This document shows positions 1 to 59,154 of a stretch of DNA of 59,154 nucleotides, in pieces. Under the pieces are notes generated by a model. That model did not search any database, was not told the DNA's origin, and saw only the letters and a list, made by a program, of their open reading frames with translations. The DNA is from Xenorhabdus eapokensis (lineage in GTDB: Bacteria; Pseudomonadota; Gammaproteobacteria; Enterobacterales; Enterobacteriaceae): positions 1 to 59,154 of the forward strand of contig NZ_MKGQ01000023.1 of NCBI RefSeq assembly GCF_001908105.1. Reading direction: 5' to 3'. A program made the translations under genes and the position numbers. The first letter of the stretch is position 1; every line of letters begins with the position of its first letter.

Positions 1-87
1 CTCTTAGTGTGCGTTGAAGAATTTATGACCGCCTTTTCATCAGGGCAACAACCGGGAGTGAGAAAAATGAGTGTATCGTTATTATGA
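1..87 (+). CDS. C-terminal end of an unknown gene cut by the window edge
   Basis: An open frame enters at base 1 and stops with TGA at 85-87, giving 28 residues that I do not recognise. It converges on the Rz1 gene, which stops at 117, and the 29 bases between hold no clear hairpin. It could be the tail of a real plus-strand gene or a chance open frame; the sequence to the left of the window would decide. Confidence 0.3.
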   Translation, partial: LLVCVEEFMTAFSSGQQPGVRKMSVSLL

Positions 88-116
88 AAGCTTATTTAAC
101 GCAAGCACGGCTGTTT

Positions 117-440
117 TTAAATGCTAGCAGTTACAGGTAATTTTAAATTGATCTCATTTGCCCTCTGATTCTTACCATTGCATTCCGCCAACAATTGTCT
201 GACTTTTTCCTTATAGAGCACGTTGTCCCCCCAACGCGTTGTCTTGTCGTCGGGAAGAATACACATTACGGCTTTGATGACGGGTGGGCGTTTCGTTTCT
301 ACCGGTTTTTCAACCACCATAACGCTGGTTGAATTCGGCAGTGCGTTGGTGTTGCAACCGGATAATGTCATCAGGCATACGCTGGTTAGCACACTGGATA
401 TTATCCAGCATATCTTTAAATTGTCCGGTAGCACTCTCAC
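117..440 (-). CDS. Rz1-like outer-membrane spanin lipoprotein
   Basis: This is the predicted o-spanin of the lysis cassette. With the inner-membrane Rz protein it would span the periplasm and fuse inner and outer membranes in the last step of lysis. A hydrophobic signal segment (about residues 11-26) is followed by a lipobox ending L-S-G-C, with the lipidated Cys at about residue 29, then a Pro-rich stretch near residues 43-54. The gene starts with GTG at 440 inside the Rz gene, in another frame, overlapping it by 131 bases. This nested arrangement is typical of Rz/Rz1 pairs. At 107 residues it is longer than lambda Rz1 (60). The GTG at 434 is an alternative start. The identification rests on the lipobox and the overlap, not on sequence identity. 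Confidence 0.75.
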   Translation of the reverse strand: MRVLPDNLKICWIISSVLTSVCLMTLSGCNTNALPNSTSVMVVEKPVETKRPPVIKAVMCILPDDKTTRWGDNVLYKEKVRQLLAECNGKNQRANEINLKLPVTASI

Positions 441-762
441 TTTCCTCTCTTTGTTGTTGAATTTCTTGTTCCAGGTGTTTCTGAGATTCTACTAATTCCA
501 TTAATCGGTTATCACGTTCAGCAATGTCATGGTGCAAAAGGCGTATATTTTCGCTCTGAACGCGGATAGCTGTTTTCAGGTTGGTATTTTCACTGAATAA
601 TACTGAATTGGCCGTATTTAGTGCTGTAACGTGTCCTGTGAAGTTTTTGTATTGGTTATGTGCAAACTTAACACCAAAACAGATAACGCCCAGCACAGAG
701 CCAATGGCGACTAATTTTAATGATTTACTGATAGGGAGGGGAATCATTCCGCCAAGTAACAT
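310..762 (-). CDS. Rz-like inner-membrane spanin
   Basis: This 150-residue protein has one N-terminal transmembrane segment (about residues 15-30) followed by a long, charged, Glu/Gln-rich coiled coil (about residues 45-125), the architecture of an i-spanin. The start at 762 has a good ribosome binding site, AGGAG five bases upstream. The Rz1-like gene starts within it in a different frame. The protein should sit in the inner membrane with its coiled coil in the periplasm and act after endolysin has degraded peptidoglycan. It is the third gene of a minus-strand run (PAAR protein, 248-residue protein, Rz, Rz1), so spanins here are probably transcribed with a tail-tip gene. No holin or endolysin is adjacent; the nearest candidate lysin is at 53.5 kb. 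Confidence 0.75.
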   Translation of the reverse strand: MLLGGMIPLPISKSLKLVAIGSVLGVICFGVKFAHNQYKNFTGHVTALNTANSVLFSENTNLKTAIRVQSENIRLLHHDIAERDNRLMELVESQKHLEQEIQQQREESESATGQFKDMLDNIQCANQRMPDDIIRLQHQRTAEFNQRYGG

Positions 763-770
763 GGGTTCTC

Positions 771-1517
771 CTATGACAAAGCAGAAATGACCGAAGCAGG
801 GGTAATTGCGTTTAATGCACCGGTCATGACTGTGCTTTCAAGTAAGCCTGAGATGATTGAAACGCTGACAGCATCACGAAATGATTTTTGTGCATGACTG
901 ACGGAATCACTCGCCTGAGTTGCCAAACGATTCACGGCCTCCGTTGCTTGATCAAGCTCGCTGAGTGCACCTGTCAATGCTTTAACAGCGCTGTTAAGTG
1001 TTAAAATTTGTTTGTCCGTTAGTCGTGATGCTATACCACCAGCCCCCACGCTATTGGTTAAAACGATATTAATCTCATCCATTGCGGCCTTGATATCCTC
1101 GGTTTTGAGATGGGTCACAAGCTGGTTTTGTGCGGTTGTTATCTGACTATCCGCAATAGCTTCAATCAAATGAAACGGGGTACTGTCAGATAAGAGATTG
1201 CCTTTTAAATAACATGTCCAGCCAATACGCATCTGGATCAGCTGGGACGGACTTTGGTAATCCTTGATGGCATCATGGAACGCATTGGCCGCATTTGCCG
1301 CAATTGTTAATTTCCCGCTGGCATCGTTGATCTTGCGCAATGCGGTTGTCACTGGTGCGGGGTAGGTTGTTTCTTTCTTCACCAGTTGACGAAGATAAGC
1401 GGCTTTTTTGATAGCGCTATCAGCGGTGAGTTTGGTGATGATCAGTGCTGCTGGTGGGTGTAATCCTTCGACACCCAACGCCCTGAATGCGGCGATTTGT
1501 TTTTCATTATCTAGCAT
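771..1517 (-). CDS. Conserved phage-type protein of unknown function, 248 aa
   Basis: I do not recognise a family. The protein is mostly alpha-helical and Ala/Thr/Ser rich, with a C-terminal half resembling coiled coil (alternating Ala, Leu and Val at about residues 165-240) and a Gly-rich hydrophobic end. The start at 1517 is preferred because its ATG overlaps the TAA of the upstream PAAR gene (TAATG) and an AGGTGA ribosome binding site precedes it; an in-frame upstream start at 1565 would lie inside the PAAR gene. Coupling to the PAAR gene and to the spanins suggests a virion or lysis role, but nothing in the sequence fixes which. Confidence 0.65.
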   Translation of the reverse strand: MLDNEKQIAAFRALGVEGLHPPAALIITKLTADSAIKKAAYLRQLVKKETTYPAPVTTALRKINDASGKLTIAANAANAFHDAIKDYQSPSQLIQMRIGWTCYLKGNLLSDSTPFHLIEAIADSQITTAQNQLVTHLKTEDIKAAMDEINIVLTNSVGAGGIASRLTDKQILTLNSAVKALTGALSELDQATEAVNRLATQASDSVSHAQKSFRDAVSVSIISGLLESTVMTGALNAITPASVISALS

Positions 1518-1807
1518 TAACTCACCTGAAAAAAAGGGTTCCCAGATACCACGACAGAGCCACATGAAACAGGATCACCCACACAGCATATGGGTTTTCC
1601 GTTCACGGTAAACCACGGTCTGGTACTGATAGCTACGCCACTGTGTTTCGCGTAACTATAAATATCTATGTGATCAGGAAACAAATTTCCTGCAACCAGC
1701 ACGGGAATGCCATTGACTTTTAATAACGGCTCCCCTTCTGCTGAAGGACGGGGCGGAAATCCGCCATGACCAGAACAAACTGAACCCTGAATACCCACAG
1801 CTGACAT
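1517..1807 (-). CDS. PAAR-like tail-spike tip protein (phage type)
   Basis: This 96-residue protein has the features of a PAAR-type spike cap: repeated short beta segments with Gly turns, a Cys-Ser-Gly-His-Gly motif near residues 11-15, a later His-Ser-Gly-Val and Cys-Cys-Val-Gly-Asp-Pro-Val near residues 73-79. These Cys/His residues could bind the metal at the tip. Such proteins cap the central spike of contractile tails and type VI systems. The start has a strong AAGGAG. It is unlike the two 87-residue PAAR proteins near 12 and 14 kb, so it more probably belongs to the phage tail than to the type VI cargo. It leads the operon that ends in the spanins. Confidence 0.65.
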   Translation of the reverse strand: MSAVGIQGSVCSGHGGFPPRPSAEGEPLLKVNGIPVLVAGNLFPDHIDIYSYAKHSGVAISTRPWFTVNGKPICCVGDPVSCGSVVVSGNPFFQVS

Positions 1808-1862
1808 TATTTTCTCCTTTTACAAAACCGCAACGAGATTGCTGATTGCCCCGCGGGTGTAT

Positions 1863-2810
1863 TCATTCACCACCGGCTGACTCATCGCTTGCTCCGGTAT
1901 TTAGTAACCCACCCATTGCATTAAAAATGGTGTCATAGGCTGTGCGTAGCTCTTCTACCATTAAAATAAAATCCGCGTATTCACGGGCGAACTCATCGTC
2001 ACCTTCACTGTGAAGATTGGAAAACTCAACACTAAACTGGAGTTTTTTCAGTTTGCATGAATCGGTGAGTTCTAAATCAAGCCCGTATTGCGTGTCCACA
2101 TAGACACCTAGTGTACAAACCTGACGACCTTGATCTAACAGGATAGAGACAACCTCGTCATTGTTCAGATTATCTTCTTTGTTAAAGCGGACTTCCCCAT
2201 CGTCATAAATGAGATCGGCTTTCTGAATTTTATCACTCAGGCGTAGTCTGTCCGGCAGGGTGCTAGCGTTTTTTAACCAGTCTGTCATTGCCAATTCAAA
2301 TGGATTAACCGTTGCAATCGGTATCACGGGAAGTGAGCCAAGGGTGCGGCGTAAGAGCGATAAAACATGCTCCGCTGTACGCGGGGAAGTAGTATCAATG
2401 GAGACTAAGCCGTTATCAATATCAATCCAAAGTTGAATGGTGCTGCGTTTTGGGAAAGCACGGGGTAATAAATCTTGAATTACGTCATCTTTGAGTTGAG
2501 CGATCTCAGAGCGCCGGAGCTTGCGATAGTGGACGGCCTCTACTTTCTCGCGTTTGACATTCAGATGCTCTTTGATAATGGCGGTAGGGATGTCTTTATT
2601 CTCTCGCACGGCGACAAGCAACAGATTATTGCCGTGAACGAACATTGCCGGCTTGTCATCGTTCATCAACCAGCCCATGCGGGAAGCATCATGCTCACCA
2701 CAAGGAGAAAAAGCGAAAGGCGGCATCAGGGAGCGTAATTCCTCTTCTGTAAGATTGGACACCTTTCGTGACAATTGGTAGATCAACGCGTTTTTAAAAA
2801 CCTTGAACAT
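1863..2810 (-). CDS. rdgC: Recombination-associated protein RdgC
   Basis: The 315-residue protein aligns by eye along its whole length with E. coli RdgC (303 aa). Matches include the N-terminal MFKVFKNALIYQLSR region, the AF-(S/T)-PCG segment near residue 35, LLPRAFPKRS...WIDIDNGL near residues 114-135, LLRRTLGSLPV near residues 153-163, and the late segment ending in DFILM. RdgC forms a ring-shaped dimer that encircles double-stranded DNA and limits RecA filament formation. It has its own AT-rich upstream region (2811-2880) and a single-gene layout. On a phage-plasmid it could restrain RecA-driven recombination or SOS induction of the element. Family assignment is firm; the role here is inferred. 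Confidence 0.9.
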   Translation of the reverse strand: MFKVFKNALIYQLSRKVSNLTEEELRSLMPPFAFSPCGEHDASRMGWLMNDDKPAMFVHGNNLLLVAVRENKDIPTAIIKEHLNVKREKVEAVHYRKLRRSEIAQLKDDVIQDLLPRAFPKRSTIQLWIDIDNGLVSIDTTSPRTAEHVLSLLRRTLGSLPVIPIATVNPFELAMTDWLKNASTLPDRLRLSDKIQKADLIYDDGEVRFNKEDNLNNDEVVSILLDQGRQVCTLGVYVDTQYGLDLELTDSCKLKKLQFSVEFSNLHSEGDDEFAREYADFILMVEELRTAYDTIFNAMGGLLNTGASDESAGGE

Positions 2811-2880
2811 TAAAGCAATGCCTATATTTGAAATGTTGGTGTCAATTTTATAAAAAATAATTTAGATTTTTATAAATTTT

Positions 2881-4137
2881 TTAAATTAAAGGAATATTAT
2901 CATATTTTACTTGCATTAAGATTCGCTTTCCAATCCATGACATAACAGGAACCGCCATCGAATTACCAATGGCTCGGTAACGATGTCCGTCGGGGCAATT
3001 CTCTGCGGTTTTTCCGTTCCAAGGAATTTGGGTGTGATTATCTGGAAACCCCTGTAATCGTTCACATTCAACAGGCGTCAAGCGGCGGACAGCATAACCA
3101 TAGTTCACACCATGAATATCTGTTCTTGTCAGGGTGTAGGAAGTTTCAGAATGAAAACCAATTCCATTACCACCATTACTAGGCTTTCTTCCTATTATAT
3201 TACCGGCCAATGCAATCGCCACTAAATCAGTGGCGCTTTTATCATCTCTGGCTCGCAGTGTTGAGGAAATATCATCGGTTCGATATTCACCGAACGAAAG
3301 AAGCCGATAGGTTGATACCAGCCCACTGCCACGCCGCAAAAATATTTCCTGATTACTCATTCCGATACCTCCAATATTGGGACTCTGGTTTAATGTCGGG
3401 TACGGGTTTAATTCTGAGTCCCAGTGATTGCCGATAACAGCGCGGTTTCCAGCATTTCCGGTAACGTCTTCCCCCGCCGTTCCGCGCGGTTCAGTATTCC
3501 AAGGCACGCTGTCTGGCTCAAAAAGTATTTTTGCGGTACAGGCGTCTGTTCGAGCACTTGCGATAACAAACACACGGCGGCGGCGTTGGGCCACTCCGAA
3601 ATATTGAGCGTCAAGGACTCGCCAGGCGATATTACGTTGGGGTCCAGACTCATAACCTGAGTTTGTCCATTTTTTCCCTGATGGCTGCAATGGTTCACCT
3701 TCTCCGGCAAGCCCTGCAAGAAAACAGCCGAATGCATTGTCCTTGCTGGATAAGACGCCGGGGACGTTTTCCCAGACAATAATTGATGGTTGTTTTCCGT
3801 TTGCAGCTCTGACTGAATCAATAACATTTGCCAACTCCACGAATGATAAGGTTAATTGTCCGCGTTCATCATTCAGACCATTGCGTAACCCCGCAATGCT
3901 GAACGCCTGGCAGGGCGTACCACCGACCAGAATATCCGGTGCATTCGCCTGATTATTGGCGATAATGGCAGTGATTTTGGTCATATCCCCCAGATTTCTG
4001 ACTGAAGGCCAGTGATGATCCAGTACTGCACTGGGAAATTTTTCAATTTCACTGAACCATGCCGGAGACAAACCGAGGGGTTCCCATGCGACGCTGGCCG
4101 CTTCAATGCCGGAACAAACCGAACCAAAAGACATCAT
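2881..4137 (-). CDS. DNA cytosine-C5 methyltransferase (Dcm family)
   Basis: The 418-residue enzyme carries the ordered motifs of m5C methyltransferases: SAM-binding motif I (GSVCSGIEAAS, residues 5-15), motif IV with catalytic Cys76 in GGTPCQAFS, motif VI ENV (123-125), motif VIII QRRRR (184-188), and near the C-terminus the RRLTPVECERLQGFPD...AIGNSM block (motifs IX-X). It transfers a methyl group to C5 of cytosine in an unknown recognition site set by the region around residues 210-330. No endonuclease gene is adjacent, so it is a solitary methylase, which suits a phage modifying its own DNA against host restriction. The start has a GGAGAA site upstream. It is divergent from the HigBA operon. 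Confidence 0.92.
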   Translation of the reverse strand: MMSFGSVCSGIEAASVAWEPLGLSPAWFSEIEKFPSAVLDHHWPSVRNLGDMTKITAIIANNQANAPDILVGGTPCQAFSIAGLRNGLNDERGQLTLSFVELANVIDSVRAANGKQPSIIVWENVPGVLSSKDNAFGCFLAGLAGEGEPLQPSGKKWTNSGYESGPQRNIAWRVLDAQYFGVAQRRRRVFVIASARTDACTAKILFEPDSVPWNTEPRGTAGEDVTGNAGNRAVIGNHWDSELNPYPTLNQSPNIGGIGMSNQEIFLRRGSGLVSTYRLLSFGEYRTDDISSTLRARDDKSATDLVAIALAGNIIGRKPSNGGNGIGFHSETSYTLTRTDIHGVNYGYAVRRLTPVECERLQGFPDNHTQIPWNGKTAENCPDGHRYRAIGNSMAVPVMSWIGKRILMQVKYDNIPLI

Positions 4138-4320
4138 TGTTTATTTTCTCCGTGAAATCCTGATTGCTTACGCTGTGCCAGTCTTTTATTTCGGCTGCTT
4201 TTTAGTATATTTCGTCATGTTGACTTGACTATGGTTTACCAAACCTTTCATTTATTTAGCAACCCGTGAAGCATAGGTATGTTCTTTTCATGTTTGTGTG
4301 GCGCAGGGAAAATTACCTTA

Positions 4321-4358
4321 GTTTACATATTGTAAACCATTATGATTGGTGTTATAGT
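4321..4358 (+). promoter_or_regulatory. Promoter with overlapping palindromic operator for higBA
   Basis: A perfect inverted repeat, GTTTACA-TAT-TGTAAAC (4321-4337), overlaps a -35-like TTGTAA (4330-4335), which lies 17 bases from a -10-like TATAGT (4353-4358). The toxin gene starts at 4388. A second partial palindrome, GGTTT-ACC-AAACC, lies at 4233-4245. Autorepression by the antitoxin or toxin-antitoxin complex through these sites is the usual arrangement for the family and is inferred here. Confidence 0.6.
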
Positions 4359-4387
4359 GTTTTCATCATGTAAATGGAGTCAGTGAC

Positions 4388-4699
4388 ATGCACGTTATTT
4401 CCAGGGAACCATTTGATAAAGCGGTTCGGGATTTTCCAAATGATGCCAATGCAATTATCACAACCTATAAATTGTTAAAGGAAAAAAACTTTGATAGCCC
4501 GATGGAATTACAAGGATGGTTTCCCCGCCTTGATAACTTTAAATACCGGAATAAGTGGTGGGTAATAGACATAGGCGGGAACAATTTGCGCATGATCGCC
4601 TACATCAATTTTATCAATAAGCGATTCTATGTTAAGCATATAGTGACTCACAAAGAATACGATAAATTGACCAAGAAGTACCGGGAGACAAACGAATGA
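4388..4699 (+). CDS. higB: HigB-type mRNA interferase toxin
   Basis: This 103-residue protein fits the HigB_toxin family (RelE-like, YgjN type): N-terminal helices, then WWVIDIGGNNLRMIAYI and the C-terminal IVTHKEYDKL segment, the family's signature end. Such toxins bind ribosomes and cleave mRNA, halting translation. A TGGAG ribosome binding site lies seven bases upstream. The gene overlaps the downstream antitoxin by four bases (ATGA, 4696-4699), so translation is coupled. Toxin-first order is the rule for higBA. It probably stabilises the plasmid or works in phage defence; it looks intact. Confidence 0.88.
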   Translation: MHVISREPFDKAVRDFPNDANAIITTYKLLKEKNFDSPMELQGWFPRLDNFKYRNKWWVIDIGGNNLRMIAYINFINKRFYVKHIVTHKEYDKLTKKYRETNE

Positions 4700-5115
4700 T
4701 AAAAGAACCTATCAAAGCCATTCAAGCAACGACAGCCTTAGTCGCTGCTGTTCCCTTTTTAGGGAGCAGTGCGTCTGAAAAGGATTATCGAGATGCCCTG
4801 CTAATGGTTGATTATCTCATCGAGAACGACGATGAAAGCCCGTTGATTGATATATTGGCCGCAAAAATAGCGGAGTATGAAAATAATAGCGAACACTTTG
4901 CTGAATTTAACAAGGCTGTTGAAAATCTGCCTACGGGGGTAGCTGCGCTGAGTGTATTGATCGATCAACATGGCCTGTCTTACTCTGATTTGAAAAACGA
5001 AATAGGTTCAAAGTCACTCGTCAGTCTGATTCTTTCGGGTAACCGCGCATTAACGATCACGCATATTAAGGCGCTGTCCGAACGTTTTAATGTGCGGCCA
5101 GATATCTTTCTCTGA
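4696..5115 (+). CDS. higA: HigA-type antitoxin with C-terminal HTH
   Basis: The 139-residue protein pairs with the overlapping toxin. Residues from about 90 onward form a helix-turn-helix: HGLSYSDLKNEIGSKSLVSLILSGNRALT, followed by HIKALSERFNVRPDIFL, the typical end of HigA-family antitoxins. The N-terminal half is helical and acidic (residues 25-70) and probably wraps the toxin. It should neutralise HigB and repress the shared promoter. A strong terminator lies 155 bases downstream (5271-5305). Confidence 0.85.
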   Translation: MIKEPIKAIQATTALVAAVPFLGSSASEKDYRDALLMVDYLIENDDESPLIDILAAKIAEYENNSEHFAEFNKAVENLPTGVAALSVLIDQHGLSYSDLKNEIGSKSLVSLILSGNRALTITHIKALSERFNVRPDIFL

Positions 5116-5270
5116 AAATCGCCAGCGTTGATAAGAGACTATGAAGAACAAAAAGACAACCCCGATGTAGTAGTACATTAAATCCGGACACCTCAAAAGC
5201 CTGCTAATGTTATTAACATGACAATGATGCTTTGACTATAATGAACTATTCAATAACTTCTTGTTATTCC

Positions 5271-5305
5271 TTACCCGCTTTCAGAGCGGGTAAGCGTTAT
5301 TTTTT
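5271..5305 (+). terminator. Intrinsic terminator after higBA
   Basis: Perfect 9-bp stem TTACCCGCT / AGCGGGTAA with a TTCAG loop (5271-5293), followed by a T-rich tail (TTATTTTTT). It ends the plus-strand higBA transcript just before the stop codon of the converging baseplate operon at 5310. Confidence 0.85.
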
Positions 5306-5309
5306 GGCG

Positions 5310-5969
5310 TTAAAATTGTGAAAAGCCAAACAAGGGTGCCTTTGCGTTGAATCCCGCCATACTTTCAAAGGTGATCCCTGCCTGTGATTTTGTTTTGAAT
5401 CCGGCCGCACTCTCAAAGGTGATTTCCCCTTGTGATTTGATGGTCGTGTTGCCACTGACATTCAGGAAAAAATCTCCAGCTGCATGGTGAAAAATATCAC
5501 CGGCTTCATTCATTGCGATACATGATCCACTCGCCATATTGGTAATCGAGACACCGCCACCCGCAGAATGGATAACGAGCAGGTTATTGCGCTTATATAC
5601 GAAGTCTTTCGTCGGTGACAACGCGGGGAGAGGCGGTGCGCCCTCGACGTCGGACGGCTCATAGGCTCCCCCTTGTCCAGAGGCTTCCGGCGCAACGTTC
5701 GGGATACCATGAGGGGCATCTTGTGCCGCGCCGGTGATCATGGGATAGCGGCTGCCCCCGCCATAAGGAAACTCCACCCATACCAGATCCCCTTTGACGG
5801 CGGGCGTAAAGGTGCCCCCGATTGACAGGCGATATTCCGCCCACGGCAGAACTTCATCCGGTATACCGTCCCAAAGCGCCAAAAGCCGCACCTGGGCTTT
5901 CATCAGCCCCTTCGGGTCCTCTGTCGCCACAATTATAGCCCTGTGGCTGCCATAGATAGCGTTACTCAT
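5310..5969 (-). CDS. Baseplate spike protein (gp5/VgrG OB-fold type)
   Basis: This 219-residue protein opens with the pattern of phage baseplate-V/OB-fold domains (DPKGLMKAQVRLLALWDGIPDEVLPWAEYRLSIG region, then GDLVWVEFPYGGGSRYPMITG at about residues 59-80). The C-terminus (about residues 150-215) holds short repeats such as GEITFESAAGF and AGITFESMAGF, like the triple beta-helix of T4 gp5 and VgrG. It should form the central membrane-piercing spike, carried by the hub protein encoded immediately upstream. It is the last gene of a seven-gene minus-strand operon and overlaps its neighbour by eight bases. No lysozyme domain is seen. Confidence 0.75.
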   Translation of the reverse strand: MSNAIYGSHRAIIVATEDPKGLMKAQVRLLALWDGIPDEVLPWAEYRLSIGGTFTPAVKGDLVWVEFPYGGGSRYPMITGAAQDAPHGIPNVAPEASGQGGAYEPSDVEGAPPLPALSPTKDFVYKRNNLLVIHSAGGGVSITNMASGSCIAMNEAGDIFHHAAGDFFLNVSGNTTIKSQGEITFESAAGFKTKSQAGITFESMAGFNAKAPLFGFSQF

Positions 5970-6942
5970 TCGGAACCCCCAAAATCATTCTGGTGCTGTA
6001 GGCAACACGTTCTTCAAACTGCGTCACCCGCTCGACAATCATATTTTTTGGCACGGATTCATCAATCCGGTTCTCCGAATCATAACGATGAATAATAACC
6101 TGTATCACGGCACCGGCCTGAATAGCCGGATTTCCCGCGCACTCGATATCTAATTTCGGGATCAGCACGCGCCCCATATTTTGTAATGTACCTAATTCGG
6201 CATCCGATACCATTTTCACCGGCAGAAAGGCATCACCGAATGCGCGATACCCCTCCGTCATGGAATAACCGACATACCGATGCTGCTTTGGTGCGGTTAC
6301 TGCGAAATCGGCATTGATATTTCTCAGCTTGGTGATACGGTATTTGGCTTGGGGATTGTTGTACTCGTAAGTAAAAGCGGGCTTGATCTTGATAAGATCA
6401 GTCATCGTTCTCAAATGGAGTTTTCCTCTGGCCGTCCATGCCAGCCCTCCGTGATCTTTAGCCACTTGTCGAATCAGTGTGGCAGGTTTCTGCCCCATGT
6501 TTAAGTGATAGGTGCCCAGGCGATTAAAGGGGTCAGTCACCGGCTTTAATCTTTTGGTCAAGGTGCGAATTATCTTTGCGGGTTCAGCATCGACAAAAAA
6601 ATGCGGGGTGCCGGTGGGGATCAGGAGCGTCCGCATGGCGGTAGAGATGCTGGTGATCGTGACCGTATCCATGTTCAGCGGGGCCGACACGATAAAAAAT
6701 TCTTCTTTAAACAATGCCTGTTCCCCTTCGGGATCGCCCAATGCTACCGTAATCACCGCGCCTTCTTTGACCGCCATGTTATCCAGTATGTAACCGGTCA
6801 CGTCACGGATATTCAGGAGCAAAAGTGGTGCTTCCAATTTAGCCATTTCGATATATGCCACGGAGATGACGGATTCTCGCGGTAAGACCTCGCCGTTGAT
6901 CTCGATGCTCTGTAAAAAATACTGATTACCTTGCTGTGCCAT
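5962..6942 (-). CDS. Baseplate hub protein (late control D / gp27-like)
   Basis: The predicted 326-residue protein matches the general pattern of tail hub proteins related to gpD/gp27 and the VgrG N-terminus: an early beta-rich domain (LQSIEINGEVLPRESVISVAYIEM), a middle stretch with QVAKDHGGLAWTARGKLHLRTM (a compact domain entering strands) and a final domain with NPAIQAGAVIQVIIHRY. It should trimerise and hold the spike. I prefer the start at 6942, preceded by AGGGG, over the in-frame ATG at 6990, which lies well inside the previous gene. It still overlaps the upstream gene by 17 bases. Position directly before the spike gene supports the call. Confidence 0.65.
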   Translation of the reverse strand: MAQQGNQYFLQSIEINGEVLPRESVISVAYIEMAKLEAPLLLLNIRDVTGYILDNMAVKEGAVITVALGDPEGEQALFKEEFFIVSAPLNMDTVTITSISTAMRTLLIPTGTPHFFVDAEPAKIIRTLTKRLKPVTDPFNRLGTYHLNMGQKPATLIRQVAKDHGGLAWTARGKLHLRTMTDLIKIKPAFTYEYNNPQAKYRITKLRNINADFAVTAPKQHRYVGYSMTEGYRAFGDAFLPVKMVSDAELGTLQNMGRVLIPKLDIECAGNPAIQAGAVIQVIIHRYDSENRIDESVPKNMIVERVTQFEERVAYSTRMILGVPNE

Positions 6943-7723
6943 GATTGCCCCTGTGTATTGCTCGTGGTGCCGTAACTCCGGTTTTTTCAATCAGTGGCAC
7001 CACGGCATGAGCCATGAGGATATCCGCCTGTACTTTGATACTGGCCTTCGCCGCAAAAACCCGATCTTCCATGACAGGCAATGACACATCAGAAAAGGCA
7101 ATTTCTCTGGCCTCATTGAACGCGCATTCAATGCTCACGTCTGCATTGGCAATCTGTATCAGTGCCTGAAAGCTGGTGGAAATCATACTGACAAAATGGA
7201 CGGCAATTGCATTGCACAGGAGGGATAACGGCTCTTTATCTGCTGACAACACAAAAATATCGTAAACCAGATTGACGGGGTGGGCGTCTAACACCGCAAT
7301 GATTGTATTCCCCTCAAAAACTTCGCCGTACCTGTCCCGCTTTATCTGCCTGTCGGTCGGCATCACATCATAATCCATCGTTCTGGAGAGGTTGATGACC
7401 GGCAGGGCGCCCGGATTCGCATAAGGGTTATCTGACTGGCTTTTTCTGCCGGCTTTCGCTTGCCGCAGGGTTCGCATGAAATCCTTGATATCATCGAAAC
7501 GGCCCAGCAAGACCTGATCACTTGATGGTCGCTGGAGAAATTCAACAAATCCCTGATTATACAGATCGGGATGATTGACTTTCAGTCCCTTTAAACTCGA
7601 AGCAATATGATTACCAACCGCAATATCAATACCCCGAAAACCACTGACTTCTCTTTCGCCTATGGGATTCAGCTTCAGCGACTTAATGCGCATTAGTATG
7701 TCGTTCTCTTCATGTTTACTCAT
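6926..7723 (-). CDS. Probable baseplate-associated protein, 265 aa
   Basis: I do not recognise a family. The protein is mixed alpha/beta with no signal peptide or clear membrane segment; residues about 120-200 contain hydrophobic beta segments (VNLVYDIFVLSAD, LCNAIAVHFVSMIST). It lies between the hub and another unknown in a tightly overlapping operon (8-base overlap upstream, 17-base overlap with the hub gene), so it is probably part of the same tail baseplate. It could connect the hub to the wedge, but that is inference from position. Confidence 0.6.
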   Translation of the reverse strand: MSKHEENDILMRIKSLKLNPIGEREVSGFRGIDIAVGNHIASSLKGLKVNHPDLYNQGFVEFLQRPSSDQVLLGRFDDIKDFMRTLRQAKAGRKSQSDNPYANPGALPVINLSRTMDYDVMPTDRQIKRDRYGEVFEGNTIIAVLDAHPVNLVYDIFVLSADKEPLSLLCNAIAVHFVSMISTSFQALIQIANADVSIECAFNEAREIAFSDVSLPVMEDRVFAAKASIKVQADILMAHAVVPLIEKTGVTAPRAIHRGNHGTAR

Positions 7724-8453
7724 GATCTGCCCTTAATGCTGACTGGCTGAAATTTCTGGCCGGTATGCAGTAATAAAGTGAACCCACAGACGCGGTGCCA
7801 TAGGTAAAAATACGTAATACATACCAGAATCGGCGGGCTAATTGCCCGTCTGACAACGCTTCATTCCATTCAAAGATTGAACCCACCGAAACGCCGGTTG
7901 TGGCCGCCCTGATCACTAAAAAATCATCGGTGCCCCCATCCTGATCCCCGTCCGCATCGATAGCCGAAAAGGATTCCCGTTCATCAGGGCAGTCCAGCAC
8001 AGTGACTTTTTGCGGATCAGTGTAGGCCAGCTCCCGTTGATGGTTATTGAATTCCGTAAAATCGGCCCGCTCAAATCCGTCCTCATTCGTTTTAGCCGAC
8101 ACCTCATCGACAGGGCGATATAACAGAGCATCATAATTGTCTGGGTCGTCTTCAATCACCTTTATCCAGTCCTGACGAACGAGATCATTGAGGGGGGAAT
8201 GGCCTTTATATCGGGGCTTCAGATTGACATCTTGCTCCCTCGTGGACAGGTGCAAGGGCAGGGCGGCTTTTTCCGGTACGGCCTCATGCTCTGTCAATGT
8301 GACGGTATCCGGTGGTGGAGGCTGAACCTCATCCCAATCCACCAGCGAGGCATTCTGGCCGGATAAGGGCGGGGCTGACAGTCGTTCAGCGGTGCCCATT
8401 CCGGTTATTTCACTGTCTGGAATATCCTCCAGCCATTCATCATAGCGGTTCAT
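7716..8453 (-). CDS. Probable baseplate-associated protein, 245 aa
   Basis: No family is recognised. The N-terminal 60 residues are Pro- and Glu-rich and probably disordered; the centre is acidic (a DADGDQDGGTDD stretch near residue 165 that resembles a calcium-binding loop); the C-terminus is aromatic and beta-rich (RRFWYVLRIFTYGTASVGSLYYCIP). The start at 8453 overlaps the previous stop by four bases (ATGA). It lies in the baseplate operon, so a virion role is likely. The DxDGDxD-like loop might bind a cation. Confidence 0.55.
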   Translation of the reverse strand: MNRYDEWLEDIPDSEITGMGTAERLSAPPLSGQNASLVDWDEVQPPPPDTVTLTEHEAVPEKAALPLHLSTREQDVNLKPRYKGHSPLNDLVRQDWIKVIEDDPDNYDALLYRPVDEVSAKTNEDGFERADFTEFNNHQRELAYTDPQKVTVLDCPDERESFSAIDADGDQDGGTDDFLVIRAATTGVSVGSIFEWNEALSDGQLARRFWYVLRIFTYGTASVGSLYYCIPARNFSQSALRADHE

Positions 8454-9664
8454 GCGTTCCCTTTCGCTTGTTTCTTCATGTACTCGCTGAAGGCGGATTC
8501 AGCTTGCTGCCTGTCTTGTCCGGTCATCATCAATGCATCGATGAAGGATTGCTTTTTCATCGTGAAAGCATCTTTTAATTGCTGTTTCAGCAAGTGTTCC
8601 TGTGCTTTCATCTGATTGATTTGCTCCTGTTTCTTTCTCAGCTTTAACCGCTGAGCATCAGTCAGCTTTTTGGTTTTGTTTAACTGAGAGCGCAGAACCT
8701 CCAGTTTCTTCGGATCTTGCGTCAGTTTCTTTTCCAGGGCGGCCATACGTTGCTGATACCGCCGGTATTCACTTTTTATCGCGGTGTGATTGGTTTTGCT
8801 TTTACGGTTCCGGTTAAGCTGTTTTAACTGTTCTTCGTCGAAAAATTCCGCAGTTTTTCTCTTGTCATCTCCAAAGCTGGTGGCACGGGCGTTTTTCTGT
8901 AACAACCGACCGATCTGCATTTGCCATGTGCCCGCCTGCATTCGGGTCATCGCATGAATGACATGCTTACAAGCCACGCCTTTTAAGTTTGGGTTTCTTA
9001 TCTTGGGATAGATATATTCTTTAGGCGGACTTACCGCGAAATTTCCCGCAGTGGCAATATAGCGATACCAATATTTATGGCGGCCACAATCACAATCAAA
9101 TGACAGGCGTCCGGCACACAGCTGACGAACAACACGGGACGTGTTTTTTTCTTTCTCTGACAGGTCGTCCAGGGCCGTATCCCATTCCTCAAAACGGATT
9201 TTGACGCGATGGTGCTTATCTTCCGATTTGTCTGATGCTGTGACACTGATAAGGGCGGTATTGTGCTCCATGCCGATAAACGACGCGGTTTTGATGCCGG
9301 AGCCGTCATCAACCGTATTGTTTGCGCGTTTGACATCAATACGGGCGCAATTTGCTATTAGCTGGGTGTAGGTGATCCCTGCGGTATGGGTATTGAAGTC
9401 AGAACGGACTTGTTGCCGATTTTTTTCAAATGCCTTGAGATCTTCTTTGGTGAATAACGTGCCATCACGTTTGTTTCCCAACGCAATGACATCATCAAAA
9501 TTCTTATTTTTTAACAGCGCAGGCGTGAGCAACCTGCCTTTTTTACGGCGACTGCGTTTGGCTTGCTGGTCTTTGGCAATCTGGTTGAACAACCGGTTAA
9601 ATTCTTTTGGGGGTAAACCGGCCGTTTCATATCGACCTGTCTCTGTGCGCGGAATGCCAATCAT
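8450..9664 (-). CDS. SWIM zinc-finger-like protein in the baseplate operon, 404 aa
   Basis: The 404-residue protein contains a CxC...CxH arrangement: Cys191 and Cys193 in FDCDCGRHKYW, then Cys232 and His234 in VACKHVIHAM, with about 38 residues between. This matches the SWIM zinc-finger signature. The N-terminus is basic (RSRRKKGR near residue 38), and residues 290-400 form a long, highly charged coiled coil ending in a helical tail. SWIM domains usually bind DNA or proteins. Placement inside a tail operon suggests a structural or assembly protein, perhaps a scaffold or tape-like element. I do not know an exact homologue. It overlaps both neighbours by four bases. Confidence 0.6.
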   Translation of the reverse strand: MIGIPRTETGRYETAGLPPKEFNRLFNQIAKDQQAKRSRRKKGRLLTPALLKNKNFDDVIALGNKRDGTLFTKEDLKAFEKNRQQVRSDFNTHTAGITYTQLIANCARIDVKRANNTVDDGSGIKTASFIGMEHNTALISVTASDKSEDKHHRVKIRFEEWDTALDDLSEKEKNTSRVVRQLCAGRLSFDCDCGRHKYWYRYIATAGNFAVSPPKEYIYPKIRNPNLKGVACKHVIHAMTRMQAGTWQMQIGRLLQKNARATSFGDDKRKTAEFFDEEQLKQLNRNRKSKTNHTAIKSEYRRYQQRMAALEKKLTQDPKKLEVLRSQLNKTKKLTDAQRLKLRKKQEQINQMKAQEHLLKQQLKDAFTMKKQSFIDALMMTGQDRQQAESAFSEYMKKQAKGNA

Positions 9665-9990
9665 CCTGTGACCTCTGGCGTGTCAGCATAGTGCCTGACT
9701 CTATCGCGTATCCATGCGACAGAAGGTAAAGACAGGGTATTCCCTATCGGCAAGGGTTCCAGCTCACTTTCATGACCGGCCACCAGCCTGACTACCCAAC
9801 GTAACACCGAATTTTTATACACCCGATAGGCCACCAGATCAGCCCTGAATTCTTCATCGGGCTTAATGGTGTAGACAATATTGCTCGCGTGGTCGTATAA
9901 CTGAGACTGGGCGATAATTTCTCGGTGCAGATAAGCGCGAATAATCGGATCGATAATACAGCGATCATCCAGGCGTGGATAGTCACTCAT
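9661..9990 (-). CDS. Baseplate wedge protein gp53-like
   Basis: The 109-residue protein shows the pattern of T4 gp53-like wedge proteins: YTIKPDEEFRADLVAYRVYKNS, then LRWVVRLVAGHES, LPIGNTLSLPSVAWIRDRVRHY. This LysM-like fold (an 'initial slot, write position, then LPIGxxLxLP' pattern) recurs in small wedge proteins of contractile tails. It would join the inner and outer baseplate. It overlaps both neighbours by four bases (ATGA), consistent with coupled translation in the seven-gene operon. Confidence comes from the late motif and the operon context. Confidence 0.65.
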   Translation of the reverse strand: MSDYPRLDDRCIIDPIIRAYLHREIIAQSQLYDHASNIVYTIKPDEEFRADLVAYRVYKNSVLRWVVRLVAGHESELEPLPIGNTLSLPSVAWIRDRVRHYADTPEVTG

Positions 9991-10640
9991 AAAATCACCG
10001 TATTTTTATCCCTGCGTGTGCCTGTTAATGTCGATTTCACCGTTTCCTGTTCCACTTTTTTGTCATAGGCTTGGACAATATTCAGGAATGACGTTAATAG
10101 GGAAGGTGATTCGCTTGTTACAGCGGATTGCATGGCTTTGATATACGCATCAGAGGCCACATTATTAAACAGGGTGCTGTACACCACCAGCAAGATAAGA
10201 ATGTGCTCTGACGTTAATGACTCCCAGTCAATCCGATAGATGGGTTCACCGGCCGGATTGAATTCAACATCAATGAGGGATGACGATATCTCATAGAGAT
10301 TTTTTCCTTTCAGGGGATAAATGATACTGCCCTGGCGTTTCAGTTCCTCATAACGACTCACCGCTACCACAATTACGGGACGGCCGTCATGGTGCTTGTC
10401 ACTAAGCCTGACACTTAGCGCCCCAATCTGCTGCGCTATTTCGCCGCTGACCTCATCCACCAGCACCTTAAAGCCTGCCCTGACCATTTTTGGAATGTCT
10501 TTTGACAGTTCTACTAGCATGGCCTTGCGTTTCGGCGGAAGTAGTTTCCTGTCCTCCAATATCAGATCACCATCTTTAAAAACCGCACGTACCATGACGG
10601 GTTTTTTCATTGTACTGATTACTGCGATTCTCTGGATCAT
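9987..10640 (-). CDS. First gene of the baseplate operon, 217 aa, unknown
   Basis: No family is recognised. I take the start at 10640 because GGGAGG precedes this ATG; a longer in-frame version (to 10838) would add 66 low-complexity residues without a ribosome binding site. The protein is mostly alpha/beta and soluble, with a hydrophobic helix (SEHILILLVVYSTLFNNVAS) at about residues 148-167. As first gene of an operon containing gp53-like, hub and spike proteins, it probably belongs to the tail or baseplate. Confidence 0.55.
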   Translation of the reverse strand: MIQRIAVISTMKKPVMVRAVFKDGDLILEDRKLLPPKRKAMLVELSKDIPKMVRAGFKVLVDEVSGEIAQQIGALSVRLSDKHHDGRPVIVVAVSRYEELKRQGSIIYPLKGKNLYEISSSLIDVEFNPAGEPIYRIDWESLTSEHILILLVVYSTLFNNVASDAYIKAMQSAVTSESPSLLTSFLNIVQAYDKKVEQETVKSTLTGTRRDKNTVIL

Positions 10641-11323
10641 ATTCCTCCCAAAAGTAAAAAGACCGCACTGGGCGGCCTCTTCGCTTTCAGGTCTCTGGTT
10701 TCGCGCTGATATCAAAGTTAAGCAATCGTCGAAAAAGCTAACCTCACCTTCCAGAACCGCCCCTAAGCGGAAAGAATCGTAGCTGAACGTTATGATAGTC
10801 AGCAACAAAAAAACGCGATTTAAATTAAAAATAAACAATATAATTCAATATCTTAGTTTAATTCATATTATTAATAATAAACGCGTCCGTTTATTGTTGA
10901 ATTGCAGGGAGAGATAACAGGTATCGCTTCGGGTAAATTCGGCTCCTCATCACGCTAATGGAGCGGGATCAACACCCCATTAGCTTGATAAAAAATCGCT
11001 ATACCCGATAGGCAATTAATGATAATGCCATGATATTGACCAGCCATAATTTACACTTCAATTTCACTGCAATAAAAAGCACAGCAATGATGAACAATAC
11101 CTCGATAGGCGCAGTCACATCCCTGATATCATCCACCACCAGCGCCCTGTGAGCCTCACATGCGTAGTAGGTGACTGAATTTTTTTATTCATCCTTAATA
11201 TCTGTGATCATCTAGATGGATTTTTTCATCGCTAAAATTAGGCCGACATCAGAGCTGTATTCTCTGTCTGGTGTCCAATCGCAGATGCAATCTAAAAGGA
11301 ATAGCGGCATGAAATCACTATAA
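10641..11323. other. 683-base stretch without a firm gene
   Basis: No confident coding region. A hairpin with 8-bp arms, GCTAATGG / CCATTAGC, lies at 10954-10984. On the minus strand, 11166 to 10999 has an open frame encoding a hydrophobic 50-residue stretch (VLFIIAVLFIAVKLK region) with no ATG and no ribosome binding site; it may be the remains of a small membrane protein, or may start at an internal GTG. It separates the tail operon from the type VI region. Confidence 0.4.
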
Positions 11324-11857
11324 CTATATATGTTGCCAAACTATATTCACGGGGGTTTTGAGTAGGGTTTCAATCTTTTCGATCACCAGAGATAACCCAC
11401 CCTCTGTGTGAATAATGTCTGTTTTTGTGGTATCAATCATCAATGCGAAACAACCAAATGCCCCCCAGTTTTGATAATCCAACTCAAGCAACGAGACTTC
11501 TTGTCCGCAGCATGGTGTTGACCATTTGGTATAAATTGTCTCTGTTCTCGGTAAATTCTCACCAAGGTAAGCCATCTTTTCATCCCACCACTTTGTAATA
11601 TCACTTTTACAGTGTAAACAGGAAGGAATGGTAAAGTTTTCCATCCCATGAAACAGTGTGAGTTCTTCGACAATATCATGTTCAATTGCAGGCGGTATTT
11701 GACGCCATAAATGAGCGTATCTCTTGCAATGTTTAGTTTTTTGTTTTTTATCTGACTTCTTTATTGTCCGAAGAAAACCCTCAGCTTTATCGATTGCTGA
11801 CTGTTCCGGAATAAAACAAGGATCTTTAGGTACAAATAGCAAGTAGGAGTCACTCAT
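11324..11857 (-). CDS. Unknown 177-aa protein at the end of the type VI effector locus (possible immunity protein)
   Basis: I do not recognise a family. The start at 11857 is chosen because AGAGAAG precedes it and because the same start region (MSD-YL-F) is duplicated at 13810. The protein has two Cys pairs (CLHC near residue 79 and PCCG near residue 115) that might hold zinc, and the rest is mixed alpha/beta without a membrane segment. It follows the PAAR, immunity and toxin genes, the usual position for an immunity or accessory protein of a type VI cassette. An immunity role is an inference from position. Confidence 0.5.
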   Translation of the reverse strand: MSDSYLLFVPKDPCFIPEQSAIDKAEGFLRTIKKSDKKQKTKHCKRYAHLWRQIPPAIEHDIVEELTLFHGMENFTIPSCLHCKSDITKWWDEKMAYLGENLPRTETIYTKWSTPCCGQEVSLLELDYQNWGAFGCFALMIDTTKTDIIHTEGGLSLVIEKIETLLKTPVNIVWQHI

Positions 11858-12229
11858 ATAACTTCTCTTTGTAATGATCAATATAAGGATAATCAGCCAG
11901 GAGATAATAGACTCAAAGCTGATTATTTCATGCACAACACAATATCAAGCGCAAAACCCGCCCTGACTGGCAATCAGTCTTGCACGACAGGCCGTGCGCA
12001 TCCCGTTTAATGCGATAGGTTTTCCCTGATGTTTTAGGTCATCACTGCCTTCTACAATCGGAAAAATTCCTTTACACTGCGGACAAGCCACTAAATCACC
12101 TTTAGCGGCAATAGGAACCCCCTGATAAACATATCCGCCAATAGCGGTAATAACTTTACCACCATGATCGGTTGCGTCGTTTAATCGAATAACTGCTTGA
12201 CTGGCCATAGTTATACCTCTGATATGAGT
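11841..12229. repeat. Direct repeat copy A (PAAR unit)
   Basis: About 388 bases including the start of the 177-aa gene, an intergenic segment and the whole PAAR gene are repeated in the same orientation at 13795-14181, with only scattered base changes and a two-base indel. The copies lie 1.95 kb apart and bracket one toxin-immunity cassette. Confidence 0.9.
11945..12208 (-). CDS. Small PAAR-domain protein (type VI spike tip), copy A
   Basis: The 87-residue protein is a stand-alone PAAR domain: RLNDATDHGGKVI near residue 8, GVPIAAKGDLVACPQC near residue 29, then HQGKPIALNGMRTACRARL near residue 59. His/Cys residues at these turns would hold the metal at the apex. It would sharpen the VgrG trimer and may recruit the adjoining Tox-REase-5 effector. 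It differs from copy B (13897-14160) by only a few residues. One change here is Arg for Gly in the late CGARL motif, a conserved turn, which might weaken folding. It follows the immunity gene. Confidence 0.85.
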   Translation of the reverse strand: MASQAVIRLNDATDHGGKVITAIGGYVYQGVPIAAKGDLVACPQCKGIFPIVEGSDDLKHQGKPIALNGMRTACRARLIASQGGFCA

Positions 12230-12243
12230 AGTCTATAAATACG

Positions 12244-12948
12244 TTATTTATCTTTGTAAATATCAGAATATAAAGGTAATAACCCCAAATCCCGTAATGC
12301 AATCTCAACATCATTAGAAAGATACTGGTCTGCCTTATCCAGACAATTGTAATTTTCTTTTGTAATTATAATTGTTCCCGTACTGAGTGCGGTGGATATG
12401 GGGATAAATTCAGCGTCGGTTTTCAATAAACTAGGATGCATTTCAAATTGAATAGGAAGATATAACATCCAACCCGCAGGCGGACGATCTGGAAAAACTG
12501 CCTCACCGACTTGATCACGAGCACCATTAAAACTGACAGAAAAAAGTTTTAATGTGTATTTTTCTGCTGCTGATTTTATAAAATGAATGATATTGTTTTT
12601 ATTGTATATTCCGACGTGATTTTCAGCATTAATGTGAATTGATGTGTTTTCTTTGTTTTGAGTCAAAAGAATTGACATTGAATCCTCTTCATTGCCATCC
12701 CATAACCCTTCAACGATAGGTAAGTATTCCCCTATTAAACTTGAAGTTTTTTCGTTTGTATATCCATTAATATCGATGATTTTATTTTGCAAAGCTTCCT
12801 CTAATGTTTCCCCCTGAGCGTATAAGGCTTTGATTCTTTTATCACATTTATTTATTTCTCTGAGAAAAAATCGAAATGAGTCAATAATAGTTTCAATTTC
12901 TTGCGTGACAACTTCTTTTGTTACTACATGTATTGAAATTTCGCTCAT
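12244..12948 (-). CDS. Imm52-family immunity protein, copy A
   Basis: The 234-residue protein sits directly after a Tox-REase-5 toxin gene (16-base gap) and has the pattern I associate with the Imm52 family: a helical N-terminus, LPIVEGLWDGNEED near residue 74, and FPDRPPAGWMLYLP near residue 153. Imm52 proteins bind and block Tox-REase-5 nucleases in the cytoplasm, as reported for TsiT with TseT of Pseudomonas. It resembles copy B (14577-15263) along its length but is clearly diverged, so each probably protects best against its own toxin. Confidence 0.8.
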   Translation of the reverse strand: MSEISIHVVTKEVVTQEIETIIDSFRFFLREINKCDKRIKALYAQGETLEEALQNKIIDINGYTNEKTSSLIGEYLPIVEGLWDGNEEDSMSILLTQNKENTSIHINAENHVGIYNKNNIIHFIKSAAEKYTLKLFSVSFNGARDQVGEAVFPDRPPAGWMLYLPIQFEMHPSLLKTDAEFIPISTALSTGTIIITKENYNCLDKADQYLSNDVEIALRDLGLLPLYSDIYKDK

Positions 12949-12963
12949 TTAAATAGTCCTTAA

Positions 12964-13659
12964 TTAAACCATTGGAACATGATAAACGCTCATAATAAGG
13001 CCATCTTCTTTAAAAAGTTTTTTAAAGTACATGAAGCTTAGCCTTTCCATAAAATACCATGCTAATTTATTAGGCGGCGTTAATTCAACCACAAAACTCT
13101 GTGTGTGTGCTTGTTGTATAGTTCCTCTAACCCCAGAATAAAATTTTTTCAACATCCCTTCAGCTATAAAGAATTGGTCATAAGCACCTTTAGTTTCTTG
13201 TAACAAGCAAGATGGTGGTTGAAATCCATCAAAGGATACACTCACATAATCCCATTCTTGAACCCATCCTGATCCAAATGGTGCTTTAGTTATATAAACT
13301 TGATATTTTAAATTAATTGGATCACCAAAATTTCTACTCTCATTTTTAGCTATCCCTGTGCTAGCAGGGCAAGAGTTACATTTTTCAGTCGAACGAGACA
13401 ATGCACCAGATTTTTCAATTTCTTCAATTCGAGCTTTTGATTTCGCTTTGCCAATATTAATATCATTTTCTATCTCTTCTTCTGTACGTGTTTTCGGTTT
13501 TTTAGGTTTAATTTCTATATCGTCGGCTGTCGTATCTTTCGTACCTTCCATAATACCCACAGCAACTAATCCCGTAACGCAGGCAGCAAGCGTCCATTCC
13601 GCAGCGGCTACGAGAGCCGCGCCAGCAGCAGGTGCGCCAAGAACTAAAGGGACTGGCAT
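12964..13659 (-). CDS. Type VI effector with Tox-REase-5 nuclease domain, copy A
   Basis: The 231-residue protein begins with two hydrophobic segments (residues 2-37, Ala/Gly/Val rich) almost identical to copy B; a charged linker follows (40-90). The toxin domain starts at CNSCP (94-98) and contains the restriction-endonuclease-fold core: WDYVSVSFDGF with Asp144, then CLLQETK with Glu155 and Lys157, fitting a D...ExK active site. Such toxins cut DNA in competitor bacteria after delivery. The hydrophobic N-terminus probably needs a chaperone or adaptor for loading. The immunity gene follows at once. The C-terminal domain has diverged from copy B far more than the N-terminus. Confidence 0.8.
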   Translation of the reverse strand: MPVPLVLGAPAAGAALVAAAEWTLAACVTGLVAVGIMEGTKDTTADDIEIKPKKPKTRTEEEIENDINIGKAKSKARIEEIEKSGALSRSTEKCNSCPASTGIAKNESRNFGDPINLKYQVYITKAPFGSGWVQEWDYVSVSFDGFQPPSCLLQETKGAYDQFFIAEGMLKKFYSGVRGTIQQAHTQSFVVELTPPNKLAWYFMERLSFMYFKKLFKEDGLIMSVYHVPMV

Positions 13660-13690
13660 ATTAATGTCTCATTTTCATTAAATTATCCGG
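13550..13690. repeat. Conserved 5' module of the toxin gene, copy A
   Basis: About 140 bases covering the upstream gene's end, the toxin start and the first 36 codons are nearly identical (a handful of differences) to 15829-15968. Similarity drops sharply after the hydrophobic N-terminus, so the shared block behaves as a reusable delivery module to which different toxin domains are joined. Confidence 0.85.
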
Positions 13691-13810
13691 TGTTCGCAGG
13701 TAATCCCGATATTGTTGTTCGGGATTATCCCCCGCATTCAGCATATCTTTGATTGCCGGTGCATTGTGATAATCGCGGTTAAATGCGACAAACAAGTAGT
13801 AGTCACTCAT
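13661..13810 (-). pseudogene. 49-codon chimeric remnant of the adaptor-like gene
   Basis: This open frame reads MSDYYLFVAFNRDY...: the first codons match the start of the 177-aa gene (11857) and its ribosome binding site, while the rest matches the last 43 residues of the 114-aa protein at 15939-16283 (FVAFNRDYH to the final RH). The junction lies at a short shared stretch encoding Y-L-x-F-V. It is the product of a recombination or duplication that removed the 5' part of the second adaptor gene. The frame is intact and has a ribosome binding site, so a peptide might be made. Confidence 0.75.
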
Positions 13811-14181
13811 ATAACTTCTCTTTGTAATGATCATTTGAGGATAATCAGCCAGGAAATAATAGACTCAAAGCTGATTATTTCATTAATGATACGATATCAA
13901 GCACGAAACCCGACCTGACTGGCAATCAGTCTTGCACCACAGGCCGTGCGCATTCCATTTAATGCGATGGGTTTTCCCTGATGTTTTAGGTCATCACTGC
14001 CTTCTACAATCGGAAAAATTCCTTTACACTGCGGGCAAACCACTAAATCACCTTTAGCGGCAATAGGAACCCCCTGATAAACATATCCATCAATAGCGGT
14101 AATAACTTTACCGCCATGATCTGTTGCATCGTTTAATCGAATAACGGCTTTACCGGGCATAGTTATACCTCTGACATGAGT
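13795..14181. repeat. Direct repeat copy B (PAAR unit)
   Basis: Second copy of the unit at 11841-12229, same orientation, with the PAAR gene and its flanks. Its far end joins the truncated immunity gene at 14150-14473. Confidence 0.9.
13897..14160 (-). CDS. Small PAAR-domain protein (type VI spike tip), copy B
   Basis: This 87-residue PAAR protein is nearly identical to copy A at 11945-12208, with the usual CGARL turn intact. The start at 14160 is chosen because it matches copy A and has an upstream purine-rich site; an in-frame ATG at 14199 would lie in the previous gene. It should cap VgrG at the tip of the type VI needle. It overlaps the truncated immunity frame at 14150-14473 by 11 bases, which suggests the join arose by deletion rather than by design. 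Confidence 0.85.
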   Translation of the reverse strand: MPGKAVIRLNDATDHGGKVITAIDGYVYQGVPIAAKGDLVVCPQCKGIFPIVEGSDDLKHQGKPIALNGMRTACGARLIASQVGFRA

Positions 14182-14473
14182 GGTTATAATCTTCTCCATC
14201 CCACACCACAGAAATAACTATTTGATTTTCTTCTGTATAATCTTCAATAAACTCTTTTATTGCTGCTTCCGTTGCTCCTTGTTGATTAAAAGCAACTCGT
14301 TGCAAAGCCTCTTGGCGTGTATTACCCGATAAATACCATGTTTTATGTCTTTCAAAAAATGTATTCATTTGTTGGATAATGTTATGTAAGTCAGTCAGAG
14401 CCATTTTTGTGGTTAACGGTTCTTTCCTGTCGGTATATATTTCTATATTTAATGATAAAATAGACATTGACAT
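14150..14473 (-). pseudogene. Truncated Imm52-like immunity gene
   Basis: The 107-codon frame resembles the N-terminal part of the Imm52-like proteins: a helical region, FIEDYTEEN and VVWDGED near its end. After the conserved W-D-G it runs into unrelated sequence belonging to the PAAR upstream region and stops. About half of the normal length (228-234 aa) is missing, so binding to a toxin is unlikely. It is not a simple copy of either neighbour and probably once protected against a third toxin. It may be a relic of an older cassette cut by recombination. Confidence 0.65.
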
Positions 14474-14576
14474 TTCCTATTGGTCTATAAAGGTGTGTGA
14501 AATGATGTAATATCAGTCATATTCATATCTGTTTAAGCGGCATCATGTGCCGCCGTCTATATTCAATATGGCGATG

Positions 14577-15263
14577 TCAATTATTTTTATAAACATCAGA
14601 GTATAAAGGTAAAAGACTTAAATCACGTAATGCAATCTCGATATCATTAGACAGTTGCTGATCTGATTTACTCATGCAATTATAATCATCTTTACTAATT
14701 ATAATTGTACCCGTGCTTAATGGTGTGGATATAGAAATAAGTTCAACACCAAACTTCATTAACATAGGGTGCATTTCTATTTTTTGTGGAAGATATAACA
14801 TCCAACCAATAGCAGGGCGATCAGGAAAAACGGGATCTCCTACGTTGAAAGCCACACTAAAAAGTTGCAATGTGTATTTTTCTGAAGTTGCCTTGATGAA
14901 ATTAACTAATTTTGATTTATTGTAAACGCCTACATGATTTTCAGCAGAGATAGCAATAAAAGTTTCATTCTGTTCACTCACAGTGAGTGACATTGGCTTA
15001 TCGTTTTTTCCATCCCATACGCCAGTAGCGTAAGGTAAATATTCACCAATTAACTCTTGGGCTTCAGAGTTTATTTCTCTATCAATTGTAATGATCTTGT
15101 TTTCCAAAGCCTCTTCTAAAGATTCAGCCTGTGCATAAAAAGCATTTATTTTTTCATCACATTTGTTCAACTCATTAAGAAAAAAATAAAGAGTATCCAA
15201 TAAAACATCAAATTGCTCAGTCGTGTTTTCTTTGAATGCTATATTGAAATTAATTTCACTCAT
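14577..15263 (-). CDS. Imm52-family immunity protein, copy B
   Basis: The 228-residue protein follows its toxin gene by 11 bases. Landmarks match copy A: helical N-terminus with CDEKINAFYAQAESLEEAL, GVWDGKNDKP near residue 81, AENHVGVYNK, FPDRPAIGWMLYLP near residue 147, and LLPLYSDVYK at the end. It should bind the Tox-REase-5 domain of the gene just upstream and block DNA cleavage in the producing cell. The start at 15263 has only a weak purine stretch upstream; coupling to the toxin gene is likely. Confidence 0.8.
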   Translation of the reverse strand: MSEINFNIAFKENTTEQFDVLLDTLYFFLNELNKCDEKINAFYAQAESLEEALENKIITIDREINSEAQELIGEYLPYATGVWDGKNDKPMSLTVSEQNETFIAISAENHVGVYNKSKLVNFIKATSEKYTLQLFSVAFNVGDPVFPDRPAIGWMLYLPQKIEMHPMLMKFGVELISISTPLSTGTIIISKDDYNCMSKSDQQLSNDIEIALRDLSLLPLYSDVYKNN

Positions 15264-15274
15264 TTCTATTTACC

Positions 15275-15937
15275 TTATGCCATTGGAACATGGTGAACGG
15301 TCATTACGTAACCTCTTCCCGCAAACAATCGTTTATAATATGCAAAACTTTTTGGTTGCATAAAATACCAAGATAATTTATTGGGCGGAGTAGCAGAGAC
15401 AACGGAACTTTGTACTTTCGCTTGAGCTATTATACCTACAGATCCACTCCAAAATTTAAGAATAGCCCTGTCTTCTATAAAAAATTTATCATATTTCGCT
15501 TTGGTTTCTTGTAATAAACAAGATGAAACCTGAAATCCATCAAATGAAACGGAAGCATAATTCCATTCTTTAACCCAATTATCGCCACAAGGGTGTTTTG
15601 TAATAAATATTTGGTATTGAAAATTTATATCGTATTTTGCTTTTCTAATCTCAGTAACACCGGTACTGGCAGGACATGATTTACATTTTTCCCGTGAACG
15701 GGCTAAAGAGCCAGAAGCAGCAATTTTTGCAAGACGAGCATCAGCTGACGTTTCTCCATCTTTAATATCCTGTTCTTCATCACGTTCTTTATTCTTAGAT
15801 TTATCTGGAGCATCATCAATACTATCTATAATACCCACAGCAACTAATCCCGCAACGCAGGCAGCAAGCGTCCATTCCGCAGCGGTTACGAGAGCCGCTC
15901 CAGCGGCAGGTGCGCCAAGAACTAAAGGGACTGGCAT
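15275..15937 (-). CDS. Type VI effector with Tox-REase-5 nuclease domain, copy B
   Basis: The 220-residue protein has the same layout as copy A: hydrophobic residues 2-37, charged linker 40-80, then the toxin domain from CKSCP (85-89). The nuclease core is WNYASVSFDGF with Asp133 and CLLQETK with Glu144 and Lys146. It probably cleaves DNA in target cells after delivery by VgrG and PAAR, with the adaptor-like gene just upstream helping to load it. The start at 15937 follows the upstream stop (15939) directly. Family assignment rests on the CxxCP...FDGF...ETK pattern. Confidence 0.82.
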   Translation of the reverse strand: MPVPLVLGAPAAGAALVTAAEWTLAACVAGLVAVGIIDSIDDAPDKSKNKERDEEQDIKDGETSADARLAKIAASGSLARSREKCKSCPASTGVTEIRKAKYDINFQYQIFITKHPCGDNWVKEWNYASVSFDGFQVSSCLLQETKAKYDKFFIEDRAILKFWSGSVGIIAQAKVQSSVVSATPPNKLSWYFMQPKSFAYYKRLFAGRGYVMTVHHVPMA

Positions 15938-15968
15938 ATTAATGTCTCCTTTTCATTAAGTTATCCAC
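15829..15968. repeat. Conserved 5' module of the toxin gene, copy B
   Basis: Partner of 13550-13690. The two blocks are almost identical, whereas the toxin domains that follow are not. Confidence 0.85.
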
Positions 15969-16283
15969 TACCCGCAGATAATCACGATATTGTTGTTCGG
16001 GGTTATCCTCCGCGTTCAACATATTTTTAATTTCCGGTGAATCGTGATAATCGCGGTTAAATGCAACAAAATAGAGGTAAGAACGTATTAGCTTTTCCTC
16101 TTTGAATCCCATTGCAATCAAATCCAGATACGCGGCTTTGAGCCGCATATGCAAACTGTACTCGCTTTCGTGTCCGACTAATTCAGCGTGTTCTGTCTGG
16201 ATCTGTTGCCGAATTTGAGTGATATAGGCCTCATCTTCCGCATCAATGAACTTGTCTACCTGTTCCTGACTGAGTTTGATCAT
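15939..16283 (-). CDS. Small accessory protein of the type VI cassette (possible effector chaperone), 114 aa
   Basis: I do not recognise a named family. The protein is almost entirely alpha-helical and charged, without signal peptide. The start at 16283 has AAGGAG upstream and overlaps the DUF4123 gene by four bases (ATGA). It lies between the adaptor gene and the effector gene, the place where effector-specific chaperones are usually encoded. Its C-terminal 43 residues recur in the chimeric remnant at 13661-13810, so it was part of the duplicated unit. A chaperone role is inferred. Confidence 0.65.
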   Translation of the reverse strand: MIKLSQEQVDKFIDAEDEAYITQIRQQIQTEHAELVGHESEYSLHMRLKAAYLDLIAMGFKEEKLIRSYLYFVAFNRDYHDSPEIKNMLNAEDNPEQQYRDYLRVVDNLMKRRH

Positions 16284-16777
16284 CCTTGTGCTCCTTTTAC
16301 AGAATAAAACTGACCATCCAGCCAGTAATGCCATTCATCCATCGGTTGTGTGAATGCGGTTAACTGCGCCTGGTCGAAAATAGCCGGGATTTGATGCAGA
16401 ACACGCGGATCGTAAAAACGCAACAGCGCGGTTTCCCCACTGTCAAGTTGAACATTCAGATAAGGTTCAAAATGGCGAGTAAGGGCATCCAATGACAACG
16501 GGGTATACAGCCATGACACCGCCGGATACGTTTTTTCCAATGTTAAAAATTGCTCCACAGAGCCAGTGTGACGCGTGGTATCAAACAACCACGGTCCGGC
16601 AAAAGCGATGGTTGAATCAGGAAAGCGCCTGAACAGCGGATTATTCCACCCTGCCACATAAGTGAATTCCTCGTTGAAAAGGCGTTCATACTGGAGACCA
16701 TCCACCAGCGCATATCTTTTGATATCGGGGTGTGTTTTTTGATATTCCTGCCATTTTTCCGGTGATACTGAGATCAT
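16280..16777 (-). CDS. DUF4123-family type VI effector adaptor
   Basis: The 165-residue protein fits DUF4123 (Tap/Tec adaptors): YALVDGLQYERLF near the start, then SWLYTPLSLDALTRHFEPYLNVQLDSGETALLRFYDPRVLHQI in the centre. Such adaptors bind the tip of a specific VgrG and an effector so that the effector is loaded; they are not exported. The start at 16777 overlaps the vgrG stop by four bases (ATGA) and has AGAGGGAA upstream. Its place between vgrG and the effector genes is the family's classic context. Confidence 0.85.
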   Translation of the reverse strand: MISVSPEKWQEYQKTHPDIKRYALVDGLQYERLFNEEFTYVAGWNNPLFRRFPDSTIAFAGPWLFDTTRHTGSVEQFLTLEKTYPAVSWLYTPLSLDALTRHFEPYLNVQLDSGETALLRFYDPRVLHQIPAIFDQAQLTAFTQPMDEWHYWLDGQFYSVKGAQG

Positions 16778-18795
16778 GATTTCCCTCTGATGACCATCGC
16801 TGAACCGTCTGATGCCGCTTTCATTAAGCAACTGATACAAATTTTTTCAAGGGGGGCGGTCAAGACAGTTTCTGTCGCCGCCTGTGCTACGTTGATTTGT
16901 TTGAGTTTGTCCAGCATATCCGGTAATTTGCCGCCCCAGCCGGAGCCATTACCCGGTGCGCCACTCCCCATGTTAACGACAGCACTGCTGGTGATCCCAC
17001 CCGCATCAATTTTCAGAAAATGCCCTGCGGCCTGAATGGTCAGTTCAGATCCCGCATCAATCACCACTTTGGCACCGGAACTCAGATGAATTTCATTACC
17101 ACTTTGTGTCAACAGGGCATCGTCTGCCTTGATATGAAATTTTTGTCCGGTTGACAACGAAATGTCATTGTTTGCCTGTACACGGTATTCATTATCAATA
17201 CGTAAATGCGCATCATTTTTAATATGGTGTGTGCGATTATGACCAATATTGCTGGTTTCATCATTGAGTACCTGGTTTTTCATGTCTTTTTGCGCATGAA
17301 TAAACACTTCTTCGCTGCCTTTCGCATCCTCAAAGCGCAGTTCGTTGAAGCCTTCGCCTTTGTGGGTTTTGGTTTTAAACGTGGTGCGGGTCTTGGCGGC
17401 GGGTAAATCCAGCGGCGGGCGGTTGACGGCGTTATAGACACTGCCGGTCACTATTGGCCGGTCAATATCGCCGTTAAGGTAAGAAACTATCACTTCCTGC
17501 CCGATACGGGGTATTGCCATAAAGCCAAAACCGTTGCCGTTCCAGCCCTGAGCCACCCGCACCCAGCAGGACGCACTGTCATCGGCTTTGTCGTAGCGGT
17601 TCCAGTGGAAATGGACTTTAATTGCGCCGTCTTTGTTAACGAAAATTTCTTCGCCTTCCGGTCCGACCACGGTGGCACTCTCATCACCATCCGCCAGGGG
17701 CTTATAATGAAACGGCGGGCGGTAATCGGCATAGCCATCGATAAAATTGAAATGATTGCTGAGGGTGGTGCCCTCGCCGCCACTGTCACCCAGTGCCTGC
17801 GGGCAGCGACCCTGATGGCTGATCCCGACAATCTGCCAGCAGGTATTGAGCGGGGTATGGGGATGGGCAACGATGTTAAAAATTTGTCCCGGCATCAGTT
17901 TGATGCAGTTACTTTTCCCGTTGCCACTCTGCATCTGGTTTTTCAGGGCTTCGTGGCGGTACTTAACGAACGGTTTAGCTTCGGCATCCTTCTGAAAACG
18001 GCCATAACTTTCGTAAACCGTATACGGCGTCAGTGTGCCAACTGCCTGATAGTCCGGGTTGCTTTCCAGATGGGAGAGCGCGTAAAACGGCCGTTCGGGA
18101 TTGAAATCCTTGTTGATGGTGCGTTGGGGCGTCATCCCCACCCCCAGGCGAACCTGATAAATCGTATCGATCCCGTGCGCCGTTTCCGGCTGGGCATTGT
18201 AACTGAGCGTCAGGTCTGCCGCCATAGGCAGGTGGCTGTCACTGAAAAACAGGGTTTCATCCTCAAACCAGAAACTGATCCCCTCTTCTGCGGCTAACCG
18301 GCAAAAAAAAGCATAATCGGACTCCCGCTTCTGGGTGATGTATTCCCTGCTTTGATGGGCATCTTCCAGCTTTGAATCAGCGCGAACATGATGTTTTTTC
18401 AGCAACAGCTTCATGATATCCGGCACACTTTGCCGGTGATAAATATGGCTGTCCTGATTGAGCGTCAGCCGCCAGAGGGAGGGGCGCACAGTGAAGGTAT
18501 ACAGCGTTTTGTTACCATCGGTGCCTACCCAATCTGCCTGGGCGATGATGCCGGTGACTTTGCGTTGCTCTGTTTCATCGTGAAACACCTGCAATACCGC
18601 TTGCTGCATCAGCAACGCGGTTAAATCAATTTCCGTCTTGGGTTTAAAGGGATTGTCGGGCAGGGACTGAACCAGCGTCAGGTTCAGGGTGAACAGCTCG
18701 GAAAGCCCTTCCCGCAGGGTAAAATCGGCTACCGCAAATGTCCCCTCAGGTAATCCCCCTATCCGGCAAACAAAGCGTAATCCACTTTTTAGCAT
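16774..18795 (-). CDS. vgrG: Type VI secretion spike protein VgrG
   Basis: The 673-residue protein is a full VgrG: gp27-like hub (about residues 1-370, with the YITQKRESDYAFFCRLAAEEGISFWFE segment), a gp5-like OB domain (about 390-480, SCWVRVAQGWNGNGFGFMAIPRIGQEVIVSYLNGDIDRPIVTG), and a C-terminal beta-helix (about 550-625). There is no extra effector domain, so cargo depends on PAAR proteins and adaptors. The start at 18795 has AAGGAAA upstream; a longer in-frame version would overlap tssF. It should form the trimeric needle tip of a type VI machine. The downstream adaptor overlaps by four bases. Confidence 0.95.
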   Translation of the reverse strand: MLKSGLRFVCRIGGLPEGTFAVADFTLREGLSELFTLNLTLVQSLPDNPFKPKTEIDLTALLMQQAVLQVFHDETEQRKVTGIIAQADWVGTDGNKTLYTFTVRPSLWRLTLNQDSHIYHRQSVPDIMKLLLKKHHVRADSKLEDAHQSREYITQKRESDYAFFCRLAAEEGISFWFEDETLFFSDSHLPMAADLTLSYNAQPETAHGIDTIYQVRLGVGMTPQRTINKDFNPERPFYALSHLESNPDYQAVGTLTPYTVYESYGRFQKDAEAKPFVKYRHEALKNQMQSGNGKSNCIKLMPGQIFNIVAHPHTPLNTCWQIVGISHQGRCPQALGDSGGEGTTLSNHFNFIDGYADYRPPFHYKPLADGDESATVVGPEGEEIFVNKDGAIKVHFHWNRYDKADDSASCWVRVAQGWNGNGFGFMAIPRIGQEVIVSYLNGDIDRPIVTGSVYNAVNRPPLDLPAAKTRTTFKTKTHKGEGFNELRFEDAKGSEEVFIHAQKDMKNQVLNDETSNIGHNRTHHIKNDAHLRIDNEYRVQANNDISLSTGQKFHIKADDALLTQSGNEIHLSSGAKVVIDAGSELTIQAAGHFLKIDAGGITSSAVVNMGSGAPGNGSGWGGKLPDMLDKLKQINVAQAATETVLTAPLEKICISCLMKAASDGSAMVIRGKS

Positions 18796-18826
18796 GATTG
18801 TTTCCTTAATTTTCGGTTTCATCTCA

Positions 18827-20599
18827 TTACATTTCACGGCGCAGCCCAAGTTGATGCGGAAATGCCCATAACGCCGTCTGTTCATCCTGGCGATAAATTT
18901 CCAGCATGATGAAGTTATCCCTGACAACAAAGCTCGCCAGCAGTTGGCTGATCACCTGGCAGAACTGGTACATGATGCCGTCATTTTCATAACAGGCCGG
19001 ATTAAGGTGCAAATGCAGGGTGTTGCCATTAATAACGCCCCCCAGTCTCCCAGGACCGTAGTCAAGGCGGCTGTCAAAATGGGCATCCAGACGGACAATC
19101 CCGTCAATATGTTGCTGTATCCGACGGCTGAGTGTGCGATCATGGCCGGTATAACAATCATACAAACGCAGAAAATCTTTCAGGGATTCAGTATTGAACA
19201 GCAAAAACGGCGTGTGGTTGAGCTTATCAATCAGCGCCCAGTCGGATTTTCCCATCACCATAGGCGGAAAATCCGGTGACACAGGGGTAATATTGCAGGC
19301 ACACAGATGAGCAGGCACCGATTCCTGGGATTCAGTGATCGTCCCAGGTCCCAATGTCATGGCCTGCGTATGGTAGCCGATGAAGTGTGCACAAACCGGT
19401 TGGGACGGCAGTTTGGTGGCCTCTTTTCCATCCGCCCCCAGAAAATAGAGCCGGTTCTGGATACGCCCAAGCAGATCGATGGCGAGCTGGGGTTGGAAAT
19501 AGAGATTATCGGGTTGTCCTTCATCACGCAGCCAGCCACTTTTTTCGCAGAACTGAGTCACCGGCTGGAAATGAGCGGTTTTAGCGTGAGATTGTTTTCC
19601 GCCGGGTTGTCTGGCCGTTTGGACATCCTGTAACCGAAATAACCGCTCCGTCTCTGATAACGGCAGGGGATAATGCGCGTGATTTTCCTCCAGCGGGATC
19701 GGCGGACTGACCATCGTATCCAGATGCACCGCGGGTACACAGCCTAGCTGGAACGCATCGCCCACCGTTTCCAGTGGCAGCTCGCCTTCCAGCCTGAATA
19801 CCAGTTCAAATGACCCGTCGCGGTTTAACGGCAATTCGCGGTAATCCCGCGCATCAAAGGTCATAAAATCAAAAACATGAGGCAGGCAATAGTATTCCGT
19901 CATCCGTTGCAGACGGTCAAAATGGTTATGGCTTGTGGGCAGTATACTGTGATGGTCATGGGCATCACACTTGTACAAACTGCTGTATCTGAGCCTTTTT
20001 TCTTCGTTTTGCGTGCGCAGGTAAATATTATCGAGGCGCCGTTCCAGCCACAAACTCAGTTGAGCCGCCCGCTCACGGTCTGTGCCGAGAAAAAATTGCA
20101 GTAATCCCACTTGCCAACGGTCTAAAACCGTGCCCGTTTGGCGCAATGTTACAATGATCTCGCTGTATTCCCGTGTTTTTTGGATCTGCTTATCCAGGAC
20201 AATGAGAGGCTCAATATGCAGGGGACGACAGGTGCGAAACCGTAACGTGTGTTCTCCCTCACCGGTGGTTATCGGGACGTTCTTAGGGATATCGACGGCA
20301 CCCTGATGAACGCTCTGATGGGGTGTGAATTGAATGATAGTCGTCGGTGGCACAGGGCGCAGGGTATGCGGCCAGATGCGACCCAACATGTCATGGGTAA
20401 CTTGCGAAAAATCGTCTTCAACGGTGCTGCGCAAGTTTGAAGATAGGAGTGCAGTACCTTCCAGCAAACGTTGGATATCCGGATCATTGGGATGCTCCAG
20501 AAACTTGGCTAAATGTGGATTTTCGGCGGCGGCCAACTTCATCTTTTCTCGCAGATAAGCCAGTTCTTGTAGGTACAGAGATTCCTTGTTGTTTTTCAT
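18827..20599 (-). CDS. tssF: Type VI secretion baseplate protein TssF
   Basis: The protein (about 590 residues) matches TssF: YLQELAYLREKMKLAAAENPHLAKFL at the N-terminus, DPDIQRLLEGTALLSSNLR, then TVEDDFSQVTHDMLGRIWPHTLRPVPP, and a C-terminal FMLE-type segment with CYENDGIMYQFCQVISQLL. TssF is a wedge component of the type VI baseplate and normally works with TssG, TssE and TssK. None of these is encoded nearby; vgrG follows directly after 31 bases. The start at 20599 is preferred over 20608. It appears full length. Being alone, it may replace the host's TssF in a chromosomal baseplate or be a relic. Confidence 0.92.
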   Translation of the reverse strand: MKNNKESLYLQELAYLREKMKLAAAENPHLAKFLEHPNDPDIQRLLEGTALLSSNLRSTVEDDFSQVTHDMLGRIWPHTLRPVPPTTIIQFTPHQSVHQGAVDIPKNVPITTGEGEHTLRFRTCRPLHIEPLIVLDKQIQKTREYSEIIVTLRQTGTVLDRWQVGLLQFFLGTDRERAAQLSLWLERRLDNIYLRTQNEEKRLRYSSLYKCDAHDHHSILPTSHNHFDRLQRMTEYYCLPHVFDFMTFDARDYRELPLNRDGSFELVFRLEGELPLETVGDAFQLGCVPAVHLDTMVSPPIPLEENHAHYPLPLSETERLFRLQDVQTARQPGGKQSHAKTAHFQPVTQFCEKSGWLRDEGQPDNLYFQPQLAIDLLGRIQNRLYFLGADGKEATKLPSQPVCAHFIGYHTQAMTLGPGTITESQESVPAHLCACNITPVSPDFPPMVMGKSDWALIDKLNHTPFLLFNTESLKDFLRLYDCYTGHDRTLSRRIQQHIDGIVRLDAHFDSRLDYGPGRLGGVINGNTLHLHLNPACYENDGIMYQFCQVISQLLASFVVRDNFIMLEIYRQDEQTALWAFPHQLGLRREM

Positions 20600-20984
20600 T
20601 TTTCTCACTCTTCCGTTTTCGATTAATTATTAATCGGCACTTCATCGATAATATTTATAAAAAAATGAGTGAAGGGCTGCACTCGATATCTTACAGATTT
20701 AATTATTAATTTCTTTAATAATATGCAAAATTTGGTCATTTCAGACGAATACTGAATGAGAAAGAATAGAACCACATTATCATGAAAGTTAAACTGTAAG
20801 TTTCTGCTCATTTAGATGGCAAGCGGAGCAAGGATATTCCGATAACAATAGAATCATCGCTGAAAAGAAAACTCGATATTATCGAATCAGCTACAACAGA
20901 ACGTTCTTTATTCTCCCCCTCCGAGAAATAATTATGAGCGTTTATCCGGTTCTCTAAATAGCTTTTCAAAATGATAGGAGTACT

Positions 20985-21013
20985 CCTTACCCCGCGTGAC
21001 ACGCGGGGTAAGG
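20985..21013. repeat. 29-base near-perfect palindrome
   Basis: CCTTACCCCGCGTG and its exact complement are separated by a single A. There is no T run beside it, so it is not a standard terminator. A related, shorter stem (TTACCCGCT) forms the higBA terminator at 5271. Confidence 0.8.
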
Positions 21014-21235
21014 AACGCCGCATGCTGATACTCTCACTATTATGAAAAGGTATATAGAAGGATGGTCGAGTATTAGAGTTAACATTCAATGGAGGCTTAT
21101 TTTTCAATGGCGGGACGGAGCTGCACACGATATATACCTAGATCCTCATAAATATTAAATAAACACCCCCGCCACAAGTGGCAGGAATTCAACTTAAAGA
21201 GATTTAACAGAGGGCATAATGGATGGTAAAAGTAT

Positions 21236-21331
21236 GTGAAAAGATCGTTACTATTTAAAGCCGTTGCACTGGAAGGAAACAAAGTCGATTGCGGTTGCCC
21301 ATCAGGGTGTACACTTGTTGCTACTGCGTAA
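21236..21331 (+). pseudogene. C-terminal remnant of a PAAR-like gene
   Basis: A 31-codon plus-strand frame ends with AVALEGNKVDCGCPSGCTLVATA, the pattern of the last strand pair of PAAR proteins (xxALEGDxxxCGCxxGxxLVA). Upstream in the same frame is a stop codon and no PAAR N-terminus. It is oriented opposite to the type VI genes beside it. Probably a decayed piece of an older spike gene. Confidence 0.45.
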
Positions 21332-21339
21332 AAGCTATC

Positions 21340-21362
21340 AGGGGGCATCGCGTAAGCCCCCT
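21340..21362 (-). terminator. Hairpin after the 254-aa gene
   Basis: AGGGGGC and GCCCCCT pair with a nine-base loop just beyond the stop of the minus-strand gene at 21375. The minus-strand tail (GATAGCTTTT) is weakly T-rich, so this is a fair but not strong intrinsic terminator. Confidence 0.5.
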
Positions 21363-21374
21363 ATTAGTGACCGG

Positions 21375-22139
21375 TTACTCTCCAGCATCTTCTTGCGACA
21401 TAACCCTATCATCCGGCTCTGGCGCACTGTCACGCTTGTATTCAGCCACCTGAGTCACCAGCATTAACTTCGCTTTTTCAACGGCCAATAGCTTTTGTTC
21501 GTCAGGAACGCCAATCACCGCATATTGATCCAGTTCAGCGGCGCGGACACAGTACGCCCAGAAATCTGGTTCTTGTTTAATGACTTCCGCTATTTGGGGT
21601 GAGATGAAAACCACATCATAGCTATCCATATCATGTTGAAAATACAAATATGCCATACGGCCAATTCCGGCTTGCATTAAGCCATTATGTACGATGGCTT
21701 CTGCCATATTTTCAGACTGAGTAACGCAGAATTCAGGCAATTTGTGCTGAAAAGCCGTGGTAACAGGAATACCGGTAGATGCACCATTGGAGGAGACACG
21801 CCATTGCCCCACCAGCGCACCGTTTGCCGTGACAATCGGATTAATCGTCATCGGGTACTGGCGCATGATAACGCGCGTGAATAGCTCGTTATTCATGGGA
21901 TTGTAGCAAGGACAGCTGTACTGCTGCATTAAGACTTTTTCCCGTTCCCAGTCCTGTTCTTTGACAATGATCCAATCAAGCCCGTTAGGGGATTTCATTA
22001 TGGCATCCCCTTCATCGGTCATGCCTTCCAGCTTTGAGCCTGTCAGTAACGCGGTGGCGATGTTGAGATCAAAAGTCGCGTAGTTACCTTCTTCACTCCG
22101 GTTAAGCGTGAAATTATCCGCCAGAATATACCTTCTCAT
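21375..22139 (-). CDS. Unknown protein, 254 aa, paired with the dUTPase-like gene
   Basis: No family is recognised. The protein is mixed alpha/beta and soluble, with a hydrophobic run near YLYFQHDMDSYDVVFISPQIAEVI (about residues 170-195). A CPCYNP motif near residue 80 has two close cysteines. The start is ATG at 22139 (or GTG at 22142), 12 bases after the upstream dUTPase-like gene, so the two form an operon. A hairpin follows the stop. Homologues of this type are usually found in phages; a virion or nucleotide-metabolism role cannot be chosen from sequence. Confidence 0.6.
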   Translation of the reverse strand: MRRYILADNFTLNRSEEGNYATFDLNIATALLTGSKLEGMTDEGDAIMKSPNGLDWIIVKEQDWEREKVLMQQYSCPCYNPMNNELFTRVIMRQYPMTINPIVTANGALVGQWRVSSNGASTGIPVTTAFQHKLPEFCVTQSENMAEAIVHNGLMQAGIGRMAYLYFQHDMDSYDVVFISPQIAEVIKQEPDFWAYCVRAAELDQYAVIGVPDEQKLLAVEKAKLMLVTQVAEYKRDSAPEPDDRVMSQEDAGE

Positions 22140-22151
22140 CACTATTTACCC

Positions 22152-22691
22152 TTATTTATCAGCCTTTGATTTTGACGTTTTGTCTTTCTCTGCTGAACGG
22201 GGTTCACTCTCAGCGGGGTTATCGATGCTGGTGGTCTGATCCGCTGCCTGTTCTGTTTTTTTCAGTTCAGCGAATTTTTCCTCAGTGACATCTTCAAACG
22301 ATGCCTTGGTCACTGTTTCAATCAAGCCCTGAGCAACACACATGCCCTCTCTGAAGGTCAGACGGTTCGCTCCTGATTCAACAACCAGCTTAATGACGAT
22401 TTCATCATGATAATCAGAATTGATAATACCGACACACTCGGCAGGGCGGGCATGATGCTTTTGTCCGAGGTCTTTGTGCGCATATATTTTCATGCAATAC
22501 CCTTCAGGAATAGCGACTTTTATCCCCGTTCTGATGTAGTAAGCGAGGTGTGACCTGCCATCGTCGATATTCGTATATAACTGGTAATCGACGGCGTTCA
22601 GGTCGAACCCCGCTGAACCCTCAGTGTGATAGGTAGGGATAACTGCTTTGGGATGTGTACGGCAAATAACGACAGGCACTGGTTTAGCCAT
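22152..22691 (-). CDS. dUTPase-fold protein lacking the canonical catalytic Asp
   Basis: The 179-residue protein has the trimeric dUTPase layout: motif 1 AGFDLNA (27-33), a central RTGIKVAIPEGYCMKIYAH segment (54-72), motif 3 GIINSDYHDEI (88-98), and an AQGLIE stretch (120-125). Two essentials look wrong: motif 3 has Asn91 where active dUTPases usually have Asp (IDSDY), and the C-terminal Gly-rich motif 5 is replaced by a Lys/Glu/Ser tail. It may not hydrolyse dUTP, and could instead bind nucleotides or act as a regulator, as some phage dUTPases do. AGGAG lies upstream of the start. Confidence 0.7.
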   Translation of the reverse strand: MAKPVPVVICRTHPKAVIPTYHTEGSAGFDLNAVDYQLYTNIDDGRSHLAYYIRTGIKVAIPEGYCMKIYAHKDLGQKHHARPAECVGIINSDYHDEIVIKLVVESGANRLTFREGMCVAQGLIETVTKASFEDVTEEKFAELKKTEQAADQTTSIDNPAESEPRSAEKDKTSKSKADK

Positions 22692-23125
22692 GATATAAAA
22701 CTCCTATAGGAAACTGACTCTATTTGAGTTCATATTAGAATTGAGCTTTAATTTAAAAGTAAATTAAGAACATACGCTTTATAGAACTTATCAGGAGCCA
22801 AGAGCAAGATTATGACTAAAAATAAAAAAATTTGTTGAAGATATGATTCGTTTGCGTGGTACGTATTGGTATGGTGGTAGAAATTTGTGGTGATATTAGG
22901 ACTATTACGGGAATAAGTAGAAGTGCAAATATCGACGTTCTGTTCTAGTTGGAGTTATGTTTACAGGGCGCGAGCATGGTTTGATTGGATATTTATTCTA
23001 AAAATTTAAATTTTGTTCTAAAAGTTGAAAAGCAATAATTACGATTATGAAGGCATTTCGACACAATACAAACCACTTTCCTTAGCGGCTTGAAGAAGGA
23101 CATCGTTACACTTAATACTATATAG
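22692..23125. other. 434-base stretch with decayed coding traces
   Basis: No intact gene. On the plus strand, 22812-22940 holds short open pieces in alternating frames (a TYWYGGRN piece and an ITGISRSANIDVLF piece) separated by stops, as expected of a decayed gene. On the minus strand, a short frame near 23045-23115 ends in AAKESGLYCVEMPS. I cannot name either source. Confidence 0.4.
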
Positions 23126-23494
23126 CTAGGTATGAGCCTTTATTATATGAGTCAATAAAAGACGAGCAACTGTTACAAATTTTTGCTTAACTTCTTTAGA
23201 CAAAAACCATGAACGTCCTTCTTGTTCATAGTCAAATTTATTTGATAACAACCAGAAAATACATATAGTTGTCGGCACTATTTTTTCATGGTCATCATAT
23301 GATTTAATAATGTCTTCAATTTTTTGGGCTAAATCACTGGGATAATCAAACTGCCACGGTAAATCGCTCAAAGTTCTACCAATAATACTCTCTAAGATAT
23401 CTTTATTAATATTTTCATCACTATCATATATCAATGTATCGTCACGGAGCATTTTTTCATAACTACGTAATTTATCTTTATCGCTATCATACAT
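23126..23494 (-). CDS. Small unknown protein, 122 aa, downstream of an XRE regulator
   Basis: No family is recognised. The N-terminus is acidic; the central part has LPWQFDYP followed by helices, TTICIFWLLSNKF and a C-terminal helix. It follows the XRE gene at 23513 by 18 bases and is probably co-transcribed. By eye it shares a loose pattern (LPW, then C-I-F, then an aromatic/Glu-Gly-x-Ser segment) with the 93-aa product of 23981-24262, which suggests distant paralogues. Function unknown. Confidence 0.55.
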   Translation of the reverse strand: MYDSDKDKLRSYEKMLRDDTLIYDSDENINKDILESIIGRTLSDLPWQFDYPSDLAQKIEDIIKSYDDHEKIVPTTICIFWLLSNKFDYEQEGRSWFLSKEVKQKFVTVARLLLTHIIKAHT

Positions 23495-23512
23495 AAGTGT
23501 TAACCTATTTAT

Positions 23513-23788
23513 TTAATGCATGCATTCATTCTTTATCGTTTTTTTTGGGATGGCTACATCTCCAAAATAAAGAAAACAATCCGTAAAAAACCATTCAAGT
23601 GGAGTATCTAATACTATCGCAATCCGAAAAAGTTGAGCCGCAGATATTTGACGCACGCCTTTTTCACACCTTAAGAGCTGTGGTTGAGATACGCCAATAC
23701 TTTTAGATAAGGATAGCATACTCAACTTTAATACCCTTCTACGCATTCTGATACGATTTCCAATGGCAATTGATAGATTTTTATTCAT
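23513..23788 (-). CDS. XRE-family transcriptional regulator, 91 aa
   Basis: A helix-turn-helix of the Cro/C1 type spans about residues 18-40 (LKLSMLSLSKSIGVSQPQLLRCEKG), followed by ISAAQLFRIAIVLDTPLEWFF, typical of small phage repressors. It should bind operator DNA as a dimer. It leads a two-gene unit with the 122-aa gene. Together with the divergent XRE gene at 24.4 kb it may form part of a lysogeny or plasmid-control switch, which is an inference from location. Confidence 0.75.
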   Translation of the reverse strand: MNKNLSIAIGNRIRMRRRVLKLSMLSLSKSIGVSQPQLLRCEKGVRQISAAQLFRIAIVLDTPLEWFFTDCFLYFGDVAIPKKTIKNECMH

Positions 23789-23980
23789 TAGGTTTTATCT
23801 CACAGGTAATTAAAATAAATCTCTAAAAATTATTTCCCACTTACCTTTCACTCAACAGGTAATAACAAATAAATACAATCCTCATCACTGCATGACTACT
23901 ATCGTATGAATCAATAATTGCGAGAACTCATTGCAACCGTATTTTCAAGAAAGCTCTTATCAACATGTTCACTGCGTTGA

Positions 23981-24262
23981 CTACTCATATTTATTATCTG
24001 ACTTATGGCAAGATATAGAATAAAAAAACTCTATCACTTCTAAGGCCACTAGATCGTATTTGTATAATAAGAGATCTGAATGGCCTTCATCACGAAATAC
24101 CTTTATCAGAATAAAGATACAAGAGAGCCCCGCCAAAACTGGATCTTGAGAAACGGAAATACGTGCAGCAATTTGACTGGACAACCTCGAAACATTTTCA
24201 GACGACCAAGGCAATCCTCTTAAAAACTCAATTTCTTGAAAGTATGGGATATTCTTAACCAA
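23981..24262 (-). CDS. Small unknown protein, 93 aa
   Basis: No family is recognised. The sequence is helical and hydrophobic in its centre (VLAGLSCIFILIKVF, about residues 41-55) but not a clear membrane anchor. It is divergent from the XRE gene at 24429 and shares the promoter region between them. It resembles the 122-aa product of 23126-23494 in its LPW start and following helices, so both may belong to one accessory family linked to the XRE genes. Confidence 0.5.
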   Translation of the reverse strand: MVKNIPYFQEIEFLRGLPWSSENVSRLSSQIAARISVSQDPVLAGLSCIFILIKVFRDEGHSDLLLYKYDLVALEVIEFFYSISCHKSDNKYE

Positions 24263-24390
24263 AATAAACCTCTTGATTTAGCTTTAATATTAAATGTCAA
24301 ATAGTTACATCTGTTATAATTTTATTTTTTTATTTTAAAATTCCCTGGTGATTAGAACGAATTTTAAGAGTAAAGCGCAAATGATAGTGT

Positions 24391-24425
24391 CTCTTTAAGA
24401 TACCCAGAATCTATTTAAGATCCCT
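24391..24425. promoter_or_regulatory. Pair of direct repeats, probable repressor operator
   Basis: CTCTTTAAGATACCC (24391) and CTATTTAAGATCCCT (24411) are direct repeats exactly 20 bases apart, two helical turns, just upstream of the XRE gene at 24429 and in the divergent intergenic region. Two dimers could bind on one face of the helix. Autoregulation by the XRE protein is inferred. Confidence 0.5.
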
Positions 24426-24428
24426 GTT

Positions 24429-24893
24429 TTGCATTCTGTAACAATGTTAAAAAAGAATCAAGATGCAACCAAAAATAAGTTTTATAATATGAACTCACAA
24501 CGATTAATAGATGCAAGAAAAGCCAAAAATCTCTCACAACGAGAAGTCGGAGAGGCACTTGGGGTAAAAGACAAAGAGCGGGCAAGAGTAAAAATAAGCC
24601 AATATGAAAGAGGGGTTTTAACACCGCCATACAATGTTGCCTGCCAACTTGCCGCAATTTTCGATGTACCGCCCTGTTACTTTTACATTGACGATGACCA
24701 TTTCGCAGAGCAAGTTTTGATCCTGTACAAAAAGAATTTTTGTCATAGCCATGAGTTAGAAGACGAAATCATCACTACCCTAACAGAAAAAATGAAGGAA
24801 TATGAAAAAGCCTTTGAGGAATTCAAAAATGCAATAGAGGCGATTAAATCGACTAAAGGGAGAGAGCTTCCCACTAAACGTCAGGAAGATTAA
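24429..24893 (+). CDS. XRE-family regulator with C-terminal coiled coil
   Basis: The frame encodes up to 154 residues. The helix-turn-helix lies in SQRLIDARKAKNLSQREVGEALGVKDKERARVKISQYERG, followed by YNVACQLAAIFDVPPCYFY, a classic Cro/C1-type domain. The C-terminus (about 95-150) is a charged coiled coil that may mediate dimerisation. The start is uncertain: 24429, 24444 or 24489 (MNSQRL), none with a good ribosome binding site. The direct repeats at 24391-24425 lie immediately upstream. It is a candidate lysogeny or copy regulator. Confidence 0.75.
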   Translation: MHSVTMLKKNQDATKNKFYNMNSQRLIDARKAKNLSQREVGEALGVKDKERARVKISQYERGVLTPPYNVACQLAAIFDVPPCYFYIDDDHFAEQVLILYKKNFCHSHELEDEIITTLTEKMKEYEKAFEEFKNAIEAIKSTKGRELPTKRQED

Positions 24894-24988
24894 GTATATT
24901 GCTGGTACAAAGTGCCTTTTTCCTGATATCCTGATCGCATCATTCAGCAAAAACACCCTGTTTGGGTTGGATTTGTGCGCTCAGAAGC

Positions 24989-25018
24989 GCCGGTGTTGAT
25001 ACACCGGCTTTTCTTTTT
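24989..25018 (+). terminator. Intrinsic terminator after the XRE gene
   Basis: GCCGGTGT and ACACCGGC form a perfect 8-bp stem with a TGAT loop, followed by TTTTCTTTTT. It lies 96 bases after the stop codon of the regulator. Confidence 0.85.
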
Positions 25019-25075
25019 CTGGGAGCAAGCCTGTTTACTGTCACTTAAAAGCGGGTGGAATAGCATTATCCAGCG

Positions 25076-25381
25076 TTACGCTGGATGTGAGTGCTGTACA
25101 GGTGTAAACAATCGCGTTAAACGCGTTAAATCTATTTCCTGTTTGGCTTGCGCCAAACTGTATGCCTCTTGAAGCCTCAGCCACATTTCCGGCGTACTGC
25201 CTATCACGTTAGCCAAACGCACCGCCATAGCTGGCGTGACCGCTGTGCGACCTTCCACTACGCGCCCAATCGTTGACGGGGAGACATCCAGCGCCCGCGC
25301 AAGAGTTCGCAGACTAATATTTAAATGCGCCATCTCGTCAGAAATGTAACGCCCCGGATGGGGCGGCATATGTTTAGTCAT
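25076..25381 (-). CDS. higA: HigA-family antitoxin
   Basis: The 101-residue protein is a standard HigA (VapI type): HPGRYISDEMAHLNISLRTLARALDVSPSTIGRVVEGRTAVTPAMAVRLANVIGSTPEMWLRLQEAYSLAQ. It has a complete XRE helix-turn-helix and the family's MWLRLQ signature. Its start overlaps the stop of the truncated toxin (TAATG). With the toxin damaged, it may survive as a repressor or as a defence against other HigB toxins. Confidence 0.9.
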   Translation of the reverse strand: MTKHMPPHPGRYISDEMAHLNISLRTLARALDVSPSTIGRVVEGRTAVTPAMAVRLANVIGSTPEMWLRLQEAYSLAQAKQEIDLTRLTRLFTPVQHSHPA

Positions 25382-25575
25382 TAATGGTAGTCCTCATAAT
25401 TCAGTATATAAACATCACCGTCGTGAAATTCGAAAGTTAACCGCCAGTTTCCTGATACGCTTACCGCCCAAATACCCTTTCGATCTCCCGTAAGGGGATG
25501 CAACTTAAAACTAGGTAAACTCAAGTCATTTGTTGCGCAACACAATACTGACGGAATAAATAAATTTTTATTCAT
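25381..25575 (-). pseudogene. higB: N-terminally truncated HigB toxin
   Basis: The 64-codon frame ends like intact HigB proteins (FKLHPLTGDRKGIWAVSVSGNWRLTFEFHDGDVYILNYEDYH), but normal HigB has about 92 residues. The missing part is the N-terminal helical segment (about 30 residues); in its place are residues unrelated to the family, and a stop lies upstream in frame. The break falls 65 bases from the end of cre. The toxin is probably inactive because the RelE-like fold is incomplete. An unusual variant retaining activity cannot be excluded. Confidence 0.75.
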
Positions 25576-25640
25576 TAACCAATTGGAATTTGTAGAGTCG
25601 ATACCAAAAAGTAAAAAAGTCCAGAAGGGCAGGCGTACCG

Positions 25641-26690
25641 TTATTCATCGGCGCCCCCCTCCACCAGCTCAATCATCACGCTCTTTTTCGCCTCCAGGTT
25701 ACGGATATAGCCCAGCACTGTCTCCGGCTTGGTCCAAGTGCCTTCGTGCATGATCTGGGCGAGGCTGTAGCCGAATGCCGTCATGTCCTGCGCCGCCCCC
25801 ACACGGGCGCTGTGCCCTGTCCAGGTCGCATAGCGGCCTTTGTTTTTGGCCTGTTGATGTTCACCGTACACGACCGCCCATGCGTCTGCAAAAATCTGGG
25901 TCAGCGCACGGTTACTCATCGGTACCCCTGTCGTCACCACCGCCTGATTCGAACGATGCACCCGACAGAACACATAGGCATCGGGGTGCACGCTTAGGCC
26001 GGACACTTCCAGCCATGCCAGCAGGCGGACAGCGGCACGGGGGCTGAGCGCTTTCACCACCCCTTGTCCGTTTACAATCGTTTTGGTATAACCGACATTC
26101 AGTAACACACTGCCATCGCGCTGGTACATCACGTCGCTGACCTTCAGGCGGGCGAGGTTGGACACACGCAGTAAGGTATTGTAGGCCACAAACAAAAATG
26201 CCAGATTGCGGACGTCTTTCAGTTGAGCCGAGGCTTGCCAGGCGGCATCCAGCCGGTTCAGATCGGCGATCCGGAAAGGGATCGCCTGTCCCTCTTGTTC
26301 GCCGTTCACGATAGCCAGCCGGTGGATTTTTTTTAACACGCGTTTTACTTTCTGGCTGTCGCCGGCGGGGATCAAGCCCGCCTGCCGGTGCAACAAATTC
26401 AGCATGGCGGCGCAGCTGCTGATGGTAGCCGGTGCCAGTCCGCGTTCATGCAGCTCCCACAGGTAATCGCGCATATAATCCGCTTCCACCGGCAGATAAG
26501 GACGCCCCTTGGCGAGACACCACTGGCACCATTTGCGCACCGTGATCAAAAACTGGTTCCACGTATTGTCGGCAAAGGCGTCCTTGTCTTTGATAAAGGC
26601 CTTGAGGTTGCGCAGCACCTCGTCATTCAGATCCGCATTATCCGCTATCAGCACTACGTCGCGGCCAACCGCCTTCAATTCCTCTGCCAT
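25641..26690 (-). CDS. cre: Cre-family tyrosine recombinase
   Basis: The protein (349 aa from ATG at 26690, six bases after AGAGAGG; the ATG at 26696 is too close to that site) aligns by eye along its length with P1 Cre. All six active-site residues are present (counting from the ATG at 26696): Arg177 in NTLLRV, Lys205 in GYTKT, His295 and Arg298 in GHSAR, Trp321 in GTWTK, Tyr330 in GYIRN. The N-terminal core-binding domain (about 24-130) is also alike. It should recombine the lox-like site at 26932-26965 to resolve plasmid dimers and help circularise phage DNA. The truncated higB follows. Confidence 0.95.
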   Translation of the reverse strand: MAEELKAVGRDVVLIADNADLNDEVLRNLKAFIKDKDAFADNTWNQFLITVRKWCQWCLAKGRPYLPVEADYMRDYLWELHERGLAPATISSCAAMLNLLHRQAGLIPAGDSQKVKRVLKKIHRLAIVNGEQEGQAIPFRIADLNRLDAAWQASAQLKDVRNLAFLFVAYNTLLRVSNLARLKVSDVMYQRDGSVLLNVGYTKTIVNGQGVVKALSPRAAVRLLAWLEVSGLSVHPDAYVFCRVHRSNQAVVTTGVPMSNRALTQIFADAWAVVYGEHQQAKNKGRYATWTGHSARVGAAQDMTAFGYSLAQIMHEGTWTKPETVLGYIRNLEAKKSVMIELVEGGADE

Positions 26691-26696
26691 CAACAT

Positions 26697-27121
26697 CCTC
26701 TCTTTATTGGTTGCGCTACGTAAAAAGTAACGTAATAAACCCCACGAGGGGCGCAGATTTCACGTACACGCATCATTTACTGTTAACAAAAATCGTCGGC
26801 TATTTATCACTAACCGTGTCCGTTTCAGGCGGGCGAAATACAAGTCCATCCTGACCGTATTCCTACTGCAATAGTTACATAGCCTGACAATTTCACGTTT
26901 GACGGTCACGCCCTGCCCGTTTTCCTTCTGTCTAACTTCGCATAAGTACCATTATGCGAAGTTATCTGATTGTTGTCAATCCCGCCCAAAAGTAGAGGGA
27001 ATGATGAGCGGAGTTAATACGAGGCGGGAGAATTTTAGTTTCACAAAGTTATAATCTCATTCCTTTTTATTTCTGGCGGTACTTTTACTATCAGACCAGA
27101 TTTTCTTCACACCAAGGAACA
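26697..27121. other. Non-coding stretch upstream of cre
   Basis: Apart from the lox-like site (26932-26965) no gene is seen in these 425 bases. The divergent 66-aa gene begins at 27122, so promoters for both directions should lie here, as in the region upstream of cre in P1. Confidence 0.6.
26932..26965. other. lox-like recombination site
   Basis: Twelve-base perfect inverted arms TAACTTCGCATA (26933-26944) and TATGCGAAGTTA (26953-26964) flank the asymmetric 8-base spacer AGTACCAT (26945-26952). This is the loxP architecture. Each arm differs from loxP at one inner position (C for T in TTCGTATA). The outermost base is C on the left, where loxP has A, and T on the right as in loxP. It lies 242 bases upstream of the cre start. 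The spacer differs from that of loxP, so exchange with loxP should be poor even if P1 Cre binds the arms. Confidence 0.92.
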
Positions 27122-27322
27122 ATGAAGACAATGGAAATTACACGCTATACCACACAAACCCTGATCACGCTGGCAAACGAACTGAACCTGGATCTGCATG
27201 ACTGTGAACTTCCGTATATCCTCACCCGCCATCTGTACACCCTCCAGTGTGTGATCCATTCCGACGGTTCCTCCTGTGATTACCGTACCATTTTGCTCCA
27301 TACGCTGAAAAGTTTGAAATAA
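27122..27322 (+). CDS. Small unknown protein, 66 aa
   Basis: AAGGAAC precedes ATG 27122. The product is helical with a Cys residue in each half (LHDCELPYILTRHLYTLQCVIHSDGSSCDY) and resembles nothing I know. It is divergent from cre, on the other side of the lox-like site. It may be regulated together with the next gene (27439), from which it is separated by 116 AT-rich bases. Coding is likely given the ribosome binding site, but the function is open. Confidence 0.5.
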   Translation: MKTMEITRYTTQTLITLANELNLDLHDCELPYILTRHLYTLQCVIHSDGSSCDYRTILLHTLKSLK

Positions 27323-27438
27323 GCCGACAATTGTTACTTTTAACAGGAAATATCTAACTAATTTTTTATTACTTTTCGCAAACCTGATAAAGTTATAAAT
27401 ATAATGCGTGTAAAATATGACCGTTAGGAGTGAGTTTC

Positions 27439-28371
27439 ATGGACGCTTTCAATGACAGAATTTTTGAGGAAAGGTATAAAGACTTTCTGAAAACACGGAA
27501 TGAGTGGATGAAGATGGTCTTCAGCCACGCAATTTATGTCGATATCAGTGCTCAGGGCGCGGTTTACCGCCCTGTTGCGATACTGACCGATAAAATGACC
27601 CTGCAACGGGCGGAAGAATTACGGCTGGCATGGCAACAATTCGCGGAGTGGGCAGAAGGCAAACGGGCGGCGGGACTGTCCTCAGTTCCTTCGAAAATTT
27701 ATGCCCCTGTCCCTGACATTCTCAAAGGCGTGAAGACCTTCACCGTGGGCATATTCGAGGCCACCAGCACACAAAACTTTCTCCGTGAAGAAATTCTCCA
27801 AAAAATAGAGAAAAAATTGAATCAGTTGTATAAAGTAAAAGAGAAAAATCGGTTCTCCATCATTGATCTGGAACAGGACAGAATCATGATGGAGGCGTAC
27901 CCGAAAGGGACGCGGTTTCGCCGCCGTTTAAGCGGTTACAGGGATATTGTACTGGATATCGGCGCGGACAACACGGATAGGGTTAAGAAACTGACCAGGA
28001 AAAGCGTTAAAAATCCGAAAGATGAACGTTATCGCGTCAGTGCGCATGGCGTGATTATTGACGGAAACAGCCTGAATGCCCCTGATGCTTATGACATCAA
28101 TTGTGGCGAAAAACAAACCTGTCCCAGCTGCTATGACCTTATTTCACCGGTATGGTGCTCCCTGTTTTCTAGCGGCTCATTGTACCTCATTGCTGATATT
28201 GAGCGCGCCGAAGCCGCACGGAAATTTGTGGCGGACAACCCCCCTAAGTCCAGCCCGATCCCCTATAAAAAAAATGATCCGAAGCAAAAAGAAGAACAAC
28301 GCTTGAACAGAATTGCAAAAGCACAACTGCAAGCACAACAATATGTGAAACAAAAAACGCAATATTATTAA
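27439..28371 (+). CDS. Unknown protein, 310 aa
   Basis: I do not recognise a family. AGGAG lies eight bases before ATG 27439 (a GTG at 27430 is also in frame). The N-terminal half is helical with a basic stretch (KKLNQLYKVKEKNR, about residues 132-145), followed by a beta-rich segment with many Arg/Lys, then a Cys cluster (CPSCYDLI, about 230-237, and a nearby WCS) that could bind zinc, and a basic, Gln-rich C-terminus. It converges on the terminase genes. It may bind nucleic acid. Confidence 0.6.
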   Translation: MDAFNDRIFEERYKDFLKTRNEWMKMVFSHAIYVDISAQGAVYRPVAILTDKMTLQRAEELRLAWQQFAEWAEGKRAAGLSSVPSKIYAPVPDILKGVKTFTVGIFEATSTQNFLREEILQKIEKKLNQLYKVKEKNRFSIIDLEQDRIMMEAYPKGTRFRRRLSGYRDIVLDIGADNTDRVKKLTRKSVKNPKDERYRVSAHGVIIDGNSLNAPDAYDINCGEKQTCPSCYDLISPVWCSLFSSGSLYLIADIERAEAARKFVADNPPKSSPIPYKKNDPKQKEEQRLNRIAKAQLQAQQYVKQKTQYY

Positions 28372-28452
28372 CTCGGTAAACCCACACACATGAATGATAT
28401 GAAATCCATGCTATTGCAACCATGAGGTCATGTTGCCTTTGCTTTCGTCGGT

Positions 28453-29976
28453 TCAGGAAACTGACGAGAAATCATCATAATCATCAAGATATTTCATTGC
28501 TTCAGAACGGGTAGCGACTTCTTCAAAACCGACGTCTTCATAAGCGGGAACAAAGTCACACAACATACCAAAACAAAATGTATCCCACCTATCCGGAGAG
28601 CGAATATTGAGCTTCGCTCTCATCATTTCTTTTTTCATAATCACCCAGCGCCCGTTCTCATCAATCTTGACCGGGATTTTTGAGGCTTGTTCCGCGGTCT
28701 TCTGGCTTTTGTCCAGCCGCATTCGGCCATGACGGATCGCCCGTTGTGCGGCAATATTGGCGTAAGCCCGCTGATTGATGTACCGGTTGCGATCATACTT
28801 GCTGAACATTGGCTTACCCCACCGGATGCGCTGAACATCACGGCCGCGACGCTCCAGGATACTCGCCGTGTCAGAACCCACACCATCACTGTCCACCACG
28901 AGACTGATATTGGGATACACGGCCGGATCACATTCCAGATGAATAAACTCACCAAACTCCACCGGATCACAAGCGCCGTCCATTTCTATCAGTTTGTAGT
29001 TCACCAACCGGCGCTTATCACCACGAGTACCAGAGACTTTACAGATATTCAGGATGGACTTATCCCGCCCGTTACCGACGTCACACAGAGCGACCCAGCC
29101 CCAACCCTTTTCAAGGTACACTTGACGTCTGGCTGACCGATCGCATTCATCCCGTCCCAATAAATACCCCGTGACGGATTTCGGAAACTGGCCCAATACC
29201 TTGATCTGGTATTCCACGCTGTCACGGCCACCGTATTCGGCCAGCTTCATTTTGATAAACTCCGGTTCAACCAGGGGAGATTCCTCTGAATTGAGCGTAA
29301 TCGCCACATACAGACCATTCGGGTTATCGGGGTGTTTGGCGAGGCTGTGGTGGGTATCGTAAAAATACCCACTGGGGCGGGTTGGCTGGGACAATAACAG
29401 GATACGGTTATCTTTCTGTGTCAGCGCACCGGTAATGATACCAAAGGCTTTATCTGACACCCCTGACGCTTCATCAATAATGTAAAACAGGTATTCGGCG
29501 TGTTCACCGGCCAGCGCTTCTTCATTGCCCAAACGGAAGCCTTTGGGAATGACCGTCCAGACGCCCTTCCCTCCCAGCGCGTAAAATGCGGTATCGGTCA
29601 GCACAAAGTAATTTTGCAGCCACGGAAAGCGCCGGATACATTCATGCCAGTTCATCTTCAGGTACTTAAAGATGCCCGTCATCACCTGCTGAATTTTGTT
29701 CGCAATAATGATCACACGAGCGTTAGGATGGAACAGGATGAAACACAGGATCATGATACTAGTCATGTCGGATTTGCCCGTTCCGTGGCCGGAAGTAACA
29801 CTGGTTTTGCTGCCGCACTCCTGTACCGACTCCAAAATCAGGTCTTGTTGCCAAGTGGGGATTTTACCGAAAAGATGGACAGCGGCCAGTCCCCAGTCGT
29901 AACGATATTTGATGACTATCTCCCGCCAGCGGGGATCACTGACAACGCTGCGTTGTTTCTTTCGTCCTGATGCCAC
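28453..29976 (-). CDS. pacB: Terminase large subunit (PacB-like)
   Basis: The 507-residue protein carries a full terminase set: Walker A SGHGTGKS (62-69), Walker B LFYIIDEA with Asp168-Glu169 (163-170), coupling segment LLLSQPTR, and a nuclease domain with Asp299 in [21 protein letters not shown] and a late SPDRWDTF. It packages DNA by headful packaging and cuts the concatemer. Its length is close to P1 PacB, and it follows a PacA-like gene in the same order as in P1. The start codon is GTG at 29976, overlapping the TAG of pacA (TAGTG), so translation is coupled. Confidence 0.88.
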
Positions 29977-31151
29977 TACCGCGCGTCCCCATCATGATAA
30001 ATATCCTCCGTGGCCTCATAGTCATAGTCCGGCTCGTCGTCCAACGCATCCAGCAATTCGCCTTCGCGACCTTCGCCCAGATGATCAACATCTCCGTAAC
30101 CGCCTTTATCGACAATTTCATCAACTTGCTGGCGCTTAACAACAATATAGGCATCACGTCCGGCTTGCTGCGCCCGATACGCCCTGGCCTGCCTGTCCAG
30201 TTCATCCTGATCAATAATTTCGTTATCCACCTCCTCGCCCTGCGACTGTTTCAGGTCGTGGCGCACTTTATCCAACAAGGCGGGTGGCACTTTCCCTCCG
30301 TTGGACTCGATATAAATCGCCGTTTGCATGGCATCCCAGCCCTGCTCCTGCTGAAGGTGATAAGCATTGGCGATAACCGTCGTCTCCCCCATCTTAACCG
30401 CGTGCTTTTCCTCTTCACGGCGATCCTTCAGTAACCCCTGTTTGATGGCGGTCATGGTGCGCATAAAATCGGTCATGGCATACGAACAGTCATTCAGCAT
30501 CTTGAGCTGCTTAAATACCGGATGCAGCGCACCTTCATCGCCGGAATCAAAGTCAGCCTCCTGTTTTTCTAACTCTTCGATGGAGCGATCCCGTACTCGT
30601 TCCACGAGTGCAAAGTGTGCCAGTGCCCGTCGCATCAAATCCACTTCTAATACATCCAAATAGCCGGTATCCATCAAGGTCTCGGCTTTGTCTACATCTA
30701 TACTTCGGGGGCTGGCATATCGGCCATGTTTCATGGACAGTTCATTGCCCACCGTCAAGCGGCGACCGGCTCCCCGTGGCAATTTCTGGTGTGCGACGAT
30801 CTCAGCTGGCGGCATGATCATTTTCGCGTTTTGGCTTTTGAGGTGATTGGCCTGCTGACGATGATCACCGGTGTCTGCTCCCACCTTTGTCTTATTTGGT
30901 TTAACACTCGTATTGGCGCGGCTTTTCCGGCTTTTTTCCAGTTCTTTATTAGCAGCACTTTGGGTAGGTTGATGATCATCTTTCGCAGCGTGATCATTGC
31001 CTTGATCATCTGGCAAGAGGGGACTGGCCGAACGGAGATAACGCCGGGCGGTATTCGGGTTCAGATGATAATGTTCGGCATATTCACGGATACTGATCCC
31101 CTTTTCAGCGCGTAGTCTGTTGAAGTTTGATACGTGTTCCTGCCAGTTCAT
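29976..31151 (-). CDS. pacA: Terminase small subunit / pac-recognition protein (PacA-like)
   Basis: The 391-residue protein starts [18 protein letters not shown] and includes an N-terminal helix-turn-helix ([20 protein letters not shown], about residues 24-43) that closely matches P1 PacA as I remember it; the C-terminal acidic region with [10 protein letters not shown] is also similar. The start at 31151 fits that comparison; an in-frame start at 31196 would add 15 residues. PacA binds pac, and the TGATCA cluster lies within codons 48-112 of this gene. In P1 this binding depends on Dam methylation; a Dam gene is present at 49.9 kb. Confidence 0.88.
30815..31008. other. Candidate pac packaging site (TGATCA hexamers)
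   Basis: Five TGATCA hexamers fall within 194 bases in the 5' part of pacA: 30815, 30862, then 30973, 30991 and 31003. They form two groups (two and three), separated by 105 bases, like the left and right hexamer clusters of P1 pac, which lie on either side of the cleavage region and an IHF site. Two further TGATCA occur at 30082 and 30208, outside the cluster. GATC is the Dam target, as in P1. Confidence 0.8.
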
Positions 31152-31374
31152 CCCTATCAACCAAAGTAAATGCTCAATATCGGTGATGATACACAAGCCT
31201 TAATATGTTTGATTAACGCAATTTAGAAGTATGTTACTGAGTCACAAATTGTTCTTATCCAACTAAACTGACAATTTTTACTGTTCCATATCTACCTAAT
31301 CTTATCTTTTTGTTTATTTAACACTCTCATCAAATTACATTAAAATAACACGCAGTGCATTAAATGTTGTTTTT

Positions 31375-31390
31375 GTGCATTCAAATGCAC
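31375..31390. promoter_or_regulatory. Palindromic operator upstream of parA
   Basis: GTGCATT-CA-AATGCAC is a perfect 7-bp inverted repeat 82 bases before the parA start. Half-sites AGTGCATT (31354) and AATGCACT (31441) flank it. P1-type ParA proteins repress their own operon through such repeats; that they do so here is inferred. Confidence 0.6.
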
Positions 31391-31471
31391 TTTTACATTA
31401 TCATTACTTCATTTCTTGATTTTGTTTTAATCGCATCTATAATGCACTTAAACAATAAAGGAGATACATTT

Positions 31472-32716
31472 ATGAAATTATTAGAAGACATATCCGCCAT
31501 CGGGCAGCGTATGAAAAGCGAACAGTGTTCACTCAAGGAATCAATTACTGAGTCTTCTCGTGTAAATGTTTCAGATGAACAGGTCGATGGGCTAGATCGT
31601 TTGATTTACAACCACTGCATGAATAAGAAAGCATTGTCTGACTTATTTGGAAAATCCAGAAACACATTTAGTAAGATTCTGGCTGAATTAGAGAACCAGA
31701 AAATGATAAGTGAACCTATTTATCAGAATAAAAATCATCTTTATACACGTTTTGATGTTCAAACCATCATGGATGCGTTGGGCGCACCTAAATATAGTGA
31801 TACGTATATCCCCAGAGTTATAGTCACGGAAAATCATAAGGGTGGGACGGGAAAAAGCACAACTACAGTGACATTAGGCACTGCTGCCGCTCTGGATCTA
31901 AATCTGAATGCTCGTGTCTGTATTATTGATTTTGACCCTCAAGGTTCTATTGGTAGCATGATCCGCTCAACCACTGAGGATGACGTTTTTCTGACAATAA
32001 CAGATATCTTACTTGCCAACTATGAACCAGAAGGTGAGTTTTCTAAGTACCTCAACGTTGGGTATTCAGAAGAGAAAATCATTAGTAACATTCCGTTTAG
32101 TACTCACTTGCCGAATCTTGATGTAATTCCTGCATTTCCTACAGATGATAGATTTACCGACATATACTGGAGTGTGAGCAAAGAAGAAAGAAATGCTCTA
32201 CTAACCCGATTCCGCGATATTGTGATACCGATTCTAAGAAAGAAATATGACTTAATTTTTATTGATACTCCGCCGCAAGATTCTCCGATTATCTGGTCAG
32301 TTACTGAAGCTGCTGACGGATTATTGGTGCCAATTACTCCCCGTGAGTATGATTTTGCTTCAACCACAAATTACATGTTGACGCTTGCTTCCCGTTTGGA
32401 ACAGTTCCCATCACGTGGCAAAAATATCAAATGGATGAAAATTCTTGCAGTGAATGTTGATGATAAAAGTCAACATGAAATGCGTACTCTCAATAAACTT
32501 GTCAGAACTGTTCAAGACAAATTTATGACAACTAATATCAAACACTCTGAGGCGTTTGTTGCTGCGGCAGAAAAAGGTCGAACTGTGCTTGATATTAAAA
32601 AATCAGAAGAATTGTGTTCACCTAAGCAATTTGATCTCGCTGAGATGTCTGTGCAATCGGTATACCAACAATTTATAAATGAGATAAAAATTATCTCTAC
32701 GAAAAGTGAGGGATAA
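31472..32716 (+). CDS. parA: ParA partition ATPase (P1 type Ia)
   Basis: The 414-residue protein begins at ATG 31472, eight bases after AAAGGAG; an upstream frame to 31364 lacks such a site. It has an N-terminal helix-turn-helix domain (CMNKKALSDLFGKSRNTFSKILAELE, about 49-74), a deviant Walker A KGGTGKST (123-130), DFDPQGS (153-159) and a later LIFIDTPPQDSP. These features define type Ia partition ATPases such as P1 ParA, which move plasmid copies over the nucleoid and repress their own promoter. parB starts three bases after its stop. Confidence 0.93.
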   Translation: MKLLEDISAIGQRMKSEQCSLKESITESSRVNVSDEQVDGLDRLIYNHCMNKKALSDLFGKSRNTFSKILAELENQKMISEPIYQNKNHLYTRFDVQTIMDALGAPKYSDTYIPRVIVTENHKGGTGKSTTTVTLGTAAALDLNLNARVCIIDFDPQGSIGSMIRSTTEDDVFLTITDILLANYEPEGEFSKYLNVGYSEEKIISNIPFSTHLPNLDVIPAFPTDDRFTDIYWSVSKEERNALLTRFRDIVIPILRKKYDLIFIDTPPQDSPIIWSVTEAADGLLVPITPREYDFASTTNYMLTLASRLEQFPSRGKNIKWMKILAVNVDDKSQHEMRTLNKLVRTVQDKFMTTNIKHSEAFVAAAEKGRTVLDIKKSEELCSPKQFDLAEMSVQSVYQQFINEIKIISTKSEG

Positions 32717-32719
32717 GCC

Positions 32720-33733
32720 ATGACAGATATAGAACGTGGTAATAATAAAGATATTTATCTGAGTGGGCAAAAGAGAACTGGCTTTGAACAAAGAAGTGGT
32801 TTGCCTTCATTGAAAGCTGTATCAAAGTTAAAACGTTTATTTACCCTTTCCGATGGTCGTAAAGTTGAAGCTGAACACATTGTTATCAGTGCCGATCAAG
32901 TCGAAAACCTAACTACCATTCATGAAATGAACCCGCGTAACCAAAATGCATTAGATGACCACGCAGTTCGTGATATCCTAGAACAGATCCGGTTAAGAGG
33001 AGTAGACACCGAAGGTGTTGCAATTAAACGCAGTAATAAATTTGTCCTTATTGAGGGAAGCCGGCGTAGATATTGCTGCCTAAAAGTAAAGGCAGATTTG
33101 CCATTGTGGGTGTTACCGGATGATCTGACAACAGAAGATATTAATGCACTGATCAACGCATCGCAAAGTTCGAAGAAATTTTCATTCCGCGAAGTAGGAA
33201 AGCAATACCAAGAAAAAATGAGATCACTTGGGTTTAATACTAACGAGGAATTAGGACAGTATTTAGGTGTAAGCGTGGAATCCGTCCGTAAACGTATTCA
33301 AGCTGCGTTGATTGATGAGAGATTTATATCTATCTTCCCTGATTCAGAAGGTATACCAAATAGCTTCTATTCACGTATAGCAAAAATCCAGAGATTAGCA
33401 GAAAAGAATAAACTCAATTTCGATAAATTATGTGCCAAAGTTGCTGTTGAAACTGAAATAGGTGATGTCATTGATATAGAAAGGAGACAGCGCTCCATCA
33501 TGGATGATTTAACGGTTTCCTTAGAATTGATGACATCGAACAATCCAGTGAAAGGTTGGGAAACTGCTGATCTGATTTCTTTCGATAATAAAGATAAATA
33601 TGCACGAGTAAGTCGCAGTGCGAACGGGCGTAAGGTGAAGTTTGAATTTAATAGATTGAGTACCAATCTTATAGAAGAAATTGAGCAATTGATTATTGAT
33701 CGACTAAAAAGCGAGTCTACCTCAGTGGGGTAA
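32720..33733 (+). CDS. parB: ParB centromere-binding protein (P1 type)
   Basis: The 337-residue protein matches P1/SopB-type ParB: N-terminal ParA-interaction region, GSRRRYCC (about 113-120) in the CTP-binding box, a helix-turn-helix in NEELGQYLGVSVESVRKRIQAAL (about 175-197) and a C-terminal dimer domain. It should bind a centromere-like site, probably the repeats directly after the gene, load onto flanking DNA and activate ParA. The last codon overlaps the first repeat. Confidence 0.92.
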   Translation: MTDIERGNNKDIYLSGQKRTGFEQRSGLPSLKAVSKLKRLFTLSDGRKVEAEHIVISADQVENLTTIHEMNPRNQNALDDHAVRDILEQIRLRGVDTEGVAIKRSNKFVLIEGSRRRYCCLKVKADLPLWVLPDDLTTEDINALINASQSSKKFSFREVGKQYQEKMRSLGFNTNEELGQYLGVSVESVRKRIQAALIDERFISIFPDSEGIPNSFYSRIAKIQRLAEKNKLNFDKLCAKVAVETEIGDVIDIERRQRSIMDDLTVSLELMTSNNPVKGWETADLISFDNKDKYARVSRSANGRKVKFEFNRLSTNLIEEIEQLIIDRLKSESTSVG

Positions 33734-33838
33734 AAACAACCCCCTTGTTCGCCAAACTTAAGATTCCCGCAAAGGCCAGTTAATAATAGAATTCTTTACT
33801 ACCTTAGCGGGACAAAACAACCCCCTTGTTCGCCAAAC
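33733..33838. repeat. Candidate parS centromere (two 25-base direct repeats)
   Basis: Two identical 25-base repeats containing CCCCCTTGTTCGCCAAAC lie at 33733-33757 and 33814-33838, 81 bases apart, immediately after parB. Each contains the short inverted repeat AACAA-CCCCC-TTGTT. Position after parB matches parS of P1 and sopC of F. They do not resemble P1 parS A- or B-boxes, so specificity would differ. Confidence 0.65.
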
Positions 33839-33879
33839 ATCAAATATCTCCGCAATCCTGTTCGGAATAAAATTACTTA

Positions 33880-34287
33880 CTAAGAGATTATATTCGTTCT
33901 TCTTCTACGGATAAGGTCATCCCACAACTGATGTAATAAGACTGCATTCTTTGCAGTCTTTTTTTCATCTTCCCTCATGCCACCGGCGGGAATGACCGTC
34001 TTTGAGAAATCAATAGTCATGCCATGACGTGGCTTAAAGTGCGCCTGTGTGATGTGTTTCATTTCAAATGTTCTTGGCCGGACACTGGTGTCCATGAGGC
34101 AAATGATATTTTTGGAGGAACAAAACACATTCAAGCGGGCGTAGACAAAATTTTTGTCGATCTCAACACGGGGATGATAACGGCGAATGGCGTCCATGAC
34201 CTCTTTCGCGGTCAGAGGTCGGTTTTCTCTCAGAAGCACATCGGCCAGATGAATATTGGAGATTTTTTCCTTCACACTCTTTTCCAA
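33880..34287 (-). CDS. Unknown protein, 135 aa, with a possible winged-helix start
   Basis: No named family. Residues 11-47 (HLADVLLRENRPLTAKEVMDAIRRYHPRVEIDKNFVYARL) look like a winged-helix DNA-binding fold; the C-terminus is basic (RRRRTN). It converges on parB, and the parAB terminator lies within its 3' end. It may regulate a nearby operon. It is a separate single-gene unit. Confidence 0.6.
   Translation of the reverse strand: MEKSVKEKISNIHLADVLLRENRPLTAKEVMDAIRRYHPRVEIDKNFVYARLNVFCSSKNIICLMDTSVRPRTFEMKHITQAHFKPRHGMTIDFSKTVIPAGGMREDEKKTAKNAVLLHQLWDDLIRRRRTNIIS
33938..33967 (+). terminator. Intrinsic terminator for parAB
   Basis: AAGACTGCA and TGCAGTCTT form a 9-bp stem with a TTCTT loop, followed by TTTTTTTC. 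It ends plus-strand transcription from parAB although it lies inside the coding end of the opposing gene. Confidence 0.8.
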
Positions 34288-34419
34288 GAAAATGCTAAAT
34301 GGTTTTTTATATTACCTAAAAAGCCAGAAATAGAAATAAAAATCCATAAATTACAATGAGTTAATAATAAAATACGCAGTGATTATATGGTGATATAAAG
34401 AGATTCACTATCAAAAACC

Positions 34420-34466
34420 GGTAACAATAGTTGACACAACAACGATAAATGGTTACTATTATTACC
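34420..34466 (+). promoter_or_regulatory. Strong sigma-70-like promoter within an inverted repeat
   Basis: TTGACA (34431-34436) and TACTAT (34454-34459) are separated by 17 bases. The inverted repeat GGTAACAATAG (34420-34430) and CTATTATTACC (34456-34466; one mismatch) brackets the promoter, so a dimeric repressor could block it. It should drive the HicA-like gene and perhaps the HTH gene behind it. Confidence 0.7.
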
Positions 34467-34531
34467 AGTTGGTTGATGAGATTGGACAACCGTGTTCTTT
34501 AACAAAGTGAGACTTAAAAGGAGTATTTTGT

Positions 34532-34747
34532 ATCTCGTATCATAAAAACAAAGAGATTAATGCGGCAATTTTATATGCTGTGTCTCAAGGCTGGATCTAT
34601 ATCAAACGTACTGGAAAAGGCCATGCTGTGGGAATATTACGCTGTGGCAGTGAAGATAAATGCCACCAAAAATCAGTTTGGGGGACACCTGATAGCCCTC
34701 AAAACCACGCAAAAGACATTATCTCATTGGTAGATAAGTGCAAATAA
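34532..34747 (+). CDS. HicA-like small protein with ATC in the start position
   Basis: The 71-codon frame (ISYHKNKEINAAILYAVSQGWIYIKRTGKGHAVGILRC..., to DIISLVDKC) fits a HicA/YcfA-like double-stranded RNA-binding fold, with Gly-Lys-Gly-His in the place of the catalytic His loop. AGGAG lies eight bases before codon 1, which is ATC, not ATG; no ATG, GTG or TTG lies nearby in frame. Either a start codon has been lost, so the gene is silent, or initiation is non-canonical. An HTH gene follows, as in toxin-antitoxin pairs. Family call is moderate. Confidence 0.5.
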   Translation: MSYHKNKEINAAILYAVSQGWIYIKRTGKGHAVGILRCGSEDKCHQKSVWGTPDSPQNHAKDIISLVDKCK

Positions 34748-34751
34748 TATC

Positions 34752-34778
34752 AAGGCCGTCAATCGGCGGCCTTTTATA
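34752..34778 (+). terminator. Hairpin between the HicA-like and HTH genes
   Basis: AAGGCCG and CGGCCTT pair (34752-34773), followed by TTATA. It sits directly after the small gene and before the HTH gene at 34809, so it could attenuate expression of the second gene. Confidence 0.6.
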
Positions 34779-34808
34779 AGTCTCACCTCTCAATGATAGG
34801 AAAATAGA

Positions 34809-35378
34809 ATGAGAGAATACGATTTTAGTATCGTGGTAGGTGGAAAGAAAATCACTACCGATGATGATTTATTTGATATATCAGACGCACTGTATGAGGC
34901 TGGATGCAGTGACTCGCATCCTGCTGCATATAATGGCAACTTGTACATTAACTTCACACGGAAAAGCGAAAGTTACGCTAAAGCAGTGGCATCTGCTATA
35001 GCGAATATCGAATCAATCTCTGGTTTAAGGTGTTTATCGGTAGATATGGGTGATGTTGTCAGTTTAAGTGATGCCGCTGAACTGGCAGGAACGACAAAAG
35101 TTACGTTATCTCGCTACAGCAAAGGGAGTCGTGGAGCCGGTGATTTTCCGACGCCAATTCAACGTGTAGACAGCAACCGCCCGTTATGGTCTTGGACGGA
35201 CATTGCTGAGTGGCTTGCACAAAATAATCTCGTTGATAATGAGCTGATAGAACAAGCTCGCATTACCGGAGCTATGAACACTGCGCTGTCTATTCGAAAT
35301 AACAATTCAATGGATGCCGTTTTTCAATTCCTGTATGCCCTTAAAGGCAATAATAACCGCACCATGCTCACCTTATAG
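34809..35378 (+). CDS. HTH DNA-binding protein, probable antitoxin or regulator, 189 aa
   Basis: A helix-turn-helix of the excisionase/MerR kind is seen at about residues 83-105 (VVSLSDAAELAGTTKVTLSRYSKG), followed by PLWSWTDIAEWLAQNN. The N-terminal 65 residues (DFSIVVGGKKITTDDDLFDISDALYEAG...) form a separate alpha/beta domain that may bind the partner. The gene lies 61 bases after the HicA-like frame, and a strong terminator follows. It is a good candidate for the repressor of the promoter at 34420-34466. Names cannot be assigned. Confidence 0.65.
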   Translation: MREYDFSIVVGGKKITTDDDLFDISDALYEAGCSDSHPAAYNGNLYINFTRKSESYAKAVASAIANIESISGLRCLSVDMGDVVSLSDAAELAGTTKVTLSRYSKGSRGAGDFPTPIQRVDSNRPLWSWTDIAEWLAQNNLVDNELIEQARITGAMNTALSIRNNNSMDAVFQFLYALKGNNNRTMLTL

Positions 35379-35420
35379 TTAACAATTATTCCTATAATAT
35401 ATAAGTCTCTCTCACTTTTT

Positions 35421-35446
35421 GGCCATCTCAATGATGGCCTTTTTTT
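35421..35446 (+). terminator. Intrinsic terminator after the HTH gene
   Basis: GGCCATC and GATGGCC with a TCAAT loop, followed by seven T. It overlaps the end of the converging 88-aa gene. Confidence 0.85.
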
Positions 35447-35694
35447 ACGCTGTTATTCCAATATGTATTACTCAAATCAAATTCACTTTTCGTGATGGCG
35501 GGTTGCAAACCGTTAGCAAACAATATTTCGTTTTCGTGTGATTTGATAAATCGCCAGCTTTTGAAAAGCAAGCCTGTCAGCGTGGAGTCCATACTCTCTG
35601 GAAAACTACCAATGTGATACCGTATAAATAATAATGCCTCCATTCTTTCAGAGATACCTTCTTTCATACGCTTAATTTCACATTCGTTCATCAC
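35428..35694 (-). CDS. Small unknown protein, 88 aa
   Basis: Helical, with no signal peptide, metal motif or named family. It is the last gene of a run of five or more minus-strand genes (35428-37285), with 15 bases to the 50-codon gene before it. Likely a phage accessory protein. Confidence 0.5.
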   Translation of the reverse strand: MMNECEIKRMKEGISERMEALLFIRYHIGSFPESMDSTLTGLLFKSWRFIKSHENEILFANGLQPAITKSEFDLSNTYWNNSVKKGHH

Positions 35695-35709
35695 ATTCTG
35701 CCTTGAATC

Positions 35710-35862
35710 TTAAACAAAGATGTACTCTAACGAAAACCGCTCAATACCTTCATAACCGATAATCACAATTAAAAGCGTCCGTTTATCACGACCAGAAGAT
35801 AATGCCACAGATGTCGGTAATGGCTGTGAGCCGGTTTGATTTGTTGCTGAACATTCAGTCAT
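35710..35862 (-). CDS. Very small protein, 50 aa
   Basis: A GAGGAGA ribosome binding site lies upstream of ATG 35862. The product starts MTECSATNQTGSQPL and ends in a hydrophobic/aromatic stretch (RTLLIVIIGYEGIERFSLEYIFV). It lies two bases beyond the previous gene's stop (35865), so the two are coupled. The hydrophobic end could be a membrane anchor or a beta-hairpin. Function unknown. Confidence 0.55.
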   Translation of the reverse strand: MTECSATNQTGSQPLPTSVALSSGRDKRTLLIVIIGYEGIERFSLEYIFV

Positions 35863-35864
35863 GG

Positions 35865-36074
35865 TTATATCTCCTCATTCCATTGCTTTTCTGTCATTTT
35901 CCCCAAAAAACTTACTCCCGTAATCACTGAATTAGCGTAAACGCCCAGACTTGTTTGAGCCTCAAGTAATCGAAGATGTGTGAGCCGTGGGGTGGGATGT
36001 TTCACGATCACCGATTGCGCTTCCAGCCCTGATTGACTGAATGAGACATTGAAGTAATAGAATTTCTTTGCCAT
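35865..36074 (-). CDS. Small unknown protein, 69 aa
   Basis: MAKKFYYFNVSFSQSGLEAQSVIVKHPTPRLTHLRLLEAQ... is an alpha/beta pattern typical of small phage proteins but not one I can name. It lies 32 bases after the 192-aa gene and just before the 50-aa gene. Confidence 0.55.
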   Translation of the reverse strand: MAKKFYYFNVSFSQSGLEAQSVIVKHPTPRLTHLRLLEAQTSLGVYANSVITGVSFLGKMTEKQWNEEI

Positions 36075-36106
36075 TTCGATAATAAGGTTCTAACTGATAA
36101 TATTTT

Positions 36107-36685
36107 TCAAATATGGGTGGGAATTACCGCCCAGTTTTCGGCCAGCTGATCCTGAACCGACGGATTCCAAGAAATAGCGATGCCATCAGGCGTGATAAAT
36201 AAAAATTTGGCATGTTCATCAGGTCGGTGCTTATCACAGTGCAATTTCACACACCCCTCGACCCAATTTGCACGATAGATACTGTAATCACGCCGTATCA
36301 TGAGGTTTAGCGCTGACGGATAATCCATTAATATAACACCAGGGAGATTGGCACGACTTTTCTTTGCATTATCCTGTACGTTATCCACGCATATATTGTC
36401 AGTAATTGCTTGTTGTTCCTGGGATAAGCAACGCGCATAATCAGGCATTGCCTCACCGATCATTTTCCATAAATTTTTTATCCCGCCGACGGCATAATGA
36501 AGTGTCGCTTTTGTGATACCAGCACGTTCATACAAATAGTGAGCCTGTACCTTTTCTCCTTCGTTTTCAACATATAGTTCAAGCAGGCAAACCATACAAT
36601 GCGCAATTTTCCGTTTGGTTGAATTACGCTTAATTGATGGCTTATCCAGTAACCATTCATAGAATAACTCTTCATTGAATTTCAT
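36107..36685 (-). CDS. Unknown protein, 192 aa, with HTH-like N-terminus
   Basis: The N-terminal half contains a helical segment resembling a helix-turn-helix (AHYLYERAGITKATLHYAVGGIKNLWKMIGEAM, about 49-79), then an acidic linker and a beta-rich C-terminus (LHCDKHRPDEHAKFLFITPDGIAISWN). It overlaps nothing and starts three bases after the nuclease gene stops. It might regulate or assist the VRR-NUC protein. No family recognised. Confidence 0.55.
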   Translation of the reverse strand: MKFNEELFYEWLLDKPSIKRNSTKRKIAHCMVCLLELYVENEGEKVQAHYLYERAGITKATLHYAVGGIKNLWKMIGEAMPDYARCLSQEQQAITDNICVDNVQDNAKKSRANLPGVILMDYPSALNLMIRRDYSIYRANWVEGCVKLHCDKHRPDEHAKFLFITPDGIAISWNPSVQDQLAENWAVIPTHI

Positions 36686-36688
36686 CGT

Positions 36689-37285
36689 TTACACCTTCCA
36701 CAAATGATCATTTTTATGGGCGGGCAGTGATACCCCAGACGCCAGACACCAATATTGCGTTACGGCGTCTATGGCTTCATGTTCGCCATAGACAACAACG
36801 CAGTAAAAACCATCCTCAGATAACGTATTCAGCCATTGTTTTTGCTCTTCAGACGGTTTATTAGCCCCATGTTTAAACTCAAGACGCATCCCGTGATAAT
36901 TCCCCTTGGCTAAATCTAACGACACGTCAGGATACCCTTTGCGTTGCCCTTCAGCCCTAAGATGCTCACCGGTTTTTTTATGCCGTAATCCCCCGTTAGG
37001 CGTCGAATGTAATCGTTTATAGATATCAGGAGTATTCATCTCACAGTGATAAAAAAAGCGTACCTGTGCGTAGTGCTCATGGTTGCCTTTCAGCAATTCG
37101 GGGTTTTTTGACAGTCGTTCTAAGGCGGTTGCATGAGGTGAGTAAGATTTATCGTTCTGTTTATCCCAATTTATTGCCGTATTGTTATTGATTGTGAGCT
37201 TTTTACCCTTCGTGATTTGCCCTTTCTTCTTTGTCCTTTTGCAGTAGTCGCTATACCATTCTTCAGAAGCCCTAAGCATTCTCAC
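36689..37285 (-). CDS. VRR-NUC domain nuclease
   Basis: The 198-residue protein has the VRR-NUC pattern: Gln74 and the preceding helix, STPNGGLR (94-101), AEGQRKGYPDVSLD with Asp120, MRLEFKHG with Glu136 and Lys138, and SEEQKQWLN with Gln150, ending in a CVVVYGEHEAI strand-helix. The family belongs to the PD-(D/E)XK superfamily and is usually a structure-specific or Holliday-junction nuclease. In phages such enzymes process replication or recombination intermediates before packaging. The first 60 residues are basic and may contact DNA. It leads the minus-strand run down to 35428. Confidence 0.85.
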   Translation of the reverse strand: MRMLRASEEWYSDYCKRTKKKGQITKGKKLTINNNTAINWDKQNDKSYSPHATALERLSKNPELLKGNHEHYAQVRFFYHCEMNTPDIYKRLHSTPNGGLRHKKTGEHLRAEGQRKGYPDVSLDLAKGNYHGMRLEFKHGANKPSEEQKQWLNTLSEDGFYCVVVYGEHEAIDAVTQYWCLASGVSLPAHKNDHLWKV

Positions 37286-37511
37286 TCCAAAAAAACCATT
37301 CCAATGCTAATCAATTCGTTACCTTTTCACGGTGATAAGAGAATTTAATTCCTTTTTCTACATGGTAAATCGTCGAATTTGCGTTTATATTGCATAACTC
37401 GCCTTGGCACAGAATTACGCAATATCACTGAATAATCATTATATTAAAAAAGTCTAAAATATTTTTTATTAAAAATATTTAACCTGCTTATTATCAAAGT
37501 TCAATAAATAT

Positions 37512-37811
37512 CTAACTTTTCAGTGAGTTCTCAGTAGTTGTACTCTTAACTTCTTCCTCTAAACGGGCGATATTAAAAGCAAACAACTGATTCCATTCTC
37601 TCATCGTGCATTCCCTGACTCGTTTAACCTTGTTTCCGTTGGATGGTCGGACAATCCAACACCATCGGCTATTGCATTTCTTGTCTTTAAGCTCAAACAC
37701 CTCAAGAATGAGATTAAAATCGAGAAGATACCCGCGTTTCTCTGCAATTTCCTTCAATTCATCCAGTGTGTAATATCTTTTTTTCCTGGCATTCTGGGTA
37801 TTTCTCATCAT
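37512..37811 (-). CDS. Small unknown protein, 99 aa (position of lxc)
   Basis: The product is basic at its start (MRNTQNARKKRYYTLDELKEIAEKRGYLLDF), with a helix-turn like motif and KKCNSRWCWIVRP in the middle. It overlaps the preceding gene by four bases and completes a darB-146aa-99aa run. In P1, lxc and ulx follow darB in the same positions; assignment is by order only. Confidence 0.5.
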   Translation of the reverse strand: MMRNTQNARKKRYYTLDELKEIAEKRGYLLDFNLILEVFELKDKKCNSRWCWIVRPSNGNKVKRVRECTMREWNQLFAFNIARLEEEVKSTTTENSLKS

Positions 37812-38248
37812 ATCCCCCTCGACTGGATAAGCACTTCCATATCCTCATCGTTGCTAAACCACAGAAAAGAGTCCGTATCATCAGACTCATCATTCACATC
37901 AAGGAGATGATCCGCCGAATAAATTAACCCATTCTTAAAGCGTTCATTCGAATAGAGATGCGCAGCCACCACCATCAATGCGGGACGACTCATGGTATAA
38001 ATAGCGGCCACATCCATATCAACGAGCACACCAAAGGCCTTCTCTCCCTGAGCGATAATCAGTGATTTCATGCTCGGCCACCACGCCCCAAAAGAACGAT
38101 ACAATCGGGGTTCAGCCTTTAATCGGGTAATCAGGTTTTTAATATAAAACGCAACATACTCTTTTTCTGTTTTTGTCCCGACAGCCTCGGCCAGTACGGT
38201 TTCCAGATAGGCCTCTGAGGGCTGAATAGTGTCAATTAATGTCGTCAT
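37808..38248 (-). CDS. Ulx-like protein by position, 146 aa
   Basis: This 146-residue protein follows darB after 44 bases. It is helical without known motifs (QPSEAYLETVLAEAVGTKTEKEYVAFY; FGAWWPSMKSLIIAQGEKAFGVLVDMD). In P1, ulx occupies this place and has been linked to the Dar antirestriction system. The assignment rests on gene order and length, not on remembered sequence. It overlaps the next gene by four bases. Confidence 0.5.
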   Translation of the reverse strand: MTTLIDTIQPSEAYLETVLAEAVGTKTEKEYVAFYIKNLITRLKAEPRLYRSFGAWWPSMKSLIIAQGEKAFGVLVDMDVAAIYTMSRPALMVVAAHLYSNERFKNGLIYSADHLLDVNDESDDTDSFLWFSNDEDMEVLIQSRGI

Positions 38249-38292
38249 TGATTTTAAAGCGCCCTCGCAGGGCGCAGTTCCTAAAATAGTAA

Positions 38293-41200
38293 TTATTCAT
38301 GCCGCTGAATGACCGATAAGATATCATCAAGTGCATACGTTTTCGAAATCAGCCACCAGCTACCGGCTAACTCATCACTCGGATTACGACCATTGTAGTA
38401 TTTTGCGTTAAAATCTGCTTTCAGAGCATCTTTTGCCTCAAACAGTGCGCCGTCTTTGCCTCGAATATCGTTCAAGCAATAACAGCCATCAGGCGCGTAG
38501 TCATAGCGGTTTGCGCCCTTACCACCTCGAATAGCAGTGCTGTTTGTTTTCACTACAATATTGTTTTCCAACCGCGCTGCTCGCATTTTCTGGGCTTCTT
38601 TTTCTATTTGGGCTTTTTCAGCGTTGGCTTTATCCACATCCTCCTGAGAGATCAGGCCAGCTTTTACCTTGATTTCATCCCAGCGTCCGATACCATAACG
38701 CACTTTCTTATATCCCTGATTAATCGATTCCATCAATTCATTTCGTTGCTGAATATTCAAGAAAAGTGACTCCGTAATGTCATGCTCTTCAATAATGCCC
38801 AAAGCAACAGCATCAGCAAAAAGATTGGCGAAATCCGTTGCAAATATCCCATCGTTTTGTGAATAATTTGCATCGAAACTTCGATGGCTCGGAAATCCTT
38901 GAGCGCGTTCTACCACTGTAGCTAGATTCGAATTTAAAGCGGATTTAAACACCCGATATTCTTTACGGGCTTCTGCTTTACCCTGCATGGCGACGGCATC
39001 GTTGATACGTGCCACAATCACCTGACATTGTTCATCAAACTCTCTGTCAAAATCAGCCGTATTTCTGTATCGGCTGGGGGCAGAAAACCCTCGATAATCA
39101 AAAGCATTTTTAATGAAATGACGGGCATCATACTGTCCGGTTTCTAAAAAATTCCGTAATTGATCCGCCCCAGATCCTAACATATTCGCCCTCTCACCGC
39201 CGTAATTGCTTAACTTATTCGATATATATTCTGCAACCAGTTCAGTAATCAATGACCGGCTGGCCGTTTCACCATAGCTGCCGATTGCCGTTATATAGTC
39301 CGAGCCAAACAAGGCGGTTAAAAATCCTAATCCTGTAGACCTAGAACCAAGGGTTCTATTTCGGTAATGCTCTGCCACTTTTGTTTTCAACACATCATCG
39401 TTGGAATCAGGATAAACAATATGATCCGCATTCTCTTTCAACCAGCTTGAATGCACTCTCGACAACTTATAGGCGTTAAAGCCATTACCTTCTCTGTAAA
39501 ACACATCATAATCTTTCAACATCAATTCGCCAGATTTAAGGTAAGAATAAAATTGTTGTCGGTTAAGACGCGATGCGACATCTTCAATACTTACCCCACC
39601 AAACATCCACGTTTTTAACTCCAGCTCACTTTCCGAAAAATCAGCCTCTTCCTCTAAAGACGTGACTAGAATAGGAACATCATTCTTAAGTTCACCTTCA
39701 GCGGCATCACTCCACAACTGATCTACAGTGGCAGTACTGATATCAATATCTATATCTATTGCCTTTATCCGTACCAAAAACTTAGAAAAAAAAGAAGAAT
39801 ACTGACTACGTCGCATTCGGCAATAGTAAACCCGACCGATACGGAACACGCGCTTATCTTTTGCCATATAATACTCAGAACCGTGCTCTAAGATATCCGG
39901 CTCCACATCAAGATAACCAGCATCAATGGCGTGTTTAATCTCTGGCCGTAATCGCTTGATCAAACTTTCAGATTTACGCATACGCACTAATAAACGTTCC
40001 TGCTTGGTGATGGCATCCGTGTATTTGGCAATCTCTACTTTGAGGTTTTTTTGAGATTCCGGTGACTGGTAATTTTCACTCTTCAACAGCCTTTTCGCGT
40101 CATCAATTTTTGCTTGATAATCATTGATGGTCTTTTCAACCGACTGAGGGTCCCCTTTGCTGGCGTGTTTCGCCTTCAGATAATTAGCAAGATCAATCTC
40201 GGCGCGTTGCTTGGCTTTGTCCTTTGCGAGTGCTTCCGCTTTTTCGATTTGCTCACGGCGAACACGTTCACGCTCTTCCGGATCGGCGGCTAACAGTAAG
40301 CGCATTTCCTCCGCATTGTTGGCATCGGCATTTGCCATGATTGCGGCATCCGATGTCAGAATCTCCTTGATCCAGTTGGCCTTGCGTTCCAGCGTATCCA
40401 GACGAAACTCATCAAATGACCCCTGACCACAATAATAATACGCTTCCACACGAGCAACGCTGGAACCCACTCGTGCCCCGCGCCCGTTGCGTTGATTCAG
40501 TGAAGCCGGTGTCCAAGGCAACGTTAAATGGTGCATCGCCGTGGTGCCAATATGCAGGTTAATCCCCACTTCCGCCTTCTTATTACAAATGATAATCGGG
40601 GTTCGGCCTTCGTTGTAATCGGCGGCAATCTTTTCTATCCCCCCCAATGAAATTTCGTTCTGCGCGGCCACATACTCATCGAAAGCCGCTTTTTGCTCAT
40701 AATATTTATCAAGCTGGTCGGGTGTCGCGTCTTCTCTCGGCTCTGCCGGACGTTTGACCTTTTTTAGCTTCTTAGAGTTGGATTTTGCCGCCTGTGTCAC
40801 CGTTGTGGCGTTCAAAATACCGATTTCCTCTCGCTTCATGCCTAACGCTTGGGCAATGATACGGCGCAGTTTTTCATGCTGGGTTTTTTCATCCGAAAAG
40901 ATGATCTGCTTACCGCCCCCCGCCATGCACTTTTTCAGGTTAGCAATTAACTTCGAATATTTGGGCGGAATAGGATGCGTAATGTCATCTTCACTCAACC
41001 CAAACAGAGCCAAACGATTAATCACGTCCTTTTCATAGAGTTCAGAAACGACCAAAGAAACAAATTTTCCCTCTGACCGCACTATGGCCTCTGAATTGGC
41101 CGTGATTGTTTCATCTTCATCTTCATCCGTATCGGTGACACTGCGCGGCAAATCATCGCGCAACGCTTTCACTGCATTCAGGTGAGCATGATCAAAGCGG

Positions 41201-44200
41201 AATGTAATAGTGCGATTGTACAAATCCGGATCAGTACACACCCTGTCCATGTCCCTGATAATCGAGAAGATAGAATCGGTGGGCTTGTCGCCTTTAGATA
41301 ACGCATCAGCCCGCTGCCGGAGTTCTTCATAAACAGCCTGCTGATATTCCGTCATCGGCACCGATTCAGTGCGGGGATCTACCGTTGGGACAGCGACTTC
41401 GTTGGAAACATCCTTCGCGTCTTTTAATGTCGCCCAGCGATGGAAAAGGCCACGTAATCCGTCCAGATTCTGAAAGCCGACCAAGCCTAATTTCGCTTCA
41501 ATCTCACCCGATATTTTTTGTACCTGCACGGATTCGGTCATCCCGAACACCTTCACGAAATCATCCGGTGTGTAGATCCCCATGCGTTGCCATTCCTCCA
41601 TTGGGATGACATGAGACAGCATATTGAAGGCATCAATCGGACTGTTAACCAGCGGCGTAGCCGTCAGCATGACCGCCCCACGGCCATTATTATTCTTCAT
41701 CAGATACGCATTTTTCACCGCCATATCACGGGCTGATTTTGCCATTGCCGATGTCGGCAAATAGGCCAGCATAGACGCCTCACGTCCGGCAGAATAACTG
41801 TTACGGTAGTTATGGCCTTCATCTATAATCGCGTTATCAAATCCCATGTCTTCAAAATAGGGGTAATCCTGCTTTTTCTGACTGCCGGTGTTACTGCCAT
41901 CGGCCAAGATGCGGTTTTTCTTTTGCGCATCCTTGTGCTTTTGACCATCCAGATTTACGCGGCCGGCTTCGGCGTGAGCAAACAGCAAATCATAGGCATT
42001 GTCCGTGATCGTCTCTTCCCTCAGCGGGATAGCCGCATACTGCTCTTTGGTCATGACCACCGCACGGTAATTGGATTGCGGGATCTGGTTCATTCGCTCC
42101 TTAATGGTTTCACTGCTGGCAATTTTGATACCGTTACGGTAGACCGGCTTGCCGGTTTTCTTATCCACCACCGGCTGACCGTTCTCATCCAGTACCGGCA
42201 CCTGACGGTGATTACCCTCATCATCAAACAGCTCATCGAGGCCGACAAACAGAAAGCCTTTCAGTGCCTCTTTGCTATAGAACAACTGGGCTTCATGATA
42301 AAAGTTTTCCAGCACCGCTTTCGGCACCACAATCGGCGTGCGTTTGCTGCGGCCATTTTCGAAGTTGTAGGCTTCCAGAGCCAGAGCGGTGGTGGTCTTC
42401 CCCAGTCCCGTCCCAAAGCCCAGTATGCCCCTGCCATCTTCCGACAGCCGTCTGACTTCGGCATTTTGATAACCAAATGGCGTGCGTTTACCTGAAATCC
42501 CGCTGAGATTCAGGCTGGCTGCGGAATGCTCATACGGGATATAGGCATTGAACGCATCGTTATACTGTTGAACCAAATTATCCACTTCATCATGCTGCTT
42601 AATCCAGACATTAAAATCCTCTTCCAGCCGTTTGATCCGTTCCAGATACACGGCCTCGTTCTGTCCGCGTGGCTTGATACCGTTAAGATAATTTTCAAGC
42701 TGGTCAGCAAACCCGTCTTTGCCTCTGACGCGTTTGTATTGGGGTGTTTTTTCGCCGGTTTCTTTGTCTATGGTTATCACGGTCTTGTAACGATAGCCCG
42801 TGAAAACCCCATGCTTACCGCGATAAGCCAGATCGGAAATTAACTGACCGTCCTCAACCTCGACTTTTTCGATGTACTTCAGAGCGTCATAGCCTTGCTC
42901 CTGTAAAAATTCCAGAATCAGGCGGCGATCCATCCAACGCGAATTTAACGAAAATGAGATGTTATCGACTTCGGTCCATTTGCGTTTGTTTTTGATTTCC
43001 ACCAGCTGGCGCAGATAATTTTCTTTCACGGCTCCGTCACGGGTATGGGGTAAGACGGCCAGAATCTGGCTGTTCATCAACCCAATATCCCCGCTGGTGG
43101 CTCTGTCCATCGGTAAAATATTACCGTCAGCGGAAATCGCTACCCCGTCTTTACTGGCAAGCCATTCCAGTAACGCCTCATCATCCGGCGGTAACGCCCC
43201 CGTGTAATGGGCACGAAATTCAGTTAACGTCACCGGATCTAAATCAATTTGGCTAAACAGGTGCCGGATCACCGCTTCCGGATCGGTGCTGTCGTGACCA
43301 TCCTTAACACCGACATCCAGCGTCCCTTGTATCAGGTCAGACAGCTGACCGCCTTTGGTCACACTGGCCTTAAATTTGAGCCAGTCTGCGGCTCCCGTAC
43401 CGGATACCGTGACACGCCGCCCACTGTGGGGATTAGCGCCCCGTGCTAACTCACTTTTGATAAGGTTTTCGACCTGAGTCCGCACCGTTTCCAGCTTGTC
43501 GCCCGCCGTACCGGATGCGATCAGATCCTGCATCAACGCAATGCGCTTCCCAATGAGGGAGCCGCGATACGTCTTTTCACGCGCGGAAGGCGATTGTGTC
43601 CGAGAAAAGGTGATAATCGCGCGGTATTCTGGGGAAAGGGTTTCAGGGTAGTTGGTGGCAATCGCTGACACTTGCTCAAACGTGAGGCTCAGTAACCCTT
43701 CCGTTGTCGAGAGACGATCCGATAACTCGCCATAGCTGGTGACACCGTAACGATCTGGATTCAGTTTAGTGACCTTTGCGCCCGCATCATACACCAAGCG
43801 ACCCGACTCCATCTGATACCAACGGCCATTGATAAATCGTTTTTCGCCCTCCGCCATTGGGGATAATTCCGGCGCTATCAGGTTAAGCGCGTTCCAATCA
43901 ATGCGTGAATCAAACTTATGGGCAAGATTACGTTTCATCTCGCTGGCAGTGATCTGGTCATTTTTCACCACCAGCCGCTTAAATTTCCCGCTACCTTCAA
44001 TGCTGGACTCACCGTGCTGGAATTTTCGCCCTTCCCGTTCAAACCACTTGCCAGCAAGATACGTTTCCCACAATACATTAGCGGATTTAAGCACAGGCTC
44101 ATCGGCAATCAGAATTTTTTCAGCCAGATCAACGGGGTGTTTTCTCAGCACCCAGATATCAACGGCAGTTGCGGTGCCGTTCTCTTCAAAGGTGCCTGAC

Positions 44201-44994
44201 GGCAGACGGTGCGCCCCCAGAAATTCCGCTTTACGTGAAACCTGTTCACGTAATTTGGTGTACGTTTTTCCGCTGGTCATCCCATAGGGCACCACAATAC
44301 AGGCCAATCCGTTCGGCTTAATTTTATCTAGGATACGCAGAACAAAATACACACCTACATTCTTAACGTCTGAATACTCCGGATCGAGATTAGCAAATCC
44401 CCCCCTGCTGGCACCAAAGGGCACGTTACCCAGACAGCTATCAAAGTAATCATCAGGCGTGTTGGCGGCGAGTTTTTCAAACGGGGAAATAGACACCTGA
44501 TCTTCAGGGTGTAACAACTGGTTAATCCGGCCGGAAATTTCACTGATTTCTGTCGAGGTACAGATAACACCTTTGGGTTTCGTTTCCTGAAATACACCGG
44601 TCGCCGCTGAAGGTTCAAGCATGTTGCCGGTATCCGCACCATAGGCTTTCATCATCTCCCACATGCCAGCGGCCACGTGCTGAGGGGTGTAATATTCATA
44701 CTCAGAACCGCCAATTCCCCCTAATCCCGTGTAGCCTGCCAGCGTCTGGCGCTGCGCATCCGTGAGTTGATAGCCGTCAAAATCAGGCGGAAGTGAATCA
44801 AGCAAAGCAATGGCATCGGCATTAGCTTGCTTGCGTGTTCTTTCAATGCTAACACCCGCTGTTTTGGTGACGCCAAAGACGGCCGGCGATCTTGTCAATG
44901 AGGCCGAACGGATCACGCTAATCAGTTCAGCAATGCTGGTCACACCTAGAAACAATGATGTTCCGTTTTGTGTTGAGGTTAATTTCTCGCCCAA
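38293..44994 (-). CDS. darB: DarB-like antirestriction protein (methyltransferase-helicase fusion)
   Basis: At 2233 residues it is close to P1 DarB in size and layout. The N-terminal part has a SAM-binding motif LEPSAATGVF (126-135) and GNVPFG (189-194), a variant of the NPPF motif of N6-adenine methyltransferases. A superfamily-2 helicase follows: Walker A GFGTGLGKT (about 858-866), DEGH (about 1056) in NAIIDEGHNYRNSY, LTATPLVNSP, and motif VI LNQRNGRGAR (about 1500). DarB enters the cell with the DNA and protects it in cis from type I restriction. The portal and protease genes diverge from it. Confidence 0.9.
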   Translation of the reverse strand: MGEKLTSTQNGTSLFLGVTSIAELISVIRSASLTRSPAVFGVTKTAGVSIERTRKQANADAIALLDSLPPDFDGYQLTDAQRQTLAGYTGLGGIGGSEYEYYTPQHVAAGMWEMMKAYGADTGNMLEPSAATGVFQETKPKGVICTSTEISEISGRINQLLHPEDQVSISPFEKLAANTPDDYFDSCLGNVPFGASRGGFANLDPEYSDVKNVGVYFVLRILDKIKPNGLACIVVPYGMTSGKTYTKLREQVSRKAEFLGAHRLPSGTFEENGTATAVDIWVLRKHPVDLAEKILIADEPVLKSANVLWETYLAGKWFEREGRKFQHGESSIEGSGKFKRLVVKNDQITASEMKRNLAHKFDSRIDWNALNLIAPELSPMAEGEKRFINGRWYQMESGRLVYDAGAKVTKLNPDRYGVTSYGELSDRLSTTEGLLSLTFEQVSAIATNYPETLSPEYRAIITFSRTQSPSAREKTYRGSLIGKRIALMQDLIASGTAGDKLETVRTQVENLIKSELARGANPHSGRRVTVSGTGAADWLKFKASVTKGGQLSDLIQGTLDVGVKDGHDSTDPEAVIRHLFSQIDLDPVTLTEFRAHYTGALPPDDEALLEWLASKDGVAISADGNILPMDRATSGDIGLMNSQILAVLPHTRDGAVKENYLRQLVEIKNKRKWTEVDNISFSLNSRWMDRRLILEFLQEQGYDALKYIEKVEVEDGQLISDLAYRGKHGVFTGYRYKTVITIDKETGEKTPQYKRVRGKDGFADQLENYLNGIKPRGQNEAVYLERIKRLEEDFNVWIKQHDEVDNLVQQYNDAFNAYIPYEHSAASLNLSGISGKRTPFGYQNAEVRRLSEDGRGILGFGTGLGKTTTALALEAYNFENGRSKRTPIVVPKAVLENFYHEAQLFYSKEALKGFLFVGLDELFDDEGNHRQVPVLDENGQPVVDKKTGKPVYRNGIKIASSETIKERMNQIPQSNYRAVVMTKEQYAAIPLREETITDNAYDLLFAHAEAGRVNLDGQKHKDAQKKNRILADGSNTGSQKKQDYPYFEDMGFDNAIIDEGHNYRNSYSAGREASMLAYLPTSAMAKSARDMAVKNAYLMKNNNGRGAVMLTATPLVNSPIDAFNMLSHVIPMEEWQRMGIYTPDDFVKVFGMTESVQVQKISGEIEAKLGLVGFQNLDGLRGLFHRWATLKDAKDVSNEVAVPTVDPRTESVPMTEYQQAVYEELRQRADALSKGDKPTDSIFSIIRDMDRVCTDPDLYNRTITFRFDHAHLNAVKALRDDLPRSVTDTDEDEDETITANSEAIVRSEGKFVSLVVSELYEKDVINRLALFGLSEDDITHPIPPKYSKLIANLKKCMAGGGKQIIFSDEKTQHEKLRRIIAQALGMKREEIGILNATTVTQAAKSNSKKLKKVKRPAEPREDATPDQLDKYYEQKAAFDEYVAAQNEISLGGIEKIAADYNEGRTPIIICNKKAEVGINLHIGTTAMHHLTLPWTPASLNQRNGRGARVGSSVARVEAYYYCGQGSFDEFRLDTLERKANWIKEILTSDAAIMANADANNAEEMRLLLAADPEERERVRREQIEKAEALAKDKAKQRAEIDLANYLKAKHASKGDPQSVEKTINDYQAKIDDAKRLLKSENYQSPESQKNLKVEIAKYTDAITKQERLLVRMRKSESLIKRLRPEIKHAIDAGYLDVEPDILEHGSEYYMAKDKRVFRIGRVYYCRMRRSQYSSFFSKFLVRIKAIDIDIDISTATVDQLWSDAAEGELKNDVPILVTSLEEEADFSESELELKTWMFGGVSIEDVASRLNRQQFYSYLKSGELMLKDYDVFYREGNGFNAYKLSRVHSSWLKENADHIVYPDSNDDVLKTKVAEHYRNRTLGSRSTGLGFLTALFGSDYITAIGSYGETASRSLITELVAEYISNKLSNYGGERANMLGSGADQLRNFLETGQYDARHFIKNAFDYRGFSAPSRYRNTADFDREFDEQCQVIVARINDAVAMQGKAEARKEYRVFKSALNSNLATVVERAQGFPSHRSFDANYSQNDGIFATDFANLFADAVALGIIEEHDITESLFLNIQQRNELMESINQGYKKVRYGIGRWDEIKVKAGLISQEDVDKANAEKAQIEKEAQKMRAARLENNIVVKTNSTAIRGGKGANRYDYAPDGCYCLNDIRGKDGALFEAKDALKADFNAKYYNGRNPSDELAGSWWLISKTYALDDILSVIQRHE

Positions 44995-45073
44995 GGTTCA
45001 CGTCCCTAAATAAAGGTTTATTAGAATTGGCGATTCTAGTAAACCTTTAATTTATGACTGGCGGGTAATAACA

Positions 45074-46750
45074 GTGAAATCCAAAACGTCGTGGTCTCCC
45101 ATAGACATCCTGCGCAAGTTACTTCCCGCGCATTCTGAACATGATGACTTACATGGCGTCCCTATCGCAGGTAGTAATGGCGCTATCGTTTCTCGCTCAG
45201 GAATGGCGCTCTATCCTAATAAACATGACGATGCCGATGTGTTCACCGCCACCGGTGACGAGATCAAGGCCAGTGCTCAACTGCCTGAAGAACGGCTGTC
45301 TAAATATGCCCTTTTAGGCATGATGGCAAAATCCCCCACCGTGGCGGCAGCGCTGAACATTCACATATCCAATGCGCTCAGCATAGATAAAAAATCCCGT
45401 TCCATTATTACGATTGAACCCAAAGACACCTCTGACAAAACCCTCAGTGCGCAATGTAAAGCATTGCAAGGCGATCTGGGGACATTAATCAATGCCAATT
45501 TACCGAACTGGGCGCGCATTATGACGGTGTTTGGTACGTCCTATATCCGACCCTATGCGGAAAAAGGAAAAGGCATCATTGCCCTGGAAAGCAATTACCA
45601 TACCCTGCCCCATTTTGTTCAGGAATTTGTGCGCGGCGGTCAGCTGGCCGGATTCACTGGTGAGTTTTTACTGCATCCAGAGACGTATCAGCGCGTCATG
45701 GCGCAACCCTGGGATCTCATTGCCATGAAACTCCCCACCTGGGTGCCCAGTTATGACCATAGGCCAATTATTTATGGCAGTAAGGGGTTCAGCCTGCTGG
45801 CTTCAATCGATGAATCACCACTCAGAGAAACCCAAAATTACGGTGCCAGTTTTCTTGAACATTCCTATGAAGCCTTTGTGAATCTGTGTGATGCCCTGAA
45901 AGCGCTAAAAGCCACCCGAAATAACGCGGCCAAAATTGACCGTCTCGTTGCCCTGACAACCAATACCCTTGATCCGGTACAAGCCGCCAGCTACACACGC
46001 GCCGTGACACAGGGGTTAAAACGCAACGCGGTCGAAATCCAGCGCCGCATGATGAACGGAAACGCCCTTCCTACCGTCATGAACCATGTGATCCCCGTGA
46101 TGAGTGACGGGAAAGGCGGCATTGTGATTGATACCCAAACCATACCGGCCGATATCAACGGCATAGAAGATGTGATGTTTCACTTGCGCCAGCTGGCCGC
46201 CTCACTGGGTATCGATGCCACCATGCTAGGCTGGGCGGATCAGATGAGTGGTGGATTGGGTGAAGGAGGATGGCAGCAAACCTCAAGCAGTGCAGCTGAG
46301 CGCAGTGACTGGATACGACATGGGTGTACCGAGGCTATCTATCGCATCATTGATATTCATTGCGCATTCAAATACGGCAAGGTTTTTCCGCCCAATGACC
46401 GCCCCTATCAGATCACCTTTAACTCCCTGAATACGGCCATTCAGGAACAGCGAAACCGCGAACTAGACAGCCGCGCCAATTATTCCGCTCAAGTGGTGAC
46501 TGTGGTCGATGCCTTGCTCAATAATCCCAAAATGAGTGGTTCGGACACTTTCATGCAGTACACCCTGGCCGACACAATGGAAATCGATCCTGGTACAGCG
46601 CAGGCTATGATTAAGGAATTCAAAGCCACTCAGGACGATAAAGAAGACAACGACATGATGGAGTCCGCCCCCCTCACCGGCGCTGGACTTGACATCGAGT
46701 CCATGAGCCATGAAGAACTGAAAACCCTCTTTAAATTTATGACTAACTGA
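45074..46750 (+). CDS. prt: Portal protein (P1 Prt-like)
   Basis: The 558-residue protein has the sequence character of phage portal proteins: an early region with YALLGMMAKSPTVAAALNIHISNAL, a central LRQLAASLGIDATMLGWADQMSGGLGEGGWQQTSSSAAERSDWIRHGCTEAIYRIID (the portal hallmark 'L...G.....L.....GGL.....' segment at about 370-430), and an acidic C-terminus. It would form the dodecameric DNA channel of the head. Its place between darB and the protease gene matches P1 prt. The divergent darB start is 79 bases away. Confidence 0.85.
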   Translation: MKSKTSWSPIDILRKLLPAHSEHDDLHGVPIAGSNGAIVSRSGMALYPNKHDDADVFTATGDEIKASAQLPEERLSKYALLGMMAKSPTVAAALNIHISNALSIDKKSRSIITIEPKDTSDKTLSAQCKALQGDLGTLINANLPNWARIMTVFGTSYIRPYAEKGKGIIALESNYHTLPHFVQEFVRGGQLAGFTGEFLLHPETYQRVMAQPWDLIAMKLPTWVPSYDHRPIIYGSKGFSLLASIDESPLRETQNYGASFLEHSYEAFVNLCDALKALKATRNNAAKIDRLVALTTNTLDPVQAASYTRAVTQGLKRNAVEIQRRMMNGNALPTVMNHVIPVMSDGKGGIVIDTQTIPADINGIEDVMFHLRQLAASLGIDATMLGWADQMSGGLGEGGWQQTSSSAAERSDWIRHGCTEAIYRIIDIHCAFKYGKVFPPNDRPYQITFNSLNTAIQEQRNRELDSRANYSAQVVTVVDALLNNPKMSGSDTFMQYTLADTMEIDPGTAQAMIKEFKATQDDKEDNDMMESAPLTGAGLDIESMSHEELKTLFKFMTN

Positions 46751-46781
46751 ATCACCTTCGTGCCAATGTTTAAGGAAAAAT

Positions 46782-47813
46782 ATGAATAAATTATTGACCG
46801 TCACTGACCGTTTTTCGGTGATTGATAACATACGAAAACATACTCCGCAGAATGCCCGAAACTATGTCCTCAGCTCTGTAAAAGCCTCACTGGAAAGCAA
46901 AGAAGTTAAGGAACGGATAGCATTAGGGGAATTGTTCGGCTTTTATGGCCACGGTCGGCGTGAGGAATATTATAAGCGCACGGGAGAACTCCGATTACCC
47001 GAAACCAGTATTATTATGGTCGAAGGCAAGCCGGTTGCTTTAGACAATGTACCGTCTAACCGAACGGTCGCTGTCAGTATTGATGATTCCGGCATTGTGA
47101 GCCATTCCCAAGAAATTTTAGACACGGATACAGGACGCATTGTTCAAGGTATGGAACGCTCACGTGCTGGTGGGTGGAGTTGGGTCACTGGCGGGTCAGA
47201 CAGCCCTTGGAAATCCGTTGTACGCAGTTTTTATGGCTTCGATTATGTCACAACCCCTAACTATATCAGCCTTGATCGTGAAATCATGATGTCAGAATCC
47301 GTTTCAGACAGGCAAAGCCATATTGTTCAGGCATTCATTAACTCAGGGTTCACCGAAAGTGCGGCCATTAATCTCTCTGAGCATTTTGAAAAAATGCGGG
47401 AGCGCGACATAATGATCGAGTCAGTCAACCGCGCCCAGACTGCTGAGGGCGAGTTATTAGTGCTATCCGGCCATTTATTAGAACTCAACCAGAAAATCAA
47501 AGCGCAACATGCGATGTTGGAAGCCGTCCAGCGCAAAGAGACACTTCGCCAGCATTATCTGCAATCCGCTATCAATAAACTGCCGATGTTTCTTTCTGAG
47601 GAACAAAAACAGGCCATGTTAAGCATGGAAACGGAAGGGGATTTACAAGTGGTTGAAGCAATTTTCGAGTCTGTCGGTCAAGTGGATTTTGATCGGCTAC
47701 CGTTAGGCCAGAGAACGGGCTATCAGTCCGCCCCGCATGAGCGATCTGCCTCCTCACTCAGCCAAGCTCCTATTTTTTCGTTAAAGACCGCAAAACCGCC
47801 GAAATTTAGCTAA
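46782..47813 (+). CDS. pro: Head-processing protease (P1 Pro-like)
   Basis: The 343-residue protein follows the portal gene by 31 bases, as pro does in P1. The first 170 residues have a beta-rich protease-like region (FGFYGHGRREEYYKRTGELRLPETSIIMVEGKPVALDNVPSNRTVAVSIDDSG) with His55 and a later Ser/Asp-rich part; the C-terminal half is a helical coiled coil (about 200-300) resembling a scaffold. In P1, Pro cleaves the head precursor and internal proteins such as DarA. The catalytic residues cannot be assigned with certainty. A hairpin lies 123 bases downstream. Confidence 0.75.
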   Translation: MNKLLTVTDRFSVIDNIRKHTPQNARNYVLSSVKASLESKEVKERIALGELFGFYGHGRREEYYKRTGELRLPETSIIMVEGKPVALDNVPSNRTVAVSIDDSGIVSHSQEILDTDTGRIVQGMERSRAGGWSWVTGGSDSPWKSVVRSFYGFDYVTTPNYISLDREIMMSESVSDRQSHIVQAFINSGFTESAAINLSEHFEKMRERDIMIESVNRAQTAEGELLVLSGHLLELNQKIKAQHAMLEAVQRKETLRQHYLQSAINKLPMFLSEEQKQAMLSMETEGDLQVVEAIFESVGQVDFDRLPLGQRTGYQSAPHERSASSLSQAPIFSLKTAKPPKFS

Positions 47814-47936
47814 ATTCCGAATACCTCGCCTCATGTTGTGCTGGTAATTATATATTTTTATGACAAAACTTGATCTTATCGATTTTAGTCATAAACTTAT
47901 TTTGCCAATTCAAGATATTTCATCCGTTTTGAACAA

Positions 47937-47978
47937 AAGCCTAAAAACCAATCAGTAAAGTTGGTTTTTAGGCTTTCT
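47937..47978. terminator. Bidirectional terminator between pro and icd-like genes
   Basis: A perfect 15-bp stem (AAGCCTAAAAACCAA with its complement) and a 9-base loop span 47937-47975. The plus strand continues TCTT and the minus strand TTTTG, so each tail is modest. It can end transcripts from both converging genes. Confidence 0.75.
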
Positions 47979-48051
47979 TAGAATAGCGATAAGAGAAGTG
48001 ATTGTTGTTCAATACACGTTTGAGTGCTTTACTCGCCCATATTTCCCTATT

Positions 48052-48249
48052 TTAAACATCATGCCAAATAGGAATATGACCGGCATAGTAAGCAATATAA
48101 TGAGGCGCAATGATACGTTTGGCGTCATCTAATGATTCAGCGATTACGCTTATCCGTTCCAGGAAGAATATCTTGATATTACGCGGTTGTGCACAAAATA
48201 GAAATTTGTAGGATTTTGGGCACAAATAGGCACAATGATTATCAATCAT
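48052..48249 (-). CDS. Icd/Ash-like host-inhibition protein, 65 aa
   Basis: The C-terminal half (FFLERISVIAESLDDAKRIIAPHYIAYYAGHIPI) matches the characteristic end of Ash/Icd-like proteins (V-x-A-x-S-x-x-x-A-(K/R)-x-x-(L/I)-...-Y-x-x-x-x-A-G-x-(I/L)-P). In P1, icd blocks host cell division and its expression is blocked by the C4 antisense RNA transcribed just upstream; the same order is seen here. ATG 48249 directly follows the C4-like region. The gene may be the first step of an antirepressor operon; no ant gene is seen downstream. Confidence 0.65.
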   Translation of the reverse strand: MIDNHCAYLCPKSYKFLFCAQPRNIKIFFLERISVIAESLDDAKRIIAPHYIAYYAGHIPIWHDV

Positions 48250-48294
48250 GATAGAAATTTCTCTACAATGGTAAAAAAATTCACCACCATAGAG

Positions 48295-48400
48295 GCTCCA
48301 ATCTCTGATTGGCGGTGAGCTGAACGGAGTTTGGAGCTACCGGCCATTGTAGAACCCGGCCAACCTTTACGGTTGCTCCGTCCCGCCCACCATAATTTTG
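48295..48400 (-). ncRNA. C4-like antisense RNA
   Basis: The minus strand carries the conserved C4 blocks: GGTGGGCGGGACGGAGCAACC, then a hairpin with GTAAA loop, a GGCCGG...CCGG pairing, and GTTCAGCTCACCGCC, followed by TGGAGCCTC and GGTGGTGAATTT near the icd-like start. The motifs TGGAGCCTC and CATTGTAGAGA occur twice (48290s and 48450s), as expected if they are target boxes. C4 RNAs of P1, P7 and P4 fold into this form, and repress a following gene by pairing with its leader. Ends are approximate. Confidence 0.65.
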
Positions 48401-48483
48401 GTATGCGCAAACACTGACACAAAAAAAACGCGTCCGCGTCTGTGTCTCTACAATGATTATCGAGGCTCCACTCTCGACAGTAG

Positions 48484-48858
48484 GATTTACTACTGCTTTT
48501 CTAAGATACTCTTTACCAAGGATTTAAGTCAAGCAAGTTATTAACCTCTCAAACATGGTATATAAAAATATCTAAACAAAAATTGCATAAAACGTTAAAA
48601 TAACTCATAAAAAACAATGAATTAAATAAAGAAACAATAAAAATATCTAAAATAATTTTTATTGTTATATTGATCTAATAATAGGATCGCGTGTAGGATC
48701 GCTCCGCGATGCAGGCTTGCCTGTATTAAAGTCCGGTTAAACACTGATAGGCAAAAAAAAGCGCCAGTTCACTACACTGACGCTCTTCTTTTCACCCTTA
48801 GGATGATGCTTTCTTGCTGCAAACAAGAAAACAATGAATATTTTATTGGAAACAAAAT
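48484..48858. other. AT-rich region upstream of the RepL-like gene
   Basis: No gene. A 12-bp perfect AT inverted repeat, AACAATAAAAAT with its complement, spans 48633-48666. GGATCGC occurs twice at 48684-48705 with an inverted GCGATG nearby, a possible regulator site. A hairpin lies at 48760-48784. The stretch probably contains the promoter and control sites of the next gene. Confidence 0.5.
48752..48784 (-). terminator. Hairpin with minus-strand T tract in the RepL-like leader
   Basis: AGCGCCAGT (48760-48768) and ACTGACGCT (48776-48784) pair with one C-A mismatch as plus-strand RNA but pair fully, with one G-U, as minus-strand RNA, which then runs into nine T. It would stop an antisense transcript arriving from the repL side; on the plus strand the weaker stem with CTTCTTTTC might attenuate the leader. 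Confidence 0.6.
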
Positions 48859-49791
48859 ATGCAAATTACAAGGGACATTATAAACTCACGCAATCCATAC
48901 ATCAAGAAGAACGGGCAAATTTCAGGCTATGGCCTTAGCCTTGTTATCAATTACTTACCGGTTGATATTCTTTCCCGCCCAGCCAAACAAATTTTATCTA
49001 TTGTTTCTGGAGTTGCCTCATCGACATCCGAATACAAGATCTACAAAACGAAACGCAATCTGAGCATAGAATGTGGGACTTCCATTGCGACAGTCCGTCG
49101 TAACTTAAATAAAGCAGTATCCGCAGGGATCTTGACTAAAACCTATGTGTTTGATCCCGATGCAGGTCAGCAAGCCACAGAATACAAATTTACAGATTCA
49201 TTTTTGAGTGTTGCACTCGATTGCATACAGGCGATAAAAGGGCTTGCGCGTAAGGACATTCGCAAAATCATCAGCTGCATTGCTGGCGTATTTCAGAACA
49301 AGTTTAAGTCGCTAATATCCTTCCCCCCCGATCAAAATGAACACGGTATCCCCGATCAAAATGAGCGACAAAGAGAAGTAAACGTTTTAGACCAAGAAGA
49401 AAAGAAAAAGAGTATTTCGGTTAAGCCGAAACAATCTTTTGTCAATGTAAAAACAAACACAACCGCCCTTGCTGAACGGGCAAAAACGAAAGCGTTTGAT
49501 CATGCAGAAAGTGAAAATATTAAACAGGCTGAACGTAGTGCATTGAGGGAAAAACTCAATAATCTAGCTAAACGTCAGGCGTTTTTATTATCGCGTTCTC
49601 AGTCACGATCCACCAGCAAGAATACTGGGATAAGTGTATCCTATCGTAATCGTATTGACCAAGAAGCGGAACAAGCAAGGCAGGAAACGGAATCACGTTT
49701 TGCAGCCGCAAAAGAAAGAGGATTTGATCCATTGAGTGCGGTGCGTAATGTTATACGCACTTATTTTGGCGATCATAAATCTGTTTGTTGA
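48859..49791 (+). CDS. repL: RepL-like lytic replication protein
   Basis: The 310-residue protein has an N-terminal winged-helix domain: KNGQISGYGLSLVINYLPVDILSRPAKQILSIVSGVAS, then KTKRNLSIECGTSIATVRRNLNKAVSAGILTKTY (the recognition helix region, about 67-100), and a charged helical C-terminus rich in Arg/Lys/Glu. This resembles the RepL replication protein of the P1 lytic replicon, where the origin lies within the gene. A 15-base direct repeat is present at 49326 and 49350. ATG 48859 is preceded by GGAA. A plain transcription regulator cannot be excluded, so confidence is moderate. Confidence 0.55.
   Translation: MQITRDIINSRNPYIKKNGQISGYGLSLVINYLPVDILSRPAKQILSIVSGVASSTSEYKIYKTKRNLSIECGTSIATVRRNLNKAVSAGILTKTYVFDPDAGQQATEYKFTDSFLSVALDCIQAIKGLARKDIRKIISCIAGVFQNKFKSLISFPPDQNEHGIPDQNERQREVNVLDQEEKKKSISVKPKQSFVNVKTNTTALAERAKTKAFDHAESENIKQAERSALREKLNNLAKRQAFLLSRSQSRSTSKNTGISVSYRNRIDQEAEQARQETESRFAAAKERGFDPLSAVRNVIRTYFGDHKSVC
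49326..49364. repeat. 15-base direct repeat inside the RepL-like gene
   Basis: CCCCGATCAAAATGA occurs at 49326-49340 and 49350-49364, 24 bases apart, encoding P-D-Q-N-E twice. Each contains GATC. It may be part of a lytic origin or only a coding repeat. Confidence 0.4.
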
Positions 49792-49884
49792 AACGTAGAA
49801 AACTACTGTCGGAGATAGATTAATTTATTGTGTGTTTAATTTGAGTTCTGGCAATTTTAAACGATCACGAACGTATGAACTCAA

Positions 49885-50769
49885 ATGGAATTCAATGAAT
49901 TGAAATACATGGGTAGTAAAGCGCGCATAGCAAAATATATTGCGCCATTCATTCTAGATCATTTAACAACAGATGTTGTTTATGTTGAACCCTTTGCAGG
50001 AGGGATGAATATGGTTAGTCACATAAATAATCTTCATACTGGTATGATTATTGCTGCTGATAACAATGAATATTTGATTGAAATGTGGAAGGCTTTGTTA
50101 TCTGGATGGAAACCACCAACATTAGTATCAAGAAAACAGTATTATGAAATAAAAAACAATAAAACTGAAACACCTCATTTAACTGGTTGGGTTGGGTTTA
50201 ATTGTAGCTATGCGGGTAAATGGTTTGCTGGATATGCAGGAGTAACCCAGACTAAATTAGGTCTTCGTGATTATCAATCAGAGGCTATCAACAACGTTCA
50301 GCGACAGTTGACTAAATTAGAGGGAGTAACATTGCGGCATTGCAATTACAAGGAATTGGATATACCAGATGGCGCTGTCGTTTATTGCGATCCTCCATAC
50401 GTAAATACTACAGGGTATCAGAATTCATTTGACTCAATTGAATTTTGGGAATGGGTTCGCAAGTTATCTGATAAATGCATAGTTTTTGTTAGTGAATATA
50501 CAGCTCCAGATGATTTTGATTGCATCTGGTCTGGCGAATTAAGTAGTAATATCCCTGGAACAAAAACTAAGTCTATTGAATCACTGTTTGTTATTAATAG
50601 AGTTCGAAACAAAATAGGTGCCAGTGCACAAAAATTACAAAAAAAGAGACTTGTTAACAGGTCTTATTGTGAGGTTTTTATGGCAGAACTGGGAAGAAAA
50701 GAAATAATTCACTCTTATTCGTATATTAGGGCAGTATCCTGCCCTAATTTTTTCCATCTATCCATTTAG
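49885..50769 (+). CDS. dam: DNA adenine-N6 methyltransferase (Dam family)
   Basis: The 294-residue enzyme has an EPFAGGMN SAM motif (35-42), an early KYMGSKARIAKYI (7-19), and the catalytic DPPY (169-172). It transfers methyl groups to adenine, most likely in GATC, judging from the Dam-like order of motifs and the GATC-rich pac and origin sequences; target specificity is not proven. P1 also encodes a Dam enzyme. No ribosome binding site is obvious; an overlapping 7-codon frame begins at 49874. The last 40 codons overlap the terminator hairpin. Confidence 0.9.
   Translation: MEFNELKYMGSKARIAKYIAPFILDHLTTDVVYVEPFAGGMNMVSHINNLHTGMIIAADNNEYLIEMWKALLSGWKPPTLVSRKQYYEIKNNKTETPHLTGWVGFNCSYAGKWFAGYAGVTQTKLGLRDYQSEAINNVQRQLTKLEGVTLRHCNYKELDIPDGAVVYCDPPYVNTTGYQNSFDSIEFWEWVRKLSDKCIVFVSEYTAPDDFDCIWSGELSSNIPGTKTKSIESLFVINRVRNKIGASAQKLQKKRLVNRSYCEVFMAELGRKEIIHSYSYIRAVSCPNFFHLSI
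50726..50753 (+). terminator. Intrinsic terminator overlapping the dam 3' end
   Basis: TTAGGGCAG and CTGCCCTAA form a 9-bp stem with a TATC loop, followed by TTTTTT. The hairpin lies inside the last codons of dam and faces the converging rep gene. Confidence 0.85.
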
Positions 50770-50799
50770 GTATACTTGATTTTACTCAGCCATATAACT

Positions 50800-51837
50800 T
50801 TATTGTTTTTTCTTGTTACTTCTTTTTTTTCTTGATGCTATTAAATTGTCTATTTTTTCCACAGATAATTTATCTCCGATTATCTTATAATAACTCAAAA
50901 GTTTGGTTAAATCTGCAACAAGCAATTCCATGTTTTTATCGTATTTTTTTAATTTCTTACGATAGTCATTTAAAGCCTCTATACATCTCCTAGCCCAAAT
51001 TCCTTCAGCATCACTGCCTTTTATCACTCTAGGTCGTCTTGGTAAACGTGGTCTAGCTGGCTTAACAGAAATGGCTCCATCTTTATCACATATAAAGTGA
51101 AAAGTAATAGCAGTTATCCAGCGTCCTGTTTTCACTTGTTCATAAGTGACACTTAAATCAGTATTTGCATTGATCGATACTATAGCAGGCTCCAAAACTC
51201 TTTTTTTAAAATCACGATAATCATTATAAGAATCAATCAATCCGACTCTTTCTTTCATCCATACTATTTCAAATGGATCTGTAGATATTAATCCATTTGC
51301 ATTTTTATGTTTATTTAAATTCCTATACTTACTCAACCATGAGTACAGACGAAATGAAAATGGTGAATCCAATCTAGCAATATTTTCTATATTAAATGCG
51401 GTAAATTCATTTTTTAATTCATATAGATATTGACTAACTGATCCCGAAAATTTAACCAATACATCGCTATCACTTTTTTCACTAGCGCTGTAACTTAACT
51501 TTTCAAACCAGAATCTTTGTACCTTATCAATTCGTTTCTTTTTTTCGTTCCATTCATACGTTATGATAGGTTTCCTAGCCAAACTATCAGCAGCATCACG
51601 AAGTTGTTTATAGCAATTTGTTAGATCCAATCCATATTGGCTCTGATAATCTCGCGCTTTTAAAACATACTCTTTCTGAGGCATGGGCTTCAACGGCTCA
51701 ACCTGATTTAATGCCATATAGAGTAAACGCATTTCAGATAATGATATGTCATATGAGCCTTCTATAAGCTGATTCCCTTGAACAATCAAAGAATTGCCTA
51801 CATTTAAATGAGTGGATGACTTAACATCGCTAGACAT
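50800..51837 (-). CDS. repA: Rep_3-family plasmid replication initiator
   Basis: The 345-residue protein has the two winged-helix domains of RepE/RepA/Pi initiators: GNSLIVQGNQLIEGSYDISLSEMRLLYMALNQV near the start, then LDSPFSFRLYSWLSKYRN and RVGLIDSYNDYRDFKKRVLEPAIVSINANTDLSVTYEQVKTGRWITAITFHF (the second DNA-binding domain, about 195-255). ATG 51837 follows AGGGGG. It binds the iterons at 52202-52379 as a monomer to start replication; dimers usually repress the gene. The basic C-terminus is typical. Partial iteron-like motifs upstream of the gene could be the operator. Confidence 0.92.
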   Translation of the reverse strand: MSSDVKSSTHLNVGNSLIVQGNQLIEGSYDISLSEMRLLYMALNQVEPLKPMPQKEYVLKARDYQSQYGLDLTNCYKQLRDAADSLARKPIITYEWNEKKKRIDKVQRFWFEKLSYSASEKSDSDVLVKFSGSVSQYLYELKNEFTAFNIENIARLDSPFSFRLYSWLSKYRNLNKHKNANGLISTDPFEIVWMKERVGLIDSYNDYRDFKKRVLEPAIVSINANTDLSVTYEQVKTGRWITAITFHFICDKDGAISVKPARPRLPRRPRVIKGSDAEGIWARRCIEALNDYRKKLKKYDKNMELLVADLTKLLSYYKIIGDKLSVEKIDNLIASRKKRSNKKKQ

Positions 51838-51914
51838 CAAACCCCCTAAATTAATTGCTTATATAAATTATGGTTTGAGTTTAGAACATACTAGATGTGG
51901 CATCAATTATTATT

Positions 51915-52124
51915 ATGTCCACCTATAAAAAAAGTGATCTAAATCAATATAATCACTTGGTAAAAGTGTCCACATATAAAAATAATATTAAATATTTTCA
52001 ATTAATTACTAAAAATTAATTTTTTCATCTCGTTTTTTCGTATGGATCATAAACTTCATTTCACGAGAGAGTAAAAATAATTATTTTTCATATACTTAAA
52101 TACAGTAAATCTGTCCACTTATGT
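51915..52124. promoter_or_regulatory. Rep promoter region with partial iterons
   Basis: Truncated iteron-like cores GTCCACCTATA (51917), GTCCACATATA (51969) and a better copy TAAATCTGTCCACTTATG (52106) lie between the rep start and the main iteron array. An inverted repeat AGTGAT/ATCACT flanks 51932-51956. Rep binding here could repress rep transcription and handcuff the origin, as known for P1-type replicons. Confidence 0.55.
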
Positions 52125-52176
52125 GATTTTTATAGCTAATAAACAACTAAATCTAGTATGGCAGATCAATTCATGC

Positions 52177-52200
52177 TGTGGATAACTTATTTTATCCACA
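52177..52200. other. Two DnaA boxes at the origin
   Basis: TGTGGATAA (52177-52185) and TTATCCACA (52192-52200) are perfect matches to TTATNCACA in opposite orientation, six bases apart, next to the iteron array. They would bind host DnaA. Confidence 0.85.
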
Positions 52201-52201
52201 A

Positions 52202-52379
52202 TAAATCTGTCCACGTATCACCGTAAATCTGTCCACGTATACCACCGTAAATCTGTCCACGTATCACCGTAAATCTGTCCACGCATCACCGTAAATCTGT
52301 CCACGCATCACCGTAAATCCGTCCACGTATCACCGTAAATCTGTCCACGTATCACCGTAAATCTGTCCGCATATAAACT
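52202..52379. repeat. Iteron array of the replication origin
   Basis: Seven full direct repeats of about 22 bases with core TAAATCTGTCCACGTATC start at 52202, 52224, 52248, 52270, 52292, 52314 and 52336; a degenerate eighth starts at 52358. The repeat is one full iteron per 22 bases (two helical turns), except the second copy (24 bases, an extra AC pair). Variation is limited (GCATC for GTATC in two copies, one T-to-C at 52320). Binding of Rep monomers here starts replication. Confidence 0.95.
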
Positions 52380-52450
52380 TTCTTTTAATTTAAAAACAGT
52401 AAGTTAAAAGCATAGAAAAGAAAGGGAAATAGAAAAGAAAATGAAAATAA

Positions 52451-52483
52451 AGATCTTAAGATCTATATATGATCTTAAGATCT
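52451..52483. repeat. GATC-rich palindrome cluster at the origin
   Basis: Two copies of AGATCTTAAGATCT-like palindromes (52451-52464 and 52470-52483) hold four GATC sites at 52452, 52460, 52471 and 52479. Methylated GATC clusters in an AT-rich stretch beside iterons are the melting and SeqA-sequestration region in P1-type origins. Confidence 0.7.
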
Positions 52484-52535
52484 AGAAAAAGAAAGAAGAA
52501 CAAGCAAAGACGGTTTCACCGTTTTGTTTTAAAGT

Positions 52536-52566
52536 TTGATCGAATGCCAACACGCTCGAACATGGC
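52536..52566 (+). repeat. 31-base copy of a piece of the endolysin-like gene
   Basis: Bases 52536-52566 are identical, in the same orientation, to 53839-53869 within the endolysin-like gene (which is on the minus strand). It is a stray fragment beside the origin, presumably left by recombination. Confidence 0.85.
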
Positions 52567-52644
52567 ACCCGCACTCATTTGTAGAGTTACTAATTATAAT
52601 TACTATTTCCTTATAAAAAGGCTTATATAATTATAAGTATTATA

Positions 52645-52673
52645 TTGACATTATAAGTGTAATGACTTATATT
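52645..52673 (+). promoter_or_regulatory. Promoter of the RelE-type toxin gene
   Basis: TTGACA (52645-52650) and TATATT (52668-52673) are 17 bases apart. ATTATAAGT repeats at 52630 and 52651 and the inverted ACTTATA at 52665 could be an operator for autorepression. The toxin starts at 52717. Confidence 0.75.
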
Positions 52674-52716
52674 TCATTCATCCTGAAAACGGAGATGCTC
52701 TTTAAAAATAGGGGAA

Positions 52717-52980
52717 ATGATGGTCAAAGTGATTTGGTCGAAAGCGGCAACCAAGCAGCTAATCCGAATCGACACGAGATACCAGAAAGCAATCAAAAAT
52801 AAAGTTGGCCTACTGACTGGTTTCCCGCTTGTGGATTTGGATATAAAAAAATTAGAGGGAACAAAAGCGAAATACAGATTGAGGGTGGGTGATTACCGCA
52901 TTCTGTTTGAGCTTTCAGGTAATGAACCAAAGATTTTAGAGGTGCATGAAGTTAAGCGGAGACAAACAAATACATATTGA
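52717..52980 (+). CDS. RelE/ParE-family toxin
   Basis: The 87-residue protein has the RelE-type pattern KVIWSKAATKQLIRIDTRYQKAI, KKLEGTKAKYRLRVGDYRILFEL and EVHEVKRRQTNTY, with the conserved basic and Tyr residues of ribosome-dependent RNases at the end of the fold. AGGGGAA precedes ATG 52717. It is the first gene of a toxin-antitoxin pair with the gene at 53053, and appears intact. RelE- or ParE-like activity cannot be separated by eye. Confidence 0.85.
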   Translation: MMVKVIWSKAATKQLIRIDTRYQKAIKNKVGLLTGFPLVDLDIKKLEGTKAKYRLRVGDYRILFELSGNEPKILEVHEVKRRQTNTY

Positions 52981-52987
52981 CTGGCAT

Positions 52988-53010
52988 GGCGGGGACTCCC
53001 GCCTGCTTTT
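52988..53010 (+). terminator. Intrinsic terminator between toxin and antitoxin genes
   Basis: GGCGGG and CCCGCC form a 6-bp stem with GACT loop, followed by TGCTTTTT. It lies eight bases after the toxin stop and 43 bases before the antitoxin start, so part of transcription should end before the antitoxin. Confidence 0.75.
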
Positions 53011-53052
53011 TCCTCTATTCGCGTAAGGGCCAATACAATATTGGAGATAATT

Positions 53053-53427
53053 ATGGCTGGTATCCAGTTTATTACAGATGAAAACGGCAACAAGCAAGCT
53101 GTCGTACTTCCTATTGCGGAGTATGAACGCTTACTTGCAGCGCTGGATCGTGATGAAGATTATGTCAGTATCCCTTACCTCAAAGGTAATAATGACGATG
53201 AAACTATTCCTCATGAAGTGATTAGCATCATGGTTGATAACAAGATCACGCTTCATGCCGCATGGCGTATATATCGCGGTTTGTCACAAACAGAAGTCGC
53301 CGAAAGACTTGGCATAAAACAAGCCGCAGTTTCTCAGTTTGAAAAGGCAGACCGCCCACGCCAAGCCACATTGGAAAAATTAGCGGCACTTTATGAGTGT
53401 AGACCTAGCCAATTGATTCTGGACTAA
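53053..53427 (+). CDS. XRE-type antitoxin with N-terminal Phd-like segment
   Basis: The 124-residue protein begins at ATG 53053 after GGAGA. Residues 1-30 (AGIQFITDENGNKQAVVLPIAEYERLLAAL) look like a Phd/YefM-like beta-hairpin-helix; the C-terminal half has an XRE helix-turn-helix, GLSQTEVAERLGIKQAAVSQFEKADR, then TLEKLAALYECRPSQLIL. It should block the toxin and repress the shared promoter. A terminator lies upstream between the genes, so it may have its own promoter (a TACAAT is seen at 53034). Confidence 0.85.
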   Translation: MAGIQFITDENGNKQAVVLPIAEYERLLAALDRDEDYVSIPYLKGNNDDETIPHEVISIMVDNKITLHAAWRIYRGLSQTEVAERLGIKQAAVSQFEKADRPRQATLEKLAALYECRPSQLILD

Positions 53428-53491
53428 AGGGAATCAACACGGAACAGAGGCCGCTTAATGCCTGTCTCTTGATCACATCACTTCTGAACTT

Positions 53492-53536
53492 AACTTATTT
53501 CGTTCATCTTATTTTTATAGATGAGCGAAATAAGTT
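53492..53536. terminator. Long hairpin between the antitoxin and endolysin-like genes
   Basis: An 18-bp stem (AACTTATTTCGTTCATCT with one mismatch against its complement) with a nine-base AT loop covers 53492-53536. It is the only structure between two converging genes, 65 bases past the antitoxin stop and 13 before the lysin stop. Tails are not strongly T-rich. Confidence 0.6.
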
Positions 53537-53548
53537 TATCAATACTAC

Positions 53549-54064
53549 TTACGCTTCACTCTCTGATCGATTAGCGATCATGACAGAAAGCAATCTACAA
53601 CCTACCGATTCACCTATAGGCCAGCGATAACCACTCACTCTGGATCGAGGAAAGGATCGGATATTCACTTCATCGGACTGATTACCACCTAAAACCATCA
53701 AATCGCCATTCTCAGCCACGCCAACCACAAAGCCTACGTGTCCCCCTCCTGTACGGGTGAAAACCGCCACACAGCCATAATAAGGCTCTTTTAACGGCAT
53801 TCCCCACTCAAGATACGATCTTGCCGATTCAAACCGGCTTGATCGAATGCCAACACGCTCGAACATGGCCCCCACATAGGCAGCACACCACGGTGTTTCA
53901 TCATCACGAATACCGCCGCGCTTGATATCTTTCCACCATTGCAAAATATTGGGATGATGCTGATCACCTTTAATTTCATGCACACCAATATATTTGTACC
54001 CTTCTTTGATCCATTTAGGTTCGTCTTTTTTCCTGATATTTTCTACTGTCATACCTTCCACCAC
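53549..54064 (-). CDS. Endolysin-like peptidase/amidase (TIGR02594 type)
   Basis: The 171-residue protein has the TIGR02594 pattern: WIKEGYKYIGVHE near the start, WCAAYVGAMFERVG with Cys60, FTRTGGGHVGFVVG with His109, and GGNQSDEVN with Asn128, a Cys-His-Asn arrangement like NlpC/P60 or CHAP enzymes. It would cut peptidoglycan. There is no signal peptide, so a holin would be needed; spanins are at the left of the window. Starts are GTG 54064 or ATG 54052. A 31-base piece of this gene is repeated beside the origin. Confidence 0.75.
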   Translation of the reverse strand: MVEGMTVENIRKKDEPKWIKEGYKYIGVHEIKGDQHHPNILQWWKDIKRGGIRDDETPWCAAYVGAMFERVGIRSSRFESARSYLEWGMPLKEPYYGCVAVFTRTGGGHVGFVVGVAENGDLMVLGGNQSDEVNIRSFPRSRVSGYRWPIGESVGCRLLSVMIANRSESEA

Positions 54065-54128
54065 AGCTAACGATGCGTTAAAATTTTGAACATCAGTTAC
54101 CTATTGGGTGGCTACTCTCATGTGGGTT

Positions 54129-54153
54129 AAAAAGGGCTTTAATCGCCCTTTTT
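54129..54153. terminator. Bidirectional terminator after the dar operon
   Basis: AAAAAGGGC and GCCCTTTTT form a 9-bp stem (54129-54153), with ATTTTT after it on the plus strand and an A/T-rich tail on the minus strand. It should end the minus-strand dar operon. Confidence 0.8.
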
Positions 54154-54186
54154 ATTTTTGACCTGTTGAACCTGCAATACTGAATG

Positions 54187-54510
54187 TTAAAAACATACCC
54201 CAAAATGTTCAGCCTGTTCTTCTTCCTGTGCGATTTCCGCTAGGTATTCTTCCCATTCAAACGGCAAATAGAGATTAAATCCCATGACATTCAATACGGA
54301 ATAGATATCTTCTGGACTGGATTGATCCGCTGAACAGCTTGCTAATCCTGAATGGGCAGGCAAATCAGACACCAGACTGTTTATCTCTGCCACCAGTTGG
54401 GATTTATTCCAACTGCCGTTCACAGTGAAAGTACTCACCTCATCAAAGACATCCGTTTCAAAGGTAATTTCCCCTGATATATTGTCTTTGGAAAAATTAA
54501 TATAGCCCAT
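54187..54510 (-). CDS. Small acidic protein after ddrB, 107 aa
   Basis: No family is recognised. The protein is strongly acidic at its end (LPFEWEEYLAEIAQEEEQAEHFGV) and has a beta-rich start (MGYINFSKDNISGEITFETDVFDEVSTFTVNG). It overlaps ddrB by 14 bases and is the last gene of the operon. Co-transcription with dar genes suggests an accessory role in head proteins, but nothing in the sequence shows which. Confidence 0.6.
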   Translation of the reverse strand: MGYINFSKDNISGEITFETDVFDEVSTFTVNGSWNKSQLVAEINSLVSDLPAHSGLASCSADQSSPEDIYSVLNVMGFNLYLPFEWEEYLAEIAQEEEQAEHFGVCF

Positions 54511-56629
54511 CGTAAACTCCCTTGATTGCGCCTATCGCAAATTCAATCAAACCGTCATTGTTCAGCATAGATACCGCCCCATTTTTTTTGTCAAAGAGGT
54601 ATTCAAATGCACTTGAGAACACTTCTGAGGCTGTAATATGTTCAACCCTACCGCTGCGGGCATAAATTTTTCCAATGTACGGAGAAGACAGACTATCACG
54701 AATAGCAATTTCATCTTGCCGGAATCCATTGTTTCCCGTCGCATCACTCAACCGGATGAGTGACGGTCGGCCATCGTCCATTTTATGGGTATCGAGAAAA
54801 ATTTTGACCACTTCCAGGAGCTTTGGATTAGAGAACTCAAAATGGTGCCCTAATTCATGGGCAAGTGTTGCCCTTGGCGACTGAGGGTTCAGTGAGATAG
54901 TGCCTGACTCATTGGCTGAAGATCGGCCAGAGCTTTTTAGTTTGATTTCTTTTAAAGTTGAAAGGCGTCCAGCCGCGAGACGATATGCCCATATCAGGTC
55001 AGATTTGAACACCCCAGACCCGTAGTGAGCATCATAACGGTTGATCAGGGTCTTTGATATTTTAATACCTTTAATCCACGTTTCTGCGTCTGTTTTTGTT
55101 GTCGGACTCAGTTCAGTTAACGTAGTCACAATATCGTTGAGGCGCTGATGGGTTGGCTCAAGCAATGGAGTGATTAATGACGATATATTGTCACGTATTC
55201 CCCCATAGACGGAATTCAGCACTTGCTGATATCCATCACCGTTGCAGCTCCCATACCCCATACGTGAATTTTCCAAGGCAGTGACGATACGATCAACACC
55301 TCGTTCATATAAACCCGTTCCTGCCAGCTGCGTTTTAAATCTGGCGGTCACGACCGTATCTCTGATAGCTGCCCGCTCAGTATCAAGTGCTTTATCAAAA
55401 TTCGGCATCATGGCCTTACCTGCTGTAATGATTTGCTGGTGAGCTGATTCCGCTGCTTCTGGCGAGAGGGTTAATTCATTGGGTACTGTTTTTGCGTCCC
55501 TAGTCAGTTCATTAAATTTAGGAAATTGATAAGAATCGGATAAAATTTGTATCATGATACTGCCTGACCAGCCACAAAATAAGTCGCCTCGCTTCTTCTC
55601 AAAGAAGGGTTTGATTGAATCAAGCAAGGCATTTGCGGACTTATAGCGATCAATTGGGGTATTGGCAGACAGATATGCGGCAATATTGGCTTTGATATCA
55701 AAGCCCTTGCCATCAAAAATAACTTTTTTTATAAACTCTTCCCTAAACACATACGTGTTCTTTATGTTGAATACCTCGGTAAAACTGCCAGTAAACAAAT
55801 CCATGTAATGGATATTTTGCTGAAATTCCGTTTTCGATTTCCCGATCACGGATTTGATGATCTGAAGGCCGGTATTGACGGGGACATGTCCTGTAATAAT
55901 TTCGCTGAGTTGCTGACCAACCCATTTGCCCAATGTACCGCTGTTGCGTTCTGTAATACCTCGAATGTTTCGGATCAATTCTCGTATCGATTTGGCCTGT
56001 CTGAAAACGCCAGTATTACCGACTGGTGCACTTTCAAAGAATCCTGTCACCCTGTTTTCATCCGTATTCTGAGTATCCGGCCAGTTGCTGTCTCTGGCGA
56101 ATTGGGCGCGATCCACTTCATCAAGACGAACACGAATAAGCACGGGACGCTCCATGTCTGCAATTAGTGTGCGGTTTAACCCGTATTCAGTGGCATTTTG
56201 GATCAGATAGTCTTTGTAAGCATCTGCATTCCCGCTAGCGTAAGCCTTCACAATCCCCATACTGCGTCCATTACCTGACTCAACTATATGATCACGACCA
56301 GTGATGGGGGAACCCTCGCCGGATAACGCTGAATCAGCAAGCTGTTCTGGCTGTAAATTTTTTGCAATGGCGTTTACTTGCAATTGACTGATGAAGCACG
56401 TTCGATCCCGTGGTTGTAGTGACTGTGGGTACGCTTCGTTTATCCGACCACTCAAATGATTGGATATGGTAAGGTCTGAGGCTTCCACGATATTAAAGGC
56501 GGTTTTGACCTTATTCCCACGGATGGTGCTCACGTAGGATACGCGGCCATATTCTGGCTTGCTGACGGCATTTGCTATCGCTGTGCTAGGCTGCTGCTGA
56601 ACAGTGGCTAAAGTGTGTGTCATAAGCAT
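54497..56629 (-). CDS. ddrB: DdrB-like protein with ParB-type domain and HELGH metallopeptidase motif
   Basis: The first about 200 residues show the DdrB-type ParB-superfamily pattern: VKTAFNIVEASDL, YPQSLQPRDRTCFISQLQVNAIAKNL, PITGRDHIVESGNGRSMGIVKAY, and RPVLIRVRLDEVDRAQFARDSN. At the C-terminus lies ATLAHELGHHFE, with HELGH at residues 591-595 and Glu669 in a following ASEVFSSAFEYL segment, which could complete a zinc-dependent peptidase of the HExxH...E type. In P1, DdrB belongs to the Dar antirestriction set. The peptidase could process injected or host proteins; that is inference. Two starts, 56629 and 56623, are possible. Confidence 0.8.
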   Translation of the reverse strand: MLMTHTLATVQQQPSTAIANAVSKPEYGRVSYVSTIRGNKVKTAFNIVEASDLTISNHLSGRINEAYPQSLQPRDRTCFISQLQVNAIAKNLQPEQLADSALSGEGSPITGRDHIVESGNGRSMGIVKAYASGNADAYKDYLIQNATEYGLNRTLIADMERPVLIRVRLDEVDRAQFARDSNWPDTQNTDENRVTGFFESAPVGNTGVFRQAKSIRELIRNIRGITERNSGTLGKWVGQQLSEIITGHVPVNTGLQIIKSVIGKSKTEFQQNIHYMDLFTGSFTEVFNIKNTYVFREEFIKKVIFDGKGFDIKANIAAYLSANTPIDRYKSANALLDSIKPFFEKKRGDLFCGWSGSIMIQILSDSYQFPKFNELTRDAKTVPNELTLSPEAAESAHQQIITAGKAMMPNFDKALDTERAAIRDTVVTARFKTQLAGTGLYERGVDRIVTALENSRMGYGSCNGDGYQQVLNSVYGGIRDNISSLITPLLEPTHQRLNDIVTTLTELSPTTKTDAETWIKGIKISKTLINRYDAHYGSGVFKSDLIWAYRLAAGRLSTLKEIKLKSSGRSSANESGTISLNPQSPRATLAHELGHHFEFSNPKLLEVVKIFLDTHKMDDGRPSLIRLSDATGNNGFRQDEIAIRDSLSSPYIGKIYARSGRVEHITASEVFSSAFEYLFDKKNGAVSMLNNDGLIEFAIGAIKGVYDGLY

Positions 56630-56674
56630 TCATTACCCGAATGGTTTGGTGCCAGTGGCTCTCTTATGTTGTTA

Positions 56675-57058
56675 TCAGGCCGCTAACTGCTTGCCCGTTT
56701 TTTCCCACCAGATATTTGCGCCGTCGCACACTTGGGGCATGGTGATAAATGTCGTCACATAGGGTTCAAGGTGTTCAAGGGTGGCAATAAACGCATCCGT
56801 ATTTTGTTTTACGAATTTACCGGCCAGATAGTCTGTCACAATCTGGGGAATCTCTGTGGTGGTCTGTTCCAGATCGGGTGTCGTATCATCTGTGGAGGTT
56901 TCAGGCACTGGCGATAAACCATAGCCTAACTTCTTCATGATTGCGGTGATTTCATCCTGGATATCCAGCTGGGTTAACGGATCAGCCGTCACCAGTTGGC
57001 CTAACAAGTCTGATAGCTGATCCTGAAGGTCAAGAATCTCAAGCGGGGACAAATTCAT
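56675..57058 (-). CDS. DdrA-like protein by position, 127 aa
   Basis: The 127-residue protein is helical and acidic with a start like a coiled coil (LSPLEILDLQDQLSDLLGQLVTADPLTQLDIQDEITAIMKKLGYG). It lies two bases after darA and 46 before ddrB, the place of ddrA in P1. Assignment is by order. It may pack in the phage head with the other Dar proteins. Confidence 0.6.
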   Translation of the reverse strand: MNLSPLEILDLQDQLSDLLGQLVTADPLTQLDIQDEITAIMKKLGYGLSPVPETSTDDTTPDLEQTTTEIPQIVTDYLAGKFVKQNTDAFIATLEHLEPYVTTFITMPQVCDGANIWWEKTGKQLAA

Positions 57059-57060
57059 GA

Positions 57061-58230
57061 TTACTTGCCCCCTGCCATTGCTGATTTGGCTACGGCCGCC
57101 AGAAGCCCTGACAGATGGTTCACTGCATCGGTGACCAGCCCTGAATTTTCTTCGTAAACCGTGGCTGCATTGAGCGCGGCAATGGCGGCACGGGTTTGCG
57201 TCCGGATTTCCGACAGTGCTTGAATATTATTACTTTCGAGGCTTAATACGGATTTCAGGAAGGTGATCGCATCTGACGCGGCCTTGTCTACTGCGTGGGT
57301 TCCGTCCTCAGTTTTGCCCGTATCATTGGCTGGGGTGCTGATGGAATTCTCATCTTTTTTTTGCGTTTTTAGATTTTCTTGTTCGGCCTGCATCTTCTGT
57401 AACTGATTGCGCAACTTATCGTTAATATCAATCTGTTGATATAAACGGCGTCGTAGTTGATCGCATTCAGATTGTTTGTGATCTATTCTTGTTTTTAACT
57501 GATCACATTTTTCGATTAATGCCACTTTTTGCTGTTCCAGTGCGTCAGCCCGCTCCAATTCTGCATCAATATCGGCTTTTATTTTGGCGGCATTGGCGGC
57601 TTGCCGTTGAAACTTACCAGAGTTGCGTTCGATCAGGTTTGATAGTGACTGGCACACTTGGGGCAGTGAAATATCACGTCCGTTCATCGGCGCGACGACG
57701 TGAGAAACATCCCGTTTGTTCAGCAAAAAACGAAATGCGGTGAGCACATCCTCATTCTGGATGCGTCCGTTGCCGCTGGTGGGGCTGTGGAAAATGACAG
57801 AAACGCTTTGTCCGTCTGACAGAGGGATTTTCGCGGCCATCACCGGAATATTACCGACTCGACGGACACGGCCGATTTCAGCACCACCAATAGACGGCAT
57901 TCCGTTCTCTGTGTCACCGGTATCATTCGTACCGGCTAAAATGCCGGTGCCTGACAATCCCTGATTCAATTTGCGGATAAAGGCTCTCATGGTTTGTGAT
58001 AAACGCATTCGGGTGGTTGTAATGCTCTCGAACATGGCCGTGTCACTTGATACGCATTCATGGCCTAAGTAGCCGTGTTCGATTTCATCCAGTGACACAC
58101 TTTCCAGCATTAAATCAGCTCCGGAGCCTTTAAAAAGCTCACTGAACTGGGTGTCTGTTGGCGTATTGAGCATAAAATCAATTTTATCGATGACACGAAT
58201 AGCATTTTTTACAGAATAATTAGTCAGCAT
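57061..58230 (-). CDS. darA: DarA-like antirestriction protein
   Basis: The 389-residue protein matches the pattern I associate with DarA N-terminal domains: NAIRVIDKIDFMLNTPTDTQFSELFKGSGADLMLESVSLDEIEHGYLGHEC, then GSTxGGAEIGRVRRVGNIPVMAAKIPLSDGQSVSVIFHSPT (about residues 130-180), followed by a long coiled coil (about 220-310). It is much shorter than P1 DarA, so a C-terminal part may be missing. DarA is an internal head protein cleaved by Pro and needed for the other Dar proteins to enter with the DNA. It overlaps hdf by 11 bases. Confidence 0.7.
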   Translation of the reverse strand: MLTNYSVKNAIRVIDKIDFMLNTPTDTQFSELFKGSGADLMLESVSLDEIEHGYLGHECVSSDTAMFESITTTRMRLSQTMRAFIRKLNQGLSGTGILAGTNDTGDTENGMPSIGGAEIGRVRRVGNIPVMAAKIPLSDGQSVSVIFHSPTSGNGRIQNEDVLTAFRFLLNKRDVSHVVAPMNGRDISLPQVCQSLSNLIERNSGKFQRQAANAAKIKADIDAELERADALEQQKVALIEKCDQLKTRIDHKQSECDQLRRRLYQQIDINDKLRNQLQKMQAEQENLKTQKKDENSISTPANDTGKTEDGTHAVDKAASDAITFLKSVLSLESNNIQALSEIRTQTRAAIAALNAATVYEENSGLVTDAVNHLSGLLAAVAKSAMAGGK

Positions 58231-58861
58231 AGTATTTCTCTTTCACCAGAGCCTGTTCTTCTTTCAGTTTTCGGGTCGTTGCTTGCTCTGATTTAAGAGC
58301 GGTACGTGTATTTTCTAATTCGGATTCTGTTTTTGACAGGGTGTCTTGGTGTTGAGAAAGGGTGCGATTTAACTTTGCAATGTCGGCTTCAAAACCATGG
58401 GCTTTTTCTTTTGCTTCCTGCAAGCGTTGTGCATTGGATTTCACCGCCGGTGTTTTACTCTTTTTGGCGTCGTCCCTGTTCGCATTTGCCAACTTTTTGG
58501 CTAATGAACTGGCGAAGGCCGGTGCTGCGGCTTTGAAGGCGGCTGCTATCTGACGGGCCAGATCGGGAATGTTGCTGGGGGAGGTGAACGGAATAATTTT
58601 CCCGTTTAATTTCACCGCTGAAATGTCGCCGGTATTGTTGACCTGAATTGCCATTTCCTGGCCGTCTTCGGTGTGAAGGGAAAAGGTTTTAGTCGGAATA
58701 CCGTCTTTCTTTCTGGCGGTTTCCGCGCCCTCCAGTTTTACTATTTGACAATCAGCACTGGCAAGGGCGGTCGTCAGCTTTTTTAGCCCTTTCTCATTCA
58801 GTTGGTCGTAATTGAGGACGGTATATTTTTTCCTATTCTGGGACATCAAATTTAGAGCCAT
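58220..58861 (-). CDS. Hdf-like protein of the Dar operon, 213 aa
   Basis: ATG 58861 overlaps the previous gene's TAA (TAATG) and has AGGAG upstream; an in-frame ATG at 58888 is less likely. The N-terminal half is beta-rich (KKYTVLNYDQLNEKGLKKLTTALASADCQIVKLEG...), the second half an Ala/Lys-rich hinge (SSLAKKLANANRDDAKKSK) and then a coiled coil (about 150-213). Its place upstream of darA matches hdf of P1, a head-linked antirestriction gene. Assignment is mainly by order. Confidence 0.6.
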   Translation of the reverse strand: MALNLMSQNRKKYTVLNYDQLNEKGLKKLTTALASADCQIVKLEGAETARKKDGIPTKTFSLHTEDGQEMAIQVNNTGDISAVKLNGKIIPFTSPSNIPDLARQIAAAFKAAAPAFASSLAKKLANANRDDAKKSKTPAVKSNAQRLQEAKEKAHGFEADIAKLNRTLSQHQDTLSKTESELENTRTALKSEQATTRKLKEEQALVKEKYYAD

Positions 58862-59154
58862 TACTGCTCTCCTAATTGGATTAAACAAGACTTTTGTCGC
58901 TGGCTTTGGACAGGGAAAAGACGATATAAAGGATTCCAGCGGCAGTTACCGTGTGTGACACGGACATGGAGTTCCCAGGCACCTGACGTGAGGTATTTTT
59001 TATCAATCAGCAGGTATTCTTCGTTCACACCTTTCTTGGAAATATCTAAGAGCCTATTCGGAATCTTTTTTGAACGTAATTGTTTTTCCTGTATTCTGTC
59101 CGCCCAAATAAGATAAGTGCCTATATAAGTGACCTGCTGGAATGAGAAAAACCT
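58861..59154 (-). CDS. Partial gene at the right edge, unknown
   Basis: An open frame runs from the window end to a TAA at 58861-58863, giving 97 residues with the pattern YLIWADRIQEKQLRS...KKIPNRLLDISKKGVNEEYLLIDKKYLTSGAWELHVRVTHG. It is basic with two aromatic-rich beta segments. The stop overlaps the next gene's start, so it belongs to the same operon. The N-terminus lies outside the window. Family unknown. Confidence 0.6.
   Translation of the reverse strand, partial: RFFSFQQVTYIGTYLIWADRIQEKQLRSKKIPNRLLDISKKGVNEEYLLIDKKYLTSGAWELHVRVTHGNCRWNPLYRLFPVQSQRQKSCLIQLGEQ

Follow-up and report, generated by a model that had tools for sequence, protein, structure and literature searches.

The window, i.e., the whole 59,154-nucleotide stretch of Xenorhabdus eapokensis DNA analysed here, very probably carries the cre/lox module of a P1-like phage-plasmid, in which a tyrosine recombinase and a lox-type site make up a candidate working pair for dimer resolution and circularisation, of a kind already known. 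We infer the binding, catalysis and biological role of this enzyme from comparison with its relatives and with P1 Cre. The enzyme moreover belongs to a branch marked by an unusual asparagine, in which the site and the DNA-reading part of the protein seem to co-vary at an unusually high pace.

The recombinase and its lox-type site

The recombinase is encoded on the reverse strand by an open reading frame of 351 amino acids (25641–26696), which the preliminary description had assigned to the Cre family. A phmmer search agrees (E = 2.1e-77 to the Cre chains of the PDB, over residues 23–348). Identity is 39.7% to P1 Cre and 44.5% to Dre (phage records). The two-domain Cre fold is found in both the sequence and an AlphaFold model (mean pLDDT 81; pTM 0.69), of which the best 33 PDB matches are Cre or its Tre variant (the first 29 with TM 0.73–0.81, normalised to query length), the nearest structures being Cre and Tre with lox-type DNA. 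The six catalytic residues that had been announced are all in place (R177, K205, H295, R298, W321 and Y330), as is the arginine at Cre position 259, while the segment corresponding to helix J, a name taken from the literature, reads SNRALTQ. At the position of Cre E176, the enzyme has an asparagine (N180) instead of an acidic residue, which we treat as variation because the other Cre-type features hold.

Upstream of the gene, at 26932–26965, lies the 34-bp site CTAACTTCGCATA-AGTACCAT-TATGCGAAGTTAT (in the orientation towards cre: ATAACTTCGCATA-ATGGTACT-TATGCGAAGTTAG), with inverted 13-bp arms around an asymmetric 8-bp spacer (26945–26952; AGTACCAT, or ATGGTACT towards cre). The inner 12 bases of both arms and the first and last spacer bases mirror each other exactly, so that the sole mismatch between the arms is at the outermost base. 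The distance from the site to the ATG is 235 bases, not 242 as first reported. In contrast, the loxP architecture is confirmed: this is the sole match to the loxP arms in the window (at most three mismatches), and the same search has matches in 0 of 100 dinucleotide shuffles. Inverted 13-8-13 repeats with at most one mismatch occur twice in the window, at this site and in an AT-rich segment (48633–48666), versus none in 19 block shuffles out of 20 and one in the remaining shuffle. Two other inverted repeats of the window are perfect and not lox-like (47939–47973, 13-9-13; 52451–52483, 13-7-13).

The closest relative is the recombinase of plasmid pXT141 from Xenorhabdus sp. TCT-1 (AP028979.1, BET98861.1; 96% identical protein), a plasmid typed as conjugative with an IncC replicon. 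Its site, 239 bp before the gene, has identical 13-base arms, while its spacer towards the gene (ATGGGAGT) differs from ATGGTACT at two of eight bases. From −36 to +33 around the site, the two sequences show three differences, two of them in the spacer (an excess with p = 0.03 for a block chosen after looking and p = 0.21 for a wider block), whereas ungapped 10-base bins outwards from −50 and +40 match at 1–6 positions out of 10; in a gapped alignment, likeness returns near cre. This conservation is what a site in use would be expected to look like. Exactly one such site (at most three mismatches) exists in the complete pXT141 sequence (141,469 bases), and there is one lox-like site in the window, which may be part of the element only. 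Parts of the window at about 10.4–24.9 kb also match pXT141 at 94%, and the segment 12244–20608 has Type VI secretion-type genes (TssF, a VgrG-like spike) and encodes two Tox-REase-5 domain proteins.

To extend the comparison, homologous loci were collected from plasmids, phages, a genome scan (at least 78 loci) and viral contigs, yielding 178 loci among the matches listed, which were reduced to 129 distinct full-length proteins by dropping 42 duplicates, 4 short sequences and 3 sequences under 35% identity. The catalytic R, K, H and R are present in all of them, and W and Y in 128 each (one gap each). A 13-8-13 repeat ending in ATA/TAT is found within 700 bp upstream of 107 of these 129 homologues (among the matches listed), compared to 16 of 835 random control windows from the same loci. 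The site filter (arms ending in ATA/TAT, at most four mismatches) was chosen after a first table had been seen, and the invariance of arm positions 11–13 is built in by it. No such site was found within 700 bp upstream for the other 22 homologues, i.e., three cut records (P1, D6 and L128), six P1-type contigs of which the upstream sequence is complete, X. yunnanensis and 12 others. In X. yunnanensis (L014/L181), the recombinase is preceded by a perfect 13-10-13 repeat (TCAACTTTACATA-AAGTACACTT-TATGTAAAGTTGA), of which the arms align with those of X. bovienii and which may be a Cre-type site whose spacer is 10 bp long instead of 8 bp. Read towards the gene, the 43 distinct spacers of the survey share a polarity whatever the arms (42 begin with A, 39 have T in second place and all 43 end in T), the spacer of P1 loxP (GCATACAT towards cre) being the only one to begin with G. 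The exact-arm pattern has no match in the viral contigs.

Residues and arm bases are also associated across the family. Among 64 clusters (90% identity), C at position 8 of both arms accompanies Arg259 in 19 of 20 clusters but only 2 of the 44 others, and residue 259 tops the variable columns for position 8 of the left arm (0.64; next 0.38). The window follows this rule, with Arg259 and C8; the X. vietnamensis enzyme has Arg259 with G8. According to partial texts, residues 259 and 263 face the DNA (PMC4957104) and Arg259 reads the C–G pair at arm position 8 (PMC6486577). For the left arm, residues 260 and 263 likewise score highest for positions 6 and 9, respectively, while the best columns for arm positions 10, 5 and 3 (111, 234 and 79) are not known contacts. 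A quick tree allows three independent changes of residue 259, and a comparison by independent pairs yields three pairs, of which 2.2 on average have the same direction; with just three changes, a sign test is unable to reach 0.05, and the link therefore accords with the known structure but is not a separate proof. Altogether, the same arms beside a 96% identical gene, the upstream sites of 107 homologues and the match between residue 259 and base 8 argue well for the idea, already put forward in the preliminary description, that the protein would act on its own site.

Probable phage-plasmid context and presumed role

The genes around the site follow the order and relative strands of P1 (pacA, pacB, c1-like on the opposite strand, lox, cre). 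The PacA-like (29976–31196, reverse strand) and PacB-like (28453–29976, reverse strand) terminase subunits are 30% and 61% identical to their P1 counterparts, and the C1-like protein (27430–28371, forward strand; 28% identity over 249 columns) lies between terminase and lox, as in P1. Plasmid functions include ParA and ParB partition genes (31364–33733, forward strand; 31364–32716 and 32720–33733) and a Rep3-type replication initiator (50800–51840, reverse strand), while further genes encode a portal protein, several tail proteins, DarA-like proteins and a 2233-residue protein with methylase and helicase domains. The element to which the window belongs is most probably a P1-like phage-plasmid. 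A megaplasmid of X. bovienii has the same order of cre, opposite-strand gene and terminase, then parM in place of parA, and has further stretches in common with the window. Two observations lie beside this comparison: a protein with a Tad2-like (Thoeris anti-defence) domain is encoded at 36107–36685, and one locus of the Xenorhabdus group (L183) is a broken Cre-type gene on a chromosome-sized 2.1-Mb contig, with an intact copy on another contig.

In P1, Cre resolves plasmid dimers and circularises phage DNA. By analogy with the mechanism of Cre, two sites would pair with a copy of the 351-residue enzyme on each of their four arms; the cuts would fall within the spacers, at a distance of 6 bp, and the strands would be exchanged by way of a Holliday junction, a process that would need matching spacers in the paired sites. 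As there would be one site per plasmid, two direct copies would be present only when the plasmid has dimerised or when injected phage DNA carries the site in its redundant ends, so that the enzyme would most likely serve to resolve the dimers of a low-copy plasmid and in circularisation.

Relation to loxP and competing readings

The pair had been described as orthogonal to Cre/loxP, with each arm one base away from loxP and an asymmetric spacer unlike that of loxP. The statement about the spacer is correct, since it matches the loxP spacer at one or three of eight positions depending on direction, while the statement about the arms holds for the right arm (position 10) and fails for the left arm, which differs at positions 1 and 10. 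With three arm mismatches in all and a different spacer, the site is thus not loxP itself (arms ATAACTTCGTATA, spacer ATGTATGC). Compared to the P1 system (Punavirus P1, NC_005856), the window has the same 13-8-13 site upstream of cre, the same six catalytic residues and the same phage-plasmid setting, but a different spacer, C instead of T at arm position 10 and Asn at 176. Newly characterised natural Cre-type enzymes, reportedly described by Jelicic et al. in 2023, may include related ones. Natural pairs such as Panto/pox, Nigri/nox and Dre/rox have been published (PMC4957104, in part), and the window pair does not represent a new kind. Like the window, Dre/rox (phage D6) and Panto/pox combine a Cre-type enzyme with a lox-type site, rox and pox differing from loxP at three arm positions (same source). 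Dre has Pro259 and Glu176, and the arms of its near relatives have T8, A9 and A10.

Orthogonality is only half right, as the spacers differ while the arms differ from loxP only outside the positions where Cre is strictest. Exchange requires matching spacers (PMC6486577, partial text), so that the window site should not recombine with loxP. By conversion of the positions in the same partial source, Cre is strictest at arm positions 11–13 and 8 from the outside, where the window site is identical to loxP, the changes being at positions 10 and 1; P1 Cre therefore probably tolerates these arms and may well act on two copies of the window site, with some loss. One may go further and regard the window pair as in effect another loxP, with enzymes interchangeable on both sites, a reading that we hold to be a serious contender, though well short of an even chance. 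The few arm changes (position 10 in both arms, position 1 in the left one) and the shared Arg259 are consistent with it, as is the report that Cre still recognises loxP fairly well when one arm carries several changes (PMC9586403, partial text). However, the differing spacers should block exchange between the two sites, and the window enzyme (N43, Q44, S90, M94, T262, Q263) departs from Cre (K, M, Q, Q, E, G) at these six positions and also at 86, among the residues compared, so that it may read loxP poorly.

Another reading is that the inverted repeat is mainly an operator, through which the enzyme shuts off its own promoter, recombination being secondary. A sigma-70-like match (TTGACA-17-CATAAT, 26951–26979, reverse strand; a consensus match only) indeed faces cre, with its −10 hexamer within the lox site and in the best-kept part of the intergenic region relative to pXT141, in which both hexamers are kept (the −35 is partly kept in X. 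vietnamensis). Yet, such matches are not in excess in the stretch (2 observed versus 1.8 expected from shuffles), and the asymmetry of the 8-bp spacer is in keeping with recombination. In 89 non-P1 sites, the best −35 towards cre (0 to 6 matches out of six in 1, 14, 33, 26, 11, 2 and 2 sites) is no better than the best one away from it (0 to 5 matches in 1, 13, 34, 31, 9 and 1 sites) or in shuffled flanks. We thus consider the operator reading improbable, while a lox-embedded promoter is possible in the window and its nearest kin. On the same grounds, i.e., the resemblance of the −35 matches towards cre to those in the away direction and in shuffled flanks, we rejected as a rule a lox-embedded promoter common to the whole family, an idea that came from the spacer polarity and from the TATA arm ends taken as a −10 box.

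Still less credible, in our view, is an enzyme made inactive or nearly so by the change from Glu176 to Asn, with the site as a relic. It is true that the acidic residue (Asp/Glu) at this position is conserved and helps to hold the active site in shape (PMC4381057, partial text), and that Glu is found in 118 of the 129 surveyed homologues. However, Asn occupies the position in all 21 aligned members of the branch to which the window enzyme belongs (among the matches listed), versus Glu in 118 and Asn in one (L173) of the 119 remaining surveyed enzymes, while the other six catalytic residues of the branch are intact wherever covered, near-perfect sites lie upstream of its genes and a Rec-seq profile was obtained for purified Cre E176A (PMC6486577, partial text). 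Finally, an integrase inserting the element into the chromosome at a site like 26932–26965, to which the Pfam and PHROGs class (phage integrase) might point, is the least tenable reading, in view of the ParA, ParB and Rep3 plasmid genes of the window and of the lack of any match to its arms (at most three mismatches) in four genomes of the genus Xenorhabdus carrying relatives with other arms.

Site specificity in the Asn176 branch

On the quick tree, the window enzyme groups with other Xenorhabdus-type enzymes, eight in all (SH-aLRT 100). The Asn176 branch includes sequences from Xenorhabdus, Photorhabdus, Yersinia ruckeri and Plesiomonas, and its alignment combines 10 proteins with DNA and 11 of 17 hits (P0002–P0018, at least 60% identity), drawn from the 120 matches listed out of 221; it omits P0002 (the window enzyme), P0008, P0014 and P0016 (judged the same as included loci), P0012, P0018 and P0030 (221 residues). 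Within this branch, none of 311 seven-residue windows varies more than the helix J stretch (257–263; 2.08 bits versus a mean of 0.68), while this stretch ranks 107th in 70 Erwiniaceae-type enzymes. For the ten branch members with DNA, the ratio of helix J variability to the mean is 3.13, compared to an average of 1.18 and a maximum of 1.62 in 265 overlapping ten-enzyme subsets of Erwiniaceae-type sequences of like diversity.

The arms tell a similar story. Over eight arm positions, branch pairs differ more than Erwiniaceae-type pairs at 60–70% protein identity (3.96 in 12 pairs versus 2.64 in 1035), at 70–80% (3.6 in 20 pairs versus 1.28 in 169) and at 80–90% (4.0 in 2 pairs versus 0.79 in 75), but not above 90% (0.0 in 2 pairs versus 0.68 in 38). 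This excess, about 1.5 times at 60–70% and 3 times at 70–80%, is strongest at 70–90% identity, where branch pairs are few, and is absent among near-identical enzymes. Among enzymes 67–96% identical to that of the window, the arms fall into seven types, or eight if X. yunnanensis is counted. Furthermore, two Photorhabdus enzymes (P0007 and P0009) are identical as far as Cre position 219, then have 26 differences in 220–280 and three thereafter, a pattern that possibly reflects a swapped DNA-reading segment. The branch appears to change site specificity fast through altered helix J. Whether it acts as a natural source of new Cre/lox specificities, with helix J diversifying (sometimes by a swap of the 220–280 cassette), the arms following in step and the rest of the enzyme remaining constant, so that related phage-plasmids would not recombine together, is a more tentative proposal, to which we give slightly less than an even chance. 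Asn176 may be part of what permits these new specificities.

Searches for further members and earlier descriptions of the branch had little yield. A genome search (E = 1e-115 or better) matched one of 392 family genomes, already known, a viral-contig scan with the branch alignment returned five loci, none new to the branch, and no title on the branch appeared among the matches listed for literature on Xenorhabdus together with Cre and for literature on helix J or phage-plasmids. Among arm strings sought in printed text (figures and supplements aside), AACTTCGCATA occurs in four papers, by title three on human liver cells and one on kelp, and three other strings are absent.

Two related ideas were considered for the family at large. 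Avoidance of cross-talk between co-resident systems finds no support either way in 10 pairs from 8 genomes (a count omitting a fourth locus of Pantoea A4, L086, with a short protein): co-resident pairs differ by a mean of 3.05 arm and 3.4 spacer bases, random cross-genome pairs by 2.5 and 3.2, and in one co-resident pair, that of P. ananatis, the enzymes are 99% identical, the spacers are alike and the arms are too except for the outermost base. In 80 non-P1 pairs at 88% identity or more, differences per site amount to 0.16 for the inner spacer and 0.056 for the arms. Nevertheless, a faster evolution of the spacer was not used as proof, as the pairs are non-independent and 29 of them differ in their arms but share the inner spacer, versus 7 the reverse.

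Taken alone, the window enzyme adds another candidate to the orthogonal recombinases available for genome engineering. Of greater interest is the branch, which would test whether Asn can replace the conserved acidic residue at position 176, and of which the arm types would provide an existing panel for studying DNA recognition by Cre-type enzymes, a matter now approached by laborious directed evolution.
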